Shown here: positions 1 to 64,000 of the stretch, one piece after another
How positions within the stretch are numbered: position 1 is the first letter of the stretch
Layout: each line of letters opens with the position of its first letter
NCBI RefSeq assembly: GCF_030718205.1
Contig: NZ_JAUZQF010000002.1
Location: 496,001-560,000 of the forward strand
DNA: 64,000 nucleotides
Source: Nonomuraea turcica
GTDB lineage: Bacteria; Actinomycetota; Actinomycetes; Streptosporangiales; Streptosporangiaceae
Reading direction: 5' to 3'
Position numbers and translations under genes: made by a program
Notes under the pieces: generated by a model
The model's database searches: none
What the model was told of the DNA's origin: nothing
Seen by the model: only the letters and a program-made list of their open reading frames with translations

Positions 1-299
1 ACGGCGAGGGCCAACCCGCCGCACCACGCGCCCAGCAGGACGATCGCCGGCGCGCCGACCGGCAGCCTGGACCGTACGAGTCCGGCGACCAGCGCCGTCG
101 ATCCCATCGAGAGACAGGCCACGGTCCCGGCGAAGACCTGGTCCGCGCCGTCGCTCAGCGCGTAGTCGCTGAACACGTTCCGGACGGTGTCCACCTGCTT
201 CGCCCAGCCGAGGTGTAGGGCGGCGGCGCCGACCAGCGCCCCGGCCAGCCCGGCATGAGCCGCGACCACGAGTTTTCGGGTGAGGGAAAAGCTGTCCAC
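1..299 (-). CDS. DUF998-type membrane protein, N-terminal part (runs off left edge)
   Basis: Reading leftwards from a GTG at 299, this frame stays open to the window edge (about 99 residues seen). It begins VDSFSLTRKLVVAAHAG, has a first hydrophobic segment, then the stretch VFSDYALSDG, and then a second and third hydrophobic segment. A short loop with (S/T)DYAL(S/T)DG after the first helix is typical of DUF998 integral membrane proteins, whose function is unknown. No other start codon lies upstream in frame for more than 60 bp, and no clear ribosome site is visible, so the exact start is uncertain. It is oriented like the next gene, but a gap of about 180 bp with a hairpin separates them. 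Confidence 0.6.
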   Translation of the reverse strand, partial: MDSFSLTRKLVVAAHAGLAGALVGAAALHLGWAKQVDTVRNVFSDYALSDGADQVFAGTVACLSMGSTALVAGLVRSRLPVGAPAIVLLGAWCGGLALA

Positions 300-423
300 A
301 CCACGACAGCGAACCGGGGCATCATGTGGCGCGTACGACTTCGACCGTGAAGCTTCTGTGAAGCAGGCGCCGTGTTCGGCAGAACCTTGGCCGCCCACTC
401 GGCACGGCACGCCGGCCAGGCCG

Positions 424-457
424 CGGAGCCGGTCCGCAGGAGGGCGGGCCGGCTCCG
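424..457 (-). terminator. Hairpin after the ThuA-dehydrogenase gene
   Basis: A 9-bp perfect stem (CGGAGCCGG with CCGGCTCCG) closes a 16-nt loop about 20 bp beyond the stop of the leftward gene at 480. There is no T tract, as is common for GC-rich actinomycete terminators. Confidence 0.4.
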
Positions 458-479
458 GGGTTCGGGCGTCACATGGGGA

Positions 480-860
480 TCAGACGCGGGTCCACTTCTG
501 GTTGTTCTGGCCGTTGCACGTCCAGATGCGCGCCTTGGTGCCGTTGGCGGTGCCGCCGACGTCCAGGCACTTGTTCGCGCCGACGGCGGTGATGGTGCCG
601 TCGGCGTTGAGGCGCCACTTCTGGTTGTTCTGTCCGTTGCAGTCCCAGATGATCACGCTGGTGCCATCCGCCGTCCCGGCCCCATTCACGTCCAGGCACT
701 TGTTGCCGTAGACCCGCAGCTCACCGGCGCTGGTGGAGGTCCACTGCTGGTTGGCCTGCCCGTTGCAGTCCCAGATCTGCGCCTGCGCGCCGTTGGCCTG
801 CGAGGCGCCGTTGACGTCCAGGCACCAGTTCGACCCCACGCCCCGCAGCGCGCTCGTACT
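480..860 (-). repeat. CBM13 lectin cassette, first of seven near-identical copies
   Basis: A roughly 375-bp block encoding one ricin B beta-trefoil recurs almost unchanged at about 4032-4415, 5824-6205, 8772-9150 and 19457-19835 (minus strand) and at about 12830-13195 and 15745-16114 (plus strand). All copies share long identical DNA runs, for example around [14 protein letters not shown] and [14 protein letters not shown] diverged copy sits at 22780-23156. The catalytic domains attached to the copies are unrelated, so the cassette has been copied or homogenised independently of them. Confidence 0.85.
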
Positions 861-3800
861 GCCCGGAGGCAAGCCGTCCCCCTGCCCGACGCCCCTGCCG
901 TTGAAGGTGATGGAGTCCACGTCGAACGAGTTCGCGGACGGCGCCTTGAACACGACATGGACATTGCGGGTGCCACCGGGGTCGGTGACCTGCACCGCCG
1001 GCAGCGACACGTAGGTGTTCCATCCCCCGGTTGCCGACACGGGGCTGGAGGCGATGAGCGCCCCGGTCGGTGAGTCGGCGCGCAGCTCGATGGACGCCCC
1101 GGTGCTGGACGGCGCCGAGACTCGGAAGGACACCGTGTCGATCCCGGACAGGTTGATCGGGCTGAAGGAGATCCAGTCATTGTTGGAGATGTCGCCGATG
1201 CGCCTGCCACCCTCGGCTCCGGGCTCGTCGACGATCCGGATTCCGGACGAGCCGGTGAAGTGCTCGGCCTGCTTGTGTTTCGGCTGCAGCGTGATGCCGG
1301 CGCTGCCCTTCAGGCCGCCCTTGTCGGTGTAGTCGGCGGACAGCGCGTAGTAGACGTTGGAGGCCTCGTCATGGCCGGAGGCGGTGGTCGTGGCCGTCCC
1401 GGAGCAACCGGTGTACTGGCCGGTGTCGTGGGCGTGCTGGTCATGGCCGAGCGCCGTGATCACGTTGACCTTGGTGCAGTCGACGGCGCCGTCCTCGGCG
1501 TCGGTGACGTTCACCGTGTAGGCCACCTGATCGCCGAAGTCGATGAATCCACCGTCGGGTGGAGCCGAGAAGGCCACCTTGGGACGAGTGTTGCCGACGA
1601 CGATGGGCAATGTGATGCTGCCCGTCTTCCCGCCGGAATCCCGTACGGTCAGCTTGGCCGTGTAGGTGCCGTTGGTGTTGTAGGTGTGAGAGGGGTTGGC
1701 GCTGGTGGAGGTCCCGCCGTCGCCGAAGTCCCACGCGTAGGTGATCGCGTCGCCGTCGGGATCGGAGGAGCCGGCAGAGGAGAACGCCACCGTCAGCGGC
1801 GCCGCACCCGAATCGGGGTTGGCGCTCGCCTTGGCCAGGGGCGCTCGGTTTCCGGCTACGTAGTCGACGCGGTAGATGCTGTCATCGGTGTTCGCGTGGC
1901 CGAAGCCATTGCCCCAGTCGGCCATGTACAGGGCGCCGTCCGGACCGAACTTCATGTCGATCGGCGCATGCGGGGCGAGCTGTGCCACGAAGGGGTTGAT
2001 CTTCAGGAGGTTGCCCGAGGAGTCCAGGCGGAACTCCTTGACGAAGTTGCGGCTCCATTCGTAGAGGAACGGCGTGCCGTCGAAGTATTCGGGGAACTTG
2101 CGGTCAGACCTGCCGGCGGGGTCGTAGCGGTAGAACGGTCCCCCCATCGGGCCCGCACCACCGCAGCAGTCGATCTCGGGGAACTCGGCCGAGGCGTGGT
2201 AGTTGTACCACACGGTCGCGGGCTTGGCCGCGGGCAGGTTGGTCAGGCCGGTGTTGTTGGGCGAGTTGTTGACCGGCGCCGAGCAGTTGAACTTCGCGCC
2301 GGAGGTGTTGGTGGCGAAGTTGAAGTCGTTGTACGCGATGTTGTTGGCGACGCAGTACGGCCAGCCGTAGAAGCCCGGCTGCTTGATCAGGTTCCACTCG
2401 ACGGTGCCCTCGGGACCGCGGCTGGAGTTCGCGGCGCCCGCGTCGGGGCCGTAGTCACCCAGCGAGATCCAGCCGGTCACCTTGTCCACCGAGAAACGGA
2501 ACGGGTTGCGGAAGCCCATCGCGTAGATCTCCGGCCGCGTCTGGGCGGTGCCGGGCGCGAACAGGTTGCCGGACGGAATCGTGTAGGTGCCGTCGGGCTC
2601 GGGGTGGATGCGCAGGATCTTGCCGCGCAGGTCGTTGGTGTTGGCCGAGGACCGCTGGGCGTCGTAATGCTCCCGGCCCGGCCGCTCGTCGATCGGAGCG
2701 TAGCCGCTGGAGGCGTGGGGATTGGTGTCGTCACCCGGGCCGACGTAGAGATTGCCCCCCGGGCCGAACGCGAGGTAGCCGCCGGTGTGGCCGGGCTCGT
2801 CGACGTTGCGGTACGCCGGAACCTCGATGATCTTCTTCTCGCTCGCCAAGTCGAGGCTGGTGCCGTTGAAGGTGAACCTCGATACCCGGTTCACCTCACC
2901 GCCATTGGACGGCGAATAGTTGACGTAGATCCAGCCGTTGGTGGTGAAGTTCGGATCCAGCGCCAGCCCGATGCCGCCGTCCTCGCCGCCGTCGTACACC
3001 GGCAGGGTGGCGATGACGCGCGTGCCCCCGCCATTGGCGGGGATCATGTTCACCTTGCCCGAGCGCGAGATGTAGAAGACCCTGCCGTCGGCGGCCACGT
3101 CCAGTTCCATCGGCTGGTCCGGTGCGCCGTCGAGGATCACCTTCTGGAACCGGGCCGCGACCGTGCCGCCGCAGTCACCCGGCTCCGCGCCCGCCGCCCA
3201 CTTCACCGCACCCAGCAGGTGCTGTTTGAACAGCGGCTCCGCATAGGAGGACGCCTGGTGGCCCATCGCGGTGGCCCACACCCGGCCGCCCTCAGGGTTG
3301 TGACACCAGGAGATCGGGTGGTCGGCGCCCATCTTGCTCGGCCCCGCGTCATAGGTGGTCTCATCCGCGGTCACCAGCACGTGCACCGAGCCGCGCATGT
3401 TCTTGTCGAAGTTGTACCACTCCTCCGGACGCACCCACCGATCCGGCAGCCCCTTCGTGGAGGGGTGAACCTTGTCGGCCACCTTGGCGGTCCCCTGCAC
3501 GGTCGCCGAATGCGCGGTCATGTGCGCGCCGGCCAGCACGACCTGATCCCACCAGGGGAACTGCGCCTCGATGTTCATGTCGGTGGCGTTGTGGATCGCG
3601 ACCACGCCGCGGCCACTGCGCACATACGCCTGGAAGGCCTGACGCTGGGTGTCGTTGTCCCACACCATGCCGTTGGTCTGGAACATGATCACCGCGTCGT
3701 AGGTGTTCAAGGTCGCGGTCGTGAAGACGGCGGAGTTCTCGCTGTGGTCGAGCTGGAAGTTGTTGTCGGTCGCCAGCTGCTGGAACATCGCGACACCGGC

Positions 3801-3956
3801 GGGGATGGAGTCGTGCCGATAGGCGCCGCTCGCGGTCTCGGTGAACAGCAGCACCTTGAACTGCGGAGCGGCCGCGTGCGCCACCAGCGGCACCGCGGAC
3901 AGCAGCAGCCCTAAGAGGGCTGCGGTCAAGACGGGAAGTAAGCGTGATGTTCGCAT
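480..3956 (-). CDS. Secreted ThuA / PQQ-type sugar dehydrogenase / PKD / CBM6 / ricin-lectin fusion
   Basis: 1158 residues with a Sec signal peptide (to about residue 29, ending AHAAA). Domains in order: ThuA-like, class-I glutamine-amidotransferase fold (about 33-255); glucose/sorbosone dehydrogenase six-bladed propeller, PQQ type (about 262-700, with the family motifs AMGFRNPFR, YGPDAG and [15 protein letters not shown]); a PKD domain (about 704-790, YAWDFGDGG); a CBM6-like module (about 890-1020); and a three-repeat ricin B lectin (about 1030-1158, with QQW and QKW motifs). ThuA proteins are linked to keto-disaccharide metabolism, and GSDH proteins oxidise sugars extracellularly. Having both in one exported chain suggests oxidation and further processing of a bound glycan, but the substrate is unknown. 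Start supported by AGGAGA 6 bp upstream of ATG. Last gene of a leftward set. Confidence 0.9.
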   Translation of the reverse strand: MRTSRLLPVLTAALLGLLLSAVPLVAHAAAPQFKVLLFTETASGAYRHDSIPAGVAMFQQLATDNNFQLDHSENSAVFTTATLNTYDAVIMFQTNGMVWDNDTQRQAFQAYVRSGRGVVAIHNATDMNIEAQFPWWDQVVLAGAHMTAHSATVQGTAKVADKVHPSTKGLPDRWVRPEEWYNFDKNMRGSVHVLVTADETTYDAGPSKMGADHPISWCHNPEGGRVWATAMGHQASSYAEPLFKQHLLGAVKWAAGAEPGDCGGTVAARFQKVILDGAPDQPMELDVAADGRVFYISRSGKVNMIPANGGGTRVIATLPVYDGGEDGGIGLALDPNFTTNGWIYVNYSPSNGGEVNRVSRFTFNGTSLDLASEKKIIEVPAYRNVDEPGHTGGYLAFGPGGNLYVGPGDDTNPHASSGYAPIDERPGREHYDAQRSSANTNDLRGKILRIHPEPDGTYTIPSGNLFAPGTAQTRPEIYAMGFRNPFRFSVDKVTGWISLGDYGPDAGAANSSRGPEGTVEWNLIKQPGFYGWPYCVANNIAYNDFNFATNTSGAKFNCSAPVNNSPNNTGLTNLPAAKPATVWYNYHASAEFPEIDCCGGAGPMGGPFYRYDPAGRSDRKFPEYFDGTPFLYEWSRNFVKEFRLDSSGNLLKINPFVAQLAPHAPIDMKFGPDGALYMADWGNGFGHANTDDSIYRVDYVAGNRAPLAKASANPDSGAAPLTVAFSSAGSSDPDGDAITYAWDFGDGGTSTSANPSHTYNTNGTYTAKLTVRDSGGKTGSITLPIVVGNTRPKVAFSAPPDGGFIDFGDQVAYTVNVTDAEDGAVDCTKVNVITALGHDQHAHDTGQYTGCSGTATTTASGHDEASNVYYALSADYTDKGGLKGSAGITLQPKHKQAEHFTGSSGIRIVDEPGAEGGRRIGDISNNDWISFSPINLSGIDTVSFRVSAPSSTGASIELRADSPTGALIASSPVSATGGWNTYVSLPAVQVTDPGGTRNVHVVFKAPSANSFDVDSITFNGRGVGQGDGLPPGSTSALRGVGSNWCLDVNGASQANGAQAQIWDCNGQANQQWTSTSAGELRVYGNKCLDVNGAGTADGTSVIIWDCNGQNNQKWRLNADGTITAVGANKCLDVGGTANGTKARIWTCNGQNNQKWTRV

Positions 3957-4002
3957 GAAGGGTCTCCTGGGGGTACCGGCAACGGCCGGAGTCGAAGGGG
4001 CG

Positions 4003-4024
4003 GTCCACTCCCCGGGGTGTGGAC
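4003..4024 (-). terminator. Palindromic hairpin between two secreted-enzyme genes
   Basis: GTCCAC and GTGGAC arms flank a CCCCGGGG core, giving a nearly perfect 22-bp palindrome just beyond the stop at 4032. It could be a weak terminator or processing site between the ThuA-DUF1080 gene and the next gene. Confidence 0.3.
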
Positions 4025-4031
4025 GATGGCC

Positions 4032-5786
4032 TCAGACGCGGGTCCAGCGCTGGTTGGTTCCTCCGGTGCAGGTCCAGATGCGCGCCTTGGTGCCGTTGGC
4101 GGTGCCGCTGACGTCCAGGCACTTGTTGGCCCCGATGGCGGTGATGGTGCCGTCGGCGTTGAGGCGCCACTTCTGGTTGTTCTGGCCGTTGCAGTCCCAG
4201 ATGATCACCGCGGTGCCGTCCGCCGTCCCGGCCCCGTTCACGTCCAGGCACTTGTTGCCGTAGACCCGCAGCTCACCGGCGCTGGTGGAGGTCCACTGCT
4301 GGTTGGCCTGCCCGTTGCAGTCCCAGATCTGCGCCTGCGCGCCGTTGGCCTGCGAGGCGCCGTTGACGTCCAGGCACCGGTTCGACCCCACGCCCCGCAG
4401 CGCACTCGTACTGCCCGGGGTGCTGGTCAGTTCCTCGATACGGATGTTGCGGAAGGACACCACGTCGCCGGACCCGTGGTTCTGGATGCCGATGTAGCCC
4501 TGCTGGAGCGAGCGAACCGGATCGGTGTTGGTGAAATCGTTGATTTTGCTGCCGTTGAGGAACACCTGCAGCCGCTCACCCTCCACCAGCAGCTCATAGG
4601 TGTTCCACTGCCCCGGCGGGTTCAGCGCCGCGTCGCGGGCGGCGATGTCGGCGGCCTTGAACCCGTAGATCGCCCCGGTCGTCTTGTCCGTGGTGTCGGT
4701 TGCGTCGATTTGCACCTCGTATCCGGTGTTGAGCGCCGCGTTGGGGTCACTGGTGGCCGGGAACCCGACGATCACACCGGAGTTGGAGTCGCCGGTCATC
4801 TTCCAGTCGAGCTTGAGCGAGTAGGAGCGGAACTCCTTGGCGCTGTACCACAGCATGCCCATGCCGCCCTGGGAGGTCAGCGTGGCGTCGCTGTTGGCGA
4901 ACGACCCCGGCCCTGCCTGCGACCAGCCCATCGTCGACCCGTTGTACAACGTCGTGTACCCGGTCTCCGGGCGGCAGTCGGCGTTGGTGGCCTTGGCCGC
5001 GTACCGGATTCCGCCGAGCAGCAACGTGCGGAAGCTCGGGTCGGCGTACGACTCCCGGGTATGGCCCAGGCCGGTGTAGAACGCGCGGCCGGAGGACTGG
5101 GGGCGGCACCAGGTGATCGGATGATCGCCCATGCCGCCGCCGCTGTAGCTGCTCTCGTCCAGGCTCTGCAGCACCCGGACGTTCGGGCGGGGGTTGGAGC
5201 GGTAGTTGTACCACTCGTCGGTACGCGACCAGGTCGCCCCCAGGTGAGCGGTCGCGGCGTGCGCCCGGTCCTCGTTCCGTACGGTGGCCCGCTGGATCGC
5301 CGGGTGGTTGTTGAACCAGGCCCCCATCAGCTGCCCGTAGTACGCCCAGTTGTACTCGGTGTCCGCGGCCGAATGCACTCCTACGTAACCGCCCCCGCCG
5401 TCCACATACGTCTGGAAGGCGGCCTGCTGGTTGTCGTTCAGCACATCACCGGTGGTGTTGAGGAACACCACCGCCTGGTACTGGGCCAGGTTGGCCGTGC
5501 TGAAGGCGTTCGAGTCCTCGGTGGCGTCGACGGCGAAGTCGTTGGCGGCCCCCAGGTCGCGGATGGCCTGGATCCCATCGGGGATCGAGTCGTGCCGGAA
5601 CCCGGCCGTCTTGGAGAACACCAGCACCTTGAAGGCGGCGGCCTGGGCAGGTATGGCGGGGATCACCGTCGCGGCGGCGGCAGCGGCGATCGCCACCACG
5701 GTCACCGACAGGCGTCGCAGCACAGATGTCTTTCGGCCGCTCCCCGCGATGCGCCCGAGCGCGGCGGGGGTCAGATGTCGCAGCAT
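4032..5786 (-). CDS. Secreted ThuA / DUF1080 (3-keto-disaccharide hydrolase-like) / ricin-lectin protein
   Basis: 584 residues. A signal peptide with a long Ala-rich hydrophobic core ends near residue 48 (PAQAAA). It is followed by a ThuA-like domain (about 50-255, FKVLVFSKTAGFRHDSIP, then GDHPITW), a DUF1080 / 3-keto-disaccharide hydrolase jelly-roll (about 268-450, YNGSTMGW, NSGVIVGFP, GYIGIQNHG) and a ricin B lectin (about 458-584). DUF1080 members have been tied to cleavage of 3-keto-glycosides, and ThuA members to handling of 3-keto sugars. The pairing in one exported protein, beside two sugar dehydrogenases, is the main reason to suspect an extracellular keto-sugar route (inference). 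AAAGG lies 6 bp before the ATG. It is separated by 37 bp from the upstream dehydrogenase gene and is probably co-transcribed with it. Confidence 0.9.
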   Translation of the reverse strand: MLRHLTPAALGRIAGSGRKTSVLRRLSVTVVAIAAAAAATVIPAIPAQAAAFKVLVFSKTAGFRHDSIPDGIQAIRDLGAANDFAVDATEDSNAFSTANLAQYQAVVFLNTTGDVLNDNQQAAFQTYVDGGGGYVGVHSAADTEYNWAYYGQLMGAWFNNHPAIQRATVRNEDRAHAATAHLGATWSRTDEWYNYRSNPRPNVRVLQSLDESSYSGGGMGDHPITWCRPQSSGRAFYTGLGHTRESYADPSFRTLLLGGIRYAAKATNADCRPETGYTTLYNGSTMGWSQAGPGSFANSDATLTSQGGMGMLWYSAKEFRSYSLKLDWKMTGDSNSGVIVGFPATSDPNAALNTGYEVQIDATDTTDKTTGAIYGFKAADIAARDAALNPPGQWNTYELLVEGERLQVFLNGSKINDFTNTDPVRSLQQGYIGIQNHGSGDVVSFRNIRIEELTSTPGSTSALRGVGSNRCLDVNGASQANGAQAQIWDCNGQANQQWTSTSAGELRVYGNKCLDVNGAGTADGTAVIIWDCNGQNNQKWRLNADGTITAIGANKCLDVSGTANGTKARIWTCTGGTNQRWTRV

Positions 5787-5823
5787 GGGTGGCCTTTCAG
5801 GTCGGGTGGTGTGATGGGTGGCC

Positions 5824-8679
<2,856 letters not shown>

Positions 8680-8707
8680 TCAGGGCAAGGCGCCCGGAGT
8701 TCTGCTT

Positions 8708-8736
8708 GTGGCCAGAGGAGTGCCGCCTCTGGCCAC
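8708..8736 (-). terminator. Strong hairpin between beta-helix and dehydrogenase genes
   Basis: An 11-bp perfect stem (GTGGCCAGAGG with CCTCTGGCCAC) and a 7-nt loop lie 36 bp beyond the stop of the leftward gene ending at 8772 and 59 bp before the next start. It probably terminates or attenuates transcription between the two. Confidence 0.45.
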
Positions 8737-8771
8737 GGTGGGAGACGAGGCCCGTCGTCAGGCGGACGGTG

Positions 8772-11153
8772 TCAGGCGCGGGTCCATTTCTGGTTGGTGC
8801 CGCCGTGGCAGGTCCAGATCTGCATCTTGGTGCCGTTGGCGGTGCCGGCGCCGGACACGTCCAGGCACTTGTTCGCCCCGACGGCGGTGATGCTGCCGTC
8901 GGCGTTGAGGCGCCACTTCTGGTTGTTCTGACCGTTGCAGTCCCAGATGATCACGCTGGTGCCATCCGCCGTCCCGGCCCCATTCACGTCCAGGCACTTG
9001 GTGCCGTAGACCCGCAGCTCACCGGTGCTGGTGGAGGTCCACTGCTGGTTGGCCTGCCCGTTGCAGTCCCAGATCTGCGCCTGCGCGCCGTTCGTCTGCG
9101 AGGCGCCGGTGACGTCCAGGCACCGGCCCGACCCGACACCCTTGAACGCACCCGTGCTCCCCGAGGGCTGGCCCTGGGGTCCGGCGGACGCGATCACGGC
9201 CTGGGCGCCGGCCGGCCAGGCGCCGTTGGTGACGGTGACGTTGTTGTTCACCACGTTGCCGCGGTCGCCGTTGGTCACGTTGGTGCTGCCGTTGGTCGAC
9301 CAGTTGCCGGTGACGGTGAAATTGCCCATGTTCTCGCCGTAGTAGTAGTTGGCGGTGGCCCAGGTGCCGGTGTTCGAGAGCACGTTGTTCCTGACGGTGT
9401 AGTACTTGGAGCCCTCGTCGAAGTAGATGCCGAACCAGCCGTTGGTGCGCAGGCAGTGGTTGTCGCTGATCACCGCGCCCGGGTTCCACGACAGCGTGTA
9501 GATGCAGCCGCCGTCGGTCATCTGCTGCATGACGTCGCGCACGTAGTTGCCGATGAGCCGGTTGCCGGAGGCGGTGGTGGCCGTGGTGTAACGCGGCTGG
9601 AAGTCGTACAGGCCGCGGTCGGCGTAGTGGGTGCTGCCGCCCGGCTCGTTGGCGCCCCAGCCGTACCCGATCGACATGCCGGTGTACGGCATGTTGTAGA
9701 CCTCGTTGTGGGACACGTCGGTGTTGGTGACGTAAGTGGTCAGGACCGAGACGACGCCCCGGTGGTCCAGGCCGAGGTCGTGGATGCGGTTGTTGCTGAC
9801 GGTGATGTTCCGGTTGACCATCCGCTGGTCACTCGGGTGGTGCGCGTCGGCGCGCACGCCGCCGACCACGATGCCGCCGGCCGAGCTGCGGGCGATCTCC
9901 GACCGGGTGACCACGATGTCGGCGGCGCCCAGGCCGACGCCGCTGGCATGCGCGTTGGCGTCATTGCCGATGCCGATGGCCGTCTGTCCCAGATTGACGA
10001 ACTGGGAGTCGGTGAAGGTGATGGTGCTGGCGGCGGAGACCTGGACGGCGGCGGGCATCTGCTGCCAGTTCGGCCGGGTCGCTTCGAACTGCCGGCAGCC
10101 CTGGTGGCAGGAGGTGAAGGCGGGCCAGCTCCAGTTGCCGGCGATGTAGGCGCCGGTCTGCTGGTCCACGTAGCCCTGGTTGCCGCTGGGGCCGAGCCAG
10201 CTCGTGCCGGTGAAGGTGATCCCGCTGAACGTGATGTGGTGCGCGGGCGCGTCGTAGGTGCCCCCGACCTGCACCAGCGACTGCTGCACCGGCAGCTCCA
10301 CGCTGACGTTGCCCATGTTCTGCCCGGCGAGCGGGATGTAGGACAGGGCGCCGGTCCCGGGGTCGAGGTACCACTCCCCCGGCGAGTCGAGGAACTCGTA
10401 GGCGTTGACCAGGTAGAGCGGCCCCGCCCGGTGCGGGCTGGTGAAGGTGTCGTACCCGAAGTTGTTGTTGTTCCAGGCGGGCTGCCGCATCGTGATGAGG
10501 TTGCCGCTGATGCTCTGCACCGGCGCGTACCGGTCGGTGAACGAACCGACGCTCTCCATCTCGACCCGGCCCTGGTTGGCGAGGTTGTTCAGATAGCTCA
10601 GCGCGCTGCTGGTGAACCTCATCCCGGTGCTGCTCGCGGTGAAGTCGGACCGGTTGACGGCGGTGCGCGCCCGGGTGGCGAGCGCGCCGTCGACGTACAG
10701 CTGCCGGGTGTCGATCCCGGCGCCGACGTTGGCGCGCCAGATGTTCTTCCCCGAGTCGGCCACGGTCCATCCGGTGACCGCCCTGGCTCCGCTGATGACA
10801 GGATGGGCGCCCGCCGCGGCCTGCCATTTGACGGTGTAGCCGTTGTTCCCGGAGTCGGCGGCGGTCAGCCGGAGCGGCGCGGAGAGCCGGTACACACCGT
10901 CGGCCAGCTCGACGACGATGTCACCGGACATTCCGGCGTTCAGCGAACGCACCGCCGTCTGCGCCGCGGGCAGCGAGCACGGCTGGGTTGAGGTGCAGGC
11001 GGTGCCGGTGCCGGCGGGTGACGCGTACAGGGTCGTGGTGGCCGCGAAGGCCGGGGTGGCCGGGGCGACGAGGGCGAACGCCGCGGCCAGCGCCGCGGCG
11101 ACGATGCCGGTCAGGACCGGTTTCAGCGCCGTGACGGGCGAAGATAACTGCAC
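8772..11153 (-). CDS. Secreted right-handed parallel beta-helix protein with ricin lectin
   Basis: 793 residues from a GTG at 11153, preceded by GAAGGAA 6 bp upstream; a longer frame to 11300 lacks this support. After a signal peptide (cleaved near PAFAATT) comes a long parallel beta-helix region (about 40-660) with repeated NxISxN/NxVxxN-type turns such as NRITVSNNRIHDLG-like strands. The ricin B lectin occupies the last 125 residues. The early segment (SPAGTG ... ARAVTGW ... YVDGALATRAR) resembles large secreted beta-helix glycoside hydrolases such as the GH141 type, but catalytic residues cannot be assigned by eye, so only the fold and secretion are claimed. It is the first gene of the leftward set and has its own promoter candidate at 11366-11394. 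Confidence 0.85.
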   Translation of the reverse strand: MQLSSPVTALKPVLTGIVAAALAAAFALVAPATPAFAATTTLYASPAGTGTACTSTQPCSLPAAQTAVRSLNAGMSGDIVVELADGVYRLSAPLRLTAADSGNNGYTVKWQAAAGAHPVISGARAVTGWTVADSGKNIWRANVGAGIDTRQLYVDGALATRARTAVNRSDFTASSTGMRFTSSALSYLNNLANQGRVEMESVGSFTDRYAPVQSISGNLITMRQPAWNNNNFGYDTFTSPHRAGPLYLVNAYEFLDSPGEWYLDPGTGALSYIPLAGQNMGNVSVELPVQQSLVQVGGTYDAPAHHITFSGITFTGTSWLGPSGNQGYVDQQTGAYIAGNWSWPAFTSCHQGCRQFEATRPNWQQMPAAVQVSAASTITFTDSQFVNLGQTAIGIGNDANAHASGVGLGAADIVVTRSEIARSSAGGIVVGGVRADAHHPSDQRMVNRNITVSNNRIHDLGLDHRGVVSVLTTYVTNTDVSHNEVYNMPYTGMSIGYGWGANEPGGSTHYADRGLYDFQPRYTTATTASGNRLIGNYVRDVMQQMTDGGCIYTLSWNPGAVISDNHCLRTNGWFGIYFDEGSKYYTVRNNVLSNTGTWATANYYYGENMGNFTVTGNWSTNGSTNVTNGDRGNVVNNNVTVTNGAWPAGAQAVIASAGPQGQPSGSTGAFKGVGSGRCLDVTGASQTNGAQAQIWDCNGQANQQWTSTSTGELRVYGTKCLDVNGAGTADGTSVIIWDCNGQNNQKWRLNADGSITAVGANKCLDVSGAGTANGTKMQIWTCHGGTNQKWTRA

Positions 11154-11365
11154 GGTGGTTCCTTCGGGGGGTAGGGGGTGGACGTGCTTCTCCCAAGATG
11201 GCGCGACACACTGGTGAGACCACGAGGGGACGCATGGCAAACGAAGCTGTGGACGTCGACGTGGCCGGTCACGATGCGGAGGGCCGCGAAGCGCCTCCAC
11301 ACTGCGTCCATGTGATCCAGCCGCGGAGGTTCCGGAAGGAGCGCGTCCTTCGGAGCCTCGCTATC

Positions 11366-11394
11366 TAATTACGTTCGGAGTCATGATGCGTCAA
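11366..11394 (-). promoter_or_regulatory. Promoter candidate for the leftward beta-helix gene
   Basis: Read leftwards: TTGACG (11389-11394), a 17-bp spacer and TAATTA (11366-11371). This is a good sigma-70-like pair in a locally AT-rich stretch, about 210 bp upstream of the GTG at 11153. Confidence 0.4.
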
Positions 11395-11513
11395 GACCTT
11401 AAGCCCGCTTATTCGACCGGTTGTGCGCCGAAGGTCCAGCCAATGGTTGTGTGCTTTACTCCTTCACCAGCGGCGATTCCTGCCACGGCGTACGCTCACG
11501 CCCATCATCCTCG

Positions 11514-11528
11514 TATGAACCTTTCAGA
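11514..11528 (+). promoter_or_regulatory. Degenerate copy of the GATGAA-N3-TTCATC operator
   Basis: TATGAACCTTTCAGA matches the repeat at 12440-12454 at 11 of 15 positions. It lies about 93 bp upstream of the GntR gene, so self-regulation by that protein is possible. Confidence 0.25.
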
Positions 11529-11620
11529 TGTGTCGTACTGATTGCACGCACCTGATCGTCCTCGGGGAGGGCGACGTCGATCAGTCATACTCTTACAGGG
11601 AACGGCGAGGAGGAACCACG

Positions 11621-12361
11621 GTGACGGACACCCCGCGTGAGAGCGGATACCGGCCGGGCTACGAGGTGGCCGCCGAGCAAGTACTGGAATTGATCGTCCG
11701 GCTCGGCCTGCGTCCGGGCGACCGCATGCCGACCGAGAACGAGCTGGCCCACCAGCTGGGCACCAGCCGCACGGTGGTACGCGAGGCGGTGAAGATACTC
11801 TCCGCGCTCGGGCGGGTGCGTGCCCAGAAGGGCCGTGGCCTGTATGTGGCCGACGACGAGGGAATGCTCGGCACCGGGCGCTGGGCGTCCTTCTTCCTCC
11901 CCGCCGACCTGGACCACGTCTACATGCTGTTCGAGTTCCGCCGGGCGCAGGAGATGGAGACCAGCAGGCTGGCCGCCCGCCGCGCCATCCCCGCGGAGCT
12001 GAGGGCCATCGAGGAGGCGGCCGGTGTGTGCCGCCACGGATTCGAGACAGGACGCGAGGACCTGTTCAACGAGGGCGACGACACCTTTCACACCGCCATC
12101 GCCACGGCCTCGCACAACATTTTCCTCCAGGTCGCGGTGCGGGAGGCCCGCAGGCTGCAGGCGCAGTCCAGCCTCATCGGGCTGCGCGGCTCGGTGGGCG
12201 GGCACGCCGCCAAGGCCGTCGAGGAGCACGACGCCATCTACCAGGCCATCCGCGCCGGCGACCCGGAAGCGGCCGCCCAGGCCGCCGCCACGCACATCGA
12301 CAACACCCTCGACGACTACCGAAGAGAGATCCAGCAGCGCCTCTTCTCCTCATCCGAATGA
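11621..12361 (+). CDS. FadR/GntR-family transcriptional regulator (FCD domain)
   Basis: 246 residues. The N-terminal winged helix (about 10-78) shows the GntR pattern GDRMPTENELAHQLGTSRT followed by VREAVKIL. The C-terminal all-alpha FCD ligand domain (about 95-235) contains FEFRRAQEMETSRLAA and the metal/ligand-binding histidine region NEGDDTFHTAIATAS, later VEEHDAIYQAI. FCD members usually bind small organic acids, uronates or sugar acids. GTG at 11621 is chosen because GAGGAGG sits 7 bp upstream; the frame extends further but without a ribosome site. It stands between the divergent beta-helix gene and the GH54 gene, so it is the best candidate regulator of this exoenzyme island. Confidence 0.9.
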   Translation: MTDTPRESGYRPGYEVAAEQVLELIVRLGLRPGDRMPTENELAHQLGTSRTVVREAVKILSALGRVRAQKGRGLYVADDEGMLGTGRWASFFLPADLDHVYMLFEFRRAQEMETSRLAARRAIPAELRAIEEAAGVCRHGFETGREDLFNEGDDTFHTAIATASHNIFLQVAVREARRLQAQSSLIGLRGSVGGHAAKAVEEHDAIYQAIRAGDPEAAAQAAATHIDNTLDDYRREIQQRLFSSSE

Positions 12362-12439
12362 TCCGGCTGGCGGTCGGCTAAGTCGAACCGGTTCGATCAT
12401 ATGGGAGCCGATGGGACGTCACCAGGCGAACCGGGGGCG

Positions 12440-12454
12440 GATGAACGTTTCATC
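12440..12454 (+). promoter_or_regulatory. Inverted repeat operator GATGAA-N3-TTCATC
   Basis: GATGAACGTTTCATC is a 6+3+6 dyad 84 bp upstream of the -35 box of the GH54 promoter. Relatives occur at 14481-14495 and, on the other strand, at 20999-21013, each 85-100 bp before a TTGACA box. The spacing suggests an activator or a looping regulator. Confidence 0.45.
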
Positions 12455-12537
12455 GAGCCCGACTCGGCGGGAGTGCGAGCATCGCCGATGAGTGCCGCCG
12501 GGAGGACTTTCGGCAGGCAGTTGGAGGGCATGGAGCC

Positions 12538-14203
<1,666 letters not shown>

Positions 14204-14221
14204 CTCAGTCCCAGCCCGGAC

Positions 14222-14264
14222 GCCGGCCACCTACTCCACCCAGCAAGGGGAGGCGGTGGCCGGC
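14222..14264 (+). terminator. Terminator after the GH54 gene
   Basis: A perfect 10-bp stem (GCCGGCCACC with GGTGGCCGGC) starts 18 bp after the stop. A CTCC/GGAG pair inside the loop could lengthen it. Confidence 0.5.
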
Positions 14265-14326
14265 ATTCGGACGACGCCGGCCAGTGCCGCGACCAACAAC
14301 GCCGAACACAACACTCGCTGCTTCAT
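14231..14326 (-). CDS. 31-residue signal-peptide-like frame (probable remnant)
   Basis: An ATG at 14326 opens a leftward frame with a classic export signal (MKQRVLCSALLVAALAG, then PATAS) that stops six residues after the likely cleavage site. No strong ribosome site is seen, but a TTGACG-N17-TACATT promoter lies 50 bp upstream. Its 3' end overlaps the GH54 terminator. It could be the start of a lost secreted gene or chance; function unknown. Confidence 0.2.
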   Translation of the reverse strand: MKQRVLCSALLVAALAGVVRMPATASPCWVE

Positions 14327-14375
14327 TGCTGCCCGCTTTCCGAGAGGGACCGCCTGGACCCTTCCGTCTCGGCCG

Positions 14376-14404
14376 AATGTAATTCGTATGACGTATAACG
14401 TCAA
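14376..14404 (-). promoter_or_regulatory. Leftward promoter candidate
   Basis: TTGACG (14399-14404), a 17-bp spacer and TACATT (14376-14381), read leftwards. It resembles the leftward promoter at 11366-11394 in box sequence and spacing but faces only a 31-codon frame. Confidence 0.3.
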
Positions 14405-14439
14405 TGAGGCGGGAAACCGAGGCCTGGATCGAGTGGCTT

Positions 14440-14495
14440 GATCATATGTCCGGGCGCTCGGAACGATTCGATTGACCGACCGTGAAAGTTTCATC
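14440..14495 (+). promoter_or_regulatory. Operator block before the esterase gene
   Basis: GATCATATG (14440-14448), TCGGAACGATTCG (14459-14471) and CGTGAAAGTTTCATC (14481-14495) follow each other in the same order as their counterparts at 12383-12454. The third element matches the GH54 inverted repeat at 12 of 15 positions. Confidence 0.4.
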
Positions 14496-14593
14496 GCGGC
14501 ACTCAGTGATCACCACGGCCACTTCCCCTGGCCAGACGCAGGAGCGACAGGGTCGCCTCATGCGAGGGCCGCCAACGTCGACAAGGCCGAGCC

Positions 14594-14621
14594 TTGACAG
14601 GTCTTGTCACGGTCATATTTG
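14594..14621 (+). promoter_or_regulatory. Promoter of the CE1-type esterase gene
   Basis: TTGACA (14594-14599), 16 bp, TATTTG (14616-14621). Surrounding bases match the GH54 promoter, implying a common ancestor and shared control. Confidence 0.45.
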
Positions 14622-14670
14622 CTCCGCTGCACCGTCGCCTCCAGCCGCGCGAAAGAAAGGAGATGCGATT

Positions 14671-16114
<1,444 letters not shown>

Positions 16115-16147
16115 TACTGACCGCCTGCGACAGCTGACGACGCGCCA

Positions 16148-16175
16148 TCGCCGGGGCGACTCATCGCCCCGGCGA
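16148..16175 (+). terminator. Perfect 12-bp hairpin just before the GH95 gene
   Basis: TCGCCGGGGCGA and its exact complement around a CTCA loop lie 33 bp after the esterase stop and 15 bp before the GH95 ATG. The GH95 ribosome site (GGGAGA) follows directly, so the hairpin could terminate the esterase mRNA or stabilise the start of the next. Confidence 0.5.
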
Positions 16176-16190
16176 GCTGGGAGAACCGAA

Positions 16191-20815
<4,625 letters not shown>

Positions 20816-20998
20816 TCACCGTGGCGAATCGAGTGCTCCTTCCACGCAGGCCGACTGAGGTGGTGGTATGGCGGGAGCAAACATGACGCCAGAAGATCCG
20901 TCAAGGGCCCGCTCTCCTGCGTCACGATTCCGCCGCATGCCGAAGTGACCTGAGCAGGGCTGGCCGGGAGCGGTCGCACTGTCGCGGCGGGGCCAAGT

Positions 20999-23156
<2,158 letters not shown>

Positions 23157-23162
23157 CCCGAT

Positions 23163-23209
23163 GGCCTGCGAGGATCACCGGACTGAGACCGGCAAAATCC
23201 CCGCAGGCC
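23163..23209 (+). terminator. Terminator between convergent GH39-like and binding-protein genes
   Basis: GGCCTGCG and CGCAGGCC arms, extended after one mismatch by GGAT/ATCC, form a 13-bp stem beginning 7 bp after the hydrolase stop. Confidence 0.5.
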
Positions 23210-23360
23210 CGCTCTTCCATACGAGGGTGCCGCGGTCGGGCCGGCGCATCGCCGCACCGTCATCGGGTCGGGAGGCGCTGCAGGAGAGGGCTGGTGTGGC
23301 GCTGTGCCGTTGGCGGTGAGGCCGAACGTGGTGGTGCCGTTGGCTCCTGTGCCTGCGGCG

Positions 23361-24326
23361 TCACTGGAAGCCCGTGACGTTCTCCTTCGTCACCATCTCT
23401 GTGCCGGTGTCGATGATCGCCGGGACCTTCTGGCCCCGGGCCGCGGCGACCGCGGTCTCGATACCGACCGAGCCCATCTTGGCGGGGAACTGGGCGACCG
23501 ACGCCGCGACCTCACCTCCGGCGATGGCCTTCAGCTCGCCCGGTGAGGCGTCGAAGCCCACCAGCACGAGCTCGCCCGGCTTCTTGCCGGCGGACTTGAC
23601 GGCCTGGAGGGCGCCGAGGATCGGCGGCCCGCAGGCCCCATAGATGGCGGCGATGCCGGGATGAGCGGCCAGGATGTCCTGGGCGGCGTTGAGCCCCTTG
23701 GTCTGGTCGCAGTCGGTGGCGGGTTTGGAGACCACGGTGATGCCGTCACCGAGCGTGGACAGCATGCCGGTGACGCGGTCGTCGAGCGAGGGGTTGCCGA
23801 GCCGCCCCTGCAGGACGGCGATCGTGGAGCCGGGCTTGACCTGCTTGGCGAGCCAGGCGCCCGCCAGCTTGCCGCCCGCGAGATTGTCGGTCGCCACCAC
23901 CGACGACTTACCTGCCCAGCTGGGGATGTCGTTGTCCACCAGGACGACCTTGACCCCGGCATCCACGGCCTTCTGCAGAACGTTCTGGAGGTTGGGGCTG
24001 GTCGGCGTGATCGCGATGGCCTTGACCCCCTTGGCGAGCATCGACTCGATCTGGGCCGTCTCGCCTTCGTCGTCCGTGCCGCTCTTGCCCTGGCCGAAGA
24101 GGACCTCGACGTCTGGGTGGTCGCGGTTCCAGGTCTTCACCGCGTCGACCATGGTGTCGTAGAAGTCGACCGGGAACTTCGTGATGAATCCAACTTTCAT
24201 CGGTTCGGCGGTGCCAGGAGACGCCCCGGTGGTGGACGTACCGGAGCCGGTGGAGCAGGCGCCGAGACAGAGCGCCAGCGCGAGGGCCAGCGAGGCTGAC
24301 CGAAGGTGTGGTGCCATCGTTCTCAT
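23361..24326 (-). CDS. Sugar ABC transporter substrate-binding lipoprotein (second importer)
   Basis: 321 residues. A lipoprotein signal ends in LALCLGAC (Cys24). The mature part is a two-lobe Peripla_BP_4 (ribose/fructose class) protein: VGFITKFPVDFYDTMV opening, then GVKAIAITPTSPN, VVLVDND in the first lobe, and AAIYGACGPP and LVGFDASPGEL in the second. Such proteins deliver monosaccharides to RbsC-type permeases. It is the last gene of the leftward importer run, 40 bp after the single-domain ATPase, and with the genes at 24367-26126 forms a complete Frc-like transporter. The sugar is unknown. GAAAGAG precedes the ATG. Confidence 0.9.
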   Translation of the reverse strand: MRTMAPHLRSASLALALALCLGACSTGSGTSTTGASPGTAEPMKVGFITKFPVDFYDTMVDAVKTWNRDHPDVEVLFGQGKSGTDDEGETAQIESMLAKGVKAIAITPTSPNLQNVLQKAVDAGVKVVLVDNDIPSWAGKSSVVATDNLAGGKLAGAWLAKQVKPGSTIAVLQGRLGNPSLDDRVTGMLSTLGDGITVVSKPATDCDQTKGLNAAQDILAAHPGIAAIYGACGPPILGALQAVKSAGKKPGELVLVGFDASPGELKAIAGGEVAASVAQFPAKMGSVGIETAVAAARGQKVPAIIDTGTEMVTKENVTGFQ

Positions 24327-24366
24327 CTCTTTCTGGAGGGCGGTAGCGCGGAACGCCGGAGGGAGG

Positions 24367-25116
24367 TCACGAGTCGCCTCCGACGATGAGCGAGACGATC
24401 GCCTGCTGGTTGTCCGGCGTAGGCCTCATCTCGCCGACCTTGCGACCGCGCCGCAGCACCGCGGCTCGGTCGGCGATCTCGATCACGTGATCCATGGCAT
24501 GGGAGATGACGATGACGGCGTGGCCCTCCTCGCGCAGGCGCAGGATGAGGTCGAGCACCCGCCGCGACTCGCGCAGCCCGAGCGCTGCCGTCGGCTCGTC
24601 GAGGATCACGACCTTCGACGCGAACGCCGCGGCCCTGGCCACGGCGATGGCCTGCCGCTGGCCTCCGGACATCAGACCGACCGCGGCGTGGGGGTCGGCG
24701 ATCCCGACCTGGAGGCGTGTCAGCAACTCGCCCGTCGCCCGGGACATGTCCCGGCGGCGCAGCAGCCGCAAGCCGCGGGGAAGCCAGCGCGGCCCGGCGA
24801 CCTCCCGCCCGGCGTAGAAGTTCGCGACGGGATCCAGATTGTCGAACAGCGCGAGGTCCTGGTAGACGGTCTCGATCCCGAGGGCTCGGGCGGCGGCGGG
24901 CGAGCCCGTCGTCACCGCGACTCCGCCCATCTCGATGGATCCCGCGTCCAGCCGGTGCACGCCGCTGATGCACTTGATCAGCGTGGACTTGCCCGCCCCG
25001 TTGTCACCGAGGAGGGCGAGCACCTCGCCGGCGAACACCTCCAGATCCACGCCGTCGAGGGCGAGAACGGCGCCGAAGCGCTTGGTGGCGCCGCGAACGG
25101 CCAGGACGGGCGTCAT
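24367..25116 (-). CDS. Sugar ABC transporter ATPase, single-domain FrcA type
   Basis: 249 residues. Walker A GDNGAGKSTLIK, Q-loop VYQDLALFDNLD, signature LMSGGQRQ, Walker B VVILDEPTAALG and H-loop VISHAMDH are all present, so it should be active. Most sugar importers of this permease class use a fused double ATPase; this one has a single domain like FrcA of the fructose/ribose importer and would act as a homodimer. Its ATG overlaps the stop of the permease gene by 4 bp (ATGA), showing translational coupling. Confidence 0.93.
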   Translation of the reverse strand: MTPVLAVRGATKRFGAVLALDGVDLEVFAGEVLALLGDNGAGKSTLIKCISGVHRLDAGSIEMGGVAVTTGSPAAARALGIETVYQDLALFDNLDPVANFYAGREVAGPRWLPRGLRLLRRRDMSRATGELLTRLQVGIADPHAAVGLMSGGQRQAIAVARAAAFASKVVILDEPTAALGLRESRRVLDLILRLREEGHAVIVISHAMDHVIEIADRAAVLRRGRKVGEMRPTPDNQQAIVSLIVGGDS

Positions 25117-26126
25117 GACCGCGCCGCCCGCGCGATGCGGAAGCGGCCTTCCAGCCGCCCGCGGACGACGTCGGACTCGACGGCCAAGACGATGACGACG
25201 CCGATGACGATCGGCTGCAGAAAAGCGTCGACGTCGAGCAGGTTCATGCCGTTCCGGATGATTCCGATCATGAGTGCTCCCACGAGTGCGTTGCCTACGC
25301 CGCCCCGGCCGCCGAGGAAGCTCGCGCCCCCTATGACCACGGCGGCGATCGAGTCGAGCTCGGCCAGGTCGCCGAAGGTGGGAGAGCCGGCGTTGAGCCG
25401 GCCGGAGGTGATGATCGCGGCGATCCCGGCGGCAAGGCCGCTCAGGACGTACACGGAGACCACCACCCCGTCGACGGGGATCGCCGCCCTCCGGGCTCCC
25501 TCCGGGTTCCCGCCGACGGCGTAGATCCAGCGCCCCCACACCATCCGCGTGGTGAGCAGGACGACGGCCAGCGCCACTGCGGCGACCAGGAAGGCCGAAT
25601 ACGGCAGCCAGCCTGCCGAGCCGCCGCCCATCGCCTGGACGATCTCGGGCATGCCCTGCTGCGGTTGCCCGCCCGACAGCCACAGGGCGAGGCCCCGCCC
25701 CGCGCTCAGGGTGGCGAGCGTGATGATGAAGGGGTGGGGCAACCGGCCCAGGACGTAGCCCATGCCGTTGATCGCGCCGACCGCCATGCCGGTGGCCAGC
25801 ATGGCGAGGACGACGACCGGTCCGGACGGTACGGCGGAGTAGACAAGGGCCCCGGTCACGGAGGCGAGCGCCAGCGTCGATCCCACGGACAGGTCGATCC
25901 CCCTGGTGAGGATCACCAGGAGCTGCCCGATGGCGAGCACCGCGATCACCGCGCTCTGCGCCAGCACGTTGCCCAGGTTGAGCACGGTGAGGAACGCGGG
26001 TGACAACATGCTCATGATCACGATGAGGAGCAGCAGGATCAGCGCCGGGCCGAGCCGGATGGCCAGCAGCGCGAGCCGCAGCGGATCGCTGCCCAGGCGG
26101 CGCAGGGCCCCGGCCTCGGCGGTCAC
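25113..26126 (-). CDS. Sugar ABC transporter permease, RbsC/FrcC family (second importer)
   Basis: 337 residues with 8-10 hydrophobic segments. It carries family motifs LVILTRGIDLSVGSTLALAS after the third helix and SIAAVVIGGASFLGGRGGV near the C-terminus, both diagnostic of BPD_transp_2 permeases. GTG at 26126 overlaps the oxidoreductase stop by 4 bp; the frame extends further left of the true protein only as an overlap with that gene. It pairs with the ATPase at 24367 and the binding protein at 23361. Confidence 0.92.
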   Translation of the reverse strand: MTAEAGALRRLGSDPLRLALLAIRLGPALILLLLIVIMSMLSPAFLTVLNLGNVLAQSAVIAVLAIGQLLVILTRGIDLSVGSTLALASVTGALVYSAVPSGPVVVLAMLATGMAVGAINGMGYVLGRLPHPFIITLATLSAGRGLALWLSGGQPQQGMPEIVQAMGGGSAGWLPYSAFLVAAVALAVVLLTTRMVWGRWIYAVGGNPEGARRAAIPVDGVVVSVYVLSGLAAGIAAIITSGRLNAGSPTFGDLAELDSIAAVVIGGASFLGGRGGVGNALVGALMIGIIRNGMNLLDVDAFLQPIVIGVVIVLAVESDVVRGRLEGRFRIARAARS

Positions 26127-27121
26127 GTCGTCTCTCCGGGGGCGGTGTCCACTCGCTTCCCCGACTCGTACGAGCGGATCACGGCGTGCGCGAGCTCGAG
26201 CGCGCGGCGACCGGCGCGGGCGTGGACGGGCGGCGGATCGCCGGCGCGCAGGGCGGTGAGCACCTCGTCGACGTGCCGGTCGAAGGTGGTGTGGAAGCCC
26301 CGGTCGGTGTCGTTGAAGTAGCCCGCCTGCCACACCCGGCTCGTCTCGTCGCCGGCGGGCGTGTAGGTGTAGCGGCGGACGGTGTCCTCGACGAGGATCC
26401 GGCCGCCGGTGCCGTTGATCTCCAGCAGGTGGGTTCCCGGGTAGGTGTACGAGGAGTCGTAGGTCCCGAGCAGGGTCCCCACCGCCCCGCTGGCGAACCG
26501 CACGGCGATCGCCATCGTTGTGTACGGCGGCCCGCCGGTCATCTGCGCTGTCACGGACGCGATCGGGCCGCACAGGTGCTCGACCATGTCGAAGCCGTGG
26601 CACTGGGTCTCGATGAGGTTGGCGTGAGGGTGCCGGCTGGTGCCCGCCTCTCCGCCGAACCGCCAGGTCGCGAAGACCAGCCGGCCCAGCTCGCCGCGCT
26701 CGATCGCCGCCGCCGCCAGCCGCACGGGACGGGCGTACCGGTGGTTGAAGTTGATGGCGAAGAAGAGCCGGCGGGCCTCGGCCTCGGCGATCAGGACGTC
26801 CGCCTCCTCGAGCGAGAAGACCAGCGGCTTCTCGACCAGCAGCGGGATCCCCGCCTCGACCAGCAGCCGGGTGGTGGCGAAATGGTCTTCGTTCGGCAGG
26901 CACACGGAGATCAGGTCGGGCCGCTCCCGGGCGATCATCTCCTCCACGTCGAGATAAGGGCGTACACCGAACCGCCGGGCGCGCTCGACGGTGCGCTTCT
27001 CGGTCCGGCCCACGACGGCGCACAACTCGGTGTCCTCGCGGCAGGAGAACACGCGGGCGTGGTGGAAGCCCCACCAGTCGCCGGTGCCTACCACCGCGAC
27101 CCTGGTTCGATTGCCATTCAC
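26123..27121 (-). CDS. Gfo/Idh/MocA-family NAD(P)-dependent oxidoreductase
   Basis: 332 residues, cytoplasmic. Rossmann start VAVVGTGDWWG, then the family motif LLVEKPL near residue 97 and the Gfo/Idh/MocA C-terminal sheet domain. The typical catalytic Lys is that of the EKP motif; a second-shell His region (CHGFDMVEHL) is present. The family oxidises or reduces sugars, inositols and keto-sugars, including C3 oxidation of glycosides. Placement between two permease genes, with 4-bp overlaps on both sides, means its substrate is almost certainly what these importers bring in. This links to the ThuA/DUF1080 proteins upstream by theme, but direct linkage is inference. Confidence 0.92.
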   Translation of the reverse strand: MNGNRTRVAVVGTGDWWGFHHARVFSCREDTELCAVVGRTEKRTVERARRFGVRPYLDVEEMIARERPDLISVCLPNEDHFATTRLLVEAGIPLLVEKPLVFSLEEADVLIAEAEARRLFFAINFNHRYARPVRLAAAAIERGELGRLVFATWRFGGEAGTSRHPHANLIETQCHGFDMVEHLCGPIASVTAQMTGGPPYTTMAIAVRFASGAVGTLLGTYDSSYTYPGTHLLEINGTGGRILVEDTVRRYTYTPAGDETSRVWQAGYFNDTDRGFHTTFDRHVDEVLTALRAGDPPPVHARAGRRALELAHAVIRSYESGKRVDTAPGETT

Positions 27122-28128
27122 TGTCGTCTCCTCCTTGCCAGGGCGGCCTGGACGAGTACGACCAGGACGAGGAAGGTGCCGCTGACCACCTGCTGGTAGG
27201 CGGAGCTGAGCGTGCCCACCTGGTTGATCAGGTTCTGGATCACCTTGAGCAGCAGTACGCCCGCGAGGGTCCCCCCGAGCGATCCGGCGCCTCCGGTGAG
27301 CAGCGTGCCGCCGATCACGACGGCCGCGATGGCCTCCAGTTCCCTGCCTTCGCCAAGGGTGGGGAGCCCCGAGGCGGTCTGCGCGGCGATGAGGACTCCC
27401 GCGAGGCCGGCCAGCAGGGAGCTCAGCACGTAGACGCGGACCCGGATGCGAGCCACCGGGAGCCCCATGAGCTCGGCGGCGTGCCCGTCCCCGTTCCCGG
27501 CGGCGAAGACCCGCAGACCGAACCGGGTGCGGTTGAGTACCACGCCGGCCGCGGCGAAGACTGCGAGGGCGATCAGCACCGGGACCCCGACGCCGAGAAC
27601 AGTGGCCTGTCCGATCCGGGTGAGGGCCAGGTCGGCCGGGATGATGTAGACCTGGTTACCCTCCTGCGAGACCGCGAAGGCCAGCCCTCGGGCGAACAGC
27701 AGGGTCGCCAGGGTGACGACGAACGGCGCCAGCCGGGCCCGTCCGATCAGCAGCCCGTTCACCAGGCCGATCAGCCCGCAGACCGCCAGGGGCAGCAGGA
27801 CCGCGCCCGCCGTCCCCCAGCGGGAGCCGTACGCCGACAGGACACCGGACAGCGCGAGAACGGACCCGACGGACAGGTCGATCCCGCCGGAGAGGATCAC
27901 GAACGTCATACCGGTCGCGACCAGCAGCAGGTAGGAGGCGTCCAGTGCGATGGCACCGAGGTTCCCCGGGCCGGTGAAGCTCGAGCCGAAGGTCAGCGAC
28001 CCGAGGAGGAGGACCAGGACGAGCACCAGGGCGGCCCCGTGCCGGCGGGCGAGTGCCGCCAGCCGCGTCCGCCCGGTGCCGGCGGCCGGCGAGAAGGGGG
28101 CGGCACGCTCGGCCTGTCCGGTCGTCAC
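27118..28128 (-). CDS. Sugar ABC transporter permease (first importer, YjfF-like position)
   Basis: 336 residues starting at GTG 28128, overlapping the preceding permease stop by 4 bp. BPD_transp_2 motifs: FVILSGGIDLSVGSVLALSG and AIAAVVIGGTLLTGGAGSLGG. It is one of two different permeases behind a double ATPase and a YtfQ-like binding protein, the arrangement of the galactofuranose importer YtfQRT-YjfF. The two would form a heterodimeric channel. Confidence 0.91.
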   Translation of the reverse strand: MTTGQAERAAPFSPAAGTGRTRLAALARRHGAALVLVLVLLLGSLTFGSSFTGPGNLGAIALDASYLLLVATGMTFVILSGGIDLSVGSVLALSGVLSAYGSRWGTAGAVLLPLAVCGLIGLVNGLLIGRARLAPFVVTLATLLFARGLAFAVSQEGNQVYIIPADLALTRIGQATVLGVGVPVLIALAVFAAAGVVLNRTRFGLRVFAAGNGDGHAAELMGLPVARIRVRVYVLSSLLAGLAGVLIAAQTASGLPTLGEGRELEAIAAVVIGGTLLTGGAGSLGGTLAGVLLLKVIQNLINQVGTLSSAYQQVVSGTFLVLVVLVQAALARRRRQ

Positions 28129-29114
28129 GTCCCGCTCCTGTCTCGCTGCGCGTACACGGCGGCCACGATGATCGCCGCCTGGATCATCCGGGCGGTCGAG
28201 TCGTGCAGGTCGTGCTGGATGACCGTGGCGATGATGAGCTGCATCAGCAGCGCCCCCATCAGCGTGCCGAGGATCCGGACGCGGCCTCCGGCGAGGGGCG
28301 TACCGCCTACGACCACGGCGGTGATGGCGCTCAGCTCGATCAGCAGCCCGGTGAACGAGGGGTCGCTCGCGCTCTGCCGCCCGGTTGTGAGCACTCCGGC
28401 CATCGCCGCGAGCACCCCGCTGATCACGTAGACGGTGACCAGCGTCCGTCGTACGGGCAGGCCGGCCAGGAGCGCCGCGGGCCGGTTGCCTCCCACGGCC
28501 AGCAGTCTGCGGCCGAACGCGGCGCGGCGCAGGACGAACCCGGCGGCGGCGGCGACCGTCAGGGCCATGAGCACGGGCAGTGGGACCCCCAGCACCTGCC
28601 CGCCGCCGATGGCGGCCAGCGTGGGGTCGAAGATCTCGACGAGCCGGCCGTCCGCGAGCACGAGCGCCGCCCCCCGTCCGGCTACGAGCAGCCCGAGGGT
28701 GGCGACGATCGGCTGGATGCCGTAGGCGACCAGCCCGCCGTTCACGAGTCCCACGGCCGCACCGGCGAGCACCGCGACGGCGATGGCGGGCCAGGGCCCG
28801 TAGCCGAGGTAGAGCGGCAGCAACGCCGCCGCGATGGCCATCGTGGAGCCGACCGACAGGTCGATGCCTCCGGTGCCGATCACCAGTACCATGCCGAGGG
28901 CGACGATGGCCACCGGGGCTACCTGGACGAGCTGGAGCCGTAGGTTTGCGACCGTGGCGAAGTTCGGCGTGAACACCAGGTTGAACGACAACAGGACGCC
29001 GAGGGCGAGGTAGACCCCGTAATCGGACAACCAGGTCACCCGCCCCGCCGCGCCCGTGCGGCCGGCCACGCGGGTGGGGGTGGGCGCGGGAGTCCCGCTG
29101 GGCGGCTCAGTCAT
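28125..29114 (-). CDS. Sugar ABC transporter permease (first importer, YtfT-like position)
   Basis: 329 residues from ATG 29114, which overlaps the ATPase stop by 8 bp; an ATG at 29138 is possible but overlaps more and has no better ribosome site. A Pro/Thr-rich cytoplasmic N-terminus precedes about ten hydrophobic segments with LVIGTGGIDLSVGSTMAIAA and AITAVVVGGTPLAGGRVRI. It works with the ATPase at 29107 and the permease at 27118. Confidence 0.91.
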   Translation of the reverse strand: MTEPPSGTPAPTPTRVAGRTGAAGRVTWLSDYGVYLALGVLLSFNLVFTPNFATVANLRLQLVQVAPVAIVALGMVLVIGTGGIDLSVGSTMAIAAALLPLYLGYGPWPAIAVAVLAGAAVGLVNGGLVAYGIQPIVATLGLLVAGRGAALVLADGRLVEIFDPTLAAIGGGQVLGVPLPVLMALTVAAAAGFVLRRAAFGRRLLAVGGNRPAALLAGLPVRRTLVTVYVISGVLAAMAGVLTTGRQSASDPSFTGLLIELSAITAVVVGGTPLAGGRVRILGTLMGALLMQLIIATVIQHDLHDSTARMIQAAIIVAAVYAQRDRSGT

Positions 29115-30651
29115 CGAACCGCCCACCGGCAGATCCATCCGAGTCGGCCGCGGCGATCAGCTCCATGATCGGCCGCTCGCCGATCTCCGCACCGCGCAGC
29201 ACGCCGGCCGCCGTCCCGTCCCGCAGGACCACGACGGTGTCGGCGCCCTCCACGATCTCCTCCAGCTCCGCCACCAGCAGCACGCCGAGGCCTTCATGAG
29301 CGAGCTCGTCGATGAGCGCCTGAATCTCCGCCTTGGCGCCGATGTCGATGCCCCGCGTCGGCTCGTCGAGGATCAGCACCGCGGGATGGAGACAGAGCAT
29401 GCGGGCGAGCAGCACCTTCTGCTGGTTGCCTCCGGACAGCTCGCCCACCTTCTGGTCGGGCGAGGACACCTTGATCCCGAGGCGGCGGACGAATGCGTCG
29501 ACGATGCGGTCGCGCGCCCGGCGGGACACCAGCCCGCCCCGGGTGAGGCGGGGCAGCGCCGCCAGCGTGATGTTGTCACGGACCGACAGCCCCGGCACGA
29601 CACCCTCGGCCTTGCGGTCCTCCGGCACCATGCAGACACCCGAGCGGATGGCGATGGCGGGGTTCCAGCGCCGGCGGGCGCGCCCCGCCACCTCCACCGA
29701 TCCGGCGTCGAGGGGGTCGGCGCCGAACACCGCTCTCACCGTTTCTGACCGGCCGGAGCCGAGCAGGCCCGCGAGTCCCACCACCTCGCCCGGGCGTACC
29801 TCGACGGAGACACCGTGCAGAGCGTGCTCGCGCACCAGGGACTCGGCCCGCAGAACCGGCGCGGCGCGGCCCACCTCGTGGGCCTCGCCGAAGCTCGTCA
29901 CGCCGTGGCGGCGCACCTCGGCCACCGGCCGGCCGAGCATCGCGGCGACCAGGCCGATGCGGGAGGTCTCCCGGACGAGACCGGTGCGGACCAGACGGCC
30001 GTCACGCAGGACGCTGACCCGCTGGCAGACGCGGAAGACCTCATCCAGCTTGTGAGTGACATAGAGGATCGCGATGCCCTGCGCGCGCAGCACCTCGATG
30101 ACATCCGCGAGCCGGTCCACCTCGCGCGGGGCCAGTGAGGAAGTCGGCTCATCCATGATCACCAATCGGGCGCGCGCACTGACCGCACGGGCGATCGCCA
30201 CCATCTGCCGGATGCCGAGACCGAGCTCGCCGAGCGGCCGGCGGACGTCCACGGCCACGCCGTACCGGGCGAGGACCTCGGCGGCCTCGCGCCGCAGCCG
30301 CGACCGGTCGAGCAGCCCCAAGCGAGTGATCGGCTCCCTGCCGAGGAAGAGGTTGTCGGCCACGCTCAGCAGCGGGGCGAGCTCCACCTCCTGGTAGATG
30401 GTGCTGATCCCGGCGTCCTGAGCGTCGGCGGGCTCGGAGAAGGACACCGGCCGCCCGAGGTGGCGGATCGTGCCACCGTCAGGCCTGTGCACCCCGGTCA
30501 GCACCTTGATCAACGTGGACTTCCCCGCACCGTTCTCCCCCACCAGCGCGTGGGCCTCGCCGGCGTCTAGCCGCAACGAGACGCAGTCGAGGGCGAGGGT
30601 CCCGCCGAACCGCTTGGAGATGGCATGCGCCTCGCACACCGCTTCATTCAT
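29107..30651 (-). CDS. Sugar ABC transporter double ATPase, RbsA/MglA/YtfR type
   Basis: 514 residues with two nucleotide-binding domains. The first has Walker A GENGAGKSTLIK, signature LGIRQ-type region (LGLGIRQMVAIARAV) and VIMDEPTSSLA. The second has a degenerate Walker A (GLLGSGRSETVR), as is normal in this family, with signature LSGGNQQK and VLILDEPTRGID. It energises the two permeases encoded just downstream and lies 50 bp after the binding-protein gene in the same direction. Confidence 0.94.
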   Translation of the reverse strand: MNEAVCEAHAISKRFGGTLALDCVSLRLDAGEAHALVGENGAGKSTLIKVLTGVHRPDGGTIRHLGRPVSFSEPADAQDAGISTIYQEVELAPLLSVADNLFLGREPITRLGLLDRSRLRREAAEVLARYGVAVDVRRPLGELGLGIRQMVAIARAVSARARLVIMDEPTSSLAPREVDRLADVIEVLRAQGIAILYVTHKLDEVFRVCQRVSVLRDGRLVRTGLVRETSRIGLVAAMLGRPVAEVRRHGVTSFGEAHEVGRAAPVLRAESLVREHALHGVSVEVRPGEVVGLAGLLGSGRSETVRAVFGADPLDAGSVEVAGRARRRWNPAIAIRSGVCMVPEDRKAEGVVPGLSVRDNITLAALPRLTRGGLVSRRARDRIVDAFVRRLGIKVSSPDQKVGELSGGNQQKVLLARMLCLHPAVLILDEPTRGIDIGAKAEIQALIDELAHEGLGVLLVAELEEIVEGADTVVVLRDGTAAGVLRGAEIGERPIMELIAAADSDGSAGGRFDD

Positions 30652-30701
30652 GTGCCCGCTCCCGGACGTCGTGAGGGCGGCGGTCCGGGCCGCCCCCGGG
30701 C

Positions 30702-31766
30702 TCAGTAGGCGTTCGGCAGTTCGACCTTGGCGTTCTCAGGGGTGTACTCCTTGTCGGAGATGATCGTCTTCGCCGGCACGCCCTTGCCTGCGTAGAAGTC
30801 CTCGAGCGCCTGGAAGGCCAGCGGCCCGAATCGTGGGTTCGACTCGATGACCGCGGCGATCCAGCCGTCGACGATGCCCTGGACCGCGCCACGAGTGCCG
30901 TCGATCGTGACGATCTTCACGTCTCCCGGCTTCTTGCCCGCCGCCTTGAGCGCGGCGACGGCGCCAAGGGCCATCTCGTCGTTCTCCGCGTAGATGGCGC
31001 TGATACCGGGGTTGGCGGAGATGAGCTGCTCGGTGACCGCGCGACCCTTCTCACGGGTGAAGTCGCCGGTCTGCTCGGCCACGACCTTCAGCGCCGAGCC
31101 CTTCGCGGCGAGCTGGTCCTTGAACCCCTTGGTCCGGTCGACGGTGACGTTCACCCCTGAGGCTCCGAGCAGGATCGCGACCTCTCCCTTGTCTCCCGTC
31201 GCGGTGATCATCGCATCGGCGGCTCGGGCACCCTGCTTGACGAAGTCGGAGCCGATCCAGCCGACGTAGTCGACGCAGGCCTTTTTGGTGGTGAGCAGCC
31301 GGTCGATCGTCATGATCGGGACTTTGGCATCCTGGGCCGCCTTGAGCGCGGGGTCGAGCCCTTCGGAGTTGAGCGGGGAGATGATCAGGACCTTGGCACC
31401 CTGGGCGATCATGCCCTGGATGTCGGCGATCTCCTTGTTGAGGTCCGACTGCGCGTTCGTCGTGATCAGCTTGATGCCTCGCTGCGCGGCCTCGTCCTTG
31501 ATCGACTGCGTCTCCGTGATCCGGAACGGGTTCGCTTCCTTCTCCGACTGCGCGAACCCCACGGTGACGCTCTTCAGATCGAGCTTGGGCACACCGCCGT
31601 TGTATCGCTCCGGAGTGCACAGCGACGCGTCTCCAGAGGTCGCCTCCACCTGCTGCTGGGCGGACGCGCCGGCGTCCGTGGGACCGTCGCCGACAGACTT
31701 GGTGCACGCGCTCAGCGTGAGCGCCAGCAGGCCCACGACGGCTGTGGCCATTGTTCTGCAGGGCAT
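30702..31766 (-). CDS. Sugar ABC transporter binding lipoprotein, YtfQ-like
   Basis: 354 residues. Lipobox LTLSAC (Cys21). The mature protein follows the galactofuranose-binding YtfQ pattern closely: VGFAQSEKEANPFR, NAQSDLNKEIADIQ, GAKVLIISPLNSEGL, then DRTKGFKD and SGDFTREKG-like EQTGDFTREKG, ending with TIDGTRGAVQ. YtfQ binds furanose forms of galactose and arabinose. With an arabinofuranosidase in the same window, uptake of a furanose is plausible (inference). Two start codons are adjacent (GTG 31769, ATG 31766) behind GAAGG; the ATG is used. It is the first gene of the importer operon. Confidence 0.92.
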   Translation of the reverse strand: MPCRTMATAVVGLLALTLSACTKSVGDGPTDAGASAQQQVEATSGDASLCTPERYNGGVPKLDLKSVTVGFAQSEKEANPFRITETQSIKDEAAQRGIKLITTNAQSDLNKEIADIQGMIAQGAKVLIISPLNSEGLDPALKAAQDAKVPIMTIDRLLTTKKACVDYVGWIGSDFVKQGARAADAMITATGDKGEVAILLGASGVNVTVDRTKGFKDQLAAKGSALKVVAEQTGDFTREKGRAVTEQLISANPGISAIYAENDEMALGAVAALKAAGKKPGDVKIVTIDGTRGAVQGIVDGWIAAVIESNPRFGPLAFQALEDFYAGKGVPAKTIISDKEYTPENAKVELPNAY

Positions 31767-31982
31767 CACGTAACCCCTTCTTCCGAGGGAACGAACCCAT
31801 CCACTGCCAGAATTTGCCTACTTTTGACAGGAACTTGGAGGGATCATAGTCACGGCGGGCGCGGATGTGTCAATACGCGTCGGCGGATGTCATGCAGTGT
31901 CGAGTCGACCTCATGCCCACGAGCTGGCCACATACGGCGACAGGGGAAGGGCGGATATGTTCGGCGTGCTATACGCCAGTAA

Positions 31983-32000
31983 GACCTGTCATTTCAGGTC
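31983..32000 (-). promoter_or_regulatory. Inverted repeat upstream of importer operon
   Basis: GACCTG and CAGGTC arms separated by 6 bp, located 6 bp past the DeoR stop and 217 bp before the binding-protein start. It could be a terminator for the kinase-DeoR unit or a DeoR operator for the importer. Confidence 0.3.
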
Positions 32001-32005
32001 AAAAT

Positions 32006-32791
32006 TCATCGGTTCATGTCAGCGATGTGAACGTCGACCTGTGCCTGGACGAGCCGGTCGACCATGACGGGATCGGCCTTCGAGTCCGTGACCAGGACCC
32101 TCATGCGCGCGGTGGCCACGGTCTGGCACATCGTGTCATGACCGATCTTGGAGTGGTCGGCGAGGACGACGACCTCGCGGCCGGCCGCGGCGAGAGCCTG
32201 GTCGGTGGCGGCGGCGAAGACGTTGGGCGTGGTCAGTCCCCTCTCAGGGGTGACGCCGTCGCCTGACAGGAAGGTCTGCGCGCCCCGCAGGCCCTCCAGG
32301 TGCTGCTCGGTGATCGGCCCCACGAAGGCTTGGATGGATCGGCGCAGCGTGCCGCCCACCGCGACGACTTCGACGTGGGGCGCGTCCATGAGCGCCTCGA
32401 CCACCAGGGTGGAGTTGGTGACGACGGTGAGGGACGGCAGCTTGGCGAGCCGGCGGGCCAGCGCCGCGGTGGTCCGCCCGGGACCGAGCAGGACGGCGGT
32501 GCCGGGCTCCACGAGCGTCGCGGCGTGGTCGGCGATGGCCTCGCGCTCGGCCGCCACCACGTCCGGGAGAGCCGGGCGCGACGCCGCTGACAGGACGGGC
32601 CGGGTCACGCCGCCCCGGGTGGCGTGCAGCAGGCCCTCGCCTACCAGCGATCGCAGGTCACGCCGGACAGTGGACTCCGACGTGCCGAGCGCACCGGCCA
32701 GCTCCTGGAATGAGGCGTATCCGTGCTCGTGCACGTGCTCCAGGATGCGGCGTCGCCGCTCTGCGATCAGCATGGGACCGGGCTCACCCAT
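32006..32791 (-). CDS. DeoR-family transcriptional regulator
   Basis: 261 residues. N-terminal helix-turn-helix AERRRRILEHVHEHGYASFQ followed by LGTSESTVRRDLRSL, the DeoR pattern. The C-terminal sugar-phosphate sensor domain has GPGRTTAALARRL, VVTNS and VLADHSKIG. DeoR repressors respond to phosphorylated sugars. Its ATG overlaps the end of the kinase gene by 8 bp, so the kinase product is the likely effector and the importer operon immediately downstream the likely target. AGAGGAG lies about 11 bp upstream of the start. Confidence 0.9.
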   Translation of the reverse strand: MGEPGPMLIAERRRRILEHVHEHGYASFQELAGALGTSESTVRRDLRSLVGEGLLHATRGGVTRPVLSAASRPALPDVVAAEREAIADHAATLVEPGTAVLLGPGRTTAALARRLAKLPSLTVVTNSTLVVEALMDAPHVEVVAVGGTLRRSIQAFVGPITEQHLEGLRGAQTFLSGDGVTPERGLTTPNVFAAATDQALAAAGREVVVLADHSKIGHDTMCQTVATARMRVLVTDSKADPVMVDRLVQAQVDVHIADMNR

Positions 32792-34289
32792 CTGTGGTAG
32801 GGCTCCTCTGGGACGCTACTTTACTCCAGAAGTTGTCAACAGCGGTCAATCGCCGAAATCGAGCGTACGCCGCATCGTACGGCTCACGCTCGCCGGCCGG
32901 CGTGTACACCCGGGGCGGGAACGACCGGCGGACCACCTCGCGCAGCTCTCCAAGGGAACCGATGCCCTCGTGGGCCATGACCTGGACGAGGAGATTGCCG
33001 ATGCCGGTCGCCTCGACCGGCCCCGCGAGCACGGGCCGCCCGCCGATGTCCGCGGTGAGCCGGCAGAGTGTGTCGCTGGCGGCGCCGCCACCGACGAGAT
33101 GCACGGCCTCGACCGGGCGGCCCGTCAGCTCCTCGGCCTGCTCCAGGACCAGGCGGTAGGAGCACGCCAGGCTCTCCAGGATGCAACGCACCGTCGCGGC
33201 CCGGCCCTCGGGCACCGGCTGGCCTGTCGCGCGGCAGAACGCCGCGACCCGGCCCGGCATGTCCTCCGGCTTGAGGAAACCCAAGTGAGCAGGGTCGATC
33301 AGCGGGCCGAAGGCGGGCGCGGTCGCGGCCTCGGCGACCAGGTCCGCATACGCAGCGCGGGTCCCCCAGGCCCGGCGGCACTCCTGGAGCAGCCACAGGC
33401 CGTTGAGATTGCGCAGGAACCGCACGGTGCCGAGCACGCCACCCTCGTTGGTGAACCCGGCGAGCCGGGACTCTGGGGTGGTGATGGGCCCGGCCGTCTC
33501 CACACCGACGAGCGACCACGTGCCGCAGGAGACGTACGCGACCGCGCCAGAGGAGCCGCTCGGACCGGAGACGACGGGTAGCGCCGCAACCGCCGATGCG
33601 GTGTCATGACCGGCCACGGCGACCACGACGGCCTCGCCGGGCCGGCCGGATTCGTCCCGCAGCGACCCGGCGACCGTGCCGGGCTCGACGATTTCCCCGC
33701 CGAACAGACGCGACGGCAGCCCGAGCCGGGCGATGAGGTCGCCGGCCCAGCGGCCGGTCCGGGCGTCCAGGAGCTGGCTGGTGCTGGCGATCGTCCGCTC
33801 GGTGAGCATCTCGCCGCTCAGCCAGAGGGTGAACAGGTCCGGTAACATCACCAGCCGATCGGCGGCGTCCAGCAGCGGCGACCCGGCATGCGCAAGCAGC
33901 TGGCACGAGGTGTTGATGGGCAGCGGCTGCACCCCCGTCACCTCATATTGCTCCTGAGAGGAGACCAGGGCGGTCAGGCCCGCGGTGTAGGGGTCGCGAT
34001 GGTGCCGAGGGTTGGCCAGAAGCCGCTGGGCGCGGTCGAGCAGCCCGAAGTCGTTGCCCCACGCGTCCACGCCCACGCTGACGACCCGGCGCTCGGCGGC
34101 GACGCGCCCGATCCCGGCACGCGCCTCCGCCAGCAGGCGCAGAACGTCCCAGTGGAGGCCGCCGAGAACGCGCACCGGCACGTTGGGAAAGCGGTGGGCT
34201 TCGCTCACCACGAGACGCTCGCCGTCGAACTCACCCGCGAGCACCCGTCCGCTCTCCGCCCCGAGATCCACGGCGACGTAGGTGGGCAC
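32784..34289 (-). CDS. rhaB: Rhamnulokinase-like FGGY carbohydrate kinase
   Basis: 501 residues, close to the usual rhamnulokinase length. The opening VAVDLGAESGRVL replaces the DxGT phosphate-1 loop of other FGGY kinases with the DLGAESGR typical of RhaB. It also contains GVDAWGNDFGLLD, CQLLAH, VAVAGHDTASAVAALP and HLVGGGAASDTLC (adenosine motif). It should phosphorylate a ketose such as L-rhamnulose or a related deoxy-ketose at O1. No rhamnose isomerase or aldolase is in the window, so the sugar is uncertain. Co-transcribed with the DeoR gene. Confidence 0.87.
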   Translation of the reverse strand: MPTYVAVDLGAESGRVLAGEFDGERLVVSEAHRFPNVPVRVLGGLHWDVLRLLAEARAGIGRVAAERRVVSVGVDAWGNDFGLLDRAQRLLANPRHHRDPYTAGLTALVSSQEQYEVTGVQPLPINTSCQLLAHAGSPLLDAADRLVMLPDLFTLWLSGEMLTERTIASTSQLLDARTGRWAGDLIARLGLPSRLFGGEIVEPGTVAGSLRDESGRPGEAVVVAVAGHDTASAVAALPVVSGPSGSSGAVAYVSCGTWSLVGVETAGPITTPESRLAGFTNEGGVLGTVRFLRNLNGLWLLQECRRAWGTRAAYADLVAEAATAPAFGPLIDPAHLGFLKPEDMPGRVAAFCRATGQPVPEGRAATVRCILESLACSYRLVLEQAEELTGRPVEAVHLVGGGAASDTLCRLTADIGGRPVLAGPVEATGIGNLLVQVMAHEGIGSLGELREVVRRSFPPRVYTPAGEREPYDAAYARFRRLTAVDNFWSKVASQRSPTTDG

Positions 34290-34662
34290 AGGCCGAGCCT
34301 ATCCCGCTCACGGCGCCCGGAAGGTGCCGCAAGGTCACGGTTCGAAGGCGGCTGCGCCCACGCTGTACGGCTGCCGGCAGAGGCCCGCCTGATGGCCGCC
34401 GTTCTGGAACACCCGCCTTGACCGGCGCGGCGCAGCACCGCCACCTCGTACGGCAGGACCAGGGTCTCCGCCTCCTTGGAGGCGCTGCCGAGTGAGCAGG
34501 GTCAACCGCGTACGCCCACCGCTTCCGGCCCTGGACCCGACGGTGGTCAGCACCGGGACGATGACCTGCACGAGTGGTACAGGCGGCAGAACCGGCGGTG
34601 CTGAGCGCGCTGAACACACCGACCCCGCTCGCCAGACGAAGGGGCACAGTTTGGTCCGAACC
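34290..34662. other. Gap with no recognisable element
   Basis: 373 bp between the kinase start and the end of the lyase gene. Open frames here have no domain or ribosome-site support, and no clear hairpin or promoter was found, although the kinase promoter must lie in it. Confidence 0.5.
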
Positions 34663-35538
34663 TCAACGGCGTTCGAGGGCGGCTCGGGCTCTGCCCGCCA
34701 TGGCCTCGTCCACCATCTCCCCCTCGAACGCGATCGCCCCGGCGCCGCGCGCCCGCGCCTCCTCCACCGCGGCGATCAGCCGCTCGTAGCGGGCGAGCTC
34801 CTCGGGACCAGGTGAGTACACCTCGTTGATCACGGGGACGTGGGAGGGGTGGATGGCCATCATGCCGTCGTAGCCGAGCGAGCGGTTCTGCTCCGCGAAC
34901 GCCCGCAACCCCTCCAGGTCGCCGACGCCGGTCCACAGGCCGGCAACCGGACACGGCACTCCCGCCGCCCGGACGTCCAGCAGGACACGGGAGCGCAGGG
35001 CCAGGGTCTCGGTGCCCTCGCGGCTCCAGCGGTAGCCGATCGCGCGCTCGACGTCGCCGCCCTTGCCGGTGACCGCGCCCAGGTAGGCGACGCGGGGGGC
35101 GGCCCGGCCGATCTCGTACGCCTCCCGCAGCGCGGCGGCGCTCTCCAGCAGCGGCACCAGGGCGAGATGCCCTTCGGGCAGACCGTGTTCGCGTTCGCAC
35201 CAGGTCAGGAGCCGATCGGCCATAAGCACGTCCGCCGGCCCGCCGATCTTGGGCACGACCACCCCGGCCAGGCCGGCGTGCGTGACGGCGCGCAGGTCCT
35301 CGGCGGCCGCCCAGCTGTCGAGGGGGTTGATGCGGACGAGGATGGCCATGTCGCCGCTCACGTTCGCGATGGCGTCGGCCACGCGGGCGCGGGCGGCGGG
35401 TTTCTTCGCGGGCGGGACCGCGTCCTCGAGGTCGAGGATGGCCGCGTCGGCCCCCGCGGCCGCCGCCTTGGCGAGCCACTCGGTTCTGGTCCCCGGGACG
35501 AAGAGCAGGGAGCGCAGCTGGGGCCGGTCAGATGACAC
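34663..35538 (-). CDS. CitE-type HpcH/HpaI aldolase / CoA-ester lyase
   Basis: 291 residues from GTG 35538, overlapping the CoA-transferase stop by 11 bp. TIM-barrel CitE features: RSLLFVPGTR, the Mg-binding region DAAILDLEDAVPPAKK, ILVRINPLD, VVVPKIGGP and the late PVINEVYSP. Members cleave citryl-, malyl- or citramalyl-CoA. With a CoA-transferase directly upstream, the pair could activate a hydroxy-acid and split it to acetyl-CoA or pyruvate plus a keto-acid. Exact substrate not determinable. Confidence 0.9.
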   Translation of the reverse strand: MSSDRPQLRSLLFVPGTRTEWLAKAAAAGADAAILDLEDAVPPAKKPAARARVADAIANVSGDMAILVRINPLDSWAAAEDLRAVTHAGLAGVVVPKIGGPADVLMADRLLTWCEREHGLPEGHLALVPLLESAAALREAYEIGRAAPRVAYLGAVTGKGGDVERAIGYRWSREGTETLALRSRVLLDVRAAGVPCPVAGLWTGVGDLEGLRAFAEQNRSLGYDGMMAIHPSHVPVINEVYSPGPEELARYERLIAAVEEARARGAGAIAFEGEMVDEAMAGRARAALERR

Positions 35539-36733
35539 CGCGCTTCTCCAGGTCCACGATCTCCTCCGCGCCGAGCCCGAGCCAGTCACGGTAGACGAGG
35601 TCGTTGTCCTGCCCGAGCGCGGGCCCGGTGCGCCAGATGTGCCCGGGCTCCTGGTGGAAGTGCGGGAGGGCGGCCTGCATGCGGACGGGGCCGAGGTCGG
35701 GATCGTCGACGGTGACGATGTCGCCGCGTTCGGCGTAGACGGGGTCGGCGGCGATGTCCGCGGCGGTGAAGACGCGGGAGGCGACCACCTCGGCCTCGGC
35801 GAAGGCCCGCAGGCACTCGCCGGTCTCGCGGGCCGCCACCCAGGCGCGGAGCCCCTGGTCCAGCCGTTCCCGTCCGGCGAGCTGCTGCCGGGTGGTGGCA
35901 TAGTCCTCCTCGGGCAGGCCCAGGAGGCGGACGACGTTCAGCACGGAGCGGAGGGTCGCGGAGGTCACGGTGATCCAGTCGCCGTCGCGGGACAGGTAGG
36001 TGTTGATCACGGCGGCGGGGGCGACGGCGAGCTGGTTGCCGGATCTACCGGGGACGACGCCGAGCTGGTCATGGGCGATGACCTGCCATTCGACGAGCCG
36101 GAACAGGGGCTCGAAGAGGGCGAGGTCGATCCACTCGCCGTCGAAGCCGGGGTCGTGCGCCCGGCGGTGCAGGGCGGCGAGTATGGCGTAGGCGCCCATC
36201 AGGCCGGTCACCGCGTCGCCGTGGGAGAACCCGGTGTGCACGGGCGGGCCGTCCGGGAACCCGGTCAGGTGCACCACGCCGCTCCTGGCCTCGCCGACCT
36301 TCCCGAATCCCGGGGCGTCGGCCTGGGACGAGGTCGCGCCGAATCCGGAGATCTGCAGCAGGACGGCCTTGGGGTTGATCCGGTGCACGGCCTCCCAGTC
36401 GAGCTCCCAGCTCCGCAGCCGGCCCGGCCGGAGCGTGACGATCACGACGTCGGCCCAGGCCACCAGCCGGTGCGCGACCTGCCGGCCGCCGGAGTCATGC
36501 AAATCCAGGGTGACGGAGCGCTTGTTCCGGCCGGCGACCTTGAACCACAGCGGCTCGCCGTCGCGCGTGGGACCCATCGCGCGGGCGGCGTCGCCGACGC
36601 CCGGGGGTTCCACATGCACCACGTCCGCGCCCTGGTCGGCGAGCATGGAGCCGGCCAGCGGCCCGGCGACCACGTGGGCGAACTCCACCACCTTCAAGCC
36701 GCACAACTGCCCTCGCTGTTGTTCAGAGGCCAC
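35528..36733 (-). CDS. CaiB/BaiF family CoA-transferase
   Basis: 401 residues from GTG 36733, with GAAGGAG 6 bp upstream. Class III CoA-transferase features: LKVVEFAHVVAGPLAGSMLADQGADVV at the N-terminus, RNKRSVTLDL, and the interlocking-domain region with GFGATSSQADAPGF and HTGFSHGDAVTGL. An aspartate nucleophile is expected near residue 170, and GDAV offers one. It forms an operon with the CitE-like lyase. A LysR-type T-N11-A site lies about 85 bp upstream at 36818-36830. Confidence 0.9.
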   Translation of the reverse strand: MASEQQRGQLCGLKVVEFAHVVAGPLAGSMLADQGADVVHVEPPGVGDAARAMGPTRDGEPLWFKVAGRNKRSVTLDLHDSGGRQVAHRLVAWADVVIVTLRPGRLRSWELDWEAVHRINPKAVLLQISGFGATSSQADAPGFGKVGEARSGVVHLTGFPDGPPVHTGFSHGDAVTGLMGAYAILAALHRRAHDPGFDGEWIDLALFEPLFRLVEWQVIAHDQLGVVPGRSGNQLAVAPAAVINTYLSRDGDWITVTSATLRSVLNVVRLLGLPEEDYATTRQQLAGRERLDQGLRAWVAARETGECLRAFAEAEVVASRVFTAADIAADPVYAERGDIVTVDDPDLGPVRMQAALPHFHQEPGHIWRTGPALGQDNDLVYRDWLGLGAEEIVDLEKRGVI

Positions 36734-36817
36734 GCATGCTCCTTCGTCCTGTCGGGCTCCATGTCATCCTGCCCAGGTGAAGAAATGCGGGGCCAGCACA
36801 AAAACTCGATAAATTCA

Positions 36818-36830
36818 TGCCATTTACGCA
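36818..36830 (-). promoter_or_regulatory. LysR-type T-N11-A box before the CoA-transferase operon
   Basis: TGCCATTTACGCA, 9 of 13 positions shared with the box at 37769-37781, placed directly after the LysR stop and about 85 bp before the CoA-transferase start. Confidence 0.35.
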
Positions 36831-37757
36831 TTAGTCAACCCAGGAGGCGCCCACAGGCACATCCAGCGCCCGAGTACGGGACTCCTCCAGCAGGTCGAGG
36901 AACGCGGCCGCAGCGACCGGCAGAGTCCGCCGCGCCCGGACCACGACGTCCAGTCGCCGCTCGACCACGGGGCCGACCAGCGGGCGGTGCAAGATGTGCC
37001 CGGGTCCCAGGAGCGGCAGCACCAGGGCGGGCATCGCGGACACGCCGAGCCCGGCGGCGACCAGGCCGCCCACCGTCGCCACGTTGCTCGCCTCCGCCGC
37101 GAGCGTCACCTCGGCGCCCGCCTGGGCGAACGCCGCGTCCGTGAGCCTGCGGACACTGGACTGCGGCCCCACGGCCAGGAACGGCTCGACGGCCAGGTCC
37201 TCCCAGGCGACCTCGTCGCGGTCGGCGAGCGAGTGCCCCTCCGGCAGCACCGCGTGGAAGCGGTCGCGGATCAGCGGGCGGTGTTCGAGCCGATCCGACG
37301 GCGCGCCGACCGTGGTGATGGCGAAGTCGGCGTCGCCGGACAGCACCTTGCCGAGGACGGCCCGTTCGAGCCCGTCCATGATGCGGACGGTCACGAGCGG
37401 GCGCTGTCCCCTGAAGGCGGAGATCATGCGTGGCAGCAGCACGGCCGCGACCGAGGGCAGTGTGGCCACGGCCACCATGCCCGACTCGCCGAGCAGGTAG
37501 CGCTGCAGCTCTTTCATGCCCGACCGGTGGGCGCCGACGATCTGCTCGGCCACCCGCAGGGTCTCCTGGCCCGCCGCGGTGAGCTGCACGTTGCGGGTGT
37601 CGCGCGCGAGCAGGCGGACGCCGAGCACGCGCTCCAGGTCGGCCACGGCGCGACTCAGCGTCGACTGCGAGACGTGCAACTGAGCGGCCGCGGCGGTGAA
37701 GCTGGCCGCCTTGGCGACGGCGACGTAGGCGGCGAGCTGCCGGAGGCTGGCTTCCAT
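36831..37757 (-). CDS. LysR-family transcriptional regulator
   Basis: 308 residues from ATG 37757 (an upstream ATG at 37775 adds six residues). The winged helix is typical: FTAAAAQLHVSQSTLSRAVADLE, then LGVRLLARDTRNVQLTAAG. The periplasmic-binding-like effector domain follows (about 90-295). It lies between the CoA-transferase/lyase operon (same strand, downstream) and the divergent CitMHS transporter. Similar T-N11-A boxes at 36818 and 37769 suggest it controls both, with the transported acid or its CoA ester as co-inducer. Confidence 0.9.
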   Translation of the reverse strand: MEASLRQLAAYVAVAKAASFTAAAAQLHVSQSTLSRAVADLERVLGVRLLARDTRNVQLTAAGQETLRVAEQIVGAHRSGMKELQRYLLGESGMVAVATLPSVAAVLLPRMISAFRGQRPLVTVRIMDGLERAVLGKVLSGDADFAITTVGAPSDRLEHRPLIRDRFHAVLPEGHSLADRDEVAWEDLAVEPFLAVGPQSSVRRLTDAAFAQAGAEVTLAAEASNVATVGGLVAAGLGVSAMPALVLPLLGPGHILHRPLVGPVVERRLDVVVRARRTLPVAAAAFLDLLEESRTRALDVPVGASWVD

Positions 37758-37768
37758 GGAGCAACTGT

Positions 37769-37781
37769 TGCGCATAACGCA
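37769..37781 (+). promoter_or_regulatory. LysR-type T-N11-A box between LysR and CitMHS genes
   Basis: TGCGCATAACGCA is a TGCG-N5-CGCA dyad in the divergent intergenic region, the classical position for a LysR autoregulatory and activation site. Confidence 0.4.
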
Positions 37782-37864
37782 TGGATAAATCCACTTTTGA
37801 TGGTGGACGTGAAAGGTCGGCGCTCGGAAACTTCTCCGTAACCTCCCGAAAGAAAAGGACCCCG

Positions 37865-39169
37865 ATGATCGCGCTCCTGGGCTTTCTCACCATCGGCCTG
37901 TTCCTGGTGCTCACCATGACCAGGCGCGTCTCGGTTCTCACCGCGCTGGTGCTGGTCCCGGTGCTGACCGCGGTGGCCGGCGGGTTCGCCGCCGACATGG
38001 GCCCGATGATCCTCAACGGGCTGGCCAAGGTGGCGCCGACCGGCATCATGATCGCTTTCGCGGTGCTCTACTTCAGCCTGATGATCGACACAGGGCTGTT
38101 CGATCCGCTGATCCGCGGCATCCTGCGGGTGGCCAAGGACGACCCGGTGCGGATCGCCGTGGGTACGGCGGTCATCACCATGTGCGTGGCCCTGGACGGC
38201 GACGGCGCCTCGACCTTCCTCATCACCGTCTCCGCCCTGCTGCCCGTCTACAAACGGCTCGGCATGAGCCCACTGGTGCTCACCGGCGTCGTCTGCCTCG
38301 GCGCGGGCGTGATGAACATGATCCCCTGGGGCGGCCCCACTGCCCGCGCCATGGCGGTGCTGAAGCTGGACAGCTCGCAGGTGTTCACCCCGGTCCTGCC
38401 CGCGATGGCCGCCGGCATCGCCTGGGTGCTGGTGGCGTCGTACCTGATCGGCCTGCGGGAACGCCGCCGCCTGGGCACGGTGACCCTGCCCCCGCAACCG
38501 CAGGTCGTCGGCGACGGCCCAGGGACGCCCCGGGCCCCGGAGCGCAGGCACCCGGCCCTGACCGCCTTCAACCTGGCGCTGACCGTCGCGCTGCTGGTCG
38601 GGCTGGTGCTGCAGGCGATGCCGCTGCCGGTGCTGTTCGTGCTCGGCTTCGCGATCGCCGCGCTGGTCAACCACCCCACCTGGGAGAAGCAGCAGGAACT
38701 GCTCGACCGGCACGCCAAGAGCGTGGTCCTGGTCACCACGATGATCTTCGCGGCGGGCGTCTTCACCGGCATCCTCACCGGCACCAAGATGATCAACGAG
38801 ATGGCCACCGCGTTCGTGAACATCATCCCCGACTCCTTCGGCGGCCACCTGCCGGTGCTGGTCGCGGTCACGAGCATGCCGCTCAGCCTGGTCTTCACCC
38901 CCGACGCCTACTACTTCGGCGTGCTCCCGGTGCTGGCCCAGACCGCCGGCGGCTTCGGCATCGAGTCCGCCGAGATCGCCCGGGCCGCGATCCTCGGCCA
39001 GATGACCACCGGCTTCCCGCTCAGCCCGCTCACCGCCGCGACGTTCATCCTCGTCGGCATGAGCGGCGTGCAACTCGGCCGGCACCAGCGCTTCATCTTC
39101 GGCTGGGCGTTCGCCACCACCCTGGTCATGACCGTGGCCGCGCTCGTGACCGGCGCCATCTCGCTCTGA
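37865..39169 (+). CDS. CitMHS-family citrate/hydroxy-acid transporter
   Basis: 434 residues and about 11-12 hydrophobic segments. CitMHS features: short N-terminus MIALLGFLTIGLFL, GGFAADMGPMI, the conserved ALDGDGASTFLIT and NMIPWGGPTARA motifs, and a C-terminal HQRFIFGWAF. Characterised members carry metal-citrate complexes by proton symport. Given the CoA-transferase and CitE-like lyase next to it, the substrate may be citrate, citramalate or a related acid. The ATG follows AAAAGGA by 4-5 bp. Confidence 0.92.
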   Translation: MIALLGFLTIGLFLVLTMTRRVSVLTALVLVPVLTAVAGGFAADMGPMILNGLAKVAPTGIMIAFAVLYFSLMIDTGLFDPLIRGILRVAKDDPVRIAVGTAVITMCVALDGDGASTFLITVSALLPVYKRLGMSPLVLTGVVCLGAGVMNMIPWGGPTARAMAVLKLDSSQVFTPVLPAMAAGIAWVLVASYLIGLRERRRLGTVTLPPQPQVVGDGPGTPRAPERRHPALTAFNLALTVALLVGLVLQAMPLPVLFVLGFAIAALVNHPTWEKQQELLDRHAKSVVLVTTMIFAAGVFTGILTGTKMINEMATAFVNIIPDSFGGHLPVLVAVTSMPLSLVFTPDAYYFGVLPVLAQTAGGFGIESAEIARAAILGQMTTGFPLSPLTAATFILVGMSGVQLGRHQRFIFGWAFATTLVMTVAALVTGAISL

Positions 39170-39180
39170 GGAGTCCCCCC

Positions 39181-40689
39181 GTGAAGTACGGCAGGATCGC
39201 CGCCGCCCTGTCCGCCGCCCTGGCGCTCCCCCTCACCCCGCACCAGCCCGCCCACGCCGAAGCCGACCTGTTCTTCTCCTACGACCGGCCCGCCACATAC
39301 GGAGTGCGTACCGAGCGCGTGTCGGTGCCACTGCGCGACGGCGGCCACCTGGCCTGCGACCTGCACCGGCCCGACGCCGACGGCCGCTTCCCGGTGATCG
39401 TGTACGACTACAACGCCTACAACCAGTTGGAAGCGCAGGGCCGCGCGGCCGCCTACTTCGTCACCCGCGGCTACCACGCCGCCGTGTGCAACGCCCGCGG
39501 CTCGGGCGACTCCCCCGGCCGGCTCGATCCGTTCAGCGCGCAGGAGCAACGCGACAACTACGACCTCATCGAGTGGCTGGCCGCCCAGCCGTGGTCCACC
39601 GGCAAGATCGGGCAGACCGGCGTCAGCTACGGCGGCCACTCCTCGCTCCTGGTGGCGGTGAACAAGCCACCCCACCTCGCCGCGATCATCCCCGTGGACG
39701 GGATCAGCGACTGGTACGAGAACACCATCTACCGCGGCGGCATCTACTCGGCCCGGATCCGCGACTGGCAGCGCGCCGTCGCCCCCGGCACGCTGGTCAC
39801 CTACGCGCAGCACCCGCTCTACGACGACTTCTGGCGCGAGCGCAGCGTCAAGGCCCGCTGGAAAGACCTCGACATTCCCGTCCTGGAGATCGCCGGCTGG
39901 TACGACAGATACCGGGCCGCCATGGTGGAGAACTTCCAGGCCCGCCCCGGCAACGTCTGGCTGGTCGCCGGCCCCTGGCAGCACGGATGGCCGTCCGGCC
40001 AGCACGCCGACCCCGGCAACGGCGCGTACCTCGCCTGGTGGGACCGCTGGCTCGCCGGACGCCGGGACGCGCCCCTGCCGGCCGCCAAGGTCACCTCCTA
40101 CGAGATCCGCGGCCCCGGCGCGGGCGCCGGCTGGAAGCAGTTCTCCACTTGGCCTCCTCCCGGTGCCCGCCGGCACCGGCTCGGCCTGAGCGCCGACGGA
40201 ACGCTTACCTCCGCCCCGGGCGCCCCCGCCGCCCTCCACTTCACCGTCAACACCGACCCGGCCGCCGCCGCCCCGGACGAGCGGCTGACCTTCCAGACCC
40301 GGCCCTACCAGCAGGATCTCGTCCTCGCCGGAGACATCACGGCGAAGGTACGCGCCTCCTTCACGGCCGCCGACGGCAACATCGCCATCGTCGCCGAGGA
40401 CGTCGCCCCTGACGGCACGGCCGCCCGCATCACCCAGGGCTGGCTCAAGGCCAGTCACCGCTTCGGCCACGACCGCGCCGTCCCCGTCCGCCCCGGCAAA
40501 ACGTACGACCTGGAGCTCCGCACCTGGCCCACCCACTACCGGCTGAGCGCCGGCCACAGGCTGCGCGTCACCGTCTCCAGCGACGACCACCCAGAGATCG
40601 ACTCCGACGCCCCGGCCGGCCAGGTCCACCTGCGCGTGGGCCGCGGCGGCACCGAGCTCCGCCTCACCACCTGGAAGGATCCGAGGTGA
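39181..40689 (+). CDS. Secreted CocE/NonD family serine hydrolase (X-Pro peptidase-like)
   Basis: 502 residues from GTG 39181 (GAGGAG upstream, 11 bp after the transporter stop). Signal peptide ends near AHAEA. The alpha/beta-hydrolase core has CNARGSGDSPG, nucleophile elbow TGVSYGGHSS, acid region GWYDRYR and His in GPWQHGWPSG. A C-terminal jelly-roll (about 345-502, ending LRLTTWKDPR) is the X-Pro dipeptidyl-peptidase C-domain. Members hydrolyse esters (cocaine esterase, glutaryl acylases) or X-Pro peptides. Co-transcription with a transporter suggests that it releases an organic acid outside for uptake (inference). Confidence 0.88.
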   Translation: MKYGRIAAALSAALALPLTPHQPAHAEADLFFSYDRPATYGVRTERVSVPLRDGGHLACDLHRPDADGRFPVIVYDYNAYNQLEAQGRAAAYFVTRGYHAAVCNARGSGDSPGRLDPFSAQEQRDNYDLIEWLAAQPWSTGKIGQTGVSYGGHSSLLVAVNKPPHLAAIIPVDGISDWYENTIYRGGIYSARIRDWQRAVAPGTLVTYAQHPLYDDFWRERSVKARWKDLDIPVLEIAGWYDRYRAAMVENFQARPGNVWLVAGPWQHGWPSGQHADPGNGAYLAWWDRWLAGRRDAPLPAAKVTSYEIRGPGAGAGWKQFSTWPPPGARRHRLGLSADGTLTSAPGAPAALHFTVNTDPAAAAPDERLTFQTRPYQQDLVLAGDITAKVRASFTAADGNIAIVAEDVAPDGTAARITQGWLKASHRFGHDRAVPVRPGKTYDLELRTWPTHYRLSAGHRLRVTVSSDDHPEIDSDAPAGQVHLRVGRGGTELRLTTWKDPR

Positions 40690-40802
40690 GCCCGCTCAGG
40701 AGACTCCTCGCCGCGATCGCCGTCCTGCCGATCGGGCTTTCCCCGCAGGCGCCCGCCAACAGCACGTGCGAGAGCGTCTTCGGCGCGAGGAAGTCAGCAT
40801 GA
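40686..40802 (+). CDS. 38-residue secreted peptide or truncated exoprotein
   Basis: GTG at 40686 overlaps the CocE-like stop by 4 bp (GTGA) and follows GGAAGGA, so translation is likely. The peptide begins MSPLRRLLAAIAVLPIGLS, a signal peptide with AxA site near QAPANS, and then has only about 14 residues with one Cys before a stop. It may be the start of a second exported hydrolase cut short by deletion. Confidence 0.35.
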   Translation: MSPLRRLLAAIAVLPIGLSPQAPANSTCESVFGARKSA

Positions 40803-41002
40803 GAGCTGGGGAATGTGCTGCGGGCTCGGCTACCGCACGATAATGTGTTCGACGTGCGGGGCGAAGGGTTACTCTGGAAGCTCCGAAGGGTCACGACGGA
40901 CACAGCGTGACTGTCGCCGCCGGGCGGGCGGAGACGAAAAACGCCTTCCGCGCAAGCGGACGGGACGATCCATGGGGTCGTTCTGGTGGAGGCCCGGTAA
41001 GA

Positions 41003-41018
41003 CCACTCTCCGGAGTGG
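41003..41018 (+). ncRNA. Possible structured RNA element: tetraloop hairpin
   Basis: CCACTC, a TCCG loop and GAGTGG form a compact tetraloop hairpin, followed 31 bp later by a second perfect hairpin. No T tract follows either, so they are not typical terminators. Confidence 0.2.
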
Positions 41019-41048
41019 CGCAGGCCGACGAAGCACGAAGCCAAGGAG

Positions 41049-41072
41049 GCGTCACACGAGCCTGTGTGACGC
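41049..41072 (+). ncRNA. Possible structured RNA element: 9-bp hairpin
   Basis: GCGTCACAC and GTGTGACGC around a 6-nt loop, preceded by an AAGGAG. It is part of the structured stretch noted at 40803-41369. Confidence 0.2.
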
Positions 41073-41369
41073 GGGCCGGAATCTCCGGGAGTCATTCATC
41101 CCGGGGAGCGCGTCAATGGGCACCACCCAGCCGGCTCGCGCGAACTTATGGCGCCGCACGCACCTGCGCGAGCCGGTGAGACCCGCCCCTCGCCGGCCGG
41201 TACGCACGCGCCCGGGGCGAACGCCACTGGACCGCCCCTCCAGTCAGTCGGCTTCTGGGCCTACTCCGCTTCTTCACCTCAGCTCCACCAACACCTTGGG
41301 CCGATCTGTCCCGATGGCCTCACCCGGTCCTGGCTGGCGTAACCCCGAGGAACTTCCTGCGAAGACCAC

Positions 41370-42386
41370 TTAGCCAATCAGAGACGCTGTGGACAGATGC
41401 CGGAGGGTCGACGTTCGGGCCAGCAGGCGAGTGTGATGGACCACGCCTCCTGACACCGCAGGCGTTTCTCCTTCGACGAGTTGGATGAGGAGTTCCGTGG
41501 CGATTCTCGTCGCTCCGACGGGATCGAGGGACAGCGTGGTGACCGGCGGTGTTGTCGTCTCGTAGGCACTGGACTCGCTCGCACAGGCCACCAGGAGGTC
41601 TTCGGGAATCCGCAGGCCATAGCCAGGGGCGGCCGACAGTACGGCGTGCCCGCATCGGTCGTACGGACCGAAGATGGCGTCGGGAGGATCGTCCCGGGAC
41701 AGGAGGCGGGCGACGGCAGGGGCCGGATTCTTGCGTCTCATGAGTTCGAGAAGGGCGGGCTCTCCCCGCTCGGCACACCACTGACGGTACGTTGTCATGC
41801 AGGCCTGGATGTAGTAGTCGGTGGTGTCGCCGCCGAGTAGGGCGACCCGCTGTGCACCGGCCTGCGACAGGTGGTCCAGCACGCCGCGCACCGCGCCTTC
41901 GACATCGTTGTCCACCCAGATGTCGTTCGGCTCCGCGCTGACCGGCCTCCCGATGTGGACGACGGGCACGCCGCGCATCAGCAGATCGGCACGAACCCGA
42001 TCGCCCTTCGGGCTGTCGATCAGCAGCATGCCGTCGACGGGCAGAACGGCCCACCGCTCCAGGCCGAGAGCGGTGGGTTGCACGACGAGCCCATAGCCGT
42101 GTTCGTGTGCGACCACGGTGGCGGACTGGATGGCCTGGGAGAAGTAGGGGATTTCCGCGAAGCCCCATGAGGCGGGGTGGTCGGTGGTGACGGCCAGGCC
42201 CAGCGTTCTCGTGTGCGTCTTATCAGGAAGGTAGCCGAGCTCTCGTGCCACGCGCCACACGTTGTCACGCGTGCTCTGGGACATGCGGCCGGCCGAGTTG
42301 AGCGCGTTGGAGACGGTCGCGATCGACACTCCGGCCACTCGCGCCACATCCGCCATGGTCACGTCAGGTGAGGGCTTTCGGGGCAC
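41370..42386 (-). CDS. LacI-family transcriptional regulator
   Basis: 338 residues from GTG 42386; an ATG at 42356 is the shortest reasonable alternative. The DNA-binding helix is canonical: MADVARVAGVSIATVSNALN. A hinge follows, then a two-lobe ligand domain (about 60-330) with VDGMLLIDSP, WVDNDVEGAVRGVLDHL and DDPPDAIFGPYDRC. The gene lies 49 bp after an MBL-fold hydrolase gene in the same direction. Its target is not obvious from position; the LacI-like palindromes found before the exoenzyme genes are far away and may be read by this or another regulator. Confidence 0.88.
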   Translation of the reverse strand: MPRKPSPDVTMADVARVAGVSIATVSNALNSAGRMSQSTRDNVWRVARELGYLPDKTHTRTLGLAVTTDHPASWGFAEIPYFSQAIQSATVVAHEHGYGLVVQPTALGLERWAVLPVDGMLLIDSPKGDRVRADLLMRGVPVVHIGRPVSAEPNDIWVDNDVEGAVRGVLDHLSQAGAQRVALLGGDTTDYYIQACMTTYRQWCAERGEPALLELMRRKNPAPAVARLLSRDDPPDAIFGPYDRCGHAVLSAAPGYGLRIPEDLLVACASESSAYETTTPPVTTLSLDPVGATRIATELLIQLVEGETPAVSGGVVHHTRLLARTSTLRHLSTASLIG

Positions 42387-42435
42387 CTTTACAATCGTAC
42401 GCTCGTGGCGTTTCGCGGAGGTTACCCGCCGGCTG

Positions 42436-43062
42436 TCACTCGGCTGTCTCCACCGGGACGAATGACCCACCGTGACCAGGGATGATCAGGCTCGGACGCA
42501 GGGCGAGCACGCGCTCGCGCGATCGTCTCAACGCGTGGGCGTCCTCGGCCAGCGGGTCGTCGGCCGGCCCGTCGGCACTCCACCACAAATGTGTGGCGAC
42601 GACCAGCCCGCCATCGGTCTCCGCCACCGTGGAGATGTCCTGCGCCGTGTGCCCCGGGGTTCGCAACAGCCGGACCGAGGGCGACAACTCGAAACCATCG
42701 GCCTCACGCTCCACCCACTCGTCCCCAGCGTAGATCGCCCAGTGGTCGTGGAAGCGGGCCTCGGGGAACAGGGCGGCGTTCAACGTGTGATCCGGGTGGT
42801 GGTGAGAGAACACCACGTCGGTGACCTGCTCGGGTTGCAGGCCCAACTCGGCGAGAGGGTCCAGGATGAGCCGGCGGTGGGCGACCATGCCCGGATCGAC
42901 CACTGCGATCAGGTCGCCTTCCCGGATCAACGTCACGGTGCTGGCGACCCGCTCGTCGGCGTATCCGTCCGTGAGGACGTGAACGAATGCTGGCATGCCA
43001 GGCAGCATACGGAAATCGTTGCCAGCGAGGAAGATGGCGACCGATTCGGTCGCCATGGCCAT
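42436..43062 (-). CDS. Metallo-beta-lactamase-fold hydrolase (MBLAC1-like)
   Basis: 208 residues (or 186 if ATG 42996 is used; neither start has a clear ribosome site). The metal motif SHHHPDH lies at residues 86-92, followed by TPGHTAQD, THLWW (third ligand region) and IIPGHGG, a complete binuclear site. The strand pattern VVDPGMVAHRRLIL resembles the MBLAC1 subgroup. Substrate unknown. It shares a divergent intergenic palindrome (43092-43111) with the amino-acid binding protein gene and may be co-transcribed with the LacI regulator. Confidence 0.85.
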   Translation of the reverse strand: MAMATESVAIFLAGNDFRMLPGMPAFVHVLTDGYADERVASTVTLIREGDLIAVVDPGMVAHRRLILDPLAELGLQPEQVTDVVFSHHHPDHTLNAALFPEARFHDHWAIYAGDEWVEREADGFELSPSVRLLRTPGHTAQDISTVAETDGGLVVATHLWWSADGPADDPLAEDAHALRRSRERVLALRPSLIIPGHGGSFVPVETAE

Positions 43063-43091
43063 GCAACGAGATTGTTACCGTACGGGGTTGT

Positions 43092-43111
43092 GGTTAATTC
43101 GTTAATCAACC
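43092..43111. promoter_or_regulatory. 20-bp dyad between MBL-fold and binding-protein genes
   Basis: GGTTAATTCGTTAATCAACC has the symmetric core GGTTnATT-N4-AATnAACC and is markedly AT-rich. It lies 30 bp and 43 bp from the two divergent starts and is a good operator candidate for both. Confidence 0.45.
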
Positions 43112-43154
43112 TCAATGGCCCTCACCCGCAAGCTCGTCTGGGTGGAGGTACGGA

Positions 43155-43991
43155 ATGCACGGTCGCATACTCGCGACGGCCGCCGCGCTGTCATTGGCCG
43201 CATGCGGAACGGCGGCGAAAACGGAGGCCGCTCCAGCCGGCGGCAAGGCGATGGTAGCGCCTCCTGCGGTGATCAAGGACGGGGAGATCGTCTACTGTTC
43301 CGACATCTCCGCCCCGCCGCTGGAGTTCTACGACAAGGCCAAGAAGCCCATCGGTGCCGACGTGGAGATCGGCGAGGCGCTCGCGGCCAGGCTCGGTGTG
43401 GCGGCGGTATGGCGAAACACCAAGTTCGCCTCCATCGTCCCTACCTTGGTGGCCAAGCAGTGCGATGCGATTCTGTCCCAGCTCTACATCAAGCCAGAGC
43501 GGGAAAGGGTTGTCGACTTCGTCCCCTACATGTACTCCGGTCAGTCGATCCTCGTGGCCAAGGACAATCCCCGGCGCGTCACCGGGCTGGACGAGAGCCT
43601 GTGCGGGCTGACCGCGTCGACGCTCATTTCCACCACGGCCGCCACGCGTCTCGAGGATCAGTCCAAGAAGTGCGAGGCGGCCGGCAAACCCGCCATCAAG
43701 CTGACCCGGTTCGATCAGGACATCGCCGCACTGCAGGAGCTGGCGCTCGGCCGGTCGCAGGCATACGCGACCACGAGCGAGACCGCCGCCTACTACATGG
43801 GCCAGAAGCCCGGCCTCTTCGCCTTCGCGGGAGAGTCGTTCGACAAGATCAAGGCCGGCATCGCCGTACGCAAGGGCAACTCCGCGCTGCAGAGCGCGCT
43901 GGCCAAGGCGCTGCAAGAGATCCGGGCGGACGGGACGTACGACAAGGTCCTGGCCAAGTGGAACCTCCAGGTGGACAGGCTGGAGCCTTGA
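43155..43991 (+). CDS. Amino-acid ABC transporter substrate-binding lipoprotein (SBP family 3)
   Basis: 278 residues. Lipobox LSLAAC (Cys17). The mature protein is a family 3 binding protein: IVYCSDISAPPLEFYD opening, ADVEIGEALAARLGV, then DAILSQLYIKPERERVVDFVPY, and a C-terminal GIAVRKGNSALQ and DGTYDKVLAKW. Family 3 proteins bind polar amino acids, small peptides or opines. GTGGAGG lies 7 bp upstream of the ATG. First gene of a three-gene unit with a permease and a gamma-glutamyltransferase, so a gamma-glutamyl compound is a plausible ligand. Confidence 0.92.
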   Translation: MHGRILATAAALSLAACGTAAKTEAAPAGGKAMVAPPAVIKDGEIVYCSDISAPPLEFYDKAKKPIGADVEIGEALAARLGVAAVWRNTKFASIVPTLVAKQCDAILSQLYIKPERERVVDFVPYMYSGQSILVAKDNPRRVTGLDESLCGLTASTLISTTAATRLEDQSKKCEAAGKPAIKLTRFDQDIAALQELALGRSQAYATTSETAAYYMGQKPGLFAFAGESFDKIKAGIAVRKGNSALQSALAKALQEIRADGTYDKVLAKWNLQVDRLEP

Positions 43992-44767
43992 CTTTCGACC
44001 CGGCGTTCTTCTGGGACGCGCTCCTTCGCCCGTCGGGGCCGTTTCTCGCGGGGCTCTGGCGCACGGTCTACATCTCTGTCCTCGCCCAGCTCCTGGCAGT
44101 GATCATCGGGCTCGGCGTGGCGCTGATGCGCCGATCCAAGCGCCGCTGGGTCACCGCGGTGGCCGGGTTCTACATCTGGATCCTGCGCGGCACCCCACTG
44201 CTGGTGCAACTGGTTCTCGTCTACAACGGCCTGGCCGCGGCCGAGCTCTATTCCTTCTCCGACGTGACCCTGCTCGGCGTGACCGTCACCGGCGTGTTCC
44301 AGGCCGCCCTGGTCACGCTGGCGATCAACGAGAGCGCCTACATGGCGGAGATCATCCGGGCGGGGATCGACTCAGTCGGGAAGGGGCAGTCGGAGGCGGC
44401 GCTCGCCATCGGCATGACACCGCGCTCCGCGATGAGATGGATCATCCTGCCGCAGGCGCTGCGCTTCATCGTCCCGCCGCTCGGCAACAACTTCAACGCC
44501 ATGATGAAGACCACCTCGATCTTGAGTGTGATCGGTGTGGACGAGCTGTTCCTCAACACCCAGGCGATCAGTTCCACGACCTTCCGCACGTTCGAAGTGT
44601 TCATCGTCGCGGCTCTGTACTACCTGATGCTCACTACCTTGTGGTCGTTCGTCCAGGCTTGGATCGAGGGCCGGCTGAATGCATCGGCGGGGATATCGCG
44701 ACCTCCGACGATAGGGCAGCGGCTCTTCGGCGGCGGGCGTGCCGTGGTCCGGGCAGAGGCGCCATGA
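43988..44767 (+). CDS. Amino-acid ABC transporter permease (HisM/GlnP family)
   Basis: 259 residues from TTG 43988, which overlaps the binding-protein stop (TTGA); no other start fits the N-terminus. Five to six hydrophobic segments; family motifs ILRGTPLLVQLVLVYNG, NESAYMAEIIRAGIDSVGKGQ (EAA loop: EAALAIGMTPRSAMRWIILPQA) and PPLGNNFNAMMKTTS. It would form a homodimer with a GlnQ-type ATPase, but no such gene follows. The next gene is a gamma-glutamyltransferase starting 4 bp before this stop. Confidence 0.9.
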   Translation: MTFDPAFFWDALLRPSGPFLAGLWRTVYISVLAQLLAVIIGLGVALMRRSKRRWVTAVAGFYIWILRGTPLLVQLVLVYNGLAAAELYSFSDVTLLGVTVTGVFQAALVTLAINESAYMAEIIRAGIDSVGKGQSEAALAIGMTPRSAMRWIILPQALRFIVPPLGNNFNAMMKTTSILSVIGVDELFLNTQAISSTTFRTFEVFIVAALYYLMLTTLWSFVQAWIEGRLNASAGISRPPTIGQRLFGGGRAVVRAEAP

Positions 44768-46293
44768 CCTATCACTGCGCCATCGCCAGCCCGCACGTTC
44801 TCGCCACCGCCGCGGCAAAGAAGGCGATCGCACGCGGCGGCAACGCCGTAGACGCCGCGCTCGCGGCCGCCGTGACGCTCACCGTCGTCTATCCGCACAA
44901 CACCGGACTCGGCGGCGATCTGATCGCTCTGATCAGATCCCCGGACGGCAGGATCTCCTGCGTCAACGCCAGCGGCCCCGCCCCGGCCGGCATCGACGTG
45001 GCGGCGCTGAGATCGCGTTCCGGCGGCCAGATGCCCGTGTCCGGGCCTGACACGATCACCGTCCCCGGCGCGGTCGCCGGCTATGCCGCGCTGCACGCCT
45101 CCGGTGCCGCGCTGACGTGGCCCGACCACTTCGCCGCCGCCATAAGCCATGCGGAAGGCACTCCTGTCGTTCCGGGCCTGGCAGTGGCCATAGCCGAGGC
45201 CAGAGATCTGATCGCCGCCGACCCGGGGATGCGGACCGTCTTCGGGTCACTTCGCGTCGGCGAAACCCTGCGCCAGGAGGCGTTGGCCACGACGCTCGCG
45301 GAGATCGCGGCTCAGGGCCCCGAGGTGTTGTACGGCGGGCGGCTGGGCGAGCGACTGGTCGCCGGCCTGCAGGCGTTGGCGGTCCCCATCGCCTTGGACG
45401 ACCTGACCGCCTACGAGGTCGAGCAGTCCGATCCGCTCCACCGCACCTTCCGGGGTTTCGACGTTTACACCAGCCCGCCCAACACACAGGGCTTCCTGCT
45501 GTTGCAGGCGCTGGGCGCACTGGAGAGAACGGACCCGCAGGGGGAAGACGCCGGACAACTGGCCGCGATCTTCCACAGAGGCATCGCCGACCGGACCCGC
45601 CATCTGGCCGATCCCCGGTTCGCGCAGATCGACGTGGACGCCCTGCTGCTGGGCCCCTCCCCCCAAGCGCCCGGGCCGGCCATCACCGGCAGGGCGAGTG
45701 GCGACACGGTCGCGGTCGTGACCGCGGACAGCGAAGGGTACGCGGTCTCGCTGATTCAGAGCCTCTTCCACAGCTTCGGCGCAGGGCTGCTCGAACCCTC
45801 GACCGGCATGGTGATGCACAACCGCGGAGCGTTCTTCTCCCTCGACGCCGCCTCGCCCAACGTCATCGCGGCAGGCAAGCGTCCGGCACACACGCTGATG
45901 CCGGTCATGGTCACCCAGGAAGAACGGCTGGCCTGGTCGATGGGCACGATGGGAGGCAAGGCCCAACCGCAGATCCTCACCCAAGTGCTGCTACGGCTGC
46001 TCGACGGGGAACAACCCGCCGACGCGGTGGCCGCGCCCCGCTGGGTCGTCGGCGGTATGGAAGCGGGCCAGCCGGAGGACACGATCAGCCTGGAGATGGA
46101 TCTCTCCCCGCGGACCATCGCAGCTCTGACCGCGTCCGGCGCCCCGATCATCCCGCTGCCGCCGGCGTCCGAATGGGTCGGCCACGCACAAGTCGTCGGG
46201 GGTGCCACCTCAGCAGGGAGCGATCCTCGCTGCGATGGCGCCTCCGCCATGGTTTCGCTGATACCGGAAGATCCCCAGGCCGACATGTCCTGA
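44764..46293 (+). CDS. ggt: Gamma-glutamyltransferase-family Ntn hydrolase
   Basis: 509 residues, ATG overlapping the permease stop (ATGA). GGT fold features: AAAKKAIARGGNAVDAALAAAV, HNTGLGGDLIALI, PGAVAGYAALH, the proposed autocatalytic Thr at GDTVAVVTAD (Thr315), and SFGAGLLEPSTGMVMHNRG, then the GMGG-like MGTMGGKAQPQ. No export signal is visible, so it is probably cytoplasmic, unlike classic periplasmic GGT. The family transfers or hydrolyses gamma-glutamyl groups or acylates related amides. Coupling to an importer suggests that it processes the imported ligand. Confidence 0.9.
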   Translation: MTYHCAIASPHVLATAAAKKAIARGGNAVDAALAAAVTLTVVYPHNTGLGGDLIALIRSPDGRISCVNASGPAPAGIDVAALRSRSGGQMPVSGPDTITVPGAVAGYAALHASGAALTWPDHFAAAISHAEGTPVVPGLAVAIAEARDLIAADPGMRTVFGSLRVGETLRQEALATTLAEIAAQGPEVLYGGRLGERLVAGLQALAVPIALDDLTAYEVEQSDPLHRTFRGFDVYTSPPNTQGFLLLQALGALERTDPQGEDAGQLAAIFHRGIADRTRHLADPRFAQIDVDALLLGPSPQAPGPAITGRASGDTVAVVTADSEGYAVSLIQSLFHSFGAGLLEPSTGMVMHNRGAFFSLDAASPNVIAAGKRPAHTLMPVMVTQEERLAWSMGTMGGKAQPQILTQVLLRLLDGEQPADAVAAPRWVVGGMEAGQPEDTISLEMDLSPRTIAALTASGAPIIPLPPASEWVGHAQVVGGATSAGSDPRCDGASAMVSLIPEDPQADMS

Positions 46294-46332
46294 GGTGACG
46301 CGGGACAGGGTCAGTGAGTGCCCCGAGGAGCG

Positions 46333-47565
46333 CTACCGTGATAGCGCATGATCGATGCGTTCGAGCGCCTCAGTCAGCACCTTCCGGGGGCAGCCGACGT
46401 TCAGTCGGACGCACCCCTCTCCTCCGGGGCCGTAGACCCGGCCGTCGTAGAGATTGACGGCCGCACGGTCGACGAGGAACTGGTGCAGCCCGCCCACACG
46501 AGCGTCAAGCTCACGAGCCTCGAGCCAGACCAGGAACGATGCGTCCGGCGGCATCGGCGTGATCTCGGGCAGCCGCTCTTGGACGAACTCGTGCACGAAG
46601 GCCACGTTGCCCTTGAGATATTCGGTCAGCCGGTCGAGCCACGGACCACCCGTAGTGTAGGCAGTCTCCAAGGCCAGACGACCGAAGTAGTGCGCGTTGA
46701 TCATGAACGATGCCCGCATGGCGTTAAGCAGTTCCGAGCGCAGGTATGGATCGGCAACCGAGAGTGTGGCCGTTGGCAGGCCGGCAAGGTTGAAGGTCTT
46801 GGTGGGGGCAGTGCAGATGAATGCTCGGCGGGCGGCGTCGCTGCTGATCGAGGCATAGACCACGTGGGGCCGGCCGTTCAGCCGGATGTCGCAGTGGATC
46901 TCGTCAGAAATCACCAGAAGGTCGTAGCGCGCACAGATGTCGTTCACGGCGAGCAGCTCGTCGGCCGTCCAGCTCCGGCCCGAGGGATTGTGGGGGTTGC
47001 AGAGCAGTAGCACCTTCGCGCCGGATGCGGCCAGCTCGGCCAGATTGTCGAGGTCGAACTCGTAGCGGTTGTCGATGAGCCGGAGCCGATTCACGAGCAG
47101 CCGCCGGTGATTACCGGTAATGGCCTCGAAGTTCGGCGAGTAGACCGGTGACTGGACGATCACCCCATCTCCAGGGGCGGTGAAGGTGCGCAAGATTGCT
47201 GCGACCGAGGACATGATCGCAGGGGCCGGGAGGAGCGTTTCCACCGGTGGTGTCCAGCCGTGCCTGACGGTGAACCAGTTCTGCACGATCTGGAAGTGTT
47301 CCGGGTCTCGCAGGGTGTAGCCGTAGATACCGTGGTCCGCAGCGGCGCGCAGGCGGTCGATGACGGTCGTCGGCGCCCGGAAGTCCATGTCGGCCGTCCA
47401 TAGCGACAGCAGATCCTCGCCCCGGACACGCGGTGAAAATTCGTCCCATTGGTTGGCCCATTTGGCTGACCCGAAAGTGGCGCGGTCGTACACCGTGTCA
47501 AAGTCGGGGTCGGCGCCGTACTCTGCGGTGGCGGTAGGACTGGCCTTTGGCGGTCTGGTGGTCAT
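46333..47565 (-). CDS. MalY/PatB-type PLP-dependent aminotransferase or C-S lyase
   Basis: 410 residues. Fold type I features: LWTADMDFRAPTTV near the N-terminus (the W-x-AD-MDF pattern of MalY/PatB), GYTLRDPEHF, QSPVYSPNF, LLLCNPHNPSGR, ISDEIHCD and the PLP lysine in TAPTKTFNLAGL. MalY/PatB proteins cleave cystathionine-like C-S bonds or transaminate. The gene follows the binding protein of the Liv importer at 95 bp and may process an imported amino acid. GGAGAAG precedes the ATG. Convergent with the gamma-glutamyltransferase gene. Confidence 0.9.
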   Translation of the reverse strand: MTTRPPKASPTATAEYGADPDFDTVYDRATFGSAKWANQWDEFSPRVRGEDLLSLWTADMDFRAPTTVIDRLRAAADHGIYGYTLRDPEHFQIVQNWFTVRHGWTPPVETLLPAPAIMSSVAAILRTFTAPGDGVIVQSPVYSPNFEAITGNHRRLLVNRLRLIDNRYEFDLDNLAELAASGAKVLLLCNPHNPSGRSWTADELLAVNDICARYDLLVISDEIHCDIRLNGRPHVVYASISSDAARRAFICTAPTKTFNLAGLPTATLSVADPYLRSELLNAMRASFMINAHYFGRLALETAYTTGGPWLDRLTEYLKGNVAFVHEFVQERLPEITPMPPDASFLVWLEARELDARVGGLHQFLVDRAAVNLYDGRVYGPGGEGCVRLNVGCPRKVLTEALERIDHALSR

Positions 47566-47660
47566 GCGAAAAACTTCTCCACTCCACGGGCGACACGGCA
47601 GTCTGGGTGGTCGTGGCTGCGGGGCGGATCCGGAGCCACGACCACCGGCTAGGTACGGGC

Positions 47661-48995
47661 TCAGCCGTTCTGGCCGATGCCGGCTTTGATGAGTTCCGGG
47701 ACGATCTTCTTGCTCTCGTCGAACGAGATCAGCACGATGGCGTCCGGGTCTTGGGCCTTCACCTTCTCCACCTCGGCCGTGTAGTTGGCTGCGTTCGCGT
47801 CGTAAAGGGCATAGGAGACGACTTTGCCGCCGGATTCCTCGTAGAAGGAGCGGACGTTCTTCGCCAATGCCTCTCCGTAGGCGTCCTGCCGGGCGAGGAT
47901 TGCGATGTTGCGGTGACCGTCCTCGCTGATGGTCTGGGCCATCACCTGCCCCTGCAGGACGTCGGAGGGGGCCGTGCGGAAGTACATGCCATGGTCGGGG
48001 TAGGTGTCGAATGCGGTCGAGGTGTTTCCGGCCGATATCTGGACGACGCCGGCCCCGGAGATCTTGTCGATGACCGACAACGACACCGACGAGGAAGCGG
48101 CGCCGATGATGACGTCGGCACCACCGCGGAGCAGTTTGTCGGTCTCGGATGGCGCAATGTTCGGCGACCCGTCACCGGAGTCGCCCTTCAACTGCTTCAC
48201 ATCCTTGCCCAGCACACCCCCGGCCTTGTTGATTTCGTCAATGGCCAGGTCCACGCCGGCGAACTGCGGGGCGCCGAGGAAGGAGCTGTCCCCTGTGGCA
48301 GGGAGCAGGGTGCCGAACGTAAGGGTGCCGTCCCCCTTGGGGATTGGGCCGCTGACCTTCTGGTCGGCTCGGATGTTGGCTTGGTCCGGAGTGGTGCCGT
48401 TGACGTAGCCGACATTCTTGTAGTTGTTGTCCTGCCCGAATTGGTAGATGCCGACGGTCGCCGCGGACGGGCTTCCTGTCGAGTTCATCTCGATCGGGCC
48501 AGAGGCGCCGTCGTAGTCGATGTCCGTTCCGTCGGCGAGTAGGTCGGCGCACTGCTTGAAGCTGGTGCACTTTGTCCCATCCCTGGTAATGCCGATCTCC
48601 TTCTCGGCGATCGCCTTGCCGGAGTCGTTTTTGGCGGCGATCGCAGCCAGGGCTGAGAGGATCGTGGCGTCGTAGGCCTCCGGAGCGTAGGTGAAGTCCT
48701 TCACCTTGCTGTTGATCTTGAGGATCCGCTGCCGGAATTCGTCGCCGATCTTGCCGCCGGGCAGGGTGGCGCGCACACCGTTGAGAGTGCCCGGCTCGAA
48801 ATCACCGGAGTAGTCGGCGGTGTTGCCGTCTACGAAGTAGAGCTGGGTGCCCGCCTTGGCCGGCGGCTGGGTGCCCGCCGTGGCCGGCGGCTCGCTGCCG
48901 GCTGCGGTGGGGCTGCTGTTAGAACCGCAAGCGGCGGTTGCCAGCGCGGCGAAGGCCAAAACGGCGATACAGGTGATGCGTCTGGGGAGCGGCAT
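47661..48995 (-). CDS. livK: Branched-chain amino-acid-type binding lipoprotein, circularly permuted
   Basis: 444 residues from ATG 48995 (TTGGAGG 4 bp upstream). Lipobox LATAAC (Cys23) and a low-complexity linker come first. Residues 52 to about 205 then match the C-terminal half of actinomycete LivK proteins (LYFVDGN, FTYAPEAYDATILSALAAIA, CTSFKQCADLL, IEMNSTGSPS, NYKNVGYVNG). After a linker, residues about 225-444 match the N-terminal half (LTFGTLLPATGD, FAGVDLAIDEINKAGGVLG, AASSSVSLSVIDKI, ILARQDAYGEALA) and stop at IPELIKAGIGQNG, precisely where the first segment would normally follow. All segments are intact, so the fold should close. Belongs to the Liv operon. Confidence 0.88.
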   Translation of the reverse strand: MPLPRRITCIAVLAFAALATAACGSNSSPTAAGSEPPATAGTQPPAKAGTQLYFVDGNTADYSGDFEPGTLNGVRATLPGGKIGDEFRQRILKINSKVKDFTYAPEAYDATILSALAAIAAKNDSGKAIAEKEIGITRDGTKCTSFKQCADLLADGTDIDYDGASGPIEMNSTGSPSAATVGIYQFGQDNNYKNVGYVNGTTPDQANIRADQKVSGPIPKGDGTLTFGTLLPATGDSSFLGAPQFAGVDLAIDEINKAGGVLGKDVKQLKGDSGDGSPNIAPSETDKLLRGGADVIIGAASSSVSLSVIDKISGAGVVQISAGNTSTAFDTYPDHGMYFRTAPSDVLQGQVMAQTISEDGHRNIAILARQDAYGEALAKNVRSFYEESGGKVVSYALYDANAANYTAEVEKVKAQDPDAIVLISFDESKKIVPELIKAGIGQNG

Positions 48996-49116
48996 GGGGC
49001 CTCCAAGTGTGGTGAGGACTGTTGCGCTATTGGTGCGGTGCACGGCTGTGTCGTGGCGCATGTCAGCAGCGGACGCGATGGGAGGATTCGACCGGCGAAC
49101 AGGTGCGGTCGTAGTC

Positions 49117-49920
49117 CTAGTTCCGCCGGCCGGCAGGTGTGCTGTCTGCCTGGGCGGCATTGGACAAGGTGCCGAGATACAGCTCGATCACCCTGGGGTC
49201 ACGGGCCAGCGCCTGGCCGGACCCGGTGTAGGCCTTGCGTCCTTGGTCGAGGACGTACCCGCGGTCGCAGATCTGCAGGCAGCGGCGTGCGTTCTGCTCG
49301 ACCATGACGACCGATACACCGGTGCGGTTGATGGCTCGGGTCTGGACGAACACCTCGTCCTGCAGCGCCGGGGACAGGCCCGCTGAGGGTTCGTCGAGCA
49401 ACAACACGGAGGGTTCCATCATCAGAGCCCGGCCCATGGCCACCATCTGCCGCTCACCGCCTGACAATTGCCCGGCCCGCTGCTTGCGGCGCCGGCCCAG
49501 CGCAGGGAACAGGTCGGTCACGAACGCAAATCGGGGGGCGAACTTCTTGGGGGACTGATAGCACCCCATCCGCAGGTTTTCCTCGATGGTGAGCGAGGGG
49601 AAAATGTTGTTGGTTTGCGGTACGAAGCCGACCCCTTGGGATACCAGTGCGTCGGCGCGCTGGTTCGTGATCTCTTCGCCCCGCAGGCGAACCGTCCCGG
49701 CGGTGATCTTGACCAGCCCGAAGAGTGCTTTGAGCAGTGTCGACTTGCCGGCGCCGTTGGGTCCGATGATGCCGACCAACTCGCCCGGTTGGCAGTACAG
49801 ATCGGCGCCATTCAAGATGTTGACTCCGGGGAGATACCCGGCGATCAGATTGTCGGCGCGAAGGGCTGCACCCTCGGCCGCCTGCAGATGCTCCGATGGG
49901 CCGTGATGGGCAGAAGTCAT
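49117..49920 (-). CDS. livF: Branched-chain amino-acid ABC transporter ATPase LivF
   Basis: 267 residues. Walker A GPNGAGKSTLLK, Q-loop FVPQTNNIFP, signature LSGGERQ, Walker B VLLLDEPSAGLSP and the switch VVMVEQNAR; LivF proteins typically have VEQN here. ATG overlaps the LivG stop by 4 bp. The C-terminal LARDPRVIELYLG is also typical of LivF. It energises the LivH/LivM channel together with LivG. Confidence 0.93.
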   Translation of the reverse strand: MTSAHHGPSEHLQAAEGAALRADNLIAGYLPGVNILNGADLYCQPGELVGIIGPNGAGKSTLLKALFGLVKITAGTVRLRGEEITNQRADALVSQGVGFVPQTNNIFPSLTIEENLRMGCYQSPKKFAPRFAFVTDLFPALGRRRKQRAGQLSGGERQMVAMGRALMMEPSVLLLDEPSAGLSPALQDEVFVQTRAINRTGVSVVMVEQNARRCLQICDRGYVLDQGRKAYTGSGQALARDPRVIELYLGTLSNAAQADSTPAGRRN

Positions 49921-50948
49921 CTCGGGACCTCCCGGTCGACCAGCTGCTCGGCGTGGTCGTGCGCGTGCTCGACCTGGATGACGTGTTCGAGCTCGCTGAT
50001 GTCGGTGTCGTGGCGAGCTCCGAGGTAGGCATCGATGACCCGTTCGTCCGACATGATGGACGTGGGGGGTCCCTCGGCGATCACCTTGCCCTGGGACATG
50101 ACGACCACCCAGTCGGAGATCTCTCGCACCATGTCCATGTCGTGTTCGACGAACAGGACGCTCATTCCCTGATCCCGAAGCGACTTCACATGCCCGAGCA
50201 GGGACTGCTTCAGCGCTGGGTTGACGCCGGCCATGGGTTCGTCGAGCATGACCAGCTTCGGTTCGACCATGAGCGCTCGCGCCATCTCGAGCAGCTTTCT
50301 CTGGCCGCCTGACAGGGACCCGGCGAAATCTTCCTCCGTGGCGTCGAGTTTGAACCGCTTGAGCAGGTCTCGGGCCCGGTCGGTGATGTCTCGTTCCTGC
50401 GCCCGCCACAGGGCGGGGAGCGCGGCGGCCCATAAGCGTTCGCCACGCTGACCTGTGGCGCCCATCCGCATGTTCTCCACTACTGTCAGTTTCGAGAGCA
50501 CTCTGGTCAGTTGGAAGGTCCGGACCATGCCGAGGCGTGCCACTTTGTAGGCTGCCTTGCCTTTGAGCGGTGTCCCGTCGAAGGACCAGGAACCGGCATC
50601 GGGTTGATCGAAGCCGGTGAGCAAGTTGAAGAACGTGGTCTTGCCTGCACCGTTGGGTCCGATCAAGGCGGTGATGACCCCACGTTGGATTTCGAGATGT
50701 TCCACGTCGACCGCGGTGAGGCCGCCGAAGGCGCGGCGGATTCCGTTCACGACTACAACGGGGTCGGGTTTGGCAGCGCCGGGCTCATGCGGCACCGACT
50801 GCAAAGCAGTCCGGCACTCGCGCATCGACTTGTTCTCCCCGGCACCGGGGTCGGGAACCCTTGGCTGCGACGTATCACCGGCAGCCGGGACGTCCTTGGG
50901 TGCGATGCCCGAGGAGAGGTGGTCAGTGGGGACGTTGTCAGTGGGCAT
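49917..50948 (-). CDS. livG: Branched-chain amino-acid ABC transporter ATPase LivG
   Basis: 343 residues from ATG 50948, overlapping the LivM stop by 11 bp. An unusual polar N-terminal extension of about 60 residues precedes the ATPase domain: Walker A GPNGAGKTTFFN, LivG-specific VRTFQLTRVLSKLTVVENM, signature LSGGQRK, Walker B LVMLDEPMAGVNP and VLFVEHDMDMV. An extra His/Glu-rich tail (LEHVIQVEHAHDHAEQ) follows the usual end. Partner of LivF. Confidence 0.92.
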   Translation of the reverse strand: MPTDNVPTDHLSSGIAPKDVPAAGDTSQPRVPDPGAGENKSMRECRTALQSVPHEPGAAKPDPVVVVNGIRRAFGGLTAVDVEHLEIQRGVITALIGPNGAGKTTFFNLLTGFDQPDAGSWSFDGTPLKGKAAYKVARLGMVRTFQLTRVLSKLTVVENMRMGATGQRGERLWAAALPALWRAQERDITDRARDLLKRFKLDATEEDFAGSLSGGQRKLLEMARALMVEPKLVMLDEPMAGVNPALKQSLLGHVKSLRDQGMSVLFVEHDMDMVREISDWVVVMSQGKVIAEGPPTSIMSDERVIDAYLGARHDTDISELEHVIQVEHAHDHAEQLVDREVPR

Positions 50949-51918
50949 CGAGCGCGATCTCCCTTCGATCACCGAAGATGCCTTGCGGCCGGAAAATCAT
51001 CAGCAGCATCAGCACCAATCCGACCAACATCAGCCGGAAGATTGATGCTTGGTCGGCGTTCATGAACTGCGCCACGACCGGGTAGCCCGCCAACTGCGTC
51101 AAGACCGATCCGAGGAACGACAGGATCGCCCAGAACATCACCGCGCCGACGATCGGACCAAGGATCCGAGCGGCGCCACCCAGGATGAGCATGGTCAAGG
51201 CGATGAAGGTGAAGTCCAGGTTGAACGTGTCGGCCTGGACCGAAGCGGCCCCGAACGCGCCCACGAAACCTCCGGCGCATCCGACCACTCCACCGAGGAT
51301 GAGTGCCTGGATCTTGTAGCTGTAGACGTTCTTGCCCAGAGACCGCATCGCATCCTCGTCTTCACGGATGCCCCGAAGAACCCTTCCCCACGGTGATCGC
51401 ATCAGGGCCCAGGTGAACAGACTGATCATGATGACCAGGCCCCAGCCGACAATGACTGTCCACAGCTCCTCCCGGCTGTAGGTCAGGAAGAAGCCGTCGT
51501 AGTCCGGCAGCGGGTTGAGGCTTCGGAACCCGGCGGTGAAGCCGGTCACACCGTCCTTGCCGTGAAAGTACGTCCGGAACGACGTCCCGAACACAAGTCG
51601 AAGGATCTCTGCCGCCGCGATGGTGACGATCGCCAGGTAATCCGCCCGAAGACGCAGGGTGGGGATACCCAAGATCAGCGCCAACGCCACGGTGAAGGCG
51701 ATCGCGAGCAGGATGGCGAGGACGGTGGGAATCCCGCTTGTGGCGATCGCCGCGCCCATGATGTAACCGCCTACCGACAAGAAAGCGGCCTGACCGAAGT
51801 TGAGCAGCCCGGCGTAGCCGAACTGAATGTTCAAACCGATCGCAGCCAAGCAGAACGATACGGCCACATAGCCGAAGCCGTCGTGCAGTGCCCCCGTGAC
51901 GGCGCCGATGATGTCCAT
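50938..51918 (-). CDS. livM: Branched-chain amino-acid ABC transporter permease LivM
   Basis: 326 residues with about nine hydrophobic segments. LivM motifs: LNIQFGYAGLLNFGQAAFLSVGGY, PTLRLRADYLAIVTIAAAEI, the EAA-type loop GRVLRGIREDEDAMRSLGKN and the C-terminal MIFRPQGIFG. It starts 4 bp after the LivH stop, and its own stop lies inside the start of LivG. Confidence 0.93.
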   Translation of the reverse strand: MDIIGAVTGALHDGFGYVAVSFCLAAIGLNIQFGYAGLLNFGQAAFLSVGGYIMGAAIATSGIPTVLAILLAIAFTVALALILGIPTLRLRADYLAIVTIAAAEILRLVFGTSFRTYFHGKDGVTGFTAGFRSLNPLPDYDGFFLTYSREELWTVIVGWGLVIMISLFTWALMRSPWGRVLRGIREDEDAMRSLGKNVYSYKIQALILGGVVGCAGGFVGAFGAASVQADTFNLDFTFIALTMLILGGAARILGPIVGAVMFWAILSFLGSVLTQLAGYPVVAQFMNADQASIFRLMLVGLVLMLLMIFRPQGIFGDRREIALDAH

Positions 51919-51922
51919 GTCC

Positions 51923-53245
51923 TCACCCGATCCTCTCGGCGCGGCCGAGCAAGCCTTGTGGTCGGACGAGCAGGACCAGCGCCAGCAGAACCATCGCGCC
52001 TGCGAACTTGAGTTCCGATGGGATGACCAAGGTTGAGGTCTCGACGAACAGCCCGATGATGATCGAGCCGATCAGCGCGCCCCACACTGATCCCAGACCT
52101 CCGACGCAGGTAGCGGCGAAGATCAACAGCAGTACCTGCGCTCCCAGTTGGTAGGACACCGATTGGGAGAATCCCAAGAACGCCCCGCTCAGTCCCGCCA
52201 GCGCGGTGCCCACGATCCACACCGTGGTTATGACACGATCGACGCTGATCCCCGTCGCAGAGGCCAGGGCCCGATTGTCCGACACCGCGCGCGTGGCGCG
52301 ACCGAGCCGGGTGTACTGCAAAGCAAGAGTGACCGCGACGAGCGCAAGCCCACTGATGGAGATGATGACGACGTCTCGCATGGTGTAGGTGAACAAGCCG
52401 AAGGCGTCTCGGCCGGCGGGCGTGACGTATTCGCGGTAGGTCAAGGCGCGGCCGCCTGTGAAGTACTGGTAGAAGTTCCGGAGAAAGAACTGCAGACCGA
52501 TCGAGACGATCATCATGGCGATAAGTCCCGTTCCGCGGCGTCTGAGTGGACCCCACAAACCCTTTTCGTTCAGGTAGCCGAACAGCGCCGACAGCGCTAC
52601 CGCCACCGCCACCGCCACGACGATGGGCAGCCCTATGACCCGGTTGCCGAGATAGGTGGCGAATGCCCCGAAGGTCACCAGCTCGCCGTGGGAGAAGTTC
52701 GACAGTCCCGTCGTGCCGAACACCATGGACAGGCCAAGAGCCCCCAATGACAGCACCAGGCCGAACAGCAGACCGTTGTAGAGCAGTTGAGGGACCTGGT
52801 CCCACACCGTCGACACTCGACGCGTATCGGGACCGAGGGGGAAGTTGACGGTGATCGTGCTCAAGGTGCCCGTTGGCCGCAAGGTGTTCGACGCTCCGTC
52901 GCGGACCTGCACACCATCGGGAAGCGTCTTGGTGTCCAAGATGACGGCCAGGGTGCCCGAGTCGCCGCCGGGCACAGTGATCGCGAACCGGCCTTGGTCG
53001 TTGCTGACGCCCGTGTAGGTCTTACCCGTACTGGACTGGACATTGATCTTCACCCCAGCGACCGGTGCGTTGTTGTCGGCAGAGTTGCGCAACGTTCCCT
53101 GCACGGTCCGATCATCAGCCGCGTACGTCGGACCGCCCACTGCCACGACGCCGAGCAGGGCGATCGAGAGCATGACCGCTCCCAGCAGTAGTGACAGGCG
53201 AGCAGGATGGCTGCGTACGCGCCAACGTGCACGGGGTGGTCTCAT
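51923..53245 (-). CDS. livH: LivH permease with N-terminal extracytoplasmic Ig-like domain
   Basis: 440 residues, about 130 longer than a plain LivH. A signal peptide (to about residue 44, PTYAADD) is followed by a carboxypeptidase-regulatory-like beta-sandwich (about 47-135: VQGTLRNSADNNAPVAGVKI, SNDQGRFAITVPGG), then the permease (about 148-440) with GLSMVFGTTGLSNFSHGELVTFG, AVSDNRALASATGISVDRV and VRPQGLLG. The extra domain would sit on the outer face and could position the binding protein. GGAG is 6 bp upstream of the ATG. First gene of the leftward liv operon. Confidence 0.9.
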   Translation of the reverse strand: MRPPRARWRVRSHPARLSLLLGAVMLSIALLGVVAVGGPTYAADDRTVQGTLRNSADNNAPVAGVKINVQSSTGKTYTGVSNDQGRFAITVPGGDSGTLAVILDTKTLPDGVQVRDGASNTLRPTGTLSTITVNFPLGPDTRRVSTVWDQVPQLLYNGLLFGLVLSLGALGLSMVFGTTGLSNFSHGELVTFGAFATYLGNRVIGLPIVVAVAVAVALSALFGYLNEKGLWGPLRRRGTGLIAMMIVSIGLQFFLRNFYQYFTGGRALTYREYVTPAGRDAFGLFTYTMRDVVIISISGLALVAVTLALQYTRLGRATRAVSDNRALASATGISVDRVITTVWIVGTALAGLSGAFLGFSQSVSYQLGAQVLLLIFAATCVGGLGSVWGALIGSIIIGLFVETSTLVIPSELKFAGAMVLLALVLLVRPQGLLGRAERIG

Positions 53246-53638
53246 GGCCGCTCCGAAATTGCATGGCGGGATATCTGATCGGCCTGCGGCGCGCGGGCCC
53301 GCAGGCAGCGACGACAGCGTGGGGAGACGGACGACCGATACCGCTCTGCCGCGGGCTGCGTCGGCCGTACCGCGGATTTCGGGTGGCCGATTCTCGCGGT
53401 TTCTGGAATGCTATGCGCCGCCCATTGCCCGGTCCAGTCGTCGTTATCGATGCGCACTCATCGATATTTTCGACCAATCGCCTGGGAAGACGCCGTATGT
53501 AGTGCTGTGACCGCGTAGGTTCGCCGGGTTGGTGGTCGTGGCGGTTGGATGCGCTCAATGCGGGGCGGCAAATGTTTTCGCGTACGATTCGTTATCTCAA
53601 GCGACGAATCGATGGTCGCAGGCGGCGATTGGTGCGTG
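53246..53638. other. Divergent region between livH and LysR gene
   Basis: 393 bp. Apart from the dyad at 53585-53611 no clear promoter or hairpin was recognised. Short frames here have no support. Confidence 0.45.
53585..53611 (+). promoter_or_regulatory. Inverted repeat before the LysR gene
   Basis: CGATTCGT and ACGAATCG arms separated by 11 bp, 28 bp before the LysR ATG. The size and position fit an autoregulatory LysR site that may also act on the divergent liv operon. Confidence 0.4.
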
Positions 53639-54541
53639 ATGTACGACCTTCACCGGCTTCGGTTGCTGCGCGAACTCAAGCACCGCGGCACCCTTGCAGC
53701 TGTGGCTTCGGCCCTCTCGTACAGTCCTTCGACCATCTCTTCGCAGCTTTCGCAGCTGGAGGCCGAGGTGGGCGTCCCGCTCCTGGAACCTATGGGACGT
53801 CGGGTTCGTCTGACGCCCGCGGCGGAGATGCTGGTGGGGCATATCGAGGTGATCTTGGACCGGCTCGAGCAGGCTGAGGCCGATATCGCGCGGTCTAAAA
53901 CGGTGCTCGAGGGGGACCTGCGGATTGCAACCTTCCAGACTGCTGCTAAGACTCTGGTCCTACCTGCCGTAGAGCTGCTTCAGCGCGAGCATCCGCAGCT
54001 TCGCGTCTACGTGCATCAGGAGAACGAACGCACACCGCTGCGGGCGCTTGTCGCGCACGAATTCGACCTGGTCATCGCCGAGGACTACCCGGGAGAGCCG
54101 CCGTCGGCTCTGACCGGCCTGCACACTCAGCTTCTCCTCGAGGATCCTCTTCTTCTGGCCACCCCACCGGGCAGCGAGCCGCCGCAACTCGCAGCTCTCG
54201 CACACCTGCCTTGGGTCATGGAGCCCGAGGGCAATGCCGCCAGGCGCTGGGCCAGCGCCGTCTGTCGCCAAGCCGGCTTCGAACCCCACGTTCGCTACCA
54301 GTCGACCGACCTCACCTTCCACGTGCGATTGATCGAAGCCGGGCAGGCGGTCGGATTCCTACCCAAACTTGCCTGGGGCGTCCACGCTCCTACAGTGACA
54401 CTTACCGAGCTGACGCCGCCGAATGCTCGGCGCGTCCTCATCGCTACCCGCACTGGCAGCCACCATCACCCGGCCGTCGTTGCTGCCCGCGTCGCGCTCG
54501 ACCGAATCAGCCGCAGCGCACGGGATCTGACCCGGAGTTGA
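53639..54541 (+). CDS. LysR-family transcriptional regulator
   Basis: 300 residues from ATG 53639 (GTG 3 bp earlier is possible; the upstream in-frame extension is not conserved-looking). The winged helix is MYDLHRLRLLRELKHRGTL followed by ALSYSPSTISSQLSQLEAEVG and GRRVRLTPAAEMLV, the variant found in actinomycete LysR proteins that begin MxDxxRLRLL. The effector domain covers about 90-295. Divergent from livH, so probably the regulator of the amino-acid importer. Confidence 0.88.
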   Translation: MYDLHRLRLLRELKHRGTLAAVASALSYSPSTISSQLSQLEAEVGVPLLEPMGRRVRLTPAAEMLVGHIEVILDRLEQAEADIARSKTVLEGDLRIATFQTAAKTLVLPAVELLQREHPQLRVYVHQENERTPLRALVAHEFDLVIAEDYPGEPPSALTGLHTQLLLEDPLLLATPPGSEPPQLAALAHLPWVMEPEGNAARRWASAVCRQAGFEPHVRYQSTDLTFHVRLIEAGQAVGFLPKLAWGVHAPTVTLTELTPPNARRVLIATRTGSHHHPAVVAARVALDRISRSARDLTRS

Positions 54542-54684
54542 CCGCCGAGTCCGCGATCGGCCTCGGTGCGGAGTTGCCATCAGCGCGGCCCGCCGCCGGC
54601 CACGATCCTCCCAGGAGGGGAATCCCCACAGGTACATGACCCCACCTGGCCGGAGGCCGTAGTTGCGCTCTTCGACGATCATGG

Positions 54685-56310
54685 TTACTTCTGCTCCGTA
54701 TCAGTGTTGGCCGGGCCGAGCAGCCGGTGGAGCCGGTCGACGGCCGGGCCGAGCGCGGCCTCGTCGGCGCGCGCCGCGACGTACCGGTCGGGGCGAGTGA
54801 GGACGAAGCGGGTGGAGTGCCGGGTGAACCACTCGCGCAGATATCCCTCGACGTCCTCGACGACCCGCGTCTCCGGGTTGACGGTCGCGCGCCGCGCCCG
54901 GCCGGCGCGCGAGTCGACGACCTTGACGAAGGTGGCGCCGAGTGCGGTGAGATAGTCGCGCTGGGCGCCGGAGAGGTGCTCGGCCGGGTCGGCGCCGAAG
55001 CCCACCAGCGCGAACCAGGGGCCGAGCACGTCGTCCAAGCGCAGGACGTCCCCCGCGGCGTTCTCGACCAGGGGCTGGATGAACATGCGGCCGACCGGTG
55101 ACCGCCGGCCGTGCCCGTCGGGGACCACGACGCCGTCGGTGTACTGCGGCATCGGCTTGAACCGCATCTGGAGGACCCAGTCGCGCATCGCCGGCGCTCG
55201 CACGACGGCGCGGAAGAACAGGTCGCGTGCGGTCGCCACCAGGCGGTTGGTGGGCGACAGGATGCGGCCGAGCGTGGTCGACAGGTCGATCATCGCCTGC
55301 GCGTGGGCGCGCCGCTCGGCGTCGTAGGTGGCCAGGATGCCCGGATCGGCGTGCCCTCTGACGGCGGCGGCGATCTTCCAGGCGACGTTGGTGACATCGC
55401 GGATGCCGGTGTTCATCCCCTGACCCGCCCAGGGCGGCATGAGGTGGGCGGCGTCGCCGACCAGGCACACGCGGCCGACGGTGAACCTCCGTGCGATGCG
55501 CGAGTGGTGGGTGTAGACGCGTGCCCGGATGATGTTCAGCCGCGTCGGGTCCTCGACGTGGTGACCGAGCAGCTCGTGCACCTTGTCGGTCTTGAGCATC
55601 TCGTCGGCGTCCTCGCCGGGAAACAGCATGAACTCCCAGCGCCGGAAGTCGTGTGGCAGATGGACGCAGACGTACGGCCGTACCGGATCGCAGTGCAACC
55701 CGGTGTACTGGGCCTCGAGAGGGTCGTTGTCGCACTCGACGACCACCCACTTGCGCGGATGTGTGTCGCCCTCCAGTTCCACGCCCAGCAGCTCGCGGAC
55801 GGTGCTGCGGCCTCCGTCCGCGCCGACCACGTACTCGGCGCGGACCCGCACGGTTTCGCCTCCGGGAGCTCGGACGTCGAGCTCGACCCCGTCTCCATCC
55901 TGCTCCAGTTGGACGACCTCGTGCCCGAGTAGCACTCGTACGGAGGGGAACCGGTCCAGGCCGCGGCGCAGCGTTTCTTCGCAGGTGGGCTGCATGAAGA
56001 TGTTGCGCCGGGACCAGCCGTACTCACGCGTGGCCGGGCGGACGTCGGCGAAGCACCGGTTGCGGGCGTCGAAGAACCGCAGCGGCACGTTCTGGATCAT
56101 GTTCTTGATCAGCTCGTCGGCCAGGTCCACTGCTTGGAAGCTGCGCAGGCATTCGTCGTCCATGCCGACCGCGCGCGGGTAGTCGATGATCTCGAGGGAG
56201 CGCTCGATGAGCAGGGCGTCCACGCCGTACATGCCGAGAAAGTTCGCGAGGGTGGCGCCCGCCGGGCCGGCGCCGACCACGGCGACCTGGGTCCGCAGCG
56301 TGCGGGTCAT
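54685..56310 (-). CDS. FAD-dependent aromatic hydroxylase (MhpA/PheA-like)
   Basis: 541 residues. FAD-binding N-terminus VAVVGAGPAGATLANFLG, DG motif GADGGRSTVRELLG and GD motif VCLVGDAAHLMPPWAGQGMN, plus a C-terminal thioredoxin-like region. The size and order match class A flavin monooxygenases of the 3-(3-hydroxyphenyl)propionate type, which hydroxylate phenolic or heteroaromatic rings using NAD(P)H. The ATG overlaps the stop of the alpha/beta-hydrolase gene by 4 bp. Last gene of a nine-gene leftward operon. Confidence 0.9.
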   Translation of the reverse strand: MTRTLRTQVAVVGAGPAGATLANFLGMYGVDALLIERSLEIIDYPRAVGMDDECLRSFQAVDLADELIKNMIQNVPLRFFDARNRCFADVRPATREYGWSRRNIFMQPTCEETLRRGLDRFPSVRVLLGHEVVQLEQDGDGVELDVRAPGGETVRVRAEYVVGADGGRSTVRELLGVELEGDTHPRKWVVVECDNDPLEAQYTGLHCDPVRPYVCVHLPHDFRRWEFMLFPGEDADEMLKTDKVHELLGHHVEDPTRLNIIRARVYTHHSRIARRFTVGRVCLVGDAAHLMPPWAGQGMNTGIRDVTNVAWKIAAAVRGHADPGILATYDAERRAHAQAMIDLSTTLGRILSPTNRLVATARDLFFRAVVRAPAMRDWVLQMRFKPMPQYTDGVVVPDGHGRRSPVGRMFIQPLVENAAGDVLRLDDVLGPWFALVGFGADPAEHLSGAQRDYLTALGATFVKVVDSRAGRARRATVNPETRVVEDVEGYLREWFTRHSTRFVLTRPDRYVAARADEAALGPAVDRLHRLLGPANTDTEQK

Positions 56311-57188
56311 GGCCGGTCCCGATACCGGTCCAGGAACTCCCGCAGGGCGGTCAGGTAGTCGGCCAGGTTGTCGTCGTGCACGTAGTGCCCGGCCTCGCGG
56401 ATCTCCTGCCAGGTGAGCAGCGGCTGGCGGGCGGCCATCTCGGCGCACGTGGCGGTGGGCAGGAAGTCCGACCGGGCACCGCGGAGCACCAGCGTCGGGC
56501 ACCGCAGCGCTTCGACGTGCGGCCACAGATCCACGGTGCGTGCCGGGTCGGGGTCCAGGCGCGCCCGCGCGATGCCCTCGAGGTCGAACTTCCACACCCA
56601 CTGGCCGTCGGCGGCCGCACGAACGGTGTTGTCGATCCGGGAGTCGAGTGCGGCCTGCGAGATGTCGGGGCGCACGCTCCTCCAGTACGCACGCGCCTCG
56701 TCCCGTCCGGCGAACGCGCGCGGCGTCCGCTCGAGTTCGCGCCTGATCCGCTCCGCGCCCGCGCCGGACGCCGACGAACCGGGCCCGATGTCCTCGATCA
56801 CCGCGAGCCGGACCCGCTCCGGGTGCCGTGCCGCGTAGACGATCGCGTTGGTGCCGCCCATGGAATGACCGACGAGCGTGAAGCGCCGCAGTTCCAATGC
56901 GTCGGCGAGCTGCTCGAGGTCGCTGACGTAGGCATCGGTGACGTATTCTCCCGCCGGGTCCCAGGCGCTGTCGCCGCGGCCCCGGTGGTCCAGGGCGATG
57001 AGCCGATGCCGATCGGCCAGCGCCGCCGCCACCGGCTCCCACGTCCGCGCATAGCTGCGCAGTCCGTGCAGCAGCACGATCGGGGGCGCGTCCGGCTCGC
57101 CCCACTCCACGTAGTGCGCGCGAAGACCGTTCAGCGTGGTGAACCGGTCGGCCCCCGCGATCGGCTTCGTCGGCACGGCCATGCTCAC
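56307..57188 (-). CDS. Alpha/beta hydrolase (MhpC-like)
   Basis: 293 residues from GTG 57188, overlapping the AA_synth stop by 4 bp. Core motifs: VLLHGLRSYARTWEPVA, LDHRGRGDSAWDP, nucleophile elbow LVGHSMGGTN (Ser near 109), acid region LRGARSDFL and His in EAGHYVHDD. Such hydrolases cleave C-C bonds of ring-cleavage products or simple esters and amides. It sits between the FAD hydroxylase and the AA_synth gene and is probably a late step of the same pathway. Confidence 0.89.
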   Translation of the reverse strand: MSMAVPTKPIAGADRFTTLNGLRAHYVEWGEPDAPPIVLLHGLRSYARTWEPVAAALADRHRLIALDHRGRGDSAWDPAGEYVTDAYVSDLEQLADALELRRFTLVGHSMGGTNAIVYAARHPERVRLAVIEDIGPGSSASGAGAERIRRELERTPRAFAGRDEARAYWRSVRPDISQAALDSRIDNTVRAAADGQWVWKFDLEGIARARLDPDPARTVDLWPHVEALRCPTLVLRGARSDFLPTATCAEMAARQPLLTWQEIREAGHYVHDDNLADYLTALREFLDRYRDRP

Positions 57189-57787
57189 CGCAGCCCGTCT
57201 CGGCCCTCGATCGCACTCGCCGCCAGCCCGCCGAGACGCGCGTGCAGCCGGCCCCGGGTGGCGAAGGCGAAGATCGCCACCACCTCGTCCGGAGCTGGTG
57301 CGTCGGTGAAGGTCACGGTGACGGTGTCGTAGTGCGAGCGCACGTAGAGGGCGTCCTTGTGCGCGAGCGGCACGTCGATGCTCGTGCCGGGGGCGGCACG
57401 CTTGCCGGTGGAGGGCACCCAGGACTTCCCGCCGCCGACCGCCTCCCGGACCGGGTCGGCGAACACCTGGGTGAGGAAGGCGTTGCCGTGCTCGTACTCG
57501 CCGTTGGCGCCCACAAGGCAAGCCTTGCCGTAGCTCTCGATCGGCCGGCCTTCGGCCGCCGACTTGACCCGGCGGCCGAACTCCAGGCCGAGCGCGGCCG
57601 AGCGGCCTACGATCTCGTCGAGGGATTCGCTGTACCGGCCCGCGTAGGGGTTGTGGATCGCCGCGGCGATGACGATCTTCCGCACCGGCTCGCCGTCGGC
57701 GAGGGCCCCGGTCTCGGTGGCCAGGGTGTCCTCGATGGAGGTGAACCACTTACGGATGTGGTAACCCTCGAAATTCGGATCGGGCAT
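57185..57787 (-). CDS. Amino-acid synthesis (AA_synth, DUF1185) family protein
   Basis: 200 residues. The family is recognised from IRKWFTSIEDTLATE at the N-terminus, VIAAAIHNPYAGRY, KACLVGANGEYEHGNAFL and a C-terminal SHYDTVTVTF. Solved members have a chorismate-mutase-like trimeric fold, but the reaction is not established. Here it is embedded in a catabolic operon 16 bp after a VOC-fold gene, suggesting that it acts on an open-ring or amide intermediate rather than in amino-acid synthesis (inference). Confidence 0.88.
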   Translation of the reverse strand: MPDPNFEGYHIRKWFTSIEDTLATETGALADGEPVRKIVIAAAIHNPYAGRYSESLDEIVGRSAALGLEFGRRVKSAAEGRPIESYGKACLVGANGEYEHGNAFLTQVFADPVREAVGGGKSWVPSTGKRAAPGTSIDVPLAHKDALYVRSHYDTVTVTFTDAPAPDEVVAIFAFATRGRLHARLGGLAASAIEGRDGLR

Positions 57788-57803
57788 GAGGTCTCTCCAG
57801 TGA

Positions 57804-58307
57804 TCAGGTGTAGAGCGGATCGAGATCGACGGTCTCGCTCGGCGCGTTGTGCTCGCCGAGGATCCGCTTGCCTTCCTCGTCGTCCTGCACGGTTTCGCAG
57901 AAGAACTCGAAGCGGTTGCCGTCGGGGTCGGTGAAGTACACGCCGAAGCCCACCTTGTGGTCGGTTGTCTTCACCACGGGCACACCCTTGCTGAGCAGCA
58001 TGCCGTACAGGCGGCGCAGCTCGTCCAGGTCGCCGTCGATCTCCAGGCCGTAGTGCTGCAGCCCGATGCCACCGGGCCTGGCGCCGTCCGCGGCGCGGAT
58101 CAGCGCGATGTCGTGGTGCTTGAGCCCGTAGGAGAGGAAGACCCATTCCGGCCCCCGTGCGGTGACCTCCATGCCGAGCACGTCCTCGTACCATTTCGCC
58201 GAGGCCTCGGGATCGAGGACGAACAGCGACAGGTGGGTGCGCCGCACCCGTGGTTTCACCCCGGATGCGGCGTCGGTCGTGGACTCCGGTGCGTCGTCCT
58301 TGGCCAT
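57804..58307 (-). CDS. VOC-family protein (glyoxalase / extradiol dioxygenase-like)
   Basis: 167 residues. Two beta-alpha-beta-beta-beta units: the first with HLSLFVLDPEASAKWYEDVLG, the second with QHYGLEIDG and YFTDPDGNRFEFF. Metal ligands would be His of THLSL, His of LQHYG and Glu of FEFF, the set found in single-module dioxygenases and glyoxalase-like lyases. Between the BNR-propeller and AA_synth genes; it may open a hydroxylated ring. Confidence 0.87.
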   Translation of the reverse strand: MAKDDAPESTTDAASGVKPRVRRTHLSLFVLDPEASAKWYEDVLGMEVTARGPEWVFLSYGLKHHDIALIRAADGARPGGIGLQHYGLEIDGDLDELRRLYGMLLSKGVPVVKTTDHKVGFGVYFTDPDGNRFEFFCETVQDDEEGKRILGEHNAPSETVDLDPLYT

Positions 58308-58319
58308 GTCGTTGCCTCC

Positions 58320-59342
58320 TTAGTGGGCACCAGGACCCGCGGCGACGGCCGGGGTCCATGCCACGTCGGTGATTTCGGGGAACTCGCGCCATTCCTTGGT
58401 CCAGGTCCGTCCGGCGTCGGTCGACCGCAGGAGGTGGCCGTACTTGGTGCCGGCGAAGACCGTCGACGGGTCGGCCGGGTGGGTGCCGAACGCCCATACC
58501 GTGGAGTTGGCCGGAGTGTCGAGATCGGCCTCGGTCCAGGTCTGCGCGAGGTCGGTCGAGTAGAGGATCTTCGTCATCGTGCCGGGTGTGGCGTCGCCGA
58601 TGCCGAGCAGCAGTTCGTCGGTACCGGGGATCGGCGTCACCAGGCGCGTGTAGTAGACCCCGTACTTCCGGCGGGTGTCCTGCCGGGTCCAGGTCCGGCC
58701 GTCGTCCTGGCTGACGAACAGCGCGTTGACGACCGCGACCACGATCGTCTTGGGCGGACCAGCGAGGACCACGATGCTGTGGATGTCGGAGTTGGTGACC
58801 CCGTCCGGCAGCGACGCGGGGGTGCCGTCCACGCGCTGCCAGGTGTAGCCCCGGTCGCGCGTGCGCCACAGGCCGCCCTCTTCGACGCCGAACCACGCGC
58901 CCCCGCTGTCGACGTGATCCCACGTCGCCGTGAGGATGCGCGGGCGGTTGACCCCGGCGCAGAACTCGGGGATCTCCGGGGGAAGCCGGTCCCAGCTCTT
59001 CCCGGCATCGGTGGTGCGGAACACCGCCGCGCGGGAGGGCGCGCCGGTCCCGGCGAGTATGCGGTCGGGATCGTCGGGGTCGATGGCCAGCGACCAGACG
59101 TGCATGCCGTTCATCGGAGAGTCGACACGGTGCCAGGTCACGCCGGTGTCGTCGCTGCGGACCAGGCCGACGTCGGCCCCCGCGTAGATCACCTGTGAAT
59201 CGGCGGGGTGGACGGCCAGGCACCGGACCACGGCGTCGAACTCCACCTCCTGCCCCGGCGGGATCCGGTACCAGGTTCTGCCGTCGTCCGCGCTGGACAG
59301 CACGCCCTGTCCCGCGGTTGCCACGAGAATCGTTCCTTCCAT
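58320..59342 (-). CDS. BNR-repeat beta-propeller protein
   Basis: 340 residues, no signal peptide. It has at least five BNR/Asp-box repeats of the S-x-D-x-G-x-T-W kind (SADDGRTW, SDDTGVTW, TTDAGKSW, TRDRGYTW, STDAGRTW), giving a propeller related to sialidase-like and Ycf48-like folds. No catalytic triad of sialidases is visible. Family members of unknown role occur in catabolic clusters, and this one lies 12 bp from the VOC gene and 24 bp from the SDR gene. Function not assigned. Confidence 0.85.
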   Translation of the reverse strand: MEGTILVATAGQGVLSSADDGRTWYRIPPGQEVEFDAVVRCLAVHPADSQVIYAGADVGLVRSDDTGVTWHRVDSPMNGMHVWSLAIDPDDPDRILAGTGAPSRAAVFRTTDAGKSWDRLPPEIPEFCAGVNRPRILTATWDHVDSGGAWFGVEEGGLWRTRDRGYTWQRVDGTPASLPDGVTNSDIHSIVVLAGPPKTIVVAVVNALFVSQDDGRTWTRQDTRRKYGVYYTRLVTPIPGTDELLLGIGDATPGTMTKILYSTDLAQTWTEADLDTPANSTVWAFGTHPADPSTVFAGTKYGHLLRSTDAGRTWTKEWREFPEITDVAWTPAVAAGPGAH

Positions 59343-59365
59343 GGCGATGCTCCTTGGTTGAGGGT

Positions 59366-60160
59366 TCAGAGGAAGATGCCGCGGGTGAGCCCGCCGTCGA
59401 TGCCGAGCGATTCACCCGTGATGCCGCCGGCGTGCGGCGAGGCCAGGAAGCACAGCGTGCGGGCGACTTCCTGGGCGGTCAGGACCCGGCGGATCGGTGT
59501 CCGATCGATGAAGTTCTGCTCGACCTGCTGCGGTGTGATGCCCTGTTTGGCGGCTTCCTTCTCATACAGTTCGTGGATGTGCTCGGTCTCCACCACCCCG
59601 GGGTGCACCGTGTTCACCGTGATCCCGGACGGGCCGAGCTGGTCCGACAGGGCCTTGGTCATGTGCACGATGGCGAGGTTGCGCATGCCGGACAGGGCGT
59701 GGCTGGAGCGGCCGGTCAGCCCGCCGATGTTGAGGATGCGCCCGTAGCCGAGTTTCCGCATGTGCGGCGCGGCCGCCTGCGCGCACCGGAAGTAGCCGAC
59801 GACCTTGGTGTTCAGGTCGGTCAGCAGGAGGTCGGGGTCGGCCTCGTCGACCGAGTTGCGCACCAGTCCGGACGGTGCGGCGGCGCCGTTGACGAGGATG
59901 TCGACGCGGCCCAGTTCACCGGCCGCCGCGTCCATCATCGCGCGTACGGATTCGGTGCTGGTGGTGTCGGCGACGAGCGGCACGACGCGTCCGCCCAGCT
60001 CTGCCTCGATGTGTTTGGCGGTGTCCTCAAGGAGATGCCGCCGCCGGGCGGCGATCACGACCGTGACGCCTTCCTTCACCAGCTCACGGGCCACGGCCCT
60101 GCCGATGCCGAGGGCACCGCCGGTGACGACGGCGACCCGCCCGCGAAGCTCGAGATCCAC
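59366..60160 (-). CDS. SDR-family protein lacking the canonical YxxxK
   Basis: 264 residues from GTG 60160 (AGGAGAGG upstream). The Rossmann motifs are intact: VTGGALGIGRAVARELV, VADTTS and VNGAAAP. At the catalytic loop, however, the sequence is SGMRNLAIVHMTKAL, so counting back from TK the usual Tyr and Lys positions are Ser and Asn. C-terminal PGVVETEHIHELYEKEA and GGLTRGIFL fit the fold. It may bind NAD(P) but use another acid/base, or a different reaction. Between the BNR and aldehyde dehydrogenase genes. Confidence 0.88.
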   Translation of the reverse strand: MDLELRGRVAVVTGGALGIGRAVARELVKEGVTVVIAARRRHLLEDTAKHIEAELGGRVVPLVADTTSTESVRAMMDAAAGELGRVDILVNGAAAPSGLVRNSVDEADPDLLLTDLNTKVVGYFRCAQAAAPHMRKLGYGRILNIGGLTGRSSHALSGMRNLAIVHMTKALSDQLGPSGITVNTVHPGVVETEHIHELYEKEAAKQGITPQQVEQNFIDRTPIRRVLTAQEVARTLCFLASPHAGGITGESLGIDGGLTRGIFL

Positions 60161-60186
60161 GACGTTCCTCTCCTGGTCCGGTGTTC

Positions 60187-61698
60187 TCACGTGAGGTTCA
60201 CCCACACGCTCTTGGTCTCGGTGTAGTGCTCGAGCACCTCGCGGCCCATCTCCCGTCCCCAGCCGGACTGCTTGTAGCCGCCGAAGGGGGAGCCAGGGTC
60301 GGTGAGGTTGTAACAGTTGACCCACACCGTTCCGGCCCGGATCGCCGCCGCGATGCGATGGGCTGTCTTCAGGTCCTGCGTCCACACCCCGGCGGAAAGG
60401 CCGTAGGGAGTGTCGTTGGCCTTGGCGACGAGGTCGTCGATGTCGTCCCACTCCATCGCGACCAGGACCGGGCCGAAGATCTCCTCGCGGACCACCCGCA
60501 TCGTGTGGTCGGTCTCGACGAAGATCGTCGGTTGCAGGAAGAAACCGTCGCGGTAGGCCGCGCCGAGCCCGTCCGGGCGTCCGCCCCCGGTGGCCAGCTC
60601 GCCGCCCTCCTGCCGGCCGGAGGCGATGTACTCCCCTACCCGAGCGAGCTGCTTCGCCGACACCAGCGGGCCCATCTCGCTGCCCGGATCGGTGCCGGGA
60701 CCCACCACGATGCGACGGGCGCGCTCGACCAGCGCCGTCATCACGTCGTCGTAGATGCGCTTGTGCACGTACAGGCGTGACCCCGCGGTGCACGTCTGCC
60801 CCTGGTTGAAGAAGATGGCGTCCGCCGCCGCCTCCGCGACCTGCGCGGGGTCGGCGTCCGGCAGGACGATGTGCGGCGATTTCCCGCCCAGTTCCAGCGA
60901 CACCTTCTTCAGGTTGCCCGTCGCCGCCCGCGCGACGAGCCGCCCGACCTCGGTGGACCCGGTGAAGGCGATCTTGTCGACACCCGGGTGGTCCGCCATC
61001 GCCGCGCCGGCCTCGGCGCCGGTGCCGGTGACCACGTTGACGACCCCGTCCGGGAAGCCCGCCTCCTGAATGAGCTCCGCCAGCCGCAGTGTGGACAGCG
61101 ACGTCTCCTCGGCCGGCTTCAACACCACGGTGTTGCCGGTGGCCAGGGCGGGGGCCAGCTTCCAGCAGGCCATCGACATGGGGAAGTTCCAGGGGACGAT
61201 CGCGCCGACCACGCCGACGGGCTCGTGCACCGTGTAGTTGAGGATCTTCAGCCCGCCCCGGGGTGACACCGGGATGGTGCTGCCTTCGAACTTGCTCGGC
61301 CACCCGGCGAAGTACCGGAACAGCTTCGCACTGGAGCCGACATCCACGGCCCTGGCCACGTTGACCGGCTTGCCGTTGTCGTACGCCTCGATCAGCGCCA
61401 GCTCGTCGGCGTGCTCCTCGATCAACTCCGCCAGGGTGTTGAGCAGCCGCCCGCGATCCAGCGGGGAGAGGTCCCGCCAGGCCGGCGACTCGAAGGCGTC
61501 GCGCGCCGCGCGGACGGCCCGGTCGACGTCCGCGCTGTCACCTCGTGCGATGGTGGTCAGCTTCCGGCCCGTCGCCGGGTCGACGGATTCCAGGGTCTCG
61601 CCGGTTCGGGATTCCACCCATTCGCCGCCGATGAGCATGCGCTGCGGCCGGTTCACGAACCGTCGCACCGTCTGGGAGAGCGAAATTTCGGACGACAT
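60187..61698 (-). CDS. NAD(P)-dependent aldehyde dehydrogenase
   Basis: 503 residues from ATG 61698, with GAGGA 5 bp upstream; an alternative GTG at 61710 overlaps the ThDP gene stop. Catalytic features: PWNFPMSMACWKLAPALATG, FTGSTEVG, Glu of LELGGKSP, Cys of FNQGQTCTAGSR and EEIFGPV. Closest to phenylacetaldehyde/betaine aldehyde types. In this operon it would oxidise the aldehyde released by the copper amine oxidase to the acid. Confidence 0.94.
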   Translation of the reverse strand: MSSEISLSQTVRRFVNRPQRMLIGGEWVESRTGETLESVDPATGRKLTTIARGDSADVDRAVRAARDAFESPAWRDLSPLDRGRLLNTLAELIEEHADELALIEAYDNGKPVNVARAVDVGSSAKLFRYFAGWPSKFEGSTIPVSPRGGLKILNYTVHEPVGVVGAIVPWNFPMSMACWKLAPALATGNTVVLKPAEETSLSTLRLAELIQEAGFPDGVVNVVTGTGAEAGAAMADHPGVDKIAFTGSTEVGRLVARAATGNLKKVSLELGGKSPHIVLPDADPAQVAEAAADAIFFNQGQTCTAGSRLYVHKRIYDDVMTALVERARRIVVGPGTDPGSEMGPLVSAKQLARVGEYIASGRQEGGELATGGGRPDGLGAAYRDGFFLQPTIFVETDHTMRVVREEIFGPVLVAMEWDDIDDLVAKANDTPYGLSAGVWTQDLKTAHRIAAAIRAGTVWVNCYNLTDPGSPFGGYKQSGWGREMGREVLEHYTETKSVWVNLT

Positions 61699-61706
61699 CG
61701 CGGTCC

Positions 61707-63284
61707 TCACATCGTCATCTGGATAAGGTGCGGGCCTCGCGCCCGGAGCGCGTCGGTGAACGCGACGCGCAGCTCACCGACGGTGGTGGCGTCGCTCGCC
61801 GGGACTCCGAAACCGCGCGCGAGCGACACCCAGTCGATCGCGGGCTCGCCGAGGCTCGTCAGCCGTGCGGCTTGGGGACCCGGTTCGGGGCTTCCGTGGC
61901 GGGCGAGCTCCGTGCGCAGGACGTTGTAGGCGTGGTTGGCGGCGATCAGCACGACGACGTCGGCCGACTCGCGGGCCATGGTCCACAGCGCCTGCGCGGT
62001 GTACAGGCCGCTGCCGTCGGACTGCAGGGCGATGACGGGACGCTCGGGCGCGGCGATGGCGGCGCCGAGCGCGGCCGGCAGTCCCTGGCCTATCGCGCCA
62101 CCGGTGTTGGTCAGGACGGTGTGAGGCACCGCCGCGGCCGATGCCGAGTAGAAGGGGTAGCCGCAAGTCCCGCCTTCGACCGAGACGATGGCGTTTTCCG
62201 GCAGCCAGTTCGCCAGGGCGGCGCCGACGGTCTGCCCGGTCAGGGCGGTCCCGGGCGCGGGCTCGACCGGTCGCTGCGCACCGGCCATGGGGCGATCCGC
62301 AGCGCCGACGAGTTCGGCCAGCGCTACCAGCGCCTGTTCAACATCCTGCGCGACGTCCGCGAGCCGGTGCACCGCCCCCTGGGGTGCCAGGCGGCTGGGG
62401 ATTCCTTCGTATCCGAAGTAGGCGACCGGTTCGGAGACCCCGGCCAGCACCACCACCGCGGCGTCCCGGAGCTCCGCTACCGCTGTCTCCGGGAAGTACG
62501 GCAGGCGGTCGATCGGGGGCAGCCCGCCGCCCCGCTCGGCTCGGGCGGGAAACGTCTCGCTGTAGAGACGGGCTCCGGTGGCGGCCGCGATCCGGCCGGC
62601 GGCGGACTGGCCGAGGCGGCTCAGGCCCGCGCCGCCCAGGAGGAGAACGCCCCGGGAGCCGGCGGCCCGCAACCGGTGGGCGGCCTGCTCCACGGCCTCC
62701 CCGCCGACGCCGGGCCGGGGGGCGGCACGGGGGCTCTCCACCAGCGGCGGCTCCTGCGCGGTCAGCTGTTGGAGATCGGCAGGCACGACCAGCGTCGACA
62801 CGCCCAGACGGTCATGCGCGTCGTCGATCGCCCGCCGCGTCACCGAGGCGACCGAGGCGCGATCACCGATCTCGTGGTGCGCTCCGACGGTGCCCGCGAG
62901 GGCGGCGATGTCGGAGGTCAGGGGCGCGTCGAAGGGCAGGTGCCAGCTCGCGTGATCACCCACGACGTTGACGACCGGGCTGTGCGCCCGGCGCGCGTTG
63001 TGCAGGTTCGCCAGGCCGTTCGCGAGCCCTGGCCCGAGGTGCAGCAGGGTCAGCGCGGCTCGCCGGGCGATCCGGGCGTATCCGTCGGCGGCGCCCGTGC
63101 ACACGTTCTCCTGCAGCCCGAGCACCGCCCGCAGCCCCGGTGCGCGGTCGAGCGCGGTGACGAGCGGCATCTCGGTGGTTCCGGGGTTGGCGAAGCACAC
63201 CGACACGCCGCGACCGGCGGCCGTCTCCAGGAGGACTTGCGCTCCGGTGAGTTCCACGTGCGCGGTGTGGCGATCGGTCTTCAC
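61707..63284 (-). CDS. Thiamine-diphosphate enzyme (benzoylformate decarboxylase-like)
   Basis: 525 residues from GTG 63284, overlapping the amine oxidase stop (GTGA). PYR domain with CFANPGTTEMP and catalytic Glu59 in GLQENVCTGAADGYAR; central domain about 190-330; PP domain with SDGSGLYTAQALWT and the metal-binding Asn in ANHAYN (DG-N24-27-N pattern with the first Gly replaced by Ser). Resembles MdlC-like decarboxylases and acetolactate-synthase relatives without known substrate. Could decarboxylate a 2-keto acid to an aldehyde for the next enzyme. Confidence 0.9.
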   Translation of the reverse strand: MKTDRHTAHVELTGAQVLLETAAGRGVSVCFANPGTTEMPLVTALDRAPGLRAVLGLQENVCTGAADGYARIARRAALTLLHLGPGLANGLANLHNARRAHSPVVNVVGDHASWHLPFDAPLTSDIAALAGTVGAHHEIGDRASVASVTRRAIDDAHDRLGVSTLVVPADLQQLTAQEPPLVESPRAAPRPGVGGEAVEQAAHRLRAAGSRGVLLLGGAGLSRLGQSAAGRIAAATGARLYSETFPARAERGGGLPPIDRLPYFPETAVAELRDAAVVVLAGVSEPVAYFGYEGIPSRLAPQGAVHRLADVAQDVEQALVALAELVGAADRPMAGAQRPVEPAPGTALTGQTVGAALANWLPENAIVSVEGGTCGYPFYSASAAAVPHTVLTNTGGAIGQGLPAALGAAIAAPERPVIALQSDGSGLYTAQALWTMARESADVVVLIAANHAYNVLRTELARHGSPEPGPQAARLTSLGEPAIDWVSLARGFGVPASDATTVGELRVAFTDALRARGPHLIQMTM

Positions 63285-64000
63285 TGATCGTCCTGCCCCG
63301 GCACGTGGTGACAGTGCGCCGTGTCATGGCCTACCGGCGGCGGAACGTCCAGCGAGGGGTTGCGGTCGAAGAACCCGGCGGGCTTGAGGGTGAAGCCGAC
63401 GTACTCGCACGGCATGATCGGCCAGTCTTCCGGGCGGGGCAGGTGGGAGGTGCCGAACGTGTGCCACAGCACGACGTCGGTGTTCACCAGGTCTCGCTCC
63501 TGCTTGACCCACTCCCCGATCCCGTCCCCGGGATGCTGGTTCGGGTAGTCGCCGGCGGGGTGCAGCTCGTCGGGGCTGTAGCGGGTCACCCACAGGTGTG
63601 CCCGGGCGAACTCCGCGCGACGGGCCAGGTCGCTCTCCGGGGCCGCGAGCAGCGTGGGGCCGGCGAAGGGCACCAGCTTGTACGCCACCGGCTGCCCGAG
63701 ACGGTTCCGCACCTCGGGGTTGACGATCTTCCAGGTGCGGGCCGCGAGAGGATCGCACATGCGCCGCCCGTCCCGCTCGTTCTCGATCCAGGTCTGCCGG
63801 GCCACGATCGCGTTGCCGTGAGGATTGTCCGGCCCGACAGGGAGACCGACGGCGTCGACCTCGACGACGGAGTTCCGCGGGCCGTCGACCTCCATGTCCA
63901 GACGCATGTTGAACAGGTGCTGGTGGTTGGGCGCGTCCAGCTGCGGCGCGACAAGGGTTCCGTATCCGGGAACCTCCCCCGGGGCGATCGCGCGTGTTTG
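63281..64000 (-). CDS. Copper-containing primary-amine oxidase, C-terminal part (runs off right edge)
   Basis: About 239 C-terminal residues are visible. The copper ligands are present: the HxH pair in APNHQHLFNMRLD and the distal His in FGTSHLPRPEDWP. The C-terminus CEYVGFTLKPAGFFDRNP is diagnostic for copper/topaquinone amine oxidases. The TPQ-forming NYD/E motif lies beyond the window. The enzyme deaminates primary amines (e.g. phenylethylamine, tyramine) to aldehydes with release of ammonia and hydrogen peroxide. It is the first gene seen of the operon, so an amine is likely the entry substrate. Confidence 0.93.
   Translation of the reverse strand, partial: QTRAIAPGEVPGYGTLVAPQLDAPNHQHLFNMRLDMEVDGPRNSVVEVDAVGLPVGPDNPHGNAIVARQTWIENERDGRRMCDPLAARTWKIVNPEVRNRLGQPVAYKLVPFAGPTLLAAPESDLARRAEFARAHLWVTRYSPDELHPAGDYPNQHPGDGIGEWVKQERDLVNTDVVLWHTFGTSHLPRPEDWPIMPCEYVGFTLKPAGFFDRNPSLDVPPPVGHDTAHCHHVPGQDDQ

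Follow-up and report, generated by a model that had tools for sequence, protein, structure and literature searches.

The stretch of DNA analyzed here (the window, 64,000 nucleotides of the Nonomuraea turcica genome) carries five genes on one strand in the order livH-livM-livG-livF-livK, the last of which (47661–48995, minus strand) is translated into a LivK-type lipoprotein of 444 amino acids. As an earlier note on this DNA had stated, the gene lies beside a complete liv operon, being encoded with LivH, LivM, LivG, and LivF as is characteristic of LivK-type proteins. A longer open frame around it (499 amino acids) starts at 49160; with the ATG at 48995 as the start, the signal peptide is N-terminal. 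Behind the signal peptide and lipobox, the protein presents the C-terminal half of LivK (opening with LYFVDGN), which some 23 linker residues connect to the N-terminal half (opening with LTFGTLLP), each half being single and in frame (Table 1).

Table 1. Features of the permuted livK gene and of the adjoining genes
Feature	Position	Strand	Basis or remark
Class I/II aminotransferase-fold enzyme (PF00155)	46333..47565	(-)	Pfam; adjoins livK
N-terminal half of LivK, second, residues 224-444	47664..48326	(-)	Pfam PF13458 at 225-424; PDB matches
Linker from old C terminus to old N terminus, residues 201-223	48327..48395	(-)	Sequence comparison
C-terminal half of LivK, first, residues 51-200	48396..48845	(-)	Identity to normal-order C halves; model
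Unstructured tether with TAGTQ repeat, residues 24-50	48846..48926	(-)	pLDDT <50 over residues 1-47
Signal peptide and lipobox, residues 1-23, predicted lipidated Cys23	48927..48995	(-)	Translation
livF (ATPase)	49117..49920	(-)	Start read by eye
livG (ATPase)	49917..50972	(-)	Exact start uncertain
livM (permease)	50938..51918	(-)	
livH (permease, PF02653) with N-terminal extension	51923..53245	(-)	Pfam

Swapped Halves and Gene Neighborhood

The translation, Pfam, and the comparison with normal-order loci agree with the earlier note that the conserved blocks are swapped, each present once and in frame, and that the lipoprotein signal is retained. The profile PF13458 (343 positions) matches the permuted LivK by positions 2–198 only, at residues 225–424, and the normal-order relative L055 matches positions 1–314 in one run. 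Compared with normal-order loci of the Nocardioidaceae and Nonomuraea type, the N half is about 49–68% identical and the C half about 46–65%, in the opposite order. Both halves show the homology of LivK-type (HAAT) proteins, and what the protein lacks is their normal N-to-C order along PF13458; both halves occur once, reversed, and with the old termini joined, as in a natural circular permutant. A normal-order paralogue is encoded on contig C28 of the same genome (N half 55%, C half 51% identical). The linker ends in GDG, which is the native N-terminal tail and is also found in normal-order proteins. A lipobox-like motif precedes VDGN in 143 of 145 and in 71 of 71 permuted proteins, and the length of the tether differs between relatives. 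The TAGTQPPAKAGTQ repeat, which had been proposed to mark the join, was discarded in that role, as it sits in the tether after the lipobox, away from the join, and among near-identical copies is found in the window and the same-species locus L120 and is absent from L011, L040, and L042–L044.

The same order was found in a second assembly of the species (G068, two contigs; identity rounding to 100% over residues 1–444), in 18 of the 119 loci compared, and in all 121 database proteins listed (the best 120 of 6915 matches and the query). In a set of 80 loci, the 15 with swapped halves belong to named Nonomuraea, Streptomyces, Marmoricola, and Nocardioides records, a recurrence in related genomes that the earlier note had suggested looking for. 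That an assembly chimera or a frame artefact of the Nonomuraea turcica genome explains the order has a next to negligible chance, since the identical order recurs in further assemblies of several genera and in database proteins. The order seen in the same-species assembly, the database proteins, and the Nocardioidaceae genomes described below shows that it is not an assembly error, and no ordinary-order homologue colinear over the whole length was found in these comparisons.

Several features of the neighborhood were also recorded. The N-terminal extension of LivH, about 140 residues long, starts like a signal sequence and contains a CarboxypepD_reg-like stretch (E 2.9e-5, below the Pfam cut-off); as a partner of the permuted LivK it was rejected because similar extensions, judged by eye, also occur in normal-order loci. 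The aminotransferase-fold enzyme adjoins livK in near-identical Streptomyces and Nonomuraea copies as well (96–100% identity). It belongs to a gene set at 41370–47565 that further encodes a LacI-type regulator, a metallo-beta-lactamase-fold protein, a gamma-glutamyltranspeptidase, and a polar amino acid binding protein with its permease, and that is also present beside the operon in L040 and L173, both near-identical copies. A link between the operon and these adjoining gamma-glutamyl and amino acid genes was likewise not retained, as at E 1e-20 they are neighbors only in near-identical copies, with the exception of weak HisJ/HisM matches in L158 and L207.

Predicted Fold and Position of the Cut

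The order of the 26 secondary-structure elements in the AlphaFold model of the permuted LivK (pLDDT 83.1, pTM 0.82) is an exact rotation of that in the model of the normal-order L055 (pLDDT 88.7, pTM 0.86), 10 + 16 in the former and 16 + 10 in the latter. The permuted LivK is predicted to keep the ordinary two-lobed fold with its elements rotated. Together with the reversed halves and the joined old termini, the rotated elements bear out the earlier reading of a true circular permutation. Residues 51–200 are modelled as strands 4–5 of lobe II followed by the helices and last strands of lobe I, where the lobe names and their assignment are those we presume from the Type I fold. The permuted protein stops at the turn GIG-QNG, where normal LivK continues into LYFVDGN; normal-order relatives read through this site, e.g., GVGPQDVQLYFVDGN, which places the cut inside a single turn. 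In the models of the permuted LivK and L055, this turn lies between helix 428–437 and strand 50–55, i.e., the new termini would be in lobe II, between strand 3 with its helix and strand 4, and the lipid tether would consequently sit on lobe II, not lobe I.

In a sequential structure search, the alignments fell mainly on residues 222–444, as is expected of a circular permutant, and in such a search the absence of matches to residues 51–200 is uninformative. For the 60 of 88 solved chains listed, the best stretch of each chain covers only profile positions 204–438, so that none of these 60 showed the permuted order. The match of the engineered sensor 8z0g to the permuted LivK begins within the linker.

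The protein resembles LivK/LivJ (PF13458, Peripla_BP_6; PDB 4gnr, 4n0q, and 2lbp) in its family when taken half by half, in its LivHMGF partners, and in its modelled fold, and differs from them in the swapped halves and the predicted attachment of the tether. Among the papers listed in searches of the CC-licensed PMC literature, none was recognized as describing a permuted LivK, and the only natural permutant of the Type I fold recognized there was TpMglB-2 (Tp0684) of Treponema pallidum, a two-lobed Type I lipoprotein classified as “Type Ic / Cluster Bc” (PMC4990184). TpMglB-2 binds glucose with a conformational change, has homologues in other treponemes and in Gram-positives, and has a strand order that sets the cut in the N lobe, where strand 3 would otherwise lead into strand 4, with a fourth inter-lobe crossing; the rearranged portion shares 13% identity with its counterpart in EcMglB, and the authors consider that tethering may have favored the permutation (PMC4990184). 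Both proteins are naturally permuted Type I two-lobed binding lipoproteins. However, the permuted LivK is predicted to be cut at the pseudo-symmetric place of the C lobe, where its strand 3 would otherwise lead into its strand 4, and in contrast to a member of the MglB sugar family it is of LivK descent, its halves being about 46–68% identical to normal-order relatives. With its cut in the other lobe and its best relatives of the LivK type, it falls outside Type Ic.

Occurrence of the Permuted Order and Probable Transfer of the Operon

Whole-genome searches found the swapped order in 6 of 54 genomes of the genus (own included), in 7 of 297 genomes of the order, and in at least 25 of 341 Nocardioidaceae genomes, including one copy that a contig end truncates; the last figure is a lower bound, as the best five candidates per genome were scored, and 65 further Nocardioidaceae genomes match by the N half alone. 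Among 297 Streptomycetaceae genomes, the single permuted one is the centre genome of the sample itself. In a sample of the class, 8 of 394 genomes are permuted (own included), and six of these eight belong to two further families (f26 and f36), whose proteins are 46–49% identical to that of the window and are cut at the same turn. The earlier description of the arrangement as rare does not hold if it is taken to mean a lone oddity, since the order is conserved in the Nocardioidaceae and in further families.

The Nocardioidaceae type together with the Nonomuraea and Streptomyces copies is hereafter called lineage A, and the two further families together with environmental proteins constitute a second permuted lineage (BC, with B for the f26 type and C for the f36 type). 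All four f26 genomes carry the permuted order, and the matches listed for an f26 protein comprise 73 permuted and 47 normal-order proteins among 120, itself included. Of the 85 f36 genomes searched with a permuted query, at least nine have full-length permuted matches, a lower bound because at most the best 19 candidates were scored; G1341 is cut by its contig, G1338 is distant (45%), and G1342 matches by the N half only (91%). The remaining f36 genomes match by the N half alone (53) or have no match at E 1e-50 (20). In lineage A, 140 of 145 proteins stop 1–5 residues past a GIG-like triplet, as do 70 of 71 in BC, the remaining rows being unparsed.

The Nocardioidaceae operon differs from that of the window in that livHMGF and livK face each other instead of sharing one strand. 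Of the Nocardioidaceae loci compared, 23 of 24 with a permuted livK and 45 of 47 with a normal-order one have this facing arrangement (a few genomes are counted twice, and the other three loci have no full-match operon gene on their piece), which means that the permuted livK holds the slot that ordinary livK holds in sister genomes. In lineage BC, livK faces livFGMH in nine of ten loci, the tenth having no operon gene. The dN/dS of the mature part ranges from 0.11 to 0.32 (21 pairs of seven genes), a result that fits purifying selection. The permuted LivK is real and conserved, and it is likely functional.

A block comprising LysR, livHMGFK, and the aminotransferase gene is found in three Streptomyces loci with genes that are, part by part, 87–99% identical, which fits horizontal transfer. 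The trees of LivK, LivHM, and LivGF all place the window together with Marmoricola-type Nocardioidaceae, and the Nonomuraea and Streptomyces copies probably derive from Nocardioidaceae through horizontal transfer of the operon. Among 72,556 plasmid records, four match the 7-kb query at all and none over 80% of it.

Origin of the Permutation

Phylogenetic analyses addressed whether the permuted proteins descend from one event. Thinning reduced the lineage A LivK set from 33 to 22 permuted locus proteins and from 133 to 50 normal rows, with 17 distant rows left out of its tree, and from the joint LivK tree and the trees of each half 15 of 84 rows were left out (the long or odd L269_1056, L198, L286, and L287, and otherwise near-copies). 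Lineage A forms one clade of 30/30 rows in both operon trees (SH-aLRT 100 for LivH+M and 98 for LivG+F), and as one LivK clade it is not rejected (p-AU 0.14 for the joint data, 0.40 for the N half, and 0.25 for the C half). A single clade for all permuted LivK was rejected (34 permuted versus 35 normal rows, dlnL 90, p-AU 0.0016), as it was by each LivK half alone (p-AU 0.022 for N and 0.021 for C), by LivH+M (p-AU 0.008), and by LivG+F (p-AU 0.0044). In the LivK tree without L198, lineage A joins normal-order Nocardioidaceae with 100/100 support, A itself receives 97/67, and BC 100/98. In the trees of single halves, A needs two changes in each and BC is weakly supported (48 and 85), and the LivGF tree splits BC. 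The normal-order L198 (G415, about 7712–8840), of odd composition and on a long branch, falls inside the permuted A clade of the LivK tree (98/80), and the LivHM and LivGF trees place it with normal-order rows; it is possibly a reversion from permuted to normal order.

The linkers were compared by column shuffles after thinning to 51 A, 13 B, and only 3 C sequences. Without the GDG end, those of B and C are alike (2 of 500 shuffles as high) and those of A resemble neither (214 of 500 against B and 469 of 500 against C). With the GDG end counted, the values become 4 of 500 for A against B and 60 of 500 for A against C, and the likeness of A and B is then attributed to the native N-terminal tail, because normal-order proteins share it. 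The length from a shared anchor to the N half is usually 38 residues in A (97 of 145 rows, with 21 misread and parsed as 171–174 residues) and in C (26 of 26). Since one clade is rejected for LivK, the permeases, and the ATPases and the linkers differ between lineages, the permutation likely arose at least twice. The N half stands first in the solved relatives aligned and in normal-order loci, from which we infer that two gains are the simplest reading. We consider it well supported, and very probable, that the window encodes a permuted LivK-type lipoprotein, the predicted binding protein of livHMGF, from one of two likely independent lineages cut at the same turn.

A single permutation that spread by transfer, with gene conversion by resident normal LivK making lineage A Nocardioidaceae-like, would account for the cut turn and facing operon slot common to A and BC, for the usual anchor-to-N-half length common to A and C, and for the likeness of A and B linkers when the GDG end is counted. 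However, one clade is rejected for the whole LivK, for each half, and for both operon trees, and apart from the native GDG end the linkers of A and BC show no likeness, which leaves this explanation improbable. Even less credible is the proposal that the permuted LivK left transport and became a receptor or decoy lipoprotein. The normal-order operon found elsewhere in the same genome (C28) would allow for such a change, but in ten permuted Nocardioidaceae genomes the permuted gene is the sole match at E 1e-30, and the permuted livK holds the operon slot.

For the favored reading of two separate permutations into an operon binding protein, a route can be suggested in which an in-frame head-to-tail duplication of livK would come first; the N half of the first copy, as far as the signal, and the C half of the second copy would then be lost. 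This corresponds to the tandem duplication and outer-half loss proposed in the earlier note, which remains plausible: tandem livK arrays, the L269 pair, and P0167 are consistent with it, and none of them is the ancestor. Tandem livK genes are common, in arrays of two or three. At L269 (1293–3908), a distant permuted livK (halves 38–40% identical) is followed on the same strand by a normal-order livK, beside livFGMH. P0167, from an environmental contig, is an in-frame head-to-tail double LivK of 759 amino acids with nearly equal copies, the second incomplete. The tandem arrays and P0167 could represent a possible parent arrangement, but each copy in them has the normal order. In locus L175 (G007, about 7408–12380), three normal-order livK genes lie in a row beside livFGMH, and arrays of two to three genes recur in the genus.

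In the working model, the signal would be followed by the lipid-bearing Cys23, a tether of roughly 27 unstructured residues would lead to lobe II, and an amino-acid-like solute would be bound between the lobes and handed to LivHM. Both this transport role and any benefit of the permutation are putative. Selection may repeatedly have opened Type I binding lipoproteins at one structural joint of a lobe, where strand 3 passes into strand 4, because the tether then moves to another lobe and alters the contact with the permease, LivH and LivM having changed as well; this idea, which counts lobe II twice in LivK and lobe I in TpMglB-2, is speculative and on balance doubtful. Faster change of the permeases than of the ATPases on the A stem (ratio 3.1) was considered and was not decisive, other branches having ratios of 3.8–3.9 and one of 10.5. 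The median ratios of permease to ATPase pair distances are 1.87 and 1.92 within groups and 2.38 between them.

To our knowledge, few natural circular permutations have close normal-order relatives. Here, permuted and normal LivK occupy the same slot of sister genomes with both halves alignable, two lineages seemingly underwent the identical change, and in one genome a permuted and a normal livK are direct neighbors. What is added to the precedent of TpMglB-2 is the LivK descent and a likely parallel origin. The system opens direct tests of the origin of a permutation, of the turns that tolerate it, and of the position of the tether in an ABC importer, and a double origin would make it possible to study why proteins are rearranged in this manner.
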